Assembly (NCBI GenBank): GCA_017882705.1
Contig: JADGOZ010000012.1
Location: 1 to 40,570, forward strand
Reading direction: 5' to 3'
DNA from: Candidatus Nanopelagicales bacterium
GTDB lineage: Bacteria > Actinomycetota > Actinomycetes > S36-B12 > CAIYMF01
Length of the DNA stretch: 40,570 nucleotides
In this document: positions 1-40,570 of the stretch, one piece after another
Layout of the letters: every line of letters starts with the position of its first letter
How positions within the stretch are numbered: position 1 is the stretch's first letter
Made by a program: the position numbers and the translations under genes
The notes under the pieces: model-generated
Told to the model about the DNA's origin: nothing
Seen by the model: the letters and a program-made list of their open reading frames with translations, nothing else
The model's database searches: none

Positions 1-2
1 CG

Positions 3-113
3 TCCGTCGCGATCCTCGCGCGCTACGAGATCGAGGGTTTCGCCTCGCTGTGGTGCATGTGGGCGGCCATCACCGCGGGCGGCATCGCGCTCTACATGCG
101 CATGAGCCCCTGA
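3..113 (+). CDS. C-terminal end of a membrane protein (partial)
   Basis: An open frame runs in from the left edge and stops at TGA 111-113, giving 36 residues. The last 25 or so are hydrophobic (…SLWCMWAAITAGGIALYM…) and end in a short basic tail, as expected for the final transmembrane helix of an integral membrane protein. The start and most of the protein lie outside the window, so the family cannot be named. It converges on the universal stress protein gene that ends 68 bases further on. Confidence 0.4.
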   Translation, partial: SVAILARYEIEGFASLWCMWAAITAGGIALYMRMSP

Positions 114-141
114 CCGACGTCGACACGGTCGCGCTGGCGAC

Positions 142-180
142 GTAGGCCGGGTCGGTCGAGGTAGGCCGGTGGGTCGGCGG
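142..180. repeat. short imperfect tandem repeat between convergent genes
   Basis: Two adjacent units of about 19 bases both begin GTAGGCCGG and continue with a GTCGG-rich half. They lie in the gap between the partial membrane gene and the convergent universal stress protein gene. No clean hairpin or T-tract is visible, so a terminator role is not claimed. Confidence 0.4.
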
Positions 181-181
181 C

Positions 182-601
182 TCAGCCCTTGTCGTTGCGG
201 AACACGACGACGGGGCAGTCCGCGTGCTGCACGCAGTAGTGGCTCACCGAGCCGATGAGCATGCCCTTGAAGCCGCCCATCCCGCGCGACCCGAGCACGA
301 GCAGGTCGGCGCGCTTGGACGCCTCGACCAGCGCGTGCGCGGCATGACCCCGTGCGATGGTCTGCTCGACGTGCGGCGTCGTTCCCACCACCTCGGCGAC
401 CACCGTCTCGAGCCCGCGCTGGGCGGCCGCGGTCGGCGGCTCGTCGACAGCGCTCGACACCCATCCGTACGTCGCGGGCATCTCCCACACGGCGATCGCC
501 TCGATGTGGGCACCCGTGGCGACGGCGTAGTCAGCGGCCCAGCGCAGTGCGCGCTTCGACGCGTTCGACCCATCCACTCCGACGATGACACGGCCAGTCA
601 T
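182..601 (-). CDS. universal stress protein, single UspA domain
   Basis: This 139-residue protein is a single Usp domain. It opens with the typical first strand (VIVGVDGS) and its conserved Asp. Near the C-terminus it has the nucleotide-binding signature G-x2-G-x9-G-S (GSRGMGGFKGMLIGSVS), followed by the last strand ending in CPVVVFR. Proteins with this signature bind ATP and are cytoplasmic factors for dormancy, hypoxia or general stress; the exact role here is inference. The start ATG at 601 is preceded by a strong GAGGAGG ribosome-binding site about 7 bases upstream. It is a single-gene unit, separated by 88 bases from the acyl-CoA dehydrogenase gene upstream on the same strand. Confidence 0.93.
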   Translation of the reverse strand: MTGRVIVGVDGSNASKRALRWAADYAVATGAHIEAIAVWEMPATYGWVSSAVDEPPTAAAQRGLETVVAEVVGTTPHVEQTIARGHAAHALVEASKRADLLVLGSRGMGGFKGMLIGSVSHYCVQHADCPVVVFRNDKG

Positions 602-689
602 GGAACTCGCCTCCTCGTGCCTCCCACGTTACGCCGGAAGCAGCCCGCTGACCTGCCGCGCGGGCCGCCGGTCCCGATGTGCTCGCACG

Positions 690-2375
690 TCACCAGCGTC
701 CGAGGATCTCCCCCACGTCGGTGCCGGCGGAGACCGTGCCGTACTCGTGACCGCGGTCCGGCCCGAGACGCGACGTGACGAAGGCGTCGCTCACCTCGGT
801 CGGCGTGAAGCGCACCAGGAGCGACGCCTGCAGCGCGAGGGACATCGCCTCGACCAGTCGCCTGGCCCGGCGCTCGGCATCCGCGGGGTCCCCGGCGAGG
901 ATCATGCGGGCGTCGGCGGAGACGCGGTCGAGATGCACGTCGAGGACCGGGTGCCCACCCCGGGCGAGGGCGGTCTCCGCGACGAACGCGTCCAGCGACT
1001 CGGGCTCGCGGTGCAGCGCTCGGAGCACGTCGAGCGCGATGACGTTCCCGGAGCCCTCCCACACGGCCATCACGGGCTGCTCGCGATAACGGCGGGCGAG
1101 GGGGAACTCCTCGGTGTAGCCGTTGCCGCCGAGGCACTCCATCGCCTCGTAGGCGTGGTGCGGCCCGCGCTTGCAGATCCAGTACTTCGCGACGGCCGTC
1201 GCCAGCCGACGGAAGTGCTCGTCGCCTGCGTCGTCGTCGTGCGCCCGCGCGAGCCGCATCGCCGTGGCGGTCGCCGCTTCCGACTCGAGCGCGAGGTCGG
1301 CGAGCACCGAGCTCATCGCGGGCTGGTCGACGAGGACGCGCCCGAAGGCGCTGCGGTGCCGGGCATGCCAGACGGCCTCGGCGACGCTCTGCCGCATGCC
1401 GGCGGCGGAGCCGAGGATGCAGTCGAGACGCGTGCGGTTGACCATCTCGATGATCGTGCGCACGCCGCGGCCGGGCTCGCCGACCATGACGGCGACCGTG
1501 CCGTCGAGCTCGACCTCCGACGACGCGTTCGACCGGTTCCCGAGCTTGTCCTTGAGCCGCTGGATCCGGAACACGTTGCGCGTGCCGTCGGGCAGGACGC
1601 GCGGCACGAGGAAGCACGAGAGCCCCTCGCCGCCGGGGCCGGACGCCTGCGCCAGCACGAGGAAGGCGTCCGACATGGGTGCCGAGCAGAACCACTTGTG
1701 CCCGGTGAGCAGGTACGTCGCTCCCGGACCGCCGGTTCCCGCAGGCACGGCCACGGTCGTGTTCGCGCGTACGTCGGACCCGCCCTGCTTCTCCGTCATG
1801 GCCATGCCGACGATGGCCGACCGCTTCGTGCCGTCGCCCAGGTCGCCGTCGTAGTCCCGGGACAGCAGGCGGGGCAGCCACTCCGTGGCGACGTCGGGCT
1901 GCAGCATCAAGGTCGGCACGGCCGCGTGCGCCATCGAGATCGGGCAGGCGTGCCCGGGCTCGACCTGGGCGAACAGCAGGAACGTCGCTGCGCGGGCGAC
2001 GTTGGCGCCGGGCCGCGGCTCCGCCCACGCTGACGTGTGCGCGCCCGCGGCCACGGCCGCGCCGATGATCCGGTGGTAGGCCGGGTGGTAGTCGACCTCG
2101 TCGACGCGATTGCCCCAGCGGTCCATGGCGCGCAAGGTCGGGACCGCCGTGTTCGCGAGGGCCGCGTCCAGCTGGAACGACGCGCTGCCGACGAGCGTGC
2201 CGACCGCGTGCAGGTCGTCGACGGCCCAGGATGCGTCGTGCCGCCGCACCGCCTCGAGGAGCGCGACGTCGGCCGCCGCCTCGTCGATGTCGACGCGCGG
2301 CGGTGGCTGGTTGACGACCTCGTGGGTGAGGTGCGGCCTCGGGTACGTGGTCTTCCGGGTCGAGAGCGTGGTCAC
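690..2375 (-). CDS. AidB-type acyl-CoA dehydrogenase
   Basis: The protein (561 residues) is an FAD-dependent acyl-CoA dehydrogenase of the AidB subfamily. The N-terminus has the AidB hallmark THEVVNQPPP, then the long N-terminal extension with a WGNRVDEVDYHPAYH segment. The flavin/substrate core follows (MTEKQGGSDVRANTT, HKWFCSAP), and then the C-terminal helical domain with ECLGGNGYTEEFPLARRYRE. E. coli AidB is of similar length (about 541 residues), binds DNA and FAD and belongs to the adaptive response to alkylation; whether this homologue protects DNA or oxidises acyl-CoAs cannot be decided from sequence. I chose the GTG at 2375 because GGAGG lies about 8 bases upstream of it and the family N-terminus begins just after. 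An ATG at 2414 would add 13 unconserved residues. Confidence 0.9.
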   Translation of the reverse strand: MTTLSTRKTTYPRPHLTHEVVNQPPPRVDIDEAAADVALLEAVRRHDASWAVDDLHAVGTLVGSASFQLDAALANTAVPTLRAMDRWGNRVDEVDYHPAYHRIIGAAVAAGAHTSAWAEPRPGANVARAATFLLFAQVEPGHACPISMAHAAVPTLMLQPDVATEWLPRLLSRDYDGDLGDGTKRSAIVGMAMTEKQGGSDVRANTTVAVPAGTGGPGATYLLTGHKWFCSAPMSDAFLVLAQASGPGGEGLSCFLVPRVLPDGTRNVFRIQRLKDKLGNRSNASSEVELDGTVAVMVGEPGRGVRTIIEMVNRTRLDCILGSAAGMRQSVAEAVWHARHRSAFGRVLVDQPAMSSVLADLALESEAATATAMRLARAHDDDAGDEHFRRLATAVAKYWICKRGPHHAYEAMECLGGNGYTEEFPLARRYREQPVMAVWEGSGNVIALDVLRALHREPESLDAFVAETALARGGHPVLDVHLDRVSADARMILAGDPADAERRARRLVEAMSLALQASLLVRFTPTEVSDAFVTSRLGPDRGHEYGTVSAGTDVGEILGRW

Positions 2376-2502
2376 GGGAGGCCTCCGATCGCGCGCGAGG
2401 GTCGCGCGCTCCATCGCCTCGATCCTCCCCCTGCCCCCACCCGGACGCGACCCCCGGTCGCGCCCGCCGGACCTCCGCGCCGGCGGGTGCGACCGTGCCC
2501 GG

Positions 2503-2895
2503 CTAGTTCCTCGCGGCCCGACCTGACGTCGCCGAGGGCTTCGCGTAGTCCACGGCTCCCTGCCAGTCGAGCATCACGCACGGCTCCTGTCCGACGGTCC
2601 ACGCGTCGTGACCGGGTGCGACGATCATGACGTCGCCCGGCTCGAAGTTCTCCTCCGAGCCGTCGTCCATCCGGACCGTGAGGTGACCCGACATCACGTA
2701 GCCGGCGTGCGCCGCCTGGCAGCTGTCGGTCCCGGCGATGGGCTTGACGTGGTCCGACCAGCGCCACCCGGGCTCGAACACGGCGCGTCCCACAGGCATC
2801 CCGCCCATGTCGAGCATCGACAGATGCCCCTTCCCGTCAGCGAAGGGCCTGATGTCGCTGGCGTGCTCGAACTGGCCCTTCATGATTCCGGCCAT
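2503..2895 (-). CDS. cupin-domain protein
   Basis: A 130-residue protein consisting of one small beta-barrel (cupin). The recognisable part runs from WRWSDHVKPIAGTDSC through HAGYVMSGHLTVRMDDGSE to the second motif FEPGDVMIVAPGHDAWTVG. Such barrels often bind a metal through His residues; the His spacing here is not the textbook HxH, so metal binding and function remain open. The start ATG at 2895 has a good GGAGG site 6 bases upstream; longer readings of the frame run into the intergenic region and are unconserved. The gene is divergent from the small barrel gene at 3077, and a near-palindrome lies between the two. Confidence 0.82.
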   Translation of the reverse strand: MAGIMKGQFEHASDIRPFADGKGHLSMLDMGGMPVGRAVFEPGWRWSDHVKPIAGTDSCQAAHAGYVMSGHLTVRMDDGSEENFEPGDVMIVAPGHDAWTVGQEPCVMLDWQGAVDYAKPSATSGRAARN

Positions 2896-2995
2896 GTGCA
2901 CCTCCGGGCGTCGGGCGCGCCCCGATCGGGCGATCAGGACCCGACGTTGCGATCGAGTCTGCGCCGGTCGCCTCCGGCGAGCATCGGGCATCGGG

Positions 2996-3009
2996 TAAGG
3001 GAACCCTAA
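2996..3009. promoter_or_regulatory. candidate operator palindrome between divergent genes
   Basis: The sequence TAAGGGAACCCTAA forms an almost perfect two-fold symmetric site (one mismatched pair around a central AA). It lies in the 181-base gap between the divergent cupin gene (start 2895) and the gene at 3077. It is AT-rich against a GC-rich background, as expected for a protein-binding site near promoters. It somewhat resembles half-sites of DtxR/IdeR iron boxes but does not match that consensus, so the regulator is unknown. Confidence 0.35.
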
Positions 3010-3076
3010 ATTCCCGTCGTGCGCCGTCGGATGCGGGCAGCCTGGGTCGGTCCCTCGACGCGCACAGGAGGCCCTG

Positions 3077-3373
3077 ATGCCCTTCATCCAGCTCATCGAG
3101 TTCGAGACCGACGACATCGACGCGTTCACCGAGGAGGTACGCCGCTGGGAGGCCGAGTCCGCCGACTGGCGGACCGCGACCCGCGCCACGCTGTGCGCCG
3201 ACCGGGACAAGCCCGGCGCCTACGTGCAGATCGTGGAGTTCCCTTCGTTCGAGGAGGCGATGGCGAACTCGAACGACCCGCGGACGGCTGAGTTCGCCGC
3301 CCGCCTGGGCGCGATCGCCACGGGGGCGCCCGCGTTCCGCAACCTCGACGTCATCCGGACGGACGACCTGTAG
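3077..3373 (+). CDS. small dimeric alpha/beta-barrel protein, function unknown
   Basis: This 98-residue protein begins MPFIQLIEFETDDID and has the beta-alpha-beta-beta pattern of ferredoxin-like ABM/DUF4286-type barrels. There are two strands ending in short acidic loops, an amphipathic helix rich in Glu/Arg, then YVQIVEFPSFEEAM and a final strand FRNLDVIR. Proteins of this fold dimerise and are often annotated as antibiotic-biosynthesis-monooxygenase-like without a known substrate. An ideal AGGAGG site lies 5 bases before the ATG. It is divergently transcribed from the cupin gene and may share regulation with it. Confidence 0.75.
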   Translation: MPFIQLIEFETDDIDAFTEEVRRWEAESADWRTATRATLCADRDKPGAYVQIVEFPSFEEAMANSNDPRTAEFAARLGAIATGAPAFRNLDVIRTDDL

Positions 3374-3489
3374 CCGAGGACTCGTGCGCTTCGCCCGTCG
3401 GGCGGCAGCGCACCGGGTGCCTTGCTATCGTGGCTGTCGGCGAGAACTTCTCGACCCCGCACCGGCACGCATCGTGCTGGAGGTGCTCG

Positions 3490-4647
3490 ATGGTCATCGA
3501 ACCGAACACCGCCTTCGTCAAGGTCTCAGTCGGACCCGACGCCGTCGGCCCCGAGCCGGGTGCACCCACTCAGGGTCGCCGCTCCGGCGGGGACCACCGT
3601 CGGTCGCGGTTGCGCATCGGCCTCATCGCTCCGCCCTGGGTGCCGGTACCGCCCACGACGTACGGCGGCACCGAGCTCGTCGTCGACACGCTGGCGCGGG
3701 GGCTCGCTGCCCAGGGGCACGACGTCCGTCTCGTGGCGACGGCCGACTCGACCTGCCCGGTGCCCTTGCTGTCGGTGTTCGACACCGCCCCCCGTCCGAT
3801 GAACACGACGGCGGAGGAGCTGCGGCACGTCCAGGGTGCGTACGACGCGCTCGCGGGCGAGGTCGACGTCATCCACGACCACACGAACCTGGGACCGGTG
3901 TGGGCGCTCGCGGCCGGGGTCACGACGCCGATCGTGATGACGGCGCACGGACCCATCACCGACAACAACCGCGGCATCTACTCCATGCTCGGGACCCGGG
4001 TGCGGCTCGTCGCCATCTCGCGCCGCCAGCAGCAGCTCGCCGGCGACCTGCCGTTCCGCGACGTCATCCACCACGGTCTGGACCCGGCACGGTTCGAGCC
4101 GGGTCCCGGCGACGGCGGCTACCTGATGTTCGTGGGCCGTATGTCGCGCGAGAAGGGTGTGCGCGAGGCCGTGCAGATCGCCCGCGGGGCGGGGCTCCCG
4201 CTCGTCGTCGCCTCGAAGATGCGCGAGGACGTCGAGATCGCGTACTTCGAGGAGTGGGTGCGACCCGTGGCCGACGACAGCGTGGCGTTCCTCGGCGAGC
4301 TGGCGCCGAGCGAGCGCGACTCCCTCCTGCGCCACGCGGTCGCGCTGGTGAACCCCATCGCGTGGGAGGAACCGTTCGGGCTGGTGATGATCGAGGCCAT
4401 GGCCCTGGGCACTCCCGTCGTGGTCACGCCTCGCGGCGCCGCGCCCGAGATCGTCACCGACGGCATCACGGGATTCCTCGTCGACGACGTCGACGCGGGC
4501 GTGGCCGCGGTGCGCCGCATCGGCGAGATCGACCGCGCCGACTGCCGCACGGCGGTGGAGGACTACTTCTCCGCGCAGCGCATGACCGAGCAGCACGAGG
4601 CCCTCTACCGCGACGTGCTGGCCAGGTCAGCAGCGAGGCCTTCGTGA
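3490..4647 (+). CDS. glycosyltransferase family 4 protein
   Basis: A 385-residue GT-B fold retaining glycosyltransferase. After a hydrophilic N-terminus of about 38 residues comes the first Rossmann strand (RIGLIAPPWVPVPP) with the glycine loop TYGGTEL. A VIHDHTN strand follows, then the C-terminal nucleotide-sugar domain starting at GYLMFVGRMSREKGV. The donor-binding region reads NPIAWEEPFGLVMIEAMALGTPVV, with the GT4 E-x7-E motif, then GAAPEIV. The acceptor cannot be read from sequence. I place the start at ATG 3490 because GGAGG sits 7 bases upstream; an upstream ATG at 3430 has no such site and adds a Cys/His-rich leader unlike the family. Its stop overlaps the start of the next gene (GTGA), so the two are translationally coupled, linking it to alpha-glucan metabolism. 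Confidence 0.9.
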   Translation: MVIEPNTAFVKVSVGPDAVGPEPGAPTQGRRSGGDHRRSRLRIGLIAPPWVPVPPTTYGGTELVVDTLARGLAAQGHDVRLVATADSTCPVPLLSVFDTAPRPMNTTAEELRHVQGAYDALAGEVDVIHDHTNLGPVWALAAGVTTPIVMTAHGPITDNNRGIYSMLGTRVRLVAISRRQQQLAGDLPFRDVIHHGLDPARFEPGPGDGGYLMFVGRMSREKGVREAVQIARGAGLPLVVASKMREDVEIAYFEEWVRPVADDSVAFLGELAPSERDSLLRHAVALVNPIAWEEPFGLVMIEAMALGTPVVVTPRGAAPEIVTDGITGFLVDDVDAGVAAVRRIGEIDRADCRTAVEDYFSAQRMTEQHEALYRDVLARSAARPS

Positions 4648-6845
4648 GCGGCGCCTGGTTCGAGCCGCTCACGACGACGGGGTCGACGGACCACGACTCG
4701 AGCGTGACGCTCGTGGAGGGTTCCACCTTCTGCCTGAGCACCGGGGCCGGCAACATCGTGCCCGGCGGCACGGGCGGGCTGTTCCTCCGCGACCTGCGGA
4801 TCCTCTCGCAGTGGCTGCTCGAGGTGGAGGGTGAGCGACTGGAACCCTTGTCGCACATCCAGTCCGACCCGTTCCGTGCCACGTTCGTGACGATGGTGCG
4901 ACCGCGTGCCGGGGCGCACGAGAGCACTCTCGTGCTCGTCCGCGAGCGCGAGGTCGGGGAGGGCATGCGCGAGACCATCCGGGTGCGCAGCTTCAGTCCG
5001 GAAGCCGTCGCCGTGCGCCTCGAGCTGCACGTCGGCGTCGACTTCGCCGACCTGTTCGACGTGAAGCTGGCCCGCACGCTGACGGCCCACCATCACAGCC
5101 AGAGCACGGCCGACCCCACGACCCTGGAGTTCCGCGCCGACCGGTCGGAGCAGGCCACGATCGTCCGCGTCCTGGTCGAGGACCACGAGCCGGGGCAGGT
5201 CCTCCGCGATCTCGTCCCGGGGCGCATCCTGTGGCAGGTCGTCGTCCCCCCTCGAGGCGAGTGGAGCACGACGCTGACGATCGAGAGCGTGATCCACGGG
5301 GTCCGGCTCGCTCCGGAGGCCCACGACGAGTCGCGCACCGAGAGCACGGCCAGCTCGCGGGCCCGGTTGTGGCGGGAGGCCGCACCTGCGCTCGAGACGC
5401 CCGACGACGACCTCGAGCGCACCCTGCGCACCAGCGTGGCCGACCTCGGGTCGTTGCGGATCTTCGACCCCGACCACCCCACGAGAGCGATCCCGGCCGC
5501 CGGGGCGCCGTGGTTCATGGCCCTGTTCGGGCGCGACTCGTTGCTCACCTCGTGGATGGCGCTCCCGCTCGACCCGTCCCTGGCGCTGGGGACCGTGCAC
5601 GCGCTCGCCGAGGCGCAGGGCAGCACGGAGGACCCGCTCACCGAGGAGGAGCCCGGCCGAATCCTGCACGAACGCCGCTACGGCTGGTCCTCCGGCGCGA
5701 GCCGGCACGGCGGCGAGCACCTGTACTTCGGGAGCGCCGACGCGACGCCGCTCTTCGTCATGCTGGTCGGCGAGATGCTGCGCTGGGGCATCTCGAGCAC
5801 GGAGCTGCAGGAGGTCCTGCCCGCAGTCGACCGGGCGCTCGAGTGGGTCAGCACGTACGGCGACGCCGACGGCGACGGGTTCGTCGAGTACCGGCGGGCC
5901 ACCGACCGCGGTCTGCGCAACCAGGGCTGGAAGGACTCCTTCGACGGCATCAACTTCGCCAACGGCAGGCTGGCCGAGCCGCCCATCGCCCTGTGCGAGG
6001 TGCAGGCCTACGTCTACGGCGCCTACCTCGCGCGAGCGCACCTCGCCCGCGAGCAGGGGGACGACACCACGCAGGAGCGGTACAGCGACCTCGCCGCCGA
6101 CCTCAAGCGCCGGTTCAACGAGGCGTTCTGGCTGCCCGACCTCGGCTGGTACGCGGTGGCGCTCGACGGCGACAAGAGGCCCGTCGACGCCCTCGCCTCC
6201 AACATGGGCCACTGCCTGTGGACCGGCATCGTCGACAGCGACAAGGCCCCGGCGGTGGTCGAGCGGCTGATGAGCCCGGAGATGTTCAGCGGCTGGGGCG
6301 TACGGACCCTCGCGACGTCGATGGGTGCCTACAACCCGCTCGGCTACCACAACGGGAGCGTCTGGCCGCACGACAACTCCATCATCGCTGCCGGCATGAC
6401 GCGCTACGGGTTCACACAGGAGGCGCAGACCATCGCGACCGGGATCCTCGACGCCGCAGCCGCTTTCGGCGGTCGGCTGCCCGAGCTGTTCTGCGGCTTC
6501 GACCGCTCCGAGTACGCCGCGCCGGTGCCCTTCCCGACGTCGTGCTCGCCTCAGGCCTGGGCCGCGGCGTCGCCCCTGCTGCTCGTGCGCTCGCTGTTCC
6601 GCCTCGAGCCGTCGGTGTCCCAGGGTGTCGTGCGCATCGCCCCGATACTCCCGGACCGCTACCTGCCGCTGTCGCTCAGCAACATCGTCCTCGGCGGAGG
6701 ACGGGTGACCCTGCGCTCCGACGGCACCGTCCTCGATGTCATCGGCCTGCCCGACGGCGTACGCCTGCTGACGGAGGCTCGTGAGCCGCTCACCGTCCTG
6801 CACGACCACGAACCGGCCGCGACGTCGTCCATCGACGGTGGGTGA
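4644..6845 (+). CDS. amylo-alpha-1,6-glucosidase / glycogen-debranching-type enzyme
   Basis: A 733-residue cytoplasmic enzyme with two parts. The N-terminal beta-rich domain (residues about 10-270) carries the STFCLSTGAGNIVPGGTGGLF and FLRDLRILSQW pattern of GDE_N-type domains. The (alpha/alpha)6 barrel that follows is of the amylo-alpha-1,6-glucosidase family: PWFMALFGRDSLLTSW, then DGDGFVEYRR, GLRNQGWKDSFDGI, and near the end YHNGSVWPHDNSIIAAGM. These are the active-site loops of bacterial debranching-type glucosidases, which remove alpha-1,6-linked glucose stubs. The GTG start at 4644 overlaps the TGA of the glycosyltransferase by 4 bases; longer frames upstream run over that gene. With the GT4 gene it forms a two-gene operon probably acting on glycogen or a related alpha-glucan. 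Confidence 0.88.
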   Translation: MSGAWFEPLTTTGSTDHDSSVTLVEGSTFCLSTGAGNIVPGGTGGLFLRDLRILSQWLLEVEGERLEPLSHIQSDPFRATFVTMVRPRAGAHESTLVLVREREVGEGMRETIRVRSFSPEAVAVRLELHVGVDFADLFDVKLARTLTAHHHSQSTADPTTLEFRADRSEQATIVRVLVEDHEPGQVLRDLVPGRILWQVVVPPRGEWSTTLTIESVIHGVRLAPEAHDESRTESTASSRARLWREAAPALETPDDDLERTLRTSVADLGSLRIFDPDHPTRAIPAAGAPWFMALFGRDSLLTSWMALPLDPSLALGTVHALAEAQGSTEDPLTEEEPGRILHERRYGWSSGASRHGGEHLYFGSADATPLFVMLVGEMLRWGISSTELQEVLPAVDRALEWVSTYGDADGDGFVEYRRATDRGLRNQGWKDSFDGINFANGRLAEPPIALCEVQAYVYGAYLARAHLAREQGDDTTQERYSDLAADLKRRFNEAFWLPDLGWYAVALDGDKRPVDALASNMGHCLWTGIVDSDKAPAVVERLMSPEMFSGWGVRTLATSMGAYNPLGYHNGSVWPHDNSIIAAGMTRYGFTQEAQTIATGILDAAAAFGGRLPELFCGFDRSEYAAPVPFPTSCSPQAWAAASPLLLVRSLFRLEPSVSQGVVRIAPILPDRYLPLSLSNIVLGGGRVTLRSDGTVLDVIGLPDGVRLLTEAREPLTVLHDHEPAATSSIDGG

Positions 6846-7094
6846 CTCGCGCGCACGGACGTACCGGTATGTGCACACCCGTCGCGAACGCCCGGCCGTC
6901 AACGGATCGGCGGTGCAGACTGGAGGGTGGAGGCGAGCGGACGAGCTGACCCCGCGTGTCCGGGCCGTCGTCGGCCTGCCGCCCCTCGACCGGTCGGACG
7001 TTCACGACCGGCGAGGTGATCGTGGCTCAAGGCGCCACGGCGGCACCGGCCGCCCGAGTCGGTCGGGCGAGTGGCGCGGGAAGGAGCGTGGACC

Positions 7095-7562
7095 GTGTCC
7101 ATGCATGCCAGCGAACGCCTCAGCGAGCGGGGAGCCGGCGGAGCCCTCTTCGCCTCGATCCTGATGATCGTCGGGGGCGCCATGGGCGCCCTGCAGGGCA
7201 TCGCCGGGATCACCAAGAGCGCCTTCTTCGTGGTCCCTGCGGACTACTGGATCACCGTCAGCCCGACCGCGTGGGGCTGGACGCACCTGGTCGTCGGTGT
7301 CGTCCTCGTCGCGGCGGGTCTGGGGGTCCTCACCGGTGAGACCTGGGCCCGGTGGCTCGGCATCGCGATCGTGGCCGTCTCGGCCGTGGTGAACTTCCTG
7401 TTCATCCCGGTCCAGCCGTTCACGTCGCTCGCCCTGATCGCCATCGACGTCTGGGTCATGCACTCCCTCGCCGTGCACAAGCGCGAGCCGGAGATGATCT
7501 ACCTCAATGCGGGGACGACCACGGTCGGCGAGCAGTCGCCCCAGAGCACACGCAGCAGCTAG
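7095..7562 (+). CDS. DUF7144-type four-helix membrane protein
   Basis: A 155-residue integral membrane protein with four predicted helices: ALFASILMIVGGAMGALQGI, the segment around TAWGWTHLVVGVVLVAAGLGVL, ARWLGIAIVAVSAVVNFLFI, and FTSLALIAIDVWVMHSLAV. The W-T-H-L motif after a periplasmic loop and the FFVV…YW loop match a family common in actinobacteria and annotated only as a domain of unknown function. I chose GTG 7095 because AAGGAG lies 8 bases upstream; ATG 7101 is also possible but would be 14 bases from it. The C-terminal tail is hydrophilic, Ser/Thr/Gln-rich. It stands alone, followed by a candidate terminator hairpin. Confidence 0.82.
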   Translation: MSMHASERLSERGAGGALFASILMIVGGAMGALQGIAGITKSAFFVVPADYWITVSPTAWGWTHLVVGVVLVAAGLGVLTGETWARWLGIAIVAVSAVVNFLFIPVQPFTSLALIAIDVWVMHSLAVHKREPEMIYLNAGTTTVGEQSPQSTRSS

Positions 7563-7619
7563 CGCCCGCCCCGGCTGGGGTGAGCACCGCCCGGACCACC
7601 GATCGTCCCGGGCAGGACC

Positions 7620-7652
7620 GGGGCCTCGCGGCCGCTCCGACCGCGGGGCCCC
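7620..7652 (+). terminator. strong GC hairpin, probable terminator after the membrane protein gene
   Basis: A 12-base stem (GGGGCCTCGCGG pairing with CCGCGGGGCCCC, one G-U pair) encloses a 9-base loop. It begins 58 bases after the stop of the DUF7144 gene and lies well before the synthetase gene at 7802. There is no T-tract, as is common for actinobacterial hairpins, so factor-independent activity is uncertain. Confidence 0.45.
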
Positions 7653-7801
7653 GGAGCGGCGTCCACTGGGCAGGACACCGGTCGTGTCCGGGTCCAGGCT
7701 AGGGGTCGGGACGAGGTGGGAATCTCGTTCCGAGGTGCGGCGCGCAGGGCGGGAGCCACTGGTCGCCCCGCTCGCCGCTCGGGCGCGTCCGGGGGTGGGC
7801 C

Positions 7802-9592
7802 ATGGTCGCCGAGGGAACAGGGACCGGACAGGTCAGCAGCGTGATGGGCGACTACGCCCTCGCCTGCGCCCAGTTCAGCTGGAGCACCGCCGGGGACTGG
7901 CTCGACGGTCTCCCGCAGGGAGGCCGCAACATCGCCTACGAAGCGGTCGACCGTCACGTGATCCACGGCCGAGGTGACCACGTGGCGTTCCGCTTCGTCG
8001 CGTCCGACGGGCTGGACGTCGCCTGGACCTACGCCGAGCTCGCCGAGCGCACCAGCCGGTTCGCCGAGGTGCTGCGGGAGCTCGGTGTGGGGCCGGGTGA
8101 TCTGGTCTGCGGCCTCTCCGGTCGCATCCCGGACCTGTACGTCGCGCTGCTGGGCACCCTCAAGGCACGCTCGGTGTTCTCGCCGCTGTTCTCGGCGTTC
8201 GGACCCGAGCCCATCCGTCAGCGCATGGGGATCGGTCACGCGAGGGTGCTCGTCACCACGCCCGCGCTCTACCGCAAGAAGGTCCACGGGCTGCGGGCCG
8301 AGCTGCCCGACCTCGAGCACGTCCTGCTGATCGGTCCCGGAAGCGCAGAACTGGTCGGGGCCGAGCGGATCGGACCCGGCGTCGTGCCGCTCGCCGAGCT
8401 GTGGGCGACGACGACGGGCGCGTTCGAGATCGAGCCGACAGACCCCGAGGAGCCGGCGCTCATCCACTTCACCAGCGGCACGACCGGCACACCCAAGGGG
8501 GCGGTCCACGTGCATGACGCGGTGGTCGCCCACCACGCGACGGCGCGCTACGTCCTCGACCTGCGCGACGACGACATCTTCTGGTGCACAGCCGATCCCG
8601 GCTGGGTGACCGGGACGTCGTACGGCGTCATCGCGCCGCTCACCTGCGGGGTGACGTGCGTGGTCGACGAGCTCGAGTTCGACGCCCGCCGGTGGTACCG
8701 CCTGCTGGAGCAGGAGCACGTGACCGTCTGGTACACGGCACCCACCGCCCTGCGGATGCTCATGCGGGCGGGGTCCGCGCCGCACGAGGGATGCGACCTG
8801 TCCGCGCTGCGTCACGTGGCGAGCGTGGGCGAGCCCCTCAACCCCGAGGTCGTGCACTGGGGACTCCAGGAGATCGACCGGCCGATCCGCGACACGTGGT
8901 GGCAGACCGAGACCGGCGCGATCATGGTCGCCAACTACCACGGCACCGAGGTGCGGCCCGGCTCGATGGGCCGACCGGTGCCCGGCATCGAGGCGGCCGT
9001 CGTGGCCCGCGACCCGCAGGGCGAGGTGCTGCGCGGACCGGACGGCGGCCCGATCCCGCTCGACGAGCCGGACGCTCTCGGCGAGCTCGCGCTGCGCCGG
9101 CCGTGGCCGTCGCTGATGCGCTCCTACATCGGTGCGCCGGAGCGCTACGCCACAGCGTTCCTCGGCGACTGGTACCTGTCGGGCGACCTCGTGCGCCGAG
9201 ACGCCGACGGGTGGTTCTGGTTCGTCGGGCGTGGCGACGACGTCATCAAGTCGGCCGGCCATCTCATCGGACCGTTCGAGGTGGAGAGCGCCCTGCTCGA
9301 GCACCCCGCCGTCGCCGAGGCCGGCGTCATCGGCGTCCCCGACCCCATCGTGGGCGAGGTGGTCAAGGCGTTCGTCGCCCTGAAGCCGGGCTTCGAGCCC
9401 TCCGACGCGCTGCACCGCGAGCTCATCGGCTTCGGCCGCTCCCGGCTGGGGAACGCCGTGGCCCCGCGCGACATCACGTTCCAGCAGGACCTTCCCAAGA
9501 CCCGCAGCGGCAAGATCATGCGCCGGCTGCTCAGAGCGCGAGAGCTCGGTCTCCCGGAAGGCGACCTCTCGACCCTGGAGGTCCCGTCATGA
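7802..9592 (+). CDS. AcsA-type acyl-CoA (acetyl-CoA) synthetase, AMP-forming
   Basis: A 596-residue ANL-superfamily ligase that activates a carboxylic acid as acyl-AMP and transfers it to CoA. The P-loop is [15 protein letters not shown] (residues about 221-235). The A5 motif is [19 protein letters not shown], followed by [13 protein letters not shown], the B. subtilis AcsA pattern that suggests acetate or another short acid. The hinge region reads [27 protein letters not shown], and the C-terminal catalytic lysine is in [13 protein letters not shown]. The ATG at 7802 follows a G-rich stretch; an ATG at 7844 is the alternative. Its stop overlaps the E1-alpha start (ATGA), so it heads the operon and probably supplies acyl-CoA to the same pathway as the oxoacid dehydrogenase. 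Confidence 0.9.
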
Positions 9593-10599
9593 GTGCCGCA
9601 CGTCGCAAGGAAGCCGCCGCGACCTCCGGGTCCCACGCGGTCGCGCACGCCCCGGATCGTGATGCGCTCTATGAGCGCATGCTGCTCGTCCGCCGCTTCG
9701 AGGAGCGCTGTGTCGAGCTCTACAGCAGCGGGCTGATCCGCGGCTTCCTGCACCTCTACATCGGCGAGGAGGCGGTGGCCGTCGGCGTCCTGGACCACCT
9801 GCGCGAGGACGACGCCGTGGTGGCGACGTACCGCGACCACGGGCAGGCGCTGGTGCGCGGCGTCCCGATCGGGCCCGTGATGGCCGAGATGCTCGGCAAG
9901 GCCGAGGGCGTCTGCCGCGGCCGTGGCGGCTCGATGCACCTGTTCCACGCCCCCACCCGGTTCTACGGCGGCAACGGCATCGTCGGTGGTGGACTCCCCC
10001 TCGCCATCGGCCTCGGCCTCGCCGACCGGATGCAGGGGCGCGACCGGGTCACCGTGTGCTTCTTCGGCGAGGGCGCGATGGCCGAGGGCGAGTTCCACGA
10101 GTCGATCAACCTCGCCGCGCTGTGGCGCCTGCCGGTGCTCTTCCTCTGCGAGAACAACCTCTACGCGATGGGCACCGCGCTCGACCGCTCGGAGTCGGAG
10201 ACGAACCTGGCCGTGAAGGCGGCGTCGTACGAGGTGCCGGCCTGGTCCTGCGACGGCATGGACGTGCTGGCCGTGTGGGAGGCGGCGCGGAGGGCCGTCG
10301 AGCTCGTCCGCGACAGCGGCGGCCCGGTGTTCCTCGAGGCCAAGACCTACCGGTTCCGCGCGCACTCGATGTACGACGCGGACCGCTACCGCGAGAAGGC
10401 GGAGATCGAGCACTGGCGGGAGCGCGACCCGCTGCTCCTCCTGCGCACCACGCTGCTCGCCGACGGTGCGACCGAGAAGGACCTCGAGGCCGTCGACGCA
10501 CGCGTGACCGCCGTGATCGACGAGGCCGTCGCGTATGCCGAGGCGGGCACCGACGAGCCGGTCGACGAGCTGCTCACGTTCGTCACGAGCGGGAGGTGA
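9589..10599 (+). CDS. 2-oxoacid (pyruvate-type) dehydrogenase E1 alpha subunit
   Basis: The protein (336 residues) is the thiamine-diphosphate-binding alpha subunit of a heterotetrameric E1. It has the conserved start [18 protein letters not shown] and the Y-R-D-H-G loop ([13 protein letters not shown]). GRGGSMHLF follows, then the ThDP/Mg motif beginning [15 protein letters not shown] at residue 160 and ending in ENN about 30 residues later. The phosphorylation-loop region reads [18 protein letters not shown]. It decarboxylates a 2-oxoacid and passes the acyl group to E2. The specificity cannot be fixed: it resembles pyruvate and acetoin dehydrogenase subunits more than branched-chain ones. 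ATG 9589 has GGAGG 7 bases upstream inside the synthetase gene, and overlaps its stop by 4 bases. Confidence 0.9.
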
Positions 10600-10603
10600 C
10601 GCC

Positions 10604-11602
10604 ATGACCACGACCGCGGTCCAGGAGACGACGTACCGCGAGGCCGTCCGCGAGGCCATGCGCGAGGCGATGCAGCGCGATGAGCGGGTCTTCCTCATGG
10701 GTGAGGACGTCGGCCGCTACGGCGGCGGCTTCGGCGTCAGCCTCGGGATGATCGAGGAGTTCGGCGAGGTGCGCGTCCGCGACACCCCGCTCTCGGAGTC
10801 GGCGTTCGTCGGCGCGGGGATCGGTGCAGCGCTCGGCGGCATGCGCCCGATCGTCGAGGTGATGACGGTCAACTTCGTCATGCTCGCGATGGACCAGATC
10901 GTCAACACCGCAGCGGCGTTGCGGCACATGACCGGCGGGCAGTTCTCGGTGCCGCTTGTCATCCGGATGACCACCGGCGGCGGCCGCCAGCTTGCGGCCC
11001 AGCACTCGCACTCGCTGGAGAACTGGTTCGCGCACGTGCCCGGTCTCCGGGTGCTCGCACCCGGCACCATCGAGGACGCGCGCTGCATGCTGTGGCCAGC
11101 GCTGCTCGACCCCGACCCGGTGGTCATCGTCGAGCACGGGTCGCTCTACAACGCCAAGGGCCCGGCCCCCACGCCCGGCACGGAGGTCGACATCGACCGG
11201 GCGGTCGTACGCCGGCCCGGCGACGACCTCACGCTGGTGACCTACGGCGGCAGCCTCGGACTCGTCCTCGACGCGGCCGAACGGCTTGCTGTCGAAGGGA
11301 TCAGCGCCGAGGTCATCGACCTGCGCGTCCTGCGTCCGCTCGACAGCGCCGCCGTGGCGGAGTCCGTGTGCCGTACTCACCGGGCCGTCGTGGTCGACGA
11401 GGGCTGGCGCACGCTGGGCATGTCGGCGGAGGTGTCGGCCCGGATCATGGAGGACTGCTTCTACGACCTCGACGCGCCGGTGGACCGCGTCTGCACCCAG
11501 GAGGTGCCGATCCCCTACGCCAAGCACCTCGAGGAGGCCGCGCTCCCCAGCGTCGAGCGGGTCCTGACCGCAGCGCGCGGGGCGGTGGGCCGCGATGGGT
11601 GA
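10604..11602 (+). CDS. 2-oxoacid (pyruvate-type) dehydrogenase E1 beta subunit
   Basis: A 332-residue transketolase-fold beta subunit. It starts with [21 protein letters not shown], then [19 protein letters not shown], which contains the Glu that activates the thiamine ring. [20 protein letters not shown] and the phenylalanine/potassium-loop region ending [20 protein letters not shown] follow. The C-terminal domain ([16 protein letters not shown]) contacts E2. It pairs with the alpha subunit encoded 4 bases upstream. GGGAGG lies 7 bases before the ATG, overlapping the end of the alpha gene, so both should be made in equal amounts. Its last 8 bases overlap the E2 start. Confidence 0.9.
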
Positions 11603-13022
11603 CTTCCGCATGCCGTCCCTCGGCGCCGACATGACCGAGGGCACGCTCGTCGAGTGGCTGGTGCAGCCCGGCGACCACGTGCATCACGGGCAGATCATCG
11701 CCGTGATCGACACGGTCAAGAGCGCCATCGACATCGAGGCGTTCGAGGACGGTGACGTCGAGCGGCTCCTCGTGGAGCCGGGCACGACCGTCTCCGTCGG
11801 CACACCGCTCGCCGCCATCCGCGCGGCCGGAGCGTCGGCCCCCGCCGAGCACCACGCGCCTGCGTCCCCGATCGTGCGTCGGCTGGCGCACGAGCTGCAC
11901 GTGGACCTCGACGAGGTCGAGGGCACCGGGCGCGGCGGCAGCGTCACCCGCCACGACCTCGACCTCGCGGTCGGCGGTGTCGCGCAGGTCGTTGCAGCGC
12001 AGGGCGAGGCGGCGCAGGGCGTTGCCGAGCCGAGCGTGGCGGGGCCGAGCCACGCCGCGCCGAGCTCGTCGGCGAGCCCGCCGCCGGAGCCCGTCCGCGG
12101 CACGTCGCAGCCGCACGTCGCAGCGTCGCCGCGGGCACGGCGTCGCGCGGTGGACCTCGGCGTCGACCTCGCCGCGGTGACCGGCACCGGAGCGCACGGC
12201 GCCGTGACCGTCGAGGACGTCGAACGGTCCGCGCACGCGGGCGACGCGGGCCCGGCGTACCCGCCCCGCGTCGTGCCCCCTGCAGCCGTCTCGTCGGCAC
12301 AGCCGGCTCCGTCGAAGGCCCGGGCCTCGCGGACCGCCGATGTGCGCAGCGACGCGCGCAAGGACGCGATGCAGGCCGCGACCGCGGCCCTGATGGCCCG
12401 TTCCAAGAAGGAGATCCCGCACTACTACCTCGAGTCGGTGATCGACCTGCGGGTCGCGCTCGACTGGCTGGCCCGGCACAACGAGGGCAGCGCCAGCGCC
12501 GATCGGGTGCTGCCTGCGGCGGTGCTGCTCCTCGCCACGGCGCGGTCCCTGCTCGCCGTCCCGGAGCTCAACGGCTTCTACACCGACGGCCACTTCGACG
12601 CGCGCGAGCACGTCGACCTCGGCGTCGCGGTGTCGTTGCGCGGCGGAGGGCTCGTGGTCGCCAACCTGCGCGAGGCCGACACGAAGGATCTCGACGTGCT
12701 CATGACGATGCTCAAGGACGTCGCCACCCGGGCGCGGGCCGGACGGCTGACGAGCTCGGAGATGTCGGTGCCCACCGTGACGGTGACCAACCTGGGCGAC
12801 CAGGGCGCCGACCTCGTCCACGGGGTGATCTACCCGCCGCAGGTGGCGCTGGTGGGGTTCGGGCGCATCGTCGAACGGCCCTGGGCCGTCGACGGGATGC
12901 TCACCGTGCGGCCGGTCGTCACCGCCACCCTCGCCGGCGACCACCGCGTGACCGACGGCCACCGCGGCAGTCGATTCCTCGCGGCGCTCGACGCCGCCCT
13001 GCAGAAGCCGGAGGAGCTGTGA
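11595..13022 (+). CDS. 2-oxoacid dehydrogenase E2 (dihydrolipoyl acyltransferase) with two subunit-binding domains
   Basis: This 475-residue E2 core enzyme begins with one lipoyl domain (residues 1-76) whose lipoyl-lysine is Lys42 in [15 protein letters not shown]. It then has two separate peripheral-subunit-binding domains where most E2s have one: [20 protein letters not shown] (from about residue 90, ending [11 protein letters not shown]) and [20 protein letters not shown] (from about 176, ending [11 protein letters not shown]). Ala/Pro-rich linkers separate them. The catalytic domain starts near residue 250 and contains the active-site motif DHRVTDG with His450. E2 transfers the acyl group from lipoamide to CoA. 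No E3 (lipoamide dehydrogenase) gene lies in the operon, so E3 must be supplied from elsewhere. The second binding domain might recruit an extra partner. Confidence 0.9.
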
Positions 13023-13264
13023 ACCCGACGAGTGCACGCGAGACGGTGCTCGAGCTGATCGGCGAGATCGCGCCCGAGGTCGACATGGGGTCCGTGCCCG
13101 ACGACGAGGACCTGCGCGACGCGGTCGACCTGGACTCCCTGGACTTCCTCACCCTCGTCGAACGGGTGCACGAGGTCACCGGCGTCGACGTGCCGGAGAA
13201 CGACTACGACCAGGTGCGCACGCTGAACGGCTGGGCGGCGTATCTGGCCGCTCACGCGTCCTAG
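13019..13264 (+). CDS. stand-alone acyl carrier protein in an oxoacid dehydrogenase operon
   Basis: An 81-residue acidic four-helix carrier protein. The phosphopantetheine attachment site is Ser40 in DLDSLDFLTLVERVHEVTGV, and the helix-III region reads VPENDYDQVRTLNGWAAYLA. It carries acyl groups as thioesters on a 4'-phosphopantetheine arm. The GTG start at 13019 overlaps the E2 stop (GTGA) and is preceded by GAGGAG, so it is clearly co-translated with the dehydrogenase genes. That placement is unusual, because ACPs normally sit with fatty-acid or polyketide genes. It could accept the acyl group made by E2 or by the synthetase, but this is inference. Confidence 0.9.
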   Translation: MNPTSARETVLELIGEIAPEVDMGSVPDDEDLRDAVDLDSLDFLTLVERVHEVTGVDVPENDYDQVRTLNGWAAYLAAHAS

Positions 13265-13313
13265 GCGCCGCCTCGGACCCGCACGATCCTGCTCTCGGTG
13301 GAGGGAGTTCGAC

Positions 13314-14222
13314 ATGGGTGACGTGATCCGCGTGGAGGGGCTCCGACGGGACTACGGCTCCGTGCAGGCCGTCGCGGACGTGAGCTTCACCGTGCGCGAC
13401 GGGGAGGTCTTCGCGCTGCTCGGACCCAACGGCGCGGGCAAGTCCACGACCGTCGAGATCCTCGAGGGTCACCGCGAGCGGACCGCGGGCACCGTCGACG
13501 TGCTGGGGCACGACCCCGCCACCGGAGGGAGCGCCTACCGCGAGCGCATCGGCGTCGTCCTGCAGGAGGCGGGATTCGACGAGGAGTTCCGCGTCGTCGA
13601 GCTGGTGGAGATGTACGCCGCTCTCTACCGCAGGCACCGCGACGTCGACGAGGTCATCTCCCTCGTCGGGCTCAGCGAGAAGCGCGACGCACGCACCAAG
13701 ACCCTGTCGGGCGGGCAGCGACGCCGGCTCGACCTGGCGCTCGGGCTCGTGGGTGATCCCGAGCTGCTCTTCCTCGACGAGCCCACGACGGGGTTCGACC
13801 CCTCGGCGCGCCGCCACGCCTGGGAGCTCGTCGCGTCGCTGCGCGACCTCGGGACGACGATCCTGCTCACGACGCACTACATGGAGGAGGCGGAGCGGCT
13901 GGCCGACCGCGTCGCGGTCCTCGTCGCGGGCCGCATCGTGGCTGAGGGGACGCCGACCGACCTGATGGCGCGCGACGACACCGCCGTGATCGACTTCCGC
14001 CTTCCTCCGGGCGTCACCGTCGACCGGCTCCCGCCGCTCTCCGCGTCGCCCAGCCGCAGCGGCGACGAGGTCGTCCTCGAGACGACCGACGCCGTGTCCG
14101 ACCTCTGGGCCCTCACCGAGTGGGCGCGCACGTCGGGCTTCGAGCTCGACGGACTGACGCTGACCCGGCCCAGCCTCGAGGACGTCTACCTGCAGCTCAC
14201 GGGCGGTGAGACGGGTGAGTGA
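13314..14222 (+). CDS. ABC transporter ATP-binding protein (multidrug-export type)
   Basis: A 302-residue nucleotide-binding subunit of the DrrA/NatA-like exporter group. Walker A is GPNGAGKST (residues about 40-48), the Q-loop is VVLQEAGF, the signature is LSGGQRRRLDLALGL, Walker B with the catalytic Glu is LLFLDEPTTGFDP, and the switch histidine is in LLTTHYMEEAE. The C-terminal 80 residues are the variable extension typical of this group, ending LEDVYLQLTGGETGE. GGAGGGAG lies just upstream of ATG 13314. It overlaps the permease gene that follows, and together they should form a complete exporter. The substrate is unknown. Confidence 0.92.
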   Translation: MGDVIRVEGLRRDYGSVQAVADVSFTVRDGEVFALLGPNGAGKSTTVEILEGHRERTAGTVDVLGHDPATGGSAYRERIGVVLQEAGFDEEFRVVELVEMYAALYRRHRDVDEVISLVGLSEKRDARTKTLSGGQRRRLDLALGLVGDPELLFLDEPTTGFDPSARRHAWELVASLRDLGTTILLTTHYMEEAERLADRVAVLVAGRIVAEGTPTDLMARDDTAVIDFRLPPGVTVDRLPPLSASPSRSGDEVVLETTDAVSDLWALTEWARTSGFELDGLTLTRPSLEDVYLQLTGGETGE

Positions 14223-15924
14223 CACGGCGACGGCCGTCACCCCGACCAGATCGGACGTTCCGACGGCGTCGACGTGGCACCTGCTGATCGGCCAGTTCCG
14301 CTACTGCACCAGGAGCTTCTGGCGCACCCCGGTGGCCGCGTTCTTCACCCTCGTCTTCCCGCTGTCGTTCCTCGTCGTGATCTGCGCGATCGCCGGCAAC
14401 GCAACGATCGACTCGCGCGAGGGGATCCGGCTGGCGCAGTTCCTCACGCCGGTGTTCGCCGTGTTCGGCGCATGCATGGCGTCGTTCGTGTCCCTGGCGC
14501 TCGGCGTCGCCTACGCCCGCGAGGCCGGCGTGCTCAAGCGGCTGCGGTCGACGCCGCTGCCGCCGCTGGTCCACATCGCCGGCCGCGTCGCGGCAGCGGT
14601 CTGGGTGTCGCTGATCGCGTTCGTCCTGGTGACGGTCGCGGGTGTCGCGTTCTACGGCGTTCAGATCGTGTGGCGCACGCTCCCCGCGACCGTGCTCACG
14701 TTCGTCGTCGGGGTGTGCTGCTTCGCGGCGCTCGGTCTCGCGATCGTGTCGCTCGCGCCCACACCGGCGGCGACGCAGGCCCTGGCCAACGGCGGGATCA
14801 TCCTGCTGGCGTTCATCTCCGACGTGTTCGTGGTCGCGCTGCCCCAGTGGCTCGACACGGTGGGCTGGTTCTTCCCGCTCAAGCACTTCGTGAATGCGGT
14901 CGCCGACACGTTCAACCCGTATCTCGGCGGCAGCGGGTTCCAGTGGGACCACCTGGCCGTCCTGGTCGCCTGGGGGGTCGTCGGCGTGCTCGTCGCGCTG
15001 TGGCGCTTCAGCTGGGAACCGCGGCCGGAGCGGGCCCGTCGGGACCGCCGACCCGGCCGTCGTGCGCGCGCTGCAGCGGCGCGCGACGACGCCGCAACCG
15101 CCGCGCTGGTCACCCCGGCAGCCCTCACCGCGGCGTCCGAAGGGCCGCCCCGGTCCTGGTGGTCCCTCGCGTGGGGTCAGACACTGTTCACCACCCGCAA
15201 GCTGCTGCGCGACCCGCTGTCGGTGTTCTTCGCCATCGCGTTCCCGGTGATCCTGCTGATCTTCTTCTCGACCAGCTACGGCCGCGACGCCCGGTGGGGC
15301 GGGATCCCGCTGCCGCAGTACCTGGCTGCGGTCTTCTCGGTGTACGGCGTCGCGGTGATGTCCTACGTCAACCTGTCGACCATGGTCGCGGACGACCGCT
15401 CGAAGCTCGTGCTGAAGCGGCTCCGCGGCACCCCCCTGCCTCCGGGCGCCTACCTCGTCGGCCGGATCGGCGCCGCCGTGCTCCTCGGAGCGACGACGGT
15501 CGTCGTGGTCTTCGGCCTCGGGGTCGTGGCGTTCGGTGTGCGGGTCGGGCTGCTCGCCCTGGTCATGTCGGCGGTGGCGTTCGCCATCATCATCGGGTGC
15601 GCCACGGCGCTAGGGCTCCTGCTCGCCTCGCTCCTCGAGTCGCCGCAGAGCGTCACGGCGGCGGCACTGGCCACCCTGCTCCCGCTGTCGATGATCTCCG
15701 ACATCTTCATCAACTCCACCGACCTCCCGGCCACCATGTCGGCCATCGGGTGGGCCTTCCCGCTGCGCCACATGTCGGCGGTCGCCGTCGTGGCGAGCTC
15801 GGGGCAGGACCTCGGCGCGGCATGGTGGGGCCACCTGGCCGTCATCGCCGTGTGGGGGGTGGCGGCAGGGCTTCTCGCCTGGCGCCTCTTCCGGTGGGAG
15901 CCCCGGGCCGGCACGGGACGCTGA
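14215..15924 (+). CDS. ABC-2 type permease, two fused homologous halves
   Basis: A protein of about 569 residues with twelve predicted membrane helices arranged as two copies of a six-helix ABC-2 permease. The halves share VLKRLRSTPLPP / VLKRLRGTPLPP, VGWFFPLKH / IGWAFPLRH and the end motif WRFSWEPR / RLFRWEPR. A charged Arg/Ala-rich linker (about residues 265-300) joins them. Most such permeases are single-half homodimers, so this fusion builds both membrane halves in one chain and would pair with two copies of the ATPase. The start could be GTG 14206 or GTG 14215, both overlapping the ATPase gene; no strong ribosome site decides. It converges with asnA leaving only 4 bases, so there is no room for a terminator. 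Confidence 0.88.
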   Translation: MSDTATAVTPTRSDVPTASTWHLLIGQFRYCTRSFWRTPVAAFFTLVFPLSFLVVICAIAGNATIDSREGIRLAQFLTPVFAVFGACMASFVSLALGVAYAREAGVLKRLRSTPLPPLVHIAGRVAAAVWVSLIAFVLVTVAGVAFYGVQIVWRTLPATVLTFVVGVCCFAALGLAIVSLAPTPAATQALANGGIILLAFISDVFVVALPQWLDTVGWFFPLKHFVNAVADTFNPYLGGSGFQWDHLAVLVAWGVVGVLVALWRFSWEPRPERARRDRRPGRRARAAAARDDAATAALVTPAALTAASEGPPRSWWSLAWGQTLFTTRKLLRDPLSVFFAIAFPVILLIFFSTSYGRDARWGGIPLPQYLAAVFSVYGVAVMSYVNLSTMVADDRSKLVLKRLRGTPLPPGAYLVGRIGAAVLLGATTVVVVFGLGVVAFGVRVGLLALVMSAVAFAIIIGCATALGLLLASLLESPQSVTAAALATLLPLSMISDIFINSTDLPATMSAIGWAFPLRHMSAVAVVASSGQDLGAAWWGHLAVIAVWGVAAGLLAWRLFRWEPRAGTGR

Positions 15925-15928
15925 GCGG

Positions 15929-17071
15929 TCAGTCGAGGACGTGGATGTCCTTGCGGGCGCACATGTCCTTGAGGACCTGCGGCCACACCGTGACGCTCAC
16001 CTCGCCGAGGTGGGCCTTGCGCAGCAGCAGCATCTGCGTGCGCGACTGGCCGATTCCGCCGCCGATCGACAGCGGGACGGTGCCCTCGACTATGCCCCGG
16101 TGATACGGCAGCTCGAGCCAGTCGAGCTGACCGGTGAGCTCGAGCTGGCGGCGCAGGGCGTCGGCGTCGACGCGGACGCCCATCGAGCTGAGCTCGTGGC
16201 GGCGGTGGGTGACGGGATTCCAGACCAGGATGTCGCCGTTGAGCCCGTGGGTCGGGCGACCCTCGGCCGAGGTGGCCGGGGTGACCCAGTCGTCGTAGTC
16301 GGCAGCGCGCATCTCGTGCGGGTAGCCGTCGTCGAGGGTCCAGCCGATGCCGATGATGAAGACGGCCGGGTGCTCCTGCAGGAACGCGGTCTCGCGCTGC
16401 TTGCGCGGCAGGTCGGGGTAGCGCGAGAGCAGGTCCTCGGCGTGGATGAACGTGATCTCGTCGGGCAGGTTCGGGAACCGCGGGTCGCGCAGCGCGGGGA
16501 ACAGCCCCTGCACGTGGCGCTCGGCGCCGGTGAGCACCGACCAGATCCGGCGCACGGTGTCCTTGAGGGTGTCGAGCGTGCGCTCCTCGGCGGTGATCGC
16601 CCGCTCCCAGTCCCACTGGTCGACGTAGGCGCTGTGGTCGTGGTCGAGGAAGTAGTCCTTGCGCACCGCGCGCATGTCGGTGCACAGGCCCTCCCCCGGA
16701 CCCATGTCGAACTGCGCGAGCGCCAGCCGCTTCCATTTCGTCGCGGCCTGCACGACCTGCGCGTCGATCGGGTGCGCGTCGTGGTCGTTGGAGATGTGGA
16801 AGGACACGGGCGTGCGCGACCCGTCGCGGTCGAGCATGTCGTTCACGCCCGAGTCGGCGTCGACGATGAGCGGCACCTGCACCATCTGCAGACCGAGCTC
16901 GCGGCACAGGCCGTCCTCGATGAAATGCTTGGCGGCGTAGATCGCCGTCTGCGTCTCGCGCGGGGTCAGGAGGGAGTGGTAGTCGTTCGGGAGCACCGCC
17001 TCGAGGTCGTCGTAGCTGCCGATCCCCGGTCCTGCCAGGTCGGCGCGCTTGGCACCGGCGACGTCTGTCAT
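15929..17071 (-). CDS. asnA: aspartate-ammonia ligase (AsnA-type asparagine synthetase)
   Basis: A 380-residue enzyme making asparagine from aspartate, ammonia and ATP (giving AMP and PPi), with a class II aminoacyl-tRNA-synthetase fold. Diagnostic stretches are FIEDGLCRELGLQMVQVPLI, DGSRTPVSFHISND, RLALAQFDMGPGEGLCTDMR, DQWDWERAI, the GLNGDILVWNP strand, and the C-terminal SIGGGIGQSRTQMLLLRKAHLGEV, which is motif 3 with the ATP-binding Arg. E. coli AsnA has 330 residues; this one is longer, mainly at the N-terminus and through a DDGYPHEMRAADYDDW insertion. AGGAGG lies 8 bases upstream of ATG 17071, which fixes the start. It is separated from the next minus-strand gene by 156 bases. Confidence 0.93.
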   Translation of the reverse strand: MTDVAGAKRADLAGPGIGSYDDLEAVLPNDYHSLLTPRETQTAIYAAKHFIEDGLCRELGLQMVQVPLIVDADSGVNDMLDRDGSRTPVSFHISNDHDAHPIDAQVVQAATKWKRLALAQFDMGPGEGLCTDMRAVRKDYFLDHDHSAYVDQWDWERAITAEERTLDTLKDTVRRIWSVLTGAERHVQGLFPALRDPRFPNLPDEITFIHAEDLLSRYPDLPRKQRETAFLQEHPAVFIIGIGWTLDDGYPHEMRAADYDDWVTPATSAEGRPTHGLNGDILVWNPVTHRRHELSSMGVRVDADALRRQLELTGQLDWLELPYHRGIVEGTVPLSIGGGIGQSRTQMLLLRKAHLGEVSVTVWPQVLKDMCARKDIHVLD

Positions 17072-17227
17072 GACTTCCGCCTCCTGGATCACCAACCGGA
17101 CGGCGAGGCGTCGCCCGGTCCGAGAACCAGACTTCACCCCGACGCCACAGGAGTCGACCGGAGCACCCGGACGGCCGCCCGCTCCCCCGCGGCCGCCACC
17201 CCCGGGACCCGGGAACAGGTGCGAGCG

Positions 17228-17551
17228 TCAGGCGGGGTCGGTGGCCTGAGCGACCTCGAAGGACCAGATGGTCGAGCCGGTCGCCGCAGGTCCGTCGGCG
17301 GCCGGGCGTCCCGACGCCTGCGCGTGGCCGCGCTCGAAGGCCTGTGACGCCGTCCACGCCTCGAAGTCCTCGCGGCTGCGCCAGCGCGTGTAGACGAGGT
17401 AGTCGCCCGTGCCCTCGACAGGACGCAGCAGCTCGAAGCGCTCGAAGCCCGGCGCCTTCTCCACGGAGCCCGCGCGACCGGAGAAGCGCTGCTCGAGCAC
17501 GTCCCCCCGGCCTTCCGGCACGGACAGGACGTTGACGACGACGAAGCTCAT
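17228..17551 (-). CDS. IsdG/MhuD-like heme-degrading monooxygenase
   Basis: A 107-residue ABM-fold protein that matches the heme-degrading subgroup. The three residues that bind or distort heme in MhuD/IsdG are present at the expected positions: Asn7 (MSFVVVN), Trp66 (FEAWTASQ) and His76 (FERGHAQ). The strand GFERFELLRP and the segment YLVYTRWRSREDFEAW are typical. Such dimeric enzymes use O2 and reductant to open the porphyrin and release iron; activity here is inferred from the residues. No heme transporter is nearby. The start ATG is at 17551, with the glutamine amidotransferase gene 40 bases upstream on the same strand, so the two may be co-transcribed. Confidence 0.82.
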   Translation of the reverse strand: MSFVVVNVLSVPEGRGDVLEQRFSGRAGSVEKAPGFERFELLRPVEGTGDYLVYTRWRSREDFEAWTASQAFERGHAQASGRPAADGPAATGSTIWSFEVAQATDPA

Positions 17552-17591
17552 GCCCTGATTGTGCCCGCGGTCCGCGAGCCACGCCTCGGCG

Positions 17592-18425
17592 CTACGCCGA
17601 CGGCACGAAGTCCGCGTGGCGGTACCCCGACTCGTCGAGGATCGCGAGGCTCGACTCGGGCACCTCCAGGAACGCGCCCGGCAGGTCGTTGATCGGCTCG
17701 GACACGACCACGTGCGCGTCGTCGGAGAACAGCGAGAGCCGTTCGTCGGATGGGTACATCGCGCGGAGGTCGGCGATGTCGGTCGAGTGGAACAGCGAGC
17801 GGGACTGCCCCTGCGAGGAGTAGCGGAACGCCCAGACCGACACGCCGTCGGTGACCGCGACGCTGCCCTGGAACGGGAAGCGGACGCCGTGCTCGTGACC
17901 CACCCGCTCGACGAGACCGATGGCGTGGGCCATCGCGGCGACGGGGTCGTCGCGCAGCCCGAGGGTGAGCGCCAGGTGGAACAGCACCTCGGAGTCCGTC
18001 GTGCCGAGCATGAGCGGGTACAGCGCCGGGTCGACGGCGAGCACGAGGCCGCGCTTGACCCGTGCGAAGTCGGCGATGGCGCCGTTGTGCATGAACAGCC
18101 ACCCCTCGTGGCGGAAGGGGTGGCAGTTCGTCTGCTGGATCGGCGGCCCGGCGGCGGCGCGCACGTGGCAGAAGAACAGCGGCGACTCGATCGCCTTGGC
18201 GAGCGAGCGCAGGTTCCGGTCGTGCCACGCGGGCTCGATGCTGTGGAACAGGCCGGGCGGACCGTCACCGCTCGAGGGATACCAGCCGAACCCGAACCCG
18301 TCGCCGTTGACCGGCTCGGCCCCGAGCGGGGAGCGGAGCGACTGGGCGACGATCGAGTGCACGGGGTGGAGCAGCAGCTCGCTGGTGCGGATCGGCGCAC
18401 CGCGGTAGGCGAACCAACGACACAT
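17592..18425 (-). CDS. class II glutamine amidotransferase (YafJ-like)
   Basis: A 277-residue Ntn-hydrolase. The second residue is the nucleophilic Cys (MCRWFAYRG), exposed after Met removal. The glutamine-binding parts follow: NGDGFGFGWYP, FFCHVRAAAGPPIQQTNCHP (Arg and Asn of the pocket), WLFMHNGAIADF and GTTDSEVLFHLAL. These enzymes release ammonia from glutamine or cut gamma-glutamyl amides. EgtC of ergothioneine synthesis belongs to the same fold, but no other ergothioneine gene is present, so the substrate is unknown. The start ATG at 18425 is fixed by the Cys2 requirement; a GGAGGAGAGG site lies about 12 bases upstream. Confidence 0.88.
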   Translation of the reverse strand: MCRWFAYRGAPIRTSELLLHPVHSIVAQSLRSPLGAEPVNGDGFGFGWYPSSGDGPPGLFHSIEPAWHDRNLRSLAKAIESPLFFCHVRAAAGPPIQQTNCHPFRHEGWLFMHNGAIADFARVKRGLVLAVDPALYPLMLGTTDSEVLFHLALTLGLRDDPVAAMAHAIGLVERVGHEHGVRFPFQGSVAVTDGVSVWAFRYSSQGQSRSLFHSTDIADLRAMYPSDERLSLFSDDAHVVVSEPINDLPGAFLEVPESSLAILDESGYRHADFVPSA

Positions 18426-18723
18426 GGCCCTGGGCGTCCTCTCCTCCGTCGGCGGCGTGACGCGTCACGGCTCCAGCATCGTCGGGATGCCCCCGCGTGT
18501 CGCGCAGGACCGCGACCGGCCGCAACGCCCCCGCGACCGCCTTCAACCGGACGGCAACCGGACGACGGCAGCCTGACAACCGCAGTGCGCCACGGTTCCC
18601 GACGTCGCCACCCGGCGATCCGAATCCGAGCAGAGTGCACGATGGACACGACGACTCGCACCATCCGCATCGACCTTCAGGACCAGCCGCAGGCCCCTGT
18701 CGACACGTCGGCGCGCCCGACCG
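18426..18723. other. gene-poor interval with a possible truncated reading frame
   Basis: No complete gene is seen between the amidotransferase start and the DUF429 remnant. An ATG at 18642 opens a 57-codon frame (MDTTTRTIRIDLQDQPQ…) that turns Arg/Pro/Gly-rich once it enters the remnant. Its first 25 codons could be the original start of another gene, fused to the remnant by a deletion, but it has no clear ribosome-binding site. The 200 bases upstream presumably hold the amidotransferase promoter; no convincing -35/-10 pair was found. Confidence 0.35.
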
Positions 18724-19093
18724 CAGTCCTACGCCCTGCGGGAGAAGATCCTGGAGGTCGACGGCTACCTCGCGCGGGCGAACGCCGAGATCATCGAGGT
18801 CCATCCCGATAGTGGCGTTCGCCCAGAGGAACGGGTCACCGGTGCCGTGGTCGAAGAAGACGTGGGCCGGTCACGAGCGCCGTCGGCGGTTGCTGGCGGA
18901 ACAGGGCATCACCGTCCGGAGCGAGCTCGGTCAGGCCGGTGCGTACGCCGCGGTCGACGACGTGCTCGACGCGGCCGCCGCGGCGTGGGTCGCGTCGGCT
19001 CATGCGCGGGGTACGACACGCAGCCTTCCCGACCCGCCCGAGCCGATGTCCCGCGGCGGTCGCGGAGCCATCTGGGTCGTCGCGGGTCTCTGA
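18724..19093 (+). pseudogene. DUF429 (predicted nuclease) C-terminal fragment, frameshifted
   Basis: Two adjacent frames together read as the C-terminal half of a DUF429 protein. The first gives QSYALREKILEVDGYLARAN and then IIEVHPD. After one extra base at 18811 the reading continues one frame over as VAFAQRNGSPVPWSKKTW, RRRLLAEQGI and AVDDVLDAAAAAWVASAHARG, stopping at TGA 19091-19093. EVHPE, P-x-P-x-SKKTW and DDVLDA are hallmarks of this family, whose members have an RNase-H-like fold and no settled function. The N-terminal half (about 100 residues) is missing. The gene therefore carries both a truncation and a frameshift and is not expected to make a working protein. A sequencing error could explain the frameshift but not the missing half. 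Confidence 0.75.
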
Positions 19094-19378
19094 CGGGCGA
19101 CCGGTCGACCGCAGCCGCCGGCGTCAGACGCGGTCTCGACCACCCGGATGCGCGGTGGGTCAGGCCGGCCTTGCTGCCACGGTACGTCGATCATCCGCAG
19201 CAGATCGGGCGGCGGAGCGCGGCGGAGTTACGTCAGCCACGTCTGGTCCCGACGTCGGAGGTCCTGCGTACAGTCGTGGGTGAAGGGACGGCCAAGGCCT
19301 CGTGATGCGAAGCGATCCATCTGATCGTGACCGAGAGGGCCACCTTCACCAGACCACTCGGTTCGACGAAGGAGACGC

Positions 19379-20110
19379 ATGACCGACACCGCGCACCCGA
19401 AGTACGGCCGGCGCTACGAAGAGGCCCTGTCCTACGCCGCACACCTGCACGTGACACAGCTGCGCAAGTCCGACGACACGCAGATGTTCGCCATCCCCTA
19501 CGTCGCCCACCTGCTCGAGGTGTCGGCTCTCGTCTGGATGGGCGGCGGCGACGAGGACCAGGCCATCGCCGGGCTGCTCCACGACGCGATCGAGGACCAG
19601 TCCGACCGCACCAGCGCGGAGGAGATCGAGCGGCGGTTCGGTCCCGAGGTGCGACGCATCGTGGTGGCCTGCAGCGACGGCGCCCCCGACATCGAGCGCG
19701 GTCGGTCGACCTGGCTCGGGCGCAAGGTGGCCTACCTCGCCGCGCTCTACGACGCCGACCACGAGCGTGCCCTCATCGTGACGGGGGCCGACAAGATCTC
19801 GAACGCCAGGGCGATCGTCGACGACCTCCTCATCGCGGGTGACTCGGTCGCCGCCCGAGAGGCGTTCTGGGGCCGCTTCAACGCCCCGCGCCAGGCGATC
19901 GCCTGGTACTACGCCGAGGTTCTCGCCGCTGCGCAGCACTGGGACCGCAGCAACCCGCTCGTCACCCGCCTCGAACCGCTCGTGCAGACGATCGAGGAGT
20001 GCGCAGGCGGCACCGACGTGGGCGCCTCCCTCGACCTCGGTCCGGACGAGCGCGCGGCGAGACTCGCTCCTCTCGACGAGGCGAAGCTCCACCGGGCCGT
20101 TGCGACCTAG
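19379..20110 (+). CDS. HD-domain hydrolase, SpoT/Mesh1-like
   Basis: The protein (243 residues) is a stand-alone metal-dependent phosphohydrolase. The metal ligands are His44 (IPYVAHLLEV), His68-Asp69 (LLHDAIED) and the later Asp in TGADKISNAR. The ED pair after the HD motif, the helix ending RRFGPEVRRIVVACSD and the ADK-x-SN motif are the arrangement of the ppGpp hydrolase domain of SpoT/RelA and small alarmone hydrolases. Its likely substrate is a (p)ppGpp-like nucleotide, but this is inference; no synthetase domain is attached. AAGGAG lies 6 bases before ATG 19379. The C-terminal 80 residues, after WGRFN, form an additional helical region including a WYYAEVLAAA helix. It is monocistronic. 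Confidence 0.87.
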   Translation: MTDTAHPKYGRRYEEALSYAAHLHVTQLRKSDDTQMFAIPYVAHLLEVSALVWMGGGDEDQAIAGLLHDAIEDQSDRTSAEEIERRFGPEVRRIVVACSDGAPDIERGRSTWLGRKVAYLAALYDADHERALIVTGADKISNARAIVDDLLIAGDSVAAREAFWGRFNAPRQAIAWYYAEVLAAAQHWDRSNPLVTRLEPLVQTIEECAGGTDVGASLDLGPDERAARLAPLDEAKLHRAVAT

Positions 20111-20411
20111 TCCGTGGTGACGCCTCGGTCGCGCCGGCTCATCGACGTGCGAGCGAACGACTCAGCGACCCGAGAACCGAGCTCGACCTCGTCGAGGACG
20201 CCCTGTGCGCGGACGCCTGTGTGCGTCTCGTCGGTCTCGAGGTTCACCAGCATGTCGTCACGATGAGCAGCAGTCACGAGCGGGACAACGAGCGGGACCC
20301 TCCGCCGGTTCCGCGCCAGGCAACGCGTCCGCCCACAGGTGCCTCACAGCGCCAGCGAAGGTGGCCGACGTAGGTTCGAGGCTCCGCACGGCTGTCGAAG
20401 CAGGAGACCCC
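20111..20411. other. intergenic stretch, no gene seen
   Basis: This interval of about 300 bases separates the HD hydrolase from the lipoprotein gene. Short frames are present on both strands but none has a plausible start site or family pattern. It should hold the promoter of the lipoprotein gene; no clear -35/-10 pair, hairpin or repeat was recognised. Confidence 0.5.
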
Positions 20412-21053
20412 ATGCCGTTGAACGACGACCGAACCCTCACCGCAGTCCCGCGCAGGCGTGGACCCCGATCGGCCGTGACGCTGGTCCTGATCGCCCTTCC
20501 GTTCGTGCTCGCCGCGTGCTCCAGCGGGTCGAGCGCGTCGAGCAGTGCCACACCCACGACGTCCACGGGCACGACCAGCGCCCCCTCGTCCTCGGCGGCG
20601 ACCGCCTCGACGTCCGCGACCGAGTCCGCGAGCGCATCCGACACGGCATCCGCGACCAGCACGCCGTCCACGTCCTCGACCCCCTCGGCCACCCCGTCGG
20701 GCACCCCGAGCACCGTCGCCCCCTCGCCCAGCGGCAGCGTGCTGGGGATCGCCGTGGCGTACGCGCCCGTGGTCGCCACGGCCGGACAGCAGGTGTCGAT
20801 CACGGCCAGCACGAACCGATCCGTCGCGGGCAGGACCGCCTACGTCATCAAGTGGAACGACGGTGCTCCCCGGGTCCTCGGCACCGGGACCGTCATCAGC
20901 GGGTCCGGAGTCACGAGGACGTACGTCCAGCTGCTGCGCACTGGTGTGCTCCAGGTGGTGGTGCCCCAGTCGACGTTGCCCGCCGGCGCGTTCGACCCGG
21001 CGACACCGCTGCTCGGCCAATCGGCCCGTTTCACCGTCACGATCCGCTCCTGA
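20412..21053 (+). CDS. Ser/Thr-rich lipoprotein, function unknown
   Basis: A 213-residue secreted lipoprotein. After a basic N-terminus (RRRGPRS) comes a hydrophobic segment VTLVLIALPFVL and the lipobox LAAC, so the Cys at about residue 36 would be lipid-modified and anchored on the outer face of the membrane. Next is a long Ser/Thr/Ala/Pro linker (residues about 37-105). The C-terminal domain of about 100 residues has alternating beta strands (VAYAPVVATAGQQVSITAS, AYVIKWNDG, GVLQVVVPQSTLPAG) and looks like an Ig-type beta-sandwich. No family could be named. ATG 20412 has AGGAG 6 bases upstream. The next gene follows after 50 bases, but a separate promoter cannot be excluded. Confidence 0.8.
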   Translation: MPLNDDRTLTAVPRRRGPRSAVTLVLIALPFVLAACSSGSSASSSATPTTSTGTTSAPSSSAATASTSATESASASDTASATSTPSTSSTPSATPSGTPSTVAPSPSGSVLGIAVAYAPVVATAGQQVSITASTNRSVAGRTAYVIKWNDGAPRVLGTGTVISGSGVTRTYVQLLRTGVLQVVVPQSTLPAGAFDPATPLLGQSARFTVTIRS

Positions 21054-21103
21054 ACATCCTCAGCGGCGTCATACCCGGGCGAGCGCATACTGGAGGCATG
21101 GCA

Positions 21104-22216
21104 GTGAGCGAAGTCCTGCGGTCGCGCACGGCGCGATGGCTGGTCCCGGGAGCGGCCGTGGTGGTCATCACGGCCGGCGTCGGGATCAACGCGGCGGTGG
21201 CCAGCGCCGATCCCGCGCTCCCGGCGCGCACCGCCACCGACCTGCTCGTGTCGCTCGCCCACGCTCCCGGCCAGCCGTTCTCCGGCACGGTGGCGGAGAA
21301 CGCCGACCTCGGGATCCCCGCCCTGCCCGGCACCGCATCGACGTCCCTGTCGTGGCAGTCGCTCATCAGCGGGTCGCACACGGCGCGTGTCTGGTACGCC
21401 TCGCCGAGCCAGGTGCGCGTGTCGCTCGTCGGCGACCTGGCCGAGAGCGACGTCGTCCGCAGCGGCAGCGACGTATGGGTGTGGTCGAGCCGCGACAACA
21501 CCGTCAGCCACACGGTCCTCCCCGCCGGCGGCACCGTCACGTCCGACGCCACTCCCCCGATGGACCCGGCCACTGCCGCGGCGCGCGCCCTGGCCGCGAT
21601 CGACCCCTCGACGGCGGTCACCGTCGACGGCACGAGCCGCGTGGCGGGCCGCCCCGTCTACGAGCTGGTCCTCACACCTCGGGCGAGTTCGTCCCTCATC
21701 GGTCAGATCCGGCTCGCCGTCGACAGCGAGACCTCCGTCCCGTTGCGCGTGCAGGTCATCGCGCGCGGCGCCACCGAGCCCGCGTTCGAGACTGCCTTCA
21801 CGTCGATCAGCTTCGAGACTCCGGCGACCTCGGTGTTCGCGTTCAGCCCGCCGCCCGGCGCCCAGGTGTCGGAGTCGACCCTGCCCACCGTCGGCACCCA
21901 GGCGCGCAGCGGGTCCGGCACGACCTCCGCGACGACCCACCCGGAGCCGACCGTCATCGGCACCGGCTGGACCTCGGTCGTCGAGATCCCCGACGCGGCC
22001 ACCCTCGCGAACGGGAGCGGGTCGGCTCAAGGCAGCAGCTCCGCGACCACGGCGGCGCTGATGAAGGCCACCACCACGGTCACCGGCAGCTTCGGCACCG
22101 GCCAGCTCATGCAGACGGCCCTGGTCTCGGTCCTGCTCCTCCCCGACGGGCGCATGTTCGTCGGCGCCGTCACCCCCGACCTGCTGGAGCAGGCCGCCGC
22201 CAGCGCGCCGCGGTGA
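21104..22216 (+). CDS. secreted LolA-like / DUF2092-type protein
   Basis: A protein of about 370 residues with an N-terminal export signal (RWLVPGAAVVVITAGVGINAAVASADPAL). The rest resembles the half-barrel of LolA/DUF2092 lipid-handling proteins: SLSWQSLISGSHTARVWYAS, the strand ending DVWVWSSRDNTV, VAGRPVYELVLTPR, LIGQIRLAVDSETSVPLRVQV and FETAFTSISF. In the family this fold holds lipids or hydrophobic ligands outside the membrane. I prefer the GTG at 21104 because GGAGG is 7 bases away; ATG 21098 would leave only one base. Its stop overlaps the ABC ATPase start, so it likely works with the exporter encoded downstream. Confidence 0.8.
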   Translation: MSEVLRSRTARWLVPGAAVVVITAGVGINAAVASADPALPARTATDLLVSLAHAPGQPFSGTVAENADLGIPALPGTASTSLSWQSLISGSHTARVWYASPSQVRVSLVGDLAESDVVRSGSDVWVWSSRDNTVSHTVLPAGGTVTSDATPPMDPATAAARALAAIDPSTAVTVDGTSRVAGRPVYELVLTPRASSSLIGQIRLAVDSETSVPLRVQVIARGATEPAFETAFTSISFETPATSVFAFSPPPGAQVSESTLPTVGTQARSGSGTTSATTHPEPTVIGTGWTSVVEIPDAATLANGSGSAQGSSSATTAALMKATTTVTGSFGTGQLMQTALVSVLLLPDGRMFVGAVTPDLLEQAAASAPR

Positions 22217-23202
22217 CGCAGCTCCCGGAGGCACGACCGGGTCAGGTCGTGCCTGGTGACACCGCCGTTGTCGCGACCGCGATCACGTCCCGGGGCCTCA
22301 CCAAGCGGTTCCCCGGCGGACAGGTCGCCGTCGACCACATCGACCTGCAGGTGCCGCTCGGATCGGTCTTCGGCTTCCTCGGGCCCAACGGGTCGGGCAA
22401 GACGACGACGATCCGGATGCTGCTCGGGCTGATCGCCCCGACCGAGGGCGACCACGACGTCCTCGGCGAGCCGATGCCCCGCGGCGCTGCCCACGTCCTC
22501 CCCCGGGTCGGCGCCCTCGTCGAGGGGCCGGCGTTCTACCCCTACCTGTCCGGGCGGGCGAACCTCGCCCGGCTCGACGCCGCGGACCGCACGGTGGACC
22601 CTCGCTCGTCCACCGCCCGCATCCACGAGGCGCTCGAGCGGGTCGGGCTCTCGGCAGCCGCGGGCAAGCGCTACCGCAACTACTCCCTGGGCATGCGACA
22701 ACGGCTCGGGCTGGCAGCCGCGCTGCTGCGACCCCGCGACCTGCTCGTGCTCGACGAGCCCACCAACGGCCTCGACCCGCAGGGCACCCGCGAGGTCCGC
22801 GCGCTCATCCGCGAGCTGGCCGCCGACGGCACGACCGTCTTCCTGTCCTCCCACCTCCTCCCCGAGGTCGAGCAGGTGTGCTCCCACGTCGCCGTGATGA
22901 GTCGTGGCCGGCTGATCTCGCAGGGCACGCTCGAAGCGCTGCGCGGCGCGGCCAGCACCCGGGTCAGAGTGGTGACGGCGCAACCGCAGGAGGCCGCGAC
23001 GGTCCTGACCAGCCTCGGGCTCGCCGTCGCGGAGACCGGACCCGACCACGTGGCGGCGACCCTGGGCGAGACCGAGTCCGAGCAGGTCACCGAGGCCCTG
23101 GTGCGCGCCGGCGTCGGCGTACGCGAGCTCGTCGTGGAGCGGCCCGACCTCGAGGACGTCTTCGTCTCCCTCACCGGGGAGGGCTTCGATGTCGACGAGT
23201 GA
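22213..23202 (+). CDS. ABC transporter ATP-binding protein (BcrA-like)
   Basis: A 329-residue nucleotide-binding subunit. Motifs are Walker A GPNGSGKTTT, Q-loop-type VGALVEGPAFYPYLSG, which is the form typical of BcrA/peptide-resistance exporters, signature YSLGMRQRLGLAAAL, Walker B LLVLDEPTNGLDP, and switch His in SSHLLPEVEQVC. The C-terminal domain ends with VVERPDLEDVFVSLTG. The GTG start at 22213 overlaps the stop of the LolA-like gene by 4 bases (GTGA), and the end overlaps the permease gene by 14 bases. The three genes form an operon. The substrate may be a lipid or hydrophobic compound, judging from the LolA-like partner, but this is inference. Confidence 0.92.
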   Translation: MTQLPEARPGQVVPGDTAVVATAITSRGLTKRFPGGQVAVDHIDLQVPLGSVFGFLGPNGSGKTTTIRMLLGLIAPTEGDHDVLGEPMPRGAAHVLPRVGALVEGPAFYPYLSGRANLARLDAADRTVDPRSSTARIHEALERVGLSAAAGKRYRNYSLGMRQRLGLAAALLRPRDLLVLDEPTNGLDPQGTREVRALIRELAADGTTVFLSSHLLPEVEQVCSHVAVMSRGRLISQGTLEALRGAASTRVRVVTAQPQEAATVLTSLGLAVAETGPDHVAATLGETESEQVTEALVRAGVGVRELVVERPDLEDVFVSLTGEGFDVDE

Positions 23203-24052
23203 CACCGCGGTCCTGCTCGACCGGCCGGCGAGCATCAGCTCGCGACTGCTGCGCTCCGAGCTCCGGCTGGTGTTCACCCGACGCCGCAACCTCGCGATCC
23301 TCGCCGTGCTCGCCTGCGCGCCGATCCTGCTCGGCATCGCCATCAAGCTCGGGTCGCGCACCGGCCGCGGCGGAGGCGGAGGACCGGCGTTCATCGGTCA
23401 GATCACCCAGAACGGGCTCTTCCTGGCCTTCACCTCGCTCGTCGTGACGTTGCCGCTGTTCCTGCCGCTCGCGGTCGCCGTCGTGGCCGGAGAGTCGATC
23501 GCCGGCGAGGCATCGACAGGCACGCTGCGGTCGCTCCTCGTCGTACCGGTCAACCGCAGTCGCCTGCTGGCGATCAAGTTCGCCGGCATCGTCGCCTACG
23601 CCGTGGCTGCCGCCGCCGTCGTCGCCGTGGCCGGGGTGCTGGTCGGCTTCGTGCTGTTCCCGACCGGTCCGGTCACCCTGCTGTCCGGCAGCGTCGTCCC
23701 GCTGGGCAACGCGCTGATGCGAGTGGCGCTCGTCGCCGTCTACGTCGCCGCGATGCTGGCCGCGGTCGCTGCCATCGGGCTGTTCGTCTCGACGCTCACC
23801 GAGGTCCCGCTCGCAGCCATGGCGACGACGGCGATCGTCGTCGTCACCGTCGAGATCCTCGACGCCGTCCCGCAGATCGCCTCGATCCACCCGTGGCTGT
23901 TCACCAACTGGTGGCTCTCCTTCGGCGACGTGCTCCGCGACCCTGTCGCGCTCGACCAGATGACCCGCGGGCTTCTCGTCAACGCCGCCTACGTCGTCGT
24001 GTTCGGCGCACTGGCCTGGGCACGGCTCACCACGCGCGACGTCACGTCGTAG
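23189..24052 (+). CDS. ABC-2 type permease
   Basis: A 287-residue integral membrane protein with six predicted helices, the usual size for a single-half ABC-2 permease that dimerises. A cytoplasmic N-terminus ends in LLRSELRLVFTRRRN. The first helix follows, then a Gly-rich extracellular loop. The family stretch GESIAGEASTGTLRSLLVVPVNRSRLLAIK couples it to the ATPase. GGGGAGGG lies 5 bases before ATG 23189, inside the ATPase gene, so the two are translationally coupled. It ends the operon that begins at 21104 and converges on the PPOX gene with a 58-base gap. Confidence 0.9.
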   Translation: MSTSDTAVLLDRPASISSRLLRSELRLVFTRRRNLAILAVLACAPILLGIAIKLGSRTGRGGGGGPAFIGQITQNGLFLAFTSLVVTLPLFLPLAVAVVAGESIAGEASTGTLRSLLVVPVNRSRLLAIKFAGIVAYAVAAAAVVAVAGVLVGFVLFPTGPVTLLSGSVVPLGNALMRVALVAVYVAAMLAAVAAIGLFVSTLTEVPLAAMATTAIVVVTVEILDAVPQIASIHPWLFTNWWLSFGDVLRDPVALDQMTRGLLVNAAYVVVFGALAWARLTTRDVTS

Positions 24053-24110
24053 CGGTCGCCGTGCGGGTGCGCTCTCGTCGGTGGACGGAGGACGGGCCCG
24101 TGTCGTGCGA

Positions 24111-24500
24111 TCAGCCGGCGATCACCTTCGTCGGCGCCACCCGTACGACGACGCGCACCGCGTCCGGACCGTCCCACGGGTAGACGTCGAGGTCGCGGTA
24201 CTTCTTCGCGAAGGCGTCGATGAGCTCGCGTCCACCCTCCTCGGTCATGGTCGCGGTGCCGCGGATCTCGGCGTAGGAGTAGGGGTCCTCCTGGTCGAAC
24301 ACGCACACGGTCACGCGGTTGTTGCGCTCGATGTTCACGTGCTTGCGTCTGCCTACCGTCGTGGAGAAGAGGACGTCGTCGCCGTCGTGCGTGATCCACA
24401 CCGGCGACAGCTGCGGCTGGCCGTCGGGCTCGACGGTCGCCACGGTCGCGAAGTTCTTGCCCTCGAGCAGCGCCCGCGCCTTGTCGTTGAGATGCGTCAT
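24111..24500 (-). CDS. PPOX-class (FMN/F420) oxidoreductase
   Basis: A 129-residue split-barrel flavoprotein of the pyridoxamine-5'-phosphate-oxidase-like class, close in pattern to the TIGR03618-type F420-dependent enzymes of actinobacteria. Recognisable stretches are NFATVATVEPDGQPQLSPVW, DDVLFSTTVGRRKHVNIERN, VCVFDQEDPYSYAEIRGTAT and EEGGRELIDAFAKKY. It probably reduces small substrates with F420H2 or FMN in the cytoplasm; the cofactor cannot be proved from sequence. The ribosome site before ATG 24500 is weak (GGGG). The PAP2 gene lies 25 bases upstream on the same strand, so both could be on one transcript. Confidence 0.88.
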   Translation of the reverse strand: MTHLNDKARALLEGKNFATVATVEPDGQPQLSPVWITHDGDDVLFSTTVGRRKHVNIERNNRVTVCVFDQEDPYSYAEIRGTATMTEEGGRELIDAFAKKYRDLDVYPWDGPDAVRVVVRVAPTKVIAG

Positions 24501-24525
24501 GACCCCAGTGTGCGCCGAACTGCGA

Positions 24526-25389
24526 TCAGTGCGAGCGCGCGGGCACCCGGTCCTGGACCACGAGCATGAGCGCGCCCGTGGTCGCGAGCACCGCGGCGAG
24601 CCCTAGGACGTAGAGATGGCTCGCCGTCTCGCGAAGCTCGATCTCGGTCCCGGCGTGCGGCACCAGCGCGCCGACCAGGATCGCGGCGCACGCGACGAGC
24701 CACCAGCGCCAGCCCGGCACGACCGCGCGCGACCGGATCGCGGTCCGTTGGCGGGCCACCGCCGCGGGCAGCGCCTCGGCCGCCGGGCGACGGACCAGCG
24801 CGGTGTGCCAGACCACGGCCAGCAGGACTCCGCCGACCGCGTCGCTCGGACGGTGCCAGCCGGCCGCGACCGTGCCCGCGGCGACCAGGCTCACCCACGC
24901 CACCAGCGGTCCCCACGAGCGCCGTGCCAGCCGCGGACCCAGGGTCGCCGCGACGGCGAGCGCGAACGCGGCCGCGATCGCGGAGTGCCCGCTCGGGAAC
25001 GATCCGCTCGTGATCGCCTGGCCGGTGTCGGTCAGACCCGGATCGAAGGGAAGGAGCCGCTTGAGGAGCTCCGCGGAGACGACCGCGCCCAGGACGGAGG
25101 CCACGATCCGTACGCCGGCTCCGACGCCACGTCGTCGCACGGTGACCACCGCGAGCACGAGGAGCCCCACGGCCAGCGTCGCGACGCTCACCGTCGCGAG
25201 GGCGAGCCGCTCGATCGCGATCAGCGTGGTCCCGCTGTCCAGCCGGCCCGAGAGCGCCGACCGGTCCGCCGCGTCGACACGGGGGACGAGTCGGACCGCG
25301 GCGAACAGCGCGACGAGAGCCGCAGCCGCGATCGAGCCGAGGGCACGTCGTGACAGGGAGGTCATGGGCACAGCCTGCGGGAGCGACAT
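24526..25389 (-). CDS. PAP2-family membrane phosphatase
   Basis: A 287-residue integral membrane phosphatase. The catalytic motifs are in order: a degenerate first motif KRLLPFDPG (the usual K-x6-RP lacks its RP), SFPSGHSA with the first catalytic His, and AAGWHRPSDAVGG with the nucleophile His and the assisting Asp. Six to seven hydrophobic helices surround them. Members hydrolyse lipid phosphates such as phosphatidate or undecaprenyl pyrophosphate at the outer membrane face. Two in-frame ATGs are possible (25389, 25365), neither with a good ribosome site. A short Arg-containing N-terminus precedes the first helix in both. The altered first motif may lower or shift specificity. Confidence 0.85.
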   Translation of the reverse strand: MSLPQAVPMTSLSRRALGSIAAAALVALFAAVRLVPRVDAADRSALSGRLDSGTTLIAIERLALATVSVATLAVGLLVLAVVTVRRRGVGAGVRIVASVLGAVVSAELLKRLLPFDPGLTDTGQAITSGSFPSGHSAIAAAFALAVAATLGPRLARRSWGPLVAWVSLVAAGTVAAGWHRPSDAVGGVLLAVVWHTALVRRPAAEALPAAVARQRTAIRSRAVVPGWRWWLVACAAILVGALVPHAGTEIELRETASHLYVLGLAAVLATTGALMLVVQDRVPARSH

Positions 25390-25497
25390 GAGCGCAGCCT
25401 GTGGGCAGCGTGAGACCGCCGTCGTCGGTCACGCGCCCGCGACGAGCGCCGAGCGCTTCACGGGCCGCCCCGCTGGTCAGACCGGTGTCCGGTCCGG

Positions 25498-26991
25498 TCA
25501 GAGGTCGTTGCCGGCGTAGGACTGGTTGAAGCTCTTGTTGGCCAACGGGAAGTCGGGGACGATCACGTCGGTCAGGGCGACCGGGAGCGCCGGCCAGTTG
25601 AAGAAGGACGGGTCGACGACCTTCACCCGGCCCAGGAGACCGGAGTCGTCCAGCTCGACCCGGTGGGCGATCGTCCCTCGCCAGCCCTCGACGAGCCCCA
25701 GTCCGCTGCCAACGCCGCCGCGAGGTGCCTGTGTCCGCCCGGTCCCGAGGCGCCAGTCCAGCCGTCGGACGAGGTCGGCGATCACCGCTGCGGAGACGGC
25801 CAGCTCCCGGGCGCGGACGAGGTAGCGGCTCCTCACGTCGCCGCCCTCCTCCACGACCACCTCGAAGGCGTCGCCGAGGTCGACGACGGGGTGGTCGCGC
25901 CGCGCGTCGACGTCGAGGCCCGAGGCACGGGCGACGTAGCCCAGGGTCCCGATGCTGCGTGCCGCCTCGCTGCTGAGCACCGCTGTGCCGGCGAACCTGT
26001 CCTGGACCGTGGGGTTCCCCAGCGTGACATCGGCGAGCTCGGCGACCTCCCGAGCCACCGAGGAGATGACCTCGAGATCCGGCAGCGCGGTCAGGCGCGC
26101 CCCGCCCACCGTCAGCCCGCCGCGCAGGAGACGGTGCCCTGTCGTCGCCTTGTTCAGGCGCAGCAGCGTCTCGCGCAGCCGCTGGGCGTGGACGTTCACG
26201 ATGCCGAAGCCGACGTCGTTGGCCAGGGCACCGAGATCGGCGACGTGGTTGTGCATGCGCTCCAGCTCGAGCAGCAGGGCCCGCACGAGGCGGTCCTCCT
26301 CGGCGACGAGGATGCCGCCGGCCTCCTCCACCGCGAGGCAGAACGCGAGGGTGTGACCGACGGCGGTGTCCCCGCTGATGCGCTCGGTGAGCTCGATCGC
26401 CTCGTCAGGCCTCCTGCCCTCGAAGAGCTTCTCGACACCGCGGTAGACGAACCACAGGCGGGCCTTCATCCGCAGGATCGTCTCCCCCACCACGGAGAAG
26501 CGGAAGTGGCCGGGCTCGATCAGCCCGGCGTGGACGGGGCCGACCGGGATCTCGTAGACGCCGTCGCCTTCGACCTCGAGGAAGGGGAACGAGCCCACGT
26601 CGGAGTCGAAGACGGGCTCGGGATCGGCGTCCCGGCGCATCGGGTACCAGCCCTGCGGCCAGTGGCCGTGCCGGACGAGGCGGTAGGGCAGGGGGTGCCC
26701 GACCGGGACGACTCCGTACAGGTCACGTATCTCCCGCTCGAACCGGCCCACGGGGTAGTCGACACCGGCCAGGCTCGGGATCTCCGGACGATCGTGCGGC
26801 GTGCGCAGCACGATCTCGCACCGTCGGTCGTCCGCCGCGCGCACGAGGACGTAGACGATGCGGAACCCGTCGTCGTCCTCGTGCCCGGCGACCATGGCCG
26901 TTCGGAAGCCCTCGGACAGCCGTGCGCTCACCAGGCCGCGGACGTCGGCCGCCGTCGTCTCCAGGACCTCGGTCCGCGGTCGCTGGGTCAT
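25498..26991 (-). CDS. hycE: HycE/Rv0087-like large subunit (NuoCD fusion) lacking Ni-Fe ligands
   Basis: The protein (497 residues) fuses a NuoC-like domain (residues about 10-150, with FEREIRDLYGVVPVGHP) to a NuoD/hydrogenase-large-subunit domain. In true group 4 hydrogenases the metal is held by two CxxC motifs. Here the first site reads ELTERISGDTAVGH (Ser206 and Thr209 in place of the two Cys) and the C-terminal one reads DFPLANKSFNQSYAGND, again without Cys. It therefore cannot bind a Ni-Fe centre and is not subject to C-terminal peptidase maturation. This is the pattern of Ehr-type complexes and fits the last gene of the M. tuberculosis Rv0081-Rv0087 locus. ATG 26991 overlaps the stop of the upstream antiporter-like gene (ATGA). 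It is last in its operon. Its redox substrate is unknown. Confidence 0.9.
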   Translation of the reverse strand: MTQRPRTEVLETTAADVRGLVSARLSEGFRTAMVAGHEDDDGFRIVYVLVRAADDRRCEIVLRTPHDRPEIPSLAGVDYPVGRFEREIRDLYGVVPVGHPLPYRLVRHGHWPQGWYPMRRDADPEPVFDSDVGSFPFLEVEGDGVYEIPVGPVHAGLIEPGHFRFSVVGETILRMKARLWFVYRGVEKLFEGRRPDEAIELTERISGDTAVGHTLAFCLAVEEAGGILVAEEDRLVRALLLELERMHNHVADLGALANDVGFGIVNVHAQRLRETLLRLNKATTGHRLLRGGLTVGGARLTALPDLEVISSVAREVAELADVTLGNPTVQDRFAGTAVLSSEAARSIGTLGYVARASGLDVDARRDHPVVDLGDAFEVVVEEGGDVRSRYLVRARELAVSAAVIADLVRRLDWRLGTGRTQAPRGGVGSGLGLVEGWRGTIAHRVELDDSGLLGRVKVVDPSFFNWPALPVALTDVIVPDFPLANKSFNQSYAGNDL

Positions 26992-28475
26992 CGCGTCCCA
27001 CCCAGCAGCGCGGCGGCCTGTGCCAGCAGGCTCGACACGGGTCCGGTCGCGAAGGCGATCACGGCGGTGGCACCCAGGGCGATCACGAGCGGGAGCCGAG
27101 GGCCATGGGCGGACCGGTCGGGCTGCGACGACATGACGGCGGTGCTCGCCGGCGGTGCGGAGGCCGGGACGTCGCCTGCCGGCGAGGGCGAGAACAGCAT
27201 CGATGCGGTGTGCCGCGCGAGGCCGGCGAACAGGACGAGGATCAGCACGACGGCCACGACCATCACGGCACCGAGCCCGGCCCGGAAGCCGGCCACCACG
27301 ATGGCGACCTCGGAGAAGAACAGGCTGAACGGCGGGAAGCCGAGCAGCGCGGCCATCCCCGTCACGAACGGGATCGCCACTCCGGGCCTGCGCGCGACCA
27401 GGGAGCGGATGCCGGCGATGGTCGTCGTGCCCTCCGCCGCCAGGATCCGACCGGAGACCACGAACGTGCTGGACTTGGCCAGGCCGTGGCCCAGCACGTG
27501 GAGCAGCGCGGCGGTGAGGGCGAGCGGCCCGCCGATCGCAGCGGCGAGGGCGAGCAGGCCCATGTGCTCGATGCTGGAGTAGGCGAGCATGCGTTTGAGG
27601 TCGCGCTGGCGCACGATCAGGGCGGCCGACACGGCCAAGGACAGCAGCCCTGCTGCGACGAGCAGTCCTCGCATGAGCCCGGGTCCGATGACGGGGTCGA
27701 CGACCGCCTGCACCCGCAGGATCGCGTAGAACGCGACCGAGAGCAGGACGCCGGACATCAGGCCCGACACGGGCGCGGGAGCCTGGCTGTGCGCGTCCGG
27801 CAGCCAGCTGTGCATCGGCGCCAGGCCCGCCTTGGTGGCGAAGCCGAGCACGGCGAGACCGGCCGCGACTCGGACCAGCGACGGGTCCATCGGCAGCCTC
27901 GCCTGGTCGAGGACGACCCACGACAGGGTCGGCGTTCCCGACGCCAGCGTCGCGGCGTAGAGCAGCACGATCCCGAGGAAGGCGATCGCCACTCCGACCG
28001 ACCCGAGGACCACGTACTTCCAGGCCGCCTCGAGAGCACGGCGGGTGCGATGGTGACCGACGAGGAACGCGGTGGTGATCGTGGTCGCCTCGACCGCGAC
28101 CCAGAGCACGCCGAGGTTGTCGGCGAGCACCGCGAGCGACATGGCCCCGAGGAAGAGGCACACGAGGGTCGGGTAGACCCGATCCGTCGGGCCGGTCGTC
28201 GCCCTCGCCGAGAGCCCGCCCCAGGTCGCCGTCAGTCCGACGAAGCCGACCACCGTGAGCATGAACGCGGAGAGCGCGTCCACCCGCAGCAGGCCGCCCA
28301 CGGCCGTCGGGGTGGTGCCGCCCAGGACGACCGCGACCAGCCCCAGCCCGCTGACCAGGACGACGCCGGCACTCAGGATCGCGGCGTACCGGAGCGCGGC
28401 GGGGTGCCCGGACAGGGCAGCCAGGGCGGCGAGGCCGAGGCAGGCCACGACCGGAAGGAGGACGAGCGCCGCCAT
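26988..28475 (-). CDS. hycQ: HycQ/HyfF-like antiporter-type membrane subunit
   Basis: A 495-residue polytopic membrane protein of the NuoL/M/N-MrpA/D family, with about 14 helices. The ion-channel residues are visible: the Glu in the helix around WVAVEATTITTAFLVGHH, the Lys in LEAAWKYVVLG, the broken-helix Lys in FATKAGLAPMHSWLPDAHSQ, and the stretch RQRDLKRMLAYSSIEHMGLL. In complex I and group 4 hydrogenases these subunits carry protons or sodium ions, driven by the redox module. Position and sequence match M. tuberculosis hycQ (Rv0086). Its start overlaps the stop of the HycP-like gene by one base (TGATG), and its stop overlaps the HycE-like start. Confidence 0.9.
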   Translation of the reverse strand: MAALVLLPVVACLGLAALAALSGHPAALRYAAILSAGVVLVSGLGLVAVVLGGTTPTAVGGLLRVDALSAFMLTVVGFVGLTATWGGLSARATTGPTDRVYPTLVCLFLGAMSLAVLADNLGVLWVAVEATTITTAFLVGHHRTRRALEAAWKYVVLGSVGVAIAFLGIVLLYAATLASGTPTLSWVVLDQARLPMDPSLVRVAAGLAVLGFATKAGLAPMHSWLPDAHSQAPAPVSGLMSGVLLSVAFYAILRVQAVVDPVIGPGLMRGLLVAAGLLSLAVSAALIVRQRDLKRMLAYSSIEHMGLLALAAAIGGPLALTAALLHVLGHGLAKSSTFVVSGRILAAEGTTTIAGIRSLVARRPGVAIPFVTGMAALLGFPPFSLFFSEVAIVVAGFRAGLGAVMVVAVVLILVLFAGLARHTASMLFSPSPAGDVPASAPPASTAVMSSQPDRSAHGPRLPLVIALGATAVIAFATGPVSSLLAQAAALLGGTR

Positions 28476-29134
28476 CAGTCCCTCAGCTCGCTCAGGTCGT
28501 CGAGGTCGAGGTCCCCGAACTCGGCACGGATCCGGCCGGTGAGGACCTGCAGCACGAGCACCACGAGCAGGAGGTCGAGCGAGGCCCCGAGCTCGACCAC
28601 CAGCGGTACGCCGCCGGCGATGAGGAACGCCACCGCGGCGATCCCGTTGTCGAGCATCAGGAACCCGACCAGCTGGGAGATGGCGTGTCGACGCGTCGCC
28701 AGCACCAGGAACCCGAAGAGCACGAGGGCGAGGCCGATGGGCACGGCCGCCGCCGTGGGTCCGGAGCCCGCGGCCTTGAGCGGCTGGCTGACCAGGTAGG
28801 CGAGCGTGGTGAGCAACGCGAGCAGGATCAACGACGCCGTCGTGTTGATCATCGGCGTCTCGACCCGCCCCGGACCCGCGGGACCGGCCACCCGGCCGAG
28901 GACGACGGGCAGCACGAAGCCCTTCAGCACGAGCACGAGCAGCGCGACCGCCACCAGCTCCGGCAGGTGCGCGTCGATCCCGATCACGGCGACGAGGACC
29001 GCGAGGGCGACTCCCTGCACGGCGAGGAGCCGCACGATGGCGCGCAGCTCGCGCCGCCAGACGATGAGGACGCCGGTGAGCAGGAGGACGCCCGCGCAGA
29101 AGGCGACGAGCTCGGCGAAGAGGACGGGGGTCAT
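28475..29134 (-). CDS. hycP: HycP/HyfE-like membrane subunit
   Basis: A 219-residue integral membrane protein with about seven helices. The C-terminal half contains the NuoK/MrpC-like helices SQLVGFLMLDNGIAAVAFLI and VELGASLDLLLVVLVLQVL, with acidic residues buried in them (Asp in LMLDNGI, Glu in VELGAS). It matches HyfE of E. coli hydrogenase-4 and hycP (Rv0085) of M. tuberculosis in size and position. It probably forms part of the ion path between the NuoH-like and antiporter-like subunits. The ATG at 29134 lies 2 bases after the stop of the HycD-like gene. The very tight spacing through the whole cluster points to a single transcript. Confidence 0.87.
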   Translation of the reverse strand: MTPVLFAELVAFCAGVLLLTGVLIVWRRELRAIVRLLAVQGVALAVLVAVIGIDAHLPELVAVALLVLVLKGFVLPVVLGRVAGPAGPGRVETPMINTTASLILLALLTTLAYLVSQPLKAAGSGPTAAAVPIGLALVLFGFLVLATRRHAISQLVGFLMLDNGIAAVAFLIAGGVPLVVELGASLDLLLVVLVLQVLTGRIRAEFGDLDLDDLSELRD

Positions 29135-29136
29135 GG

Positions 29137-30093
29137 CTAGCCCGCCTGGACGACGAGGTAGGAGGCGGTGACGGCCAGGAACGCGAGAACGAAGGATCCG
29201 GCGAGCAGCTCGGGCACGCGGAAGAGCCGGAGCTTGGCGACGAAGACCTCGGCCGCGGCCAGCACGCAGCCCAGCACCGCGAGCTTGAGGACGAGCGTCA
29301 CCACGCCGACCAGCACCGCGGCGACGCCGGCGTCCTGCGCCACCCCCCAGGGGACGAGCAGGCTCCCGAGCAGACCCAGCAGGGCACCGAGCCGGAGCCA
29401 GGAGCCCAGCTCGAGCCAGCCGAGGTCGCGACCCGAGCTCTCGATGACCATCGCCTCGTGGATCATCGTCAGCTCGAGGTGGGTGCTGGGGTTGTCCACG
29501 GGCAGTCGGCCGGTCTCGGCCACCACGGCGATCGCGAGCGCCACCAGGGCGAGCAGGCTCACCGGTGACGCGACGCTGGCCGGGTCGTCGATCCGGGCCA
29601 GCACGATCCTCGACAGGGCCGACGACCCCACCGGGATCGACAGGGCGTACACCGCGACGAGCACGGTCGGCTCGACGAGCGCCGCGATCGTCATGTGCCG
29701 GCTCGATCCCATCCCTCCGAACGCCGTGCCGGCGTCGAGCCCGACGAGCGCGAGCGCCACCGTCCCCACGAGGAGGACGGACACGACGACGAACAGGTCG
29801 TCGGGCACGGAGACGAAGGGGACCGCCCCGACGAGCGGGACGAGCGCACAGGCCAGCAGGCCCGACGCCACCAGCACGAGGGGACCCGCTGCGGAGACCC
29901 AGCCCGTGCCTGACGCGCGCAGCGTCTCCTTGGCGGCGAGCTTGCGCAGGTCGCGCCAGGGCTGGAGCACGCCCGCGCCGACCCTGCCCTCGAGCCGCGC
30001 GCGGGTCTGGCGCATCAGCCCGACGAGCAACGGCGAGACGACGAGCATCACCACGACCTGGACGACGGCGAGCGCCGCCGCGCCGCCGTTCAC
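29137..30093 (-). CDS. hycD: HycD/NuoH-like membrane subunit
   Basis: A 318-residue membrane protein with about eight helices, of the NuoH/HycD/EchB family that anchors the soluble redox arm and forms the quinone-like cavity in complex I. The cytoplasmic loops carry the family motifs PWRDLRKLAAKE and ETGRLPVDNPSTHLELTMIH, followed by EAMVIESSGRDL; the buried Glu/Asp residues of this region couple redox chemistry to ion movement. It starts at GTG 30093, overlapping the stop of the HyfB-like gene (GTGA). It corresponds to Rv0084 in M. tuberculosis. All conserved acidic residues are present, so this part of the machine looks intact. Confidence 0.9.
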   Translation of the reverse strand: MNGGAAALAVVQVVVMLVVSPLLVGLMRQTRARLEGRVGAGVLQPWRDLRKLAAKETLRASGTGWVSAAGPLVLVASGLLACALVPLVGAVPFVSVPDDLFVVVSVLLVGTVALALVGLDAGTAFGGMGSSRHMTIAALVEPTVLVAVYALSIPVGSSALSRIVLARIDDPASVASPVSLLALVALAIAVVAETGRLPVDNPSTHLELTMIHEAMVIESSGRDLGWLELGSWLRLGALLGLLGSLLVPWGVAQDAGVAAVLVGVVTLVLKLAVLGCVLAAAEVFVAKLRLFRVPELLAGSFVLAFLAVTASYLVVQAG

Positions 30094-32087
30094 AGCGACA
30101 CCACGATGAGGACGGCGATCAGCGCGACGAAGGAGTACGCGAGATAGCGGTGGATGCTGCCGTTCTGCAACCGCCGTGCCGCGAGACCGACCCGGTCGAC
30201 GAGACGCACGGCCGGGACGTAGGCCCGCACCTCGACGACGTCCTCGAGCTGCTGACGGAACTGCACCCGCTCGACGAGGTAGCGCGACTCCCCCGCGTGG
30301 GTGATCTCCAGGTCCCGCTCGGGGCGCAGCGCGTCGTCGAACACGCGCGAGAGCGGCTCGGCGTACGACGTGGCCGTGTACTGCATCCGCGGGCTCACCC
30401 GGACACCGCCGCCACCCCACGCGAGGTCCACCGGACGCGACGGCCGACGACGGGCCATCCGCCAGGTCACCACCAGGACGGGGATCGCCACGAGCAGGGC
30501 CAGACCGGTCAGCGCCACCGGGTCGAGGGCAGCGCCCACGCCCGGGAGACCGAGGCCGGCCACCCCGAACACGTCGATGCCACCGAGACCGACCGCGCGC
30601 ACCACGGCCGTGGCCATGATGCCGGGGACGAGACCGAGGCCGACGACCGCGACCGCCGACACGACGAGGGCGACGCGCATGGTGGCCGGACCCTCGTGCG
30701 CCGTGCCGGCCTCGGGTCCTCGCGGCCGGGCCAGGAACGCGATGCCGTAGGCCTTCACGAAGGTCATGAGTGCGAGCCCGGCGGTCAGTGCGACCACGGC
30801 GACCGCGACCGGCATCACCACGGCCACGAGCCGGTCCTCGGGTCGCGCACCGTGGATGAGGGACTGCAGGAGCGCCCACTCCGCGACGAAGCCGCACGTG
30901 ATCGGCAGCGCCGCCGCACCGAGGGCACCCACGCCGAACGTCGCCGCCGTCGTGGGCATGCGCTTGCCGAGCCCACCGAGCCGGTCGAGGTCGCGCAGCC
31001 CGGTGGCGTGCAGGACGGATCCGGCGCCGAGGAACAAGGTCGTCTTGAACGCAGCGTGGCTCGCGACCAGCAGCAGGGCCGTGCCTGCGGCCACCTCGGC
31101 CGGACCTACGACGCCGTAGGAGCGCAGCAGCACGCCCGCGCCGATCGCCAGGAACATGAGGCCGACGTTCTCGGTGGTGGAGTAGGCCAGCAGGCGCTTG
31201 AGGTCGGTGGCGACGGATGCCTGCAGGATCCCGTACACCGCGGACACCGTCCCGAACGCGAGCAGGACGAGTCCCCACCACGGACGGCCGGCGGGAAGCA
31301 GCTGGAGCACGACGAGGAGTACGCCGTACACGCCCATCTTCACCATCGCGGCGCTCATCACGGCCGAGACGTGGCTCGGCGCCGCGGGATGCGCCCGCGG
31401 GAGCCACACGTGCATGGGCACGATGCCGGCCTTGGTCGCGAAGCCCAGGACGAGGAGGACGAACGCGAGCGACGTGCTGGCGCTCGCAGGGTCCACGTGC
31501 GACATCGCGGCGAAGCTCGTGCCGTGACCGGCAGCGGCCAGCACGGCGAATCCCAGCAGGATCAGCAGGAAGCTGAGGTGCGTCATGACGGCGTACCACA
31601 GCGCCGCGGACCGCACCTCGAGGCGTTCGCGGTGCTCGGTGAGGACGAGGACGGTGGAGGCCGCCGCCATGAGCTCCCAGGCGAGGAGGAACGACACGGC
31701 GTCTGCGGCCGCCGGCACCAGCTGCATGCCGAGCAGGAACGTCGCGAGAGCGGCCCACGAGCTCGCCGAGGCCGACGGGCCGTGGACGTAGCCGATCGCG
31801 TAGACGGCGGCGACCGCGCCGACCGCGCCGGCGACGACCATGAAGAAGCCGCCCAGCGGGGTCGGGCTCAGCACCACCGGATCGACGGGGAGGGCCAGTG
31901 GGATCACGAGCCGGCCCTGCCCACCGGTCAGGGCCAGCACCCCGGTGACGGCGCCAGCCACGCCGAGTGCGGCCGCGCCGACCCCCGCGAGCCTGGCGCG
32001 CAGCGCAGGTCGGGCGAGCACGGCGACCGACACGGTGGCGAGGGCCAGGACCAGCTGCGCCCAGAGCCCGACCTCGACCTGGGTCAC
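30090..32087 (-). CDS. HyfB-like antiporter-type membrane subunit
   Basis: The protein (665 residues) is the larger of two antiporter-like subunits, with 14-16 helices and a hydrophilic C-terminal extension of about 110 residues (RMQYTATSYAEPLSRVFDDA…) that ends in one more helix. Channel residues are present: Glu in SFLLAWELMAAAS, Lys in FATKAGIVPMHVWLPRAHPA, Lys in SAAMVKMGVYG, and the stretch ATDLKRLLAYSTTENVGL. The C-terminal extension is typical of HyfB/HycC subunits and lies along the membrane arm. It matches Rv0083 by position. The GTG start at 32087 overlaps the stop of the NuoB-like gene. An upstream extension of the frame runs across that gene and is not real. Confidence 0.9.
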   Translation of the reverse strand: MTQVEVGLWAQLVLALATVSVAVLARPALRARLAGVGAAALGVAGAVTGVLALTGGQGRLVIPLALPVDPVVLSPTPLGGFFMVVAGAVGAVAAVYAIGYVHGPSASASSWAALATFLLGMQLVPAAADAVSFLLAWELMAAASTVLVLTEHRERLEVRSAALWYAVMTHLSFLLILLGFAVLAAAGHGTSFAAMSHVDPASASTSLAFVLLVLGFATKAGIVPMHVWLPRAHPAAPSHVSAVMSAAMVKMGVYGVLLVVLQLLPAGRPWWGLVLLAFGTVSAVYGILQASVATDLKRLLAYSTTENVGLMFLAIGAGVLLRSYGVVGPAEVAAGTALLLVASHAAFKTTLFLGAGSVLHATGLRDLDRLGGLGKRMPTTAATFGVGALGAAALPITCGFVAEWALLQSLIHGARPEDRLVAVVMPVAVAVVALTAGLALMTFVKAYGIAFLARPRGPEAGTAHEGPATMRVALVVSAVAVVGLGLVPGIMATAVVRAVGLGGIDVFGVAGLGLPGVGAALDPVALTGLALLVAIPVLVVTWRMARRRPSRPVDLAWGGGGVRVSPRMQYTATSYAEPLSRVFDDALRPERDLEITHAGESRYLVERVQFRQQLEDVVEVRAYVPAVRLVDRVGLAARRLQNGSIHRYLAYSFVALIAVLIVVSL

Positions 32088-32572
32088 CGCAGCGTCACCC
32101 GACGCAATGCCTCGACGATGACATCGGGCTCCGGCGGGCACCCGGGCACGGCGAGGTCGACGTCGACCGCGTCGTGCGCCGCTCCGGCGACGCCGACGCC
32201 GCCGGCGAAGACCCCGCAGCTGCGAGCACAGTCGCCGACGGCCAGCACGACCCGAGGGTTCGGCGTGGCATCGACCGTGCGGCGCAACGGCTCGAGCATG
32301 TTGCGGGTGACCACGCCGGTGATCAGCACGACGTCGGCATGCCGAGCCGAGGCCACGAGCTTCGCTCCGTAGCGCTCGGCGTCGTAGACCGGTCCGAAGG
32401 TCGCCGCGACCTCGATCTCGCAGCCGTTGCACGATCCGGCGTCGACGTGGCGGACTCCCACGCTGCCACCGAAGGCAGCGTTGGCGCCCTGCAGACCCTC
32501 CGGACGTTGCGGAGCCGGCTCAGCCACACGGCCGGTGGCGCGCATCAGCCGCACCAGCCCGCGCATGCTCAC
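32084..32572 (-). CDS. NuoB-like Fe-S subunit of the Ehr/Hyc complex
   Basis: A 162-residue cytoplasmic subunit equivalent to the small subunit HycG/NuoB. The four ligands of the proximal [4Fe-4S] (N2-type) cluster are present: Cys48 and Cys51 (GSCNGCEIEV), Cys115 (VGDCARSCG) and Cys145 (VPGCPPEPD). Electron transfer next to the large subunit should therefore still be possible although the Ni-Fe site is gone. The gene matches Rv0082 in the M. tuberculosis locus. GTG 32572 overlaps the stop of the ArsR regulator gene (GTGA); an ATG at 32566 is the alternative start. No polyferredoxin (HycB/HycF) gene follows, so how electrons enter is unclear. Confidence 0.9.
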   Translation of the reverse strand: MSMRGLVRLMRATGRVAEPAPQRPEGLQGANAAFGGSVGVRHVDAGSCNGCEIEVAATFGPVYDAERYGAKLVASARHADVVLITGVVTRNMLEPLRRTVDATPNPRVVLAVGDCARSCGVFAGGVGVAGAAHDAVDVDLAVPGCPPEPDVIVEALRRVTLR

Positions 32573-32910
32573 CTGCGCTTCCGCGGGCTCGGTGACAGCG
32601 CGGCCTTGAGCTCGTCCTGCTCGGCGAGCAGCGCACGCAGGATCACCCGCGCGGCCAGGAGCAGGTCACGAACCTCGGGAACGGCGACGGAGTAGACGAC
32701 GGCGCCGCTCTCCCGGTGCTGGACGACGAGGCCCGCCCGACGCAGCACCGCGAGCTGCTGGGAGAGGTTGCTCGGCTCGATCTCGATCTGCTCGAGCAGC
32801 TCGTGCACGGCGTGGTCGCGTTCCGAGAGCAGCTCGAGGATCCGGATCCGGGCGGGGTGGCCCAGGGTCCGGAAGAAGTCGGCCTTGGCCTGATACAGCG
32901 GCGTCGCCAT
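32569..32910 (-). CDS. ArsR-family transcriptional regulator (Rv0081-like)
   Basis: A 113-residue winged-helix repressor-type protein. The start PLYQAKADFFRTLGHPARIR resembles M. tuberculosis Rv0081. The recognition region reads EIEPSNLSQQLAVLRRAGLV, followed by a beta-wing ending in SGAVVYSVAV. There are no Cys residues and no obvious alpha3N or alpha5 metal site, so it may sense something other than a metal through a Cys-free mechanism. ATG 32910 fits the family N-terminus; ATG 32922 would add MAAL and is also possible, and neither has a clear ribosome site. It is the first gene of the seven-gene cluster and overlaps the NuoB-like start. The promoter just upstream carries two inverted repeats, suggesting autoregulation. 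Confidence 0.9.
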   Translation of the reverse strand: MATPLYQAKADFFRTLGHPARIRILELLSERDHAVHELLEQIEIEPSNLSQQLAVLRRAGLVVQHRESGAVVYSVAVPEVRDLLLAARVILRALLAEQDELKAALSPSPRKRR

Positions 32911-32920
32911 CAGAGCTGCC

Positions 32921-32966
32921 ATTCATTCACGCATGAATCCTACACATGAACGAGTCTTCATGTCGA
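32921..32966 (-). promoter_or_regulatory. promoter with two ArsR-type inverted repeats upstream of the hyc/Ehr cluster
   Basis: On the minus strand, TCGACA (plus-strand 32961-32966) and TAGGAT (32937-32942) are 18 bases apart and look like -35 and -10 boxes reading into the regulator gene. A perfect inverted repeat ACATGAA-N6-TTCATGT covers 32944-32963, i.e. the spacer and part of the -35. Its TGAA-N6-TTCA core is the classic ArsR/SmtB operator pattern. A second repeat, ATTCAT-N6-ATGAAT, covers 32921-32938, overlapping the -10 end and the first codons. Binding at either would block the polymerase, so self-repression is likely. These boxes are by eye; the start point is not known. Confidence 0.65.
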
Positions 32967-33056
32967 TGACGACGCTGCCGCCGTCCCGGAGCCGTGGCCT
33001 CCAGGCGTGGGGCCGTGAGATCGCCGTCGCGATGGCGATCGCGGTCTGTCACCGGG

Positions 33057-33110
33057 TGTGGGCGGTCAATCAATGTCCATGCGTCGGTCACGTGGACATT
33101 GTCGATCGGC
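33057..33110. repeat. transposon-end-like repeat, copy A (left of the GH15 gene)
   Basis: It begins TGTGGGCGGTCAAT and its first 26 bases are identical to copy B at 36975; the following 28 are similar with small gaps. Inside is an inverted repeat CAATGTCCA (33071-33079) / TGGACATTG (33093-33101), together with a TCGGTCA motif. This arrangement of several GGTCA-type subrepeats resembles the multi-repeat ends of IS21-like elements, but no transposase gene is present. The rest of 32967-33372 holds no recognisable gene. Confidence 0.65.
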
Positions 33111-33372
33111 CGCGACGTCGGCGAGCTCCCGAAGGGCCTGGGCAACAACATCGGTCTGGCATCTGGTTGCTGTGCGCGGACTCGACGTGTGGGCGCGTTG
33201 ACCGGCCGACGAACTCGACGGTGGTCCTCCCAGCCGGGCGAGGCTCGCCGCGGTCCAGATGTCCGCCCCCCTCCGATCGCCGAGCCGCGCGGTGGCATCC
33301 CCGCGGCCGCTCCTGCACCGGCTCTGTCCGCGCCACGTGAACGGGCGACGCGACCCAGCCGGACCGGTTCTG

Positions 33373-36300
33373 CTACGGGACAGTGACGCCCTGGATGGTC
33401 ACCGGGGTGTGGAGCGTCGGGTTGAGCTCGTCTGCCTGGCTGACCGAACCTGGGGTGAGCACGTCCATCGCCTTGGGCACGGTGCCCGGGTCGACGGCGC
33501 AGATGGGATTGGCGGCTGCGATGGCGGCGGCTGTGCACTCCCCAAACTGGTAGGCCTGCGCGGTCGGTTGGAATCCTCGGGCCAGGTCGGAGCTGAAGCC
33601 GTCCTGGCCGGTCAGAACCACTGCGAACGCCCATCCGCTGGCGGGGGTTCCGCCCAGCGCCGACTTGGACACCGTGAACGTGATGAAGCGGGACAGTGCG
33701 TTCGCCCGGATCTGTACCGGGCCTAGCGTCGTGCCGGAGGCGTCAAGGAATCGCTGGCCGAAGCCCTGCACCTCGATCAGCCGGTTCCACGCCGAGCCCG
33801 GGTCGATGGCGTAGTTGCGTCCGGGGAACGACGCTGCGGTCGACGTGGCGCCACCCGCTCCGTTGTTGATGTACACGTCGACCAGCTGGGCGCCGAGGTT
33901 GCTGCCGAAGGTCGGCGTGAGGTCGGCCGTCTGCACCCGGAACGTCACGCTGTCGGTCCCGCTGTCGTAGACCTGGAACGCGGTGAGGTCGTAGGCCCCC
34001 GCGTGGAAGTCCGGCGACGTCGGATATGCGTAGGTGCCGGGGCCGTTGTCGTCTCCGGTCGGGTCGGTGGTGCTGTAGACGAGCGTGCCGGGGACGAAGT
34101 CGTAGATCACCGTCGTCTGGGCGAAGCCAGTCGCACCGTCGGGTGCGGTGGCCGTCACGGTAATCACGTCCGTGCCCGGCGGCGTCGTGACGGGCACGCT
34201 GAACGAGCCGTCCGCTGCCGCTGTGGTCGAGGCGAGAGTTGCGGCTCCGTCGATATCGACGTTGACCGTGTCGACGTCGACCTTCGCGTTGGGTGCAGTC
34301 GTCCCGGTGACAGTGGTCGTGCCGTTCACAGCCGTACCGTTGAGCGGGGCGCTCAACGTGACAGCGATGCCGTGCTGCGTGTGCGTGACGTAACGGGCGG
34401 TCGAGTCAGTGGGCCGCTCGGTGACGGCACCGGCGCGGATGTCGGCGGAGAGCCGGACGAACTGGGCCTCCGACCAGGTCAGCGGTGACGCGCTGCCCGC
34501 TGCCTTCCCGTCGGCGAAGCCGATCGACGCGCACTCGGCCGGTGCTCCGAAGGGCGACGCGGCCAGGTCGGGGTTCTCCCATGCCTGCTCCGGGATCAGA
34601 CCCACACCCGAACCGGTGTTGGCCATCTCGGACAGCAGCTGGACGGCCGTGGACCGGTCGCCGGTCGCCAGGGCCTGCTCGGCGCGCTCACCGGAGAGCG
34701 CCGGCCAGAGGTGCCCGGATCCTTGGTTCTGCCCCTGCGCCGCGCAGGTACCGGCCCAGGGCTTGCCCTGCACCGTGCAGTTCGTCGTGTCGCTCGTGTT
34801 GCAGTCGCCGTAGCCGTCCTCGGTACCGTGTGCGCTGGTGCCGTACCGGTAGAAGCCGGTCCCGCTGGGTGTCGTGGCCTTGATGACCTGGTCGACCACG
34901 CCGAGGGACGCCGCGATGTCGGGGTCGCTCGTCGGGAGGATGCCGAGCCGGGCGTACTCGAGGAAGCCCTGGTCGATGACGTCCCGTTGGTCCGCGGTCG
35001 GTCCCCCGTTGCCGAGGTTGTAGCTGACTGCCGCGTTCGGGTCGCCCGTCTTCGACAGGCGGATGAAGTACGGGCTCGTGCTGAGCGTGCCGTTGGTGGT
35101 CAACGTCCATGCCTTCACATGGCGCTGGAAGTCGTCGGCGGTCGCTCGGTACACGCGCGCGGCGGCCGGGTCGCCGTTCTTGTCGGCGATCCATCCCGCG
35201 GCGGCGAGTCCCGCGATCTCCGCGGAGATCGTCGACGGCGAGTAGCCGCTCTGCTCCTCCCACCTCTCCGAGCCGAAGGACGGCCCGTGAGCGACCAGGA
35301 AGTCCGCTGCCTTCTTGATGTGCTGCAGGTAGAAGGCGCGGTCGGTCAGGCCCACGGTCCGGGCCATCAGGATGGGGTAGGCCACCTCGTCGAGCTGCGT
35401 CCCGAAGGTGTCGGGAGCGGCCTTGCCGTTGACCAGGCTGTTGCGCGGGATCGACCCGTCGGGCTGCTGCTGCCTGTCGAAGAGGAAGGTGACGGTGTCC
35501 TTCGCCGTGGCGATGTCACCGTCGGCGACCAGACCGGTGAACGTCTCGTAGAGGTCGCGCGCGAACACCTCGCGATAGGACCCGAAGTACGTGTTCGCGG
35601 GGTCTCCTGCGCTTACCGCCTGCCCCCACGGACTGGCCAGGCTCGCAACGATCGCACCCGGGAACGTCTTGTCCTCGCTCGCCTTCAGCACGTTGGCGGA
35701 CAGGTAGTAGGTGTCCTTGAGGAGTGCCCGCTGGGCTGCAGGGAGCCCGTTCACGTGCGCCGGCGGGCGCAGCGTCTCGTCGTAGGTCTCCCAGCCGTCC
35801 CGGTACAGCGACGAGGTCTTGCCGAAGGGGGCGGTTGCGCTGGTGCCGGCGGTGGCGACGGCACCCGCCTGGGTCGAGCCGAAGCCGAGCGCCAGCGTAA
35901 AGGAACTGTTGTGACGCAGGTCGACCTGGGCCGTCTCGACCACGTTTCCGTTCGGGCTGCTGGAGTACGTCGCTCCCAGCGAGTGCCCAGAGTCGAGTGC
36001 GACCAGGCCGTCGCTGTCCGTACCGGCATAGCCCGTGCTGGCCGCCAGGAACGGACGGTCTGCTCGCAGGGCGCTGAACACGGGCGTGGCGTAGTCGCGG
36101 TTGGCTGCGTTCGTCGCGGTGCTGGTGTCGGACGCCACCGGCACCGGGGAGCCGGTCGATGTGTCGATGACTGCGTCGTCGGCTCCGCCGTTGCCGGCAC
36201 CGCCGCCGCCGTTGCCGTTCACCGTCGCGTCGTAACGGACGAACAGGCTGAGCTTCGGACCGGGCTGCTTCACCTGCAGCGACGTGTGCATCACAACGCT

Positions 36301-36762
36301 CGCGCGCGTCGGGTCGGTGACGTAGTCGGTGACGATCGAGTATCGGCCACTCTTGGCTGTGCTGGTGACGCGGCAGGCGAGACCCGACTGGTCGAGCGAC
36401 CGCACCGTGTAGGTCATGTCTCGGGTCTGCAGGTCGGTGAAGGTGCTGCCGTCGGTGACGACGTACTGGAGGGTCTCGACGTTCGTGTTGTCCACGGTCG
36501 GGTAGTAGACGTCCGAGAGCACGCCACCGGCCACCGTGTACCACACCTTCGAGCTCGTGTTGCGAGCCGTACCCAGACAGTCCTTGCGCGCCAGGTCGAA
36601 GTGCGACAGCGCCCCTGGGCCACCCGGTGCGCTGGCGGCCACGGCAGCAGGTGCCGAAGCGACAGCCATCCCGGCGAACGCGAGAGCCGCGGCGGAGAGG
36701 GCAGCGAGCGGACCCATCGTGATGCGGGTTCGGCGCTTGCGGGAGAGCTCGGACTGGGTCAT
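33373..36762 (-). CDS. secreted GH15 glucodextranase/glucoamylase, multidomain
   Basis: An extracellular enzyme of 1129 residues releasing glucose from alpha-glucans. A long signal peptide (ITMGPLAALSAAALAFAGMA, likely cut after about residue 40) leads to an N-terminal beta-sandwich domain (SDVYYPTVDNTNVETLQYVV). The GH15 (alpha/alpha)6 barrel follows. The catalytic-acid region is GSERWEEQSGYSPSTISAEI with Glu502/Glu503, and the base is in LIPEQAWENPD with Glu725. Next is an Ig-like domain (TVTGTTAPNAKVDVDTVNV) and a C-terminal DOMON-like domain with AYDLTAFQVYDSGTDSVTFR. This N-A-B-C order matches Arthrobacter glucodextranase, which acts on alpha-1,6-linked dextran, but glucoamylase activity is also possible. 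ATG 36762 has GGAAGG 8 bases upstream. Base and codon usage look less GC-extreme than in neighbours, and the gene is bracketed by repeats. Confidence 0.9.
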   Translation of the reverse strand: MTQSELSRKRRTRITMGPLAALSAAALAFAGMAVASAPAAVAASAPGGPGALSHFDLARKDCLGTARNTSSKVWYTVAGGVLSDVYYPTVDNTNVETLQYVVTDGSTFTDLQTRDMTYTVRSLDQSGLACRVTSTAKSGRYSIVTDYVTDPTRASVVMHTSLQVKQPGPKLSLFVRYDATVNGNGGGGAGNGGADDAVIDTSTGSPVPVASDTSTATNAANRDYATPVFSALRADRPFLAASTGYAGTDSDGLVALDSGHSLGATYSSSPNGNVVETAQVDLRHNSSFTLALGFGSTQAGAVATAGTSATAPFGKTSSLYRDGWETYDETLRPPAHVNGLPAAQRALLKDTYYLSANVLKASEDKTFPGAIVASLASPWGQAVSAGDPANTYFGSYREVFARDLYETFTGLVADGDIATAKDTVTFLFDRQQQPDGSIPRNSLVNGKAAPDTFGTQLDEVAYPILMARTVGLTDRAFYLQHIKKAADFLVAHGPSFGSERWEEQSGYSPSTISAEIAGLAAAGWIADKNGDPAAARVYRATADDFQRHVKAWTLTTNGTLSTSPYFIRLSKTGDPNAAVSYNLGNGGPTADQRDVIDQGFLEYARLGILPTSDPDIAASLGVVDQVIKATTPSGTGFYRYGTSAHGTEDGYGDCNTSDTTNCTVQGKPWAGTCAAQGQNQGSGHLWPALSGERAEQALATGDRSTAVQLLSEMANTGSGVGLIPEQAWENPDLAASPFGAPAECASIGFADGKAAGSASPLTWSEAQFVRLSADIRAGAVTERPTDSTARYVTHTQHGIAVTLSAPLNGTAVNGTTTVTGTTAPNAKVDVDTVNVDIDGAATLASTTAAADGSFSVPVTTPPGTDVITVTATAPDGATGFAQTTVIYDFVPGTLVYSTTDPTGDDNGPGTYAYPTSPDFHAGAYDLTAFQVYDSGTDSVTFRVQTADLTPTFGSNLGAQLVDVYINNGAGGATSTAASFPGRNYAIDPGSAWNRLIEVQGFGQRFLDASGTTLGPVQIRANALSRFITFTVSKSALGGTPASGWAFAVVLTGQDGFSSDLARGFQPTAQAYQFGECTAAAIAAANPICAVDPGTVPKAMDVLTPGSVSQADELNPTLHTPVTIQGVTVP

Positions 36763-36974
36763 GTTCTCGACCTTCCGGAGGGCATGCGAGTCGCGACGGG
36801 CACCTCGCCCACCATCGCCGCACGACTGCGATGGCGCAACCCCCTGGGTCGGATCGCCCGGCACTTGTGTGCATCGACCGCAAGATCAGGCGCGGTGGAT
36901 GCCACGCGCTCTGGACTAATGCGGGTCGGGGAGGTTGAGTGGGCAGGTCTCATGCCGGTGCGGTCGTGGACCGC

Positions 36975-37028
36975 TGTGGGCGGTCAATCAATGTCCATGC
37001 ACGGTCACCTGGGCATTGAGATCGGCCC
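36975..37028. repeat. transposon-end-like repeat, copy B (right of the GH15 gene)
   Basis: Same orientation as copy A at 33057, with 26 identical leading bases (TGTGGGCGGTCAATCAATG…) and then CGGTCACCTGGGCATTG against CGGTCACGTGGACATTG. The two copies enclose the glucodextranase gene and its 200-base upstream region. The stretch 36763-36974 presumably holds the promoter of that gene; no clear boxes were recognised in it. Confidence 0.65.
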
Positions 37029-37083
37029 GACCCGGCTCGGCGCCAGTGGGAGCGTGTAGCGATTCGCTACAGCCGGCTACTGT

Positions 37084-37216
37084 TGTCGTCGGTCAGACAA
37101 GGCTCCGGGGCGGCTGTCGTCGGTCAGAATCTGGGACATTGCTGACCGATCTCGTGACATTCGTGACCGAGCGACGAATGGCATTCCTGACCGATGACAT
37201 CAGTTGTCGTCGGTCA
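37084..37216. repeat. cluster of TCGGTCA repeats in both orientations
   Basis: The 12-mer TGTCGTCGGTCA occurs exactly three times (37084, 37115, 37205), and the inverse TGACCGA three times (37143, 37164, 37188). The last direct copy continues CGGTCAAACAATGTC, which differs by one base from CGGTCAATCAATGTC in copies A and B, tying this cluster to the same repeat family. Such arrays of short repeats in both orientations are typical of transposon ends that bind several transposase molecules. No transposase frame is seen, so this looks like remnant DNA. Confidence 0.65.
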
Positions 37217-37255
37217 AACAATGTCGGAACGAGTGTTCATGTGCTGAGCGACAAG

Positions 37256-37295
37256 TCGGGGCGGGTTGTCGCTTCCCCACGACAACCCGCCCCGA
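37256..37295 (-). terminator. perfect 16-bp hairpin downstream of the ribonucleotide reductase gene
   Basis: Bases 37256-37271 (TCGGGGCGGGTTGTCG) pair without mismatch with 37280-37295 around the 8-base loop CTTCCCCA. It lies about 90 bases past the stop of the reductase gene on the minus strand, a position that suits a transcription terminator. It has no T-tract. Because it sits inside the repeat-rich interval it may instead belong to the old mobile element. Confidence 0.5.
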
Positions 37296-37339
37296 GTCAG
37301 GCCCAGCGTCCGCTGTTGCAGACGCCAGGAGCTATCAGG

Positions 37340-37366
37340 TGTGGGCGGTCAATTTTCTGGTCCCAC
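37340..37366. repeat. third TGTGGGCGGTCAAT copy next to the reductase stop
   Basis: The 14-base start TGTGGGCGGTCAAT is identical to copies A and B and in the same orientation, but it continues TTTCTGGTCCCAC, a different ending. It lies 18 bases from the stop codon of the reductase gene and is the right-hand limit of the repeat zone. Confidence 0.55.
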
Positions 37367-37383
37367 GGCTGGTCCAACTCGCA

Positions 37384-40260
37384 TCAGCTGCAGCCGCTGG
37401 TCGAGCCGCAGCCCTCGCAGACGTAGCAGGAACCAGCAGGCCGCATCTTGATGCCGCAGGTCATGCAGAGCGGCGCGTCGGACGACTTGCCGGTGATGAC
37501 CTCGAGGAGCTCGGCCGAGGAGTGCGCCTCGCGGGGCGCCGGCGCCGAGCCGACCGGGGTGGAGTCGGCGGCGGGGACCGGCGACTGCACGGCGGCGGAC
37601 TGCGAGAGCGTCTCGAGCTCCTCCGCCACAGCGGTGACGATCTCCGAGGCCGACGCGGGAGCGCCGTAGCTCTGCGAGACCTGGTCGGCGCGCTCGTCGG
37701 CGGTGAAGATGCCGAGGGCCGAGCGCTTCTCGTAGGGCAGGTAGTCCAGGGCGAGGCGACGGAAGATGTAGTCCATCATCGACTGCGCCATGCGGATGTC
37801 GGCGTCGTCGGTGAGGCCCGCCGGCTCGAAGCGCATGTTGACGAACTTCGAGACGTAGGCCTCGAGGGGGACGCCGTACTGCAGCGCGATCGAGATCGCG
37901 ATGGAGAACGCGTCCATCACACCGGCGAGCGTGGAGCCCTGCTTGCCGAGCTTGAGGAAGACCTCGCCGAGACCGTCGTCGGGGTACGACCCTGCGGTCA
38001 TGTAGCCCTCGGCGCCGCCCACGGAGAACGACACGGTCTGGCTCGGGCGCTTCTTGGGCAGCCGCTTGCGGACCGGGCGGTACTCCACGATCGTCGCGGC
38101 CTCGGGCGTCGCCGCCACGCCGTTGTCCTGCTTGGTGGACTTGCCGTCGGAGAGCGGCTGGCCGACCTTGCAGTTGTCGCGGTAGATCGCGAGGGCCTTG
38201 ATGCCCATCTTCCAGGCCTGGAAGTAGATCTCCTCGACTTCCTCGATGGTGGCGTCCTCCGGCATGTTCACCGTCTTGGAGATCGCACCGGAGAGGAACG
38301 GCTGCGCCGCGGCCATCATCCGCACGTGGCCCATGGGCGTGATCGAGCGCTCGCCCATCGCGCAGTCGAAGATCGGGTAGTGCTCGGTCTTGAGGCCGGG
38401 GGCGTCGATGACGTGACCCTTGTCGGCGATGTACTCGACGATCGCCTCGACGGTCTCCTCGGTGTAGCCGAGCTTGCGCAGCGCCCGCGGGATCGTCTGG
38501 TTCACGATCTGCATCGAGCCGCCGCCGACGAGCTTCTTGAACTTCACCAGCGAGAAGTCGGGCTCGATGCCGGTGGTGTCGCAGTCCATCATGAAGCCGA
38601 TGGTGCCGGTGGGCGCGAGGACCGAGGCCTGCGCGTTGCGCCAGCCGTTCTTCGCACCGATCTTGTTGCCGGTCTCCCACGCCTGCTGCGCGAGCTTGAG
38701 CACGTCGGAGTCAAGGCTCGTCACCGTGCGGACGGTGTCGGTCGCCGCGGCGTGCTTGCGCATCACCCGCTGGTGGGCCTGCGCGTTGCGGGCGTAGCCC
38801 TCGTACGGCCCGACGACGCCGGCGATCTCCGCCGACCGCTTGTACGCCGTGCCCGTCATCAGGCTCGTGATGGCGCCCGCGAGCGCGCGGCCGCCGTCGG
38901 AGTCATACGGCAGGCCGGTCGCCATGAGCAGCGCGCCGAGGTTGGCGAAGCCGATGCCGAGCTGGCGGTACTTCACCGTGGTCTCGCCGATCGGCGCGGT
39001 CGGGAAGTCGGCGAAGCAGATCGAGATGTCCATCGCGGTGATGATCAGCTCGACGGCCTTGGCGAAGGTCGCGCCGTCGAAGGTGTCGTCGTCCTTGAGG
39101 AACTTCAGCAGGTTGAGGCTCGCGAGGTTGCACGAGGAGTTGTCGAGGCTCATGTACTCCGAGCACGGGTTCGACGCCGTGATGCGACCGGTCTCGGGGT
39201 TCGTGTGCCAGTCGTTGATGGTGTCGTCGTACTGGATGCCGGGGTCGGCGCACTCCCACGCGGCCTTGCAGACCTTCTCGAACAGCGTCTTCGCGTCGAC
39301 GGTCTCGATGACCTCGCCGGTCTCGCGGGCACGCAGGCCGAACTCGCGACCCTCCTCGACCGCGCGCATGAACTCGTCGCTCACCCGGACCGAGTTGTTC
39401 GCGTTCTGGTACTGGACGGAGGTGATGTCCTTGCCGCCGAGGTCCATGTCGAAGCCGGCGTCGCGGAGCACGCGGATCTTGCGCTCCTCCGCGGCCTTGG
39501 TCTCGATGAACTCCTCGATGTCGGGGTGGTCGATGTCGAGCACGACCATCTTCGCCGCGCGACGCGTGGCGCCGCCGCTCTTGATGGTGCCGGCGCTCGC
39601 GTCGGCGCCGCGCATGAACGAGACCGGACCGCTCGCGGTGCCGCCGCTGGAGAGCAGCTCCTTGCTCGAGCGGATGCGCGAGAGGTTGAGGCCGGCGCCC
39701 GAGCCGCCCTTGAAGATCAGCCCCTCCTCGCGGTACCAGTTGAGGATCGAGTTCATCGTGTCGTCGACGCTGAGGATGAAGCAGGCGCTCACCTGCTGCG
39801 GGCTCGACGTGCCGACGTTGAACCACACCGGGCTGTTGAACGAGAACACCTGGTTGAGCAGCATCCAGGTGAGCTCGTGCTCGAAGACCTCGGCGTCGTC
39901 GTCGGTGAGGAAGTAGCCGAAGTCCTTGCCCGCCTTGGTGTAGGTGAGCACCACGCGGTCGATGAGCTGCTTGAGGCTGCGCTCGCGCACGTCGGTGCCG
40001 ACCGCGCCGCGGAAGTACTTGGTGGTGACGATCGTGGAGGCGTTCACCGACCAGAAGTCGGGGAACTCGACGCCGCGCTGCTCGAAGACCGTCTCACCGG
40101 TCTTCCAGTTGGTCTGCACGACGTCGCGGTGCTCCCACGTGACCTCCTCGTAGGGGTGCACGCCGGGAGTGGTGTAGATCCGCTCCATCGACAGGCCGGC
40201 CAGCTCGGGCCGGGACTTCTTGGCGGCCGCGCTCTTCGCGTTGCCCGTGGTCTGCGTCAT
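37384..40260 (-). CDS. nrdJ: adenosylcobalamin-dependent (class II) ribonucleotide reductase
   Basis: A 958-residue enzyme reducing ribonucleotides to deoxyribonucleotides without oxygen or iron, using vitamin B12 to make a thiyl radical. The barrel contains SPVWFNVG and SACFILSVDD (first redox Cys), GGSGAGLNLSRIRSS (substrate loop), NPCSEYMSLDNSSCNLASLN (radical Cys), and APTGTIGFMMDCDTTGIEPD. The C-terminal part has a Cys-rich tail (CMTCG, CYVCEGCG, ending GSTSGCS) that probably binds zinc and passes electrons from thioredoxin to the active site. The start ATG 40260 has GGAGG 6 bases upstream. It is on its own strand segment, downstream of the likely nrdR-type neighbour beyond the edge. The plus-strand frame across it is a codon-bias shadow. 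Confidence 0.96.
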   Translation of the reverse strand: MTQTTGNAKSAAAKKSRPELAGLSMERIYTTPGVHPYEEVTWEHRDVVQTNWKTGETVFEQRGVEFPDFWSVNASTIVTTKYFRGAVGTDVRERSLKQLIDRVVLTYTKAGKDFGYFLTDDDAEVFEHELTWMLLNQVFSFNSPVWFNVGTSSPQQVSACFILSVDDTMNSILNWYREEGLIFKGGSGAGLNLSRIRSSKELLSSGGTASGPVSFMRGADASAGTIKSGGATRRAAKMVVLDIDHPDIEEFIETKAAEERKIRVLRDAGFDMDLGGKDITSVQYQNANNSVRVSDEFMRAVEEGREFGLRARETGEVIETVDAKTLFEKVCKAAWECADPGIQYDDTINDWHTNPETGRITASNPCSEYMSLDNSSCNLASLNLLKFLKDDDTFDGATFAKAVELIITAMDISICFADFPTAPIGETTVKYRQLGIGFANLGALLMATGLPYDSDGGRALAGAITSLMTGTAYKRSAEIAGVVGPYEGYARNAQAHQRVMRKHAAATDTVRTVTSLDSDVLKLAQQAWETGNKIGAKNGWRNAQASVLAPTGTIGFMMDCDTTGIEPDFSLVKFKKLVGGGSMQIVNQTIPRALRKLGYTEETVEAIVEYIADKGHVIDAPGLKTEHYPIFDCAMGERSITPMGHVRMMAAAQPFLSGAISKTVNMPEDATIEEVEEIYFQAWKMGIKALAIYRDNCKVGQPLSDGKSTKQDNGVAATPEAATIVEYRPVRKRLPKKRPSQTVSFSVGGAEGYMTAGSYPDDGLGEVFLKLGKQGSTLAGVMDAFSIAISIALQYGVPLEAYVSKFVNMRFEPAGLTDDADIRMAQSMMDYIFRRLALDYLPYEKRSALGIFTADERADQVSQSYGAPASASEIVTAVAEELETLSQSAAVQSPVPAADSTPVGSAPAPREAHSSAELLEVITGKSSDAPLCMTCGIKMRPAGSCYVCEGCGSTSGCS

Positions 40261-40502
40261 CCAGTCCTCCAGCGATCGACCGCCACGTCCCTCTGGCGCG
40301 CGGTCTGGTCTTCATCGGCGTGGACGCCTCGGGTGCGTCCGGGGTGGTGCGTCTCGCGGTGCGCGGGTGGTGCTTCTCGTTCGTGTCTCGTGCGGTGTCT
40401 CCTGGCGGAGACGCTGTTCTCGTTGGGGAAGGACGAGAGGTTCATGGGGCGGTACGGCGAGCCCTGACAGCAGCGGCGCGCGCGGACGTGTGCGGCGGGC
40501 TG

Positions 40503-40570
40503 CTAGCCCGGCTCGCCGGGCGGCGGGTCGGGCTCCTGCCCGCCGGACGCAGTGGCGCCGTGAGCCGCGA
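40503..40570 (-). CDS. possible C-terminal tail of the gene upstream of nrdJ (partial)
   Basis: On the minus strand a frame enters from the right edge and stops at TAG (40505-40503). The 21 or so residues seen are Gly/Pro/Glu/Asp/Ala-rich, ending PDPPPGEPG, i.e. a disordered tail rather than a domain. In many actinobacteria nrdR, encoding the regulator of ribonucleotide reductases, lies directly upstream of nrdJ, so this could be its tail, but nothing seen identifies it. The 242 bases between this stop and nrdJ (40261-40502) hold no other gene and no recognisable NrdR box. Confidence 0.3.
   Translation of the reverse strand, partial: AAHGATASGGQEPDPPPGEPG

Follow-up and report, generated by a model that had tools for sequence, protein, structure and literature searches.

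What does a hydrogenase-like membrane complex do once the metal ligands of its active site are gone? The question is raised by an operon in a 40,570-nucleotide stretch of DNA from Candidatus Nanopelagicales (the window, in what follows), which an earlier note had read as an energy-converting-hydrogenase-related (Ehr) complex with its own ArsR regulator, and not as a hydrogenase. For Ehr complexes, PMC6728331 cites Marreiros et al. (2013), and passages of three papers name their reaction as an open question (PMC6728331; PMC10284858; PMC10432482). Alignment of the large subunit, family-wide conservation at the former metal site, and the presence of the operon in relatives without HypD together support the assignment to the Ehr type, here in a compact six-subunit kind, as judged from sequence. 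With its one Fe-S cluster, nearly fixed pocket and putative operator, this six-subunit form is a small and testable object, available in lineages that are not dangerous pathogens.

Operon organization and related loci

Seven collinear genes on the minus strand, overlapping or abutting, occupy positions 25498-32922, and ORFs together with Pfam and NCBIfam matches agree with the place and types given in the earlier note. They encode an Rv0081-like regulator of the ArsR/SmtB type (32569..32922; 117 aa, or from Met5; no Cys), a NuoB/HycG-like small subunit (32084..32572; 162 aa; Oxidored_q6, E 1.4e-28), a HyfB-like antiporter-type membrane subunit of the NuoL/M family (30090..32087; PRK06521, hydrogenase 4 subunit B, E 1.1e-164 and 549.6 bits, below the cut-off of 667), a HycD/HyfC/NuoH-like membrane subunit (29137..30093; 318 aa; NADHdh, E 5.1e-31; top PDB match HycD, 7z0s_D, E 9.5e-34), a HyfE/HycP-like membrane subunit (28475..29134; 219 aa), a HyfF/HycQ-like antiporter-type membrane subunit (26988..28475; 495 aa; Proton_antipo_M, E 2.1e-50), and a HycE/EhrL-like large subunit (25498..26991; 497 aa) with a NuoC-like and a NuoD/hydrogenase-like domain, without NiFe ligands. 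Pfam matches exceed the cut-off for all except the HyfE-like protein, for which the Pfam scan returned no family; it was assigned by alignment with E. coli HyfE, and its match to PRK11492 (E 1.8e-21, 77 bits) is below the cut-off of 136. In NCBIfam the regulator alone reaches a cut-off; among the rows listed, hits of the six structural proteins to hydrogenase-4, Nuo and related models stay under the respective cut-offs.

The nearest kin are 79 loci, taken from the 80 top-ranked of 553 confirmed stretches. Subunits were located in them by tblastn, because a simple gene caller mistook shadow frames in the high-GC DNA for genes. In 71 of the 79 all six structural genes lie together in a single collinear run, so the gene cluster is not due to chance; seven others are interrupted by contig ends, and one (L110) has its best matches for three genes on the other strand. 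No match to a ferredoxin-type subunit of the NuoI/HycF/HyfH kind was found in the 79 loci, and the HyfH query does detect such a subunit in another Ehr-like type (L173). Queries with HycI, HypC, HypD and HypE likewise gave no match in the 79, and the single HycB/HyfA-like match is a NarH-like gene, named by eye, in L093. When the ORFs of these loci were clustered, ArsR (56 loci) alone was widely common beyond the structural genes. Three candidate partners were too clade-bound to be kept: PEP carboxykinase (9 of 79 loci, 8 of them downstream, and 6 of the 9 in Pseudonocardiaceae), a malic-enzyme-like protein (10 loci; named by eye, without a Pfam match), and a CBS/BON protein (10 loci). The Pfam scan of neighbours covered 107 of 176 downstream ORFs, with the 216 upstream ORFs outside it.

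The former NiFe site

Alignment with E. coli HycE places S206, T209, S491 and G494 at the four Cys positions of the NiFe ligands, and among 80 sequences, the window included, these positions hold Ser in 80, Thr in 78, Ser in 79 and Gly in 80. Both CxxC motifs are thus replaced, as had been claimed, and by polar or small residues that hardly vary. The N-terminal one corresponds to RISGDT (residues 204-209; 26365..26382, minus strand) and the C-terminal one lies in the end of the protein, NKSFNQSYAGNDL (25501..25539, minus strand), where N489 stands for the canopy Asp and no extension follows. The description of this C-terminus as free of Cys was correct; the sequence quoted for it was not, as it dropped the final L. 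Nor do ligand cysteines lie elsewhere in the protein: its sole Cys, C58 and C218, both fall outside the ligand positions, and 57 of the 80 sequences have Cys at 218.

The residues surrounding the site were compared in the same set. The canopy R438 is conserved in all 80, HycE Asp529 is replaced by N489 in 79 (an Asp-to-Asn exchange beside the former metal site), and HycE S283 by N248, also in 79. Nine have Gly in place of E159, whose HycE equivalent, Glu193, takes part in proton transfer in hydrogenases. All 79 relatives stop directly after the last aligned residue; HycE is 32 residues longer and is cleaved at this point. In group 4 NiFe hydrogenases such a C-terminal extension is removed on maturation; it is missing from some Ech/Coo enzymes.

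Six plasmid-borne relatives (Rhizobium, Azospirillum, Burkholderia, Methylovirgula, Methylocalor and Rhodococcus), from the annotated regions of 6 of 83 plasmid records (the Azospirillum record has no annotated features), also have no Cys at the four ligand positions. T209 is Ser in three of them and Ala in Azospirillum, and in the Burkholderia relative S206 is Ala and S491 is Asn. A Cys at 490, immediately preceding the third ligand position, occurs in 2 of the 80 sequences and in 3 of these 6. By sequence and by fold, the PDB chain closest to the large subunit is HycE (7z0s_E); the absence of other families from the VIA-align list carries no information. The AlphaFold model is poor (pLDDT below 50) at residues 132-175 and 492-497, and the pocket can therefore not be inspected in it.

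Cluster and channel residues

Residue counts excluded subunits with coverage below 75%, on the minus strand, or more than 9 kb away. The cysteines C48, C51, C115 and C145 of the NuoB-like subunit, in a CxxC...C...C arrangement for one [4Fe-4S] cluster, had been called intact; they are present and invariant in 73/73 sequences, and the motif is the hydrogenase-type CxxC, not the CC of complex I. In the HyfB-like subunit (residue numbers start at the codon at position 32084), E137, K218, K296, H343, K347 and E402 are kept in 68/68, in the HycD-like subunit E193, H205, E207, H212, E213 and E218 in 75/75, and in the HyfF-like subunit E129, K215 and K334 in 71/71. Conservation of the channel residues examined is 94-100% apart from HyfB K249 and S342. 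The claim that the channel Lys and Glu residues are intact holds within the window, where they are present; across the sequences compared it does not extend to HyfB K249, a position at which just 15 of 68 have Lys. One loop of the HycD-like subunit reads STHLEL where E. coli HycD has AEAEQEL, with a three-residue insertion, and the coupling path therefore differs in part from that of E. coli. The broader claim of an intact redox-driven ion pump stands only at the level of residues, with the Fe-S cysteines and most channel residues kept.

The regulator and its putative operator

The regulator matches HTH_5 (E 8.9e-13) and, over the cut-off, HTH_metalloreg, and its top PDB match is Rv0081 (6jmi, E 1e-29). 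In 52 of 79 relatives an ArsR gene of the same orientation lies within 800 bp upstream of the NuoB gene. In the window a putative ArsR operator, TGAAGACTCGTTCA (32947..32960, minus strand), is found just upstream of a -10-like TAGGAT (32942-32937). Its type, TGAA-N6-TTCA, occurs in 10 of the 59 regions upstream of ArsR, that of the window among them, and in 21 of 5425 control pieces; a second dyad, TTGC-N8-GCAA, occurs in 26 of the 59 and in 39 of 2935 controls. The latter was chosen post hoc, since the dyad search covered every 4-base half site in combination with 12 gaps, and the 59 regions contain two loci twice (L040 = L060, L043 = L058). With at most two mismatches, TGAAGANNTCTTCA has a single match in the window and at least one match also in 17 of 100 shuffles. 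Ser in the recognition helix divides by operator type, 10/10 versus 1/25, relatedness not being corrected for. The putative operator thus appears to covary with the ArsR recognition helix, TGAA-N6-TTCA and TTGCTAAnnTTAGCAA being the candidate sites. Neither type is present at 18 of the 52 loci with ArsR.

Maturation genes and relatives with four cysteines

Motif and ORF reading of the window found no hyp, formate dehydrogenase or ferredoxin gene, in agreement with the earlier note. The genome search that it had proposed, run for hyp and formate dehydrogenase genes, found HypD and HypE outside the window, together with hydrogenase genes resembling group 3b (below model cut-offs) and a formate dehydrogenase (FdhA) beside NuoE/NuoF-like genes. 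Among 60 relatives, the own genome included, HypD is missing in 5 of the 8 that bear Ehr; its presence in 3/8 versus 6/52 other genomes (p 0.09) is a trend towards HypD in Ehr-bearing genomes. FdhA exceeds the cut-off in 5/8 versus 16/52, a difference that is not significant (p 0.11), and in none of the Ehr-bearing genomes G025 (97% complete), G053 (86%) and G056 (83%).

Six related Actinomycetota loci, among 20 loci whose motifs were read out of 53 genomes matched, retain all four cysteines (R-x-C-x-x-C and ELCYxC). They have an ArsR gene, the same kind of compact operon and no C-terminal extension, and none of the six has an operator-type dyad upstream of ArsR. In three of their genomes, which are 97%, 96% and 99% complete (the third on one contig), HypD is missing and HypE does not exceed the cut-off. 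Trees built from the relatives found here and E. coli proteins, without Ech, Coo, Mbh or Geobacter EhrL sequences, group the four-Cys with the Cys-less type (support 97/98 and 92/98). Its place inside is not fixed in the second tree, which was built without the incomplete G042 sequence, one long branch and some close relatives, and an AU test does not reject grouping with Hyc (p 0.15). A tentative and rather doubtful reading is of a branch of the complex I superfamily with a catalytic site for neither NiFe nor quinone, in which the NiFe cofactor was lost before the cysteines and the Ser/Thr/Ser/Gly of the window was the next step; on this reading the cysteines of the four-Cys relatives would bind a different cofactor or serve as thiols. 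If confirmed, the Hyp-less four-Cys relatives would show stepwise cofactor exchange in a metalloenzyme.

Proposed mechanism and alternatives

We consider the following explanation, as a whole, somewhat probable. A soluble low-potential donor would dock on the surface that in complex I is occupied by NuoI and reduce the single [4Fe-4S] cluster, from which electrons would pass to a substrate, small and polar, bound in the rebuilt pocket (S206, D208, T209, N248, R438, N489 and S491). The redox reaction would be relayed via the charge chain of HycD to the pump subunits HyfB and HyfF, and these would move H+ (or Na+). ArsR would repress its own promoter via the TGAA-N6-TTCA site, so that the pump would be made only under a signal, possibly low oxygen, as the mycobacterial operon suggests. 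This last link is one of analogy only, since no DosR-box-like site was found in the window. Counted against the mechanism were the Gly at position 159 in 9/80, the divergent HycD loop, Cys490 in some relatives, the lack of a widely common neighbour other than ArsR, and the 18/52 ArsR loci without an operator type.

A precedent for a cluster that adjoins a former NiFe pocket and reduces sulfane sulfur is described for MBS (PMC7684303). A sulfane-sulfur (polysulfide) reductase of that sort, suggested by a related complex of known reaction that has lost two of four NiFe-ligand Cys, is nevertheless highly unlikely here: the MBS cluster motif is three residues shorter, its iron site is open and two Cys are left, whereas here the small-subunit motif aligns to HycG without gaps and no ligand position holds Cys. 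A quinone reductase of the complex I sort, in which menaquinone enters by way of HycD and takes up electrons from the cluster, is unlikely; the tyrosine of NuoCD TDRIEY is G207 here, the NuoD beta1-beta2 loop is replaced by a hydrogenase-like HAGLIEPGHF, the NuoB ligands are CxxC, and the canopy Arg is hydrogenase-like, the residue being Lys in most complex I as given in PMC9474812. The four replaced positions in all 80 sequences, the missing extension and the five of eight Ehr-bearing genomes without HypD make it scarcely credible that the complex is a hydrogenase after all, with ligands supplied from elsewhere, even though its own genome has HypD, HypE and separate hydrogenase-like genes.

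Formate could instead be the donor, via a formate dehydrogenase encoded elsewhere. Such an FDH-Ehr complex is proposed for lineages sibling to Cyanobacteria in a passage of PMC6349859, Geobacter Ehr proteins are up on formate according to PMC7894505, and the own genome has its FdhA. That enzyme adjoins NuoE/NuoF-like genes of its own, however, the co-occurrence of FdhA with Ehr falls short of significance, three Ehr-bearing genomes are without FdhA over the cut-off, and the 79 loci hold no HycF-like gene and a sole, NarH-like, HycB match, so we rate this option as distinctly unlikely. A non-redox role, in which the complex would be a regulated ion channel or antiporter and its soluble arm would serve for sensing or as a scaffold, would suit an operon that encodes no electron-input subunit and has one cluster left; it is very unlikely given the invariance of the four cluster cysteines.

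Comparison with known systems

In the M. tuberculosis operon Rv0082 is the NuoB-like and Rv0083 the HyfB-like protein. The E. coli hydrogenase 4/3 systems (Hyf/Hyc, FHL) have counterparts here of HyfB, C, E, F, G and I. In contrast to them, and to group 4 NiFe hydrogenases, the two CxxC pairs and the C-terminal extension are absent here; so are HyfA- and HyfH-like genes in the operon, the HycB/HycF-type Fe-S subunits expected of a formate hydrogenlyase cluster (FdhF was outside the queries), and, among the operon genes, any visible counterpart of HyfD or FdhF. NuoB and NuoCD of complex I share the fold, and the protein ends at about the same column, but the quinone Tyr of NuoD and the CC motif of NuoB are missing. 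P. furiosus MBS, too, belongs to the complex I superfamily and has an altered former NiFe site; it differs in its shortened cluster loop, its two residual Cys and its three [4Fe-4S] clusters, against one encoded here (PMC7684303).

The resemblance to Ehr complexes is closer. The large and small subunits are homologous to those of group 4 NiFe hydrogenases, CxxC is absent, and the antiporter-like subunits keep their channel residues, except HyfB K249. Published Ehr complexes are likewise described as lacking CxxC (PMC10284858; PMC10432482); that of Geobacter likewise has group-4-like large and small, HyfE-like and NuoL-like membrane subunits (PMC7894505). The parallel with M. tuberculosis Rv0081-Rv0087 (the hyc locus) drawn in the earlier note is upheld by the gene table in PMC6901956 (ArsR, Rv0082, Rv0083, HycD, HycP, HycQ, HycE), in the same order as here, and by Rv0081 as the nearest match of the regulator; this is a likeness by gene order and regulator, and the window differs in having no DosR-box-like site. 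The mycobacterial operon has already been named EHR, with its function given as unknown in PMC6728331. The Ehr group is widespread and already recognised, and the operon in the window is a further case of it, to which are added here the lack of any match to a NuoI subunit in 79 loci, the Ehr-bearing relatives without HypD, the Asp-to-Asn exchange beside the former metal site, and the apparent covariation of ArsR with its putative operator.

The former NiFe site

When the large subunit of the Ehr (energy-converting-hydrogenase-related) complex in the window is aligned with the E. coli proteins HycE, HyfG and NuoCD, RISGDT stands in place of RVCGIC and NQSYAGNDL in place of DPCYSCTDR, and S206, T209, S491 and G494 occupy the positions of the four NiFe-ligand cysteines. 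Both CxxC metal motifs are replaced, as the earlier note had claimed, and no ligand Cys stands at any of the four positions. Across the window and its 79 nearest relatives, the residues are S in 80/80, T in 78/80, S in 79/80 and G in 80/80 sequences. One study discusses residues around the NiFe site of HycE, among them Asp529, which it calls strictly conserved (PMC9474812). Arg478 is kept in 80/80 (R438), Ser283 is replaced by N248 and Asp529 by N489 in 79/80 each, and Glu193 is matched by E159 in 71/80, with Gly in the other 9/80. Such tight conservation of the rebuilt site argues against decay. Another type without CxxC pairs (L156, L159, L161, L162 and L173, the last in genome G146) reads RVSGTDSF, then SFAMSQAACDG or SFALSQGGCDG; L173, the one locus of this type examined for it, has a HyfH-like gene.

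Other subunits and partner genes

All four NuoB cluster cysteines, described earlier as intact, are found in 73/73 sequences. Of the channel residues, likewise described as intact, six Glu/Lys/His positions of the HyfB-like subunit are kept in 68/68, E129, K215 and K334 of the HyfF-like subunit in 71/71 and six Glu/His positions of the HycD-like subunit in 75/75; the exception is K249 of the HyfB-like subunit, which is Lys in 15/68 only.

HycF/HyfH had no match in the 79 nearest loci, each taken with at most 10 kb of flanking DNA. The HyfH query does detect such a gene in L173, a locus of another Ehr-like type, so this absence is not search blindness. A six-frame scan of these and eight other loci for C..C..C...C gave 14 matches, two of which were judged gene-like: one in L077 encodes a ferredoxin and one in L093 a NarH-like protein, both named by eye. 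The same scan found none in the window, consistent with the earlier claim that it holds no ferredoxin subunit.

When hyp and formate dehydrogenase genes were sought genome-wide, the window's own genome proved to have HypD and HypE on contig C152 and, on contig C150, a formate dehydrogenase alpha gene with NuoE- and NuoF-like neighbours, probably of the soluble NAD type (typed by eye). On contig C132, a maturation protease gene accompanies hydrogenase genes that resemble group 3b and score below the model cut-offs. A second NuoD-like gene lies on a 3.3-kb contig (C91) beside PH-domain-like genes (named by eye). HypD is present in 9/60 genomes from the window's genus, family and order (its own is one of the 60) and in three of the eight that bear Ehr (G000, G017 and, as a fragment, G053). 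It was not found in G007, G013, G016, G025 and G056 (88, 95, 98, 97 and 83% complete); the first four, those tested for HypE, also have none over the cut-off.

Distribution and gene context

Scanning genome contigs with an alignment of nine orthologues gave at least 553 confirmed stretches; the 79 loci were kept from among the best. By title all are Actinomycetota, except one 'uncultured bacterium' (L058). All six genes form one run in 71/79, and seven others are cut by contig ends (read by eye). The operon is well conserved and very probably functional. In Mycobacterium palustre (L110), the best matches for three subunits lie on the opposite strand of the same locus, which suggests two operon copies. 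Close matches (E 1.8e-181 or better) occur in 8/60 genomes of the set examined above for HypD, and matches at E 1e-50 in 23/296 phylum-sample genomes, a count that includes other group-4-like types. Among the matches listed, the one closest to the window's sequence belongs to a genome of the same genus (75%), and the next to Nocardioides.

Six relatives encoded on plasmids (Rhizobium, Azospirillum, Burkholderia, Methylovirgula, Methylocalor and Rhodococcus) likewise lack Cys at every one of the ligand positions and differ slightly at 206, 209 and 491. The same six genes stand together in the five annotated ones (the sixth is without annotation). The NuoB-like gene comes last in the proteobacterial operons; in those of Rhizobium and Methylovirgula the first gene encodes an HTH protein whose sequence is not that of an ArsR (XRE-like by eye). 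On Methylovirgula plasmid pHY1 the Ehr operon adjoins an FoF1-type ATP synthase operon.

A PNPOx-like gene (24111-24500) lies near the operon in the window; Rv0080, adjoining Rv0081, is also described as PNPOx-like (PMC6901956). Upstream is a gene for a glucodextranase-like GH15 protein (33373-36864). The stretch 37384-40260 resembles, by eye, a B12-dependent (class II) ribonucleotide reductase. A PEP carboxykinase gene is near the operon in 9/79 loci.

The ArsR regulator

The window's ArsR resembles Rv0081 (6jmi, E 1e-29) and has no Cys, as in 54/58 relatives. Its putative operator, TGAAGACTCGTTCA (32947-32960), lies upstream of the gene, directly before a TAGGAT box. TGAA-N6-TTCA occurs in 10/59 upstream regions (57 distinct loci) versus 21/5425 control pieces, and another dyad, TTGC-N8-GCAA (TTGCTAAnnTTAGCAA-like), in 26/59 versus 39/2935. 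Among 52 loci and the window, 18 loci having neither site, one recognition-helix position is Ser in 10/10 TGAA-type versus 1/25 TTGC-type sequences (Fisher 6e-8, kinship not corrected).

Four-cysteine relatives

Genome G042, which is 68% complete and belongs to the same order, has an operon 31-50% identical to the window's, preceded by an ArsR gene with 77% identity. The locus comes as two unjoined contig pieces, and its large subunit has RACAGC and FELCYACVDR, then a stop. Five more such genes were found among 20 loci read from the 296-genome phylum sample (G277, G170, G159, G245 and G137). Each of the six loci carries an ArsR gene, with 46-53% identity in the five outside G042, together with HyfB-, HycD-, HyfF-, large- and NuoB-like genes; HyfH had no match in any, and a HyfE-like gene was detected in two (L146 and L167), with a gap at that place in the others. 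The large subunits retain all four cysteines and have no C-terminal extension. G277, G245 and G137 lack HypD; G170, G159 and G042 have it. The HypE results match these, the one in G042 being a fragment. Trees place the group with the Cys-less ones (support 97/98; 92/98), and a tree test did not reject its grouping with Hyc (p 0.15).

Comparison with known systems

Published Ehr complexes include those of Geobacter, Nitrospira, ammonia-oxidising archaea and Margulisbacteria (PMC7894505, PMC10284858, PMC10432482, PMC6349859), and the complex in the window is a new member of this already known kind. Among the papers listed by full-text searches, none was seen from its title or abstract to describe the Ser/Thr/Ser/Gly site, the covariation of ArsR and operator or the Hyp-less four-Cys type. 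Two features deserve further study: the rebuilt pocket, and those four-Cys relatives that are Hyp-less. Compared with the hydrogenase subunit HycE, the window's protein is without the four Cys ligands and without the 32 residues by which HycE extends beyond it. It shares its end column with NuoCD of complex I, and in 79/79 relatives a stop codon directly follows the last aligned residue; unlike NuoCD, it has G207 in place of the Tyr of TDRIEY, a quinone ligand. By its sequence, the rebuilt site is thus neither hydrogenase-like nor complex-I-like.
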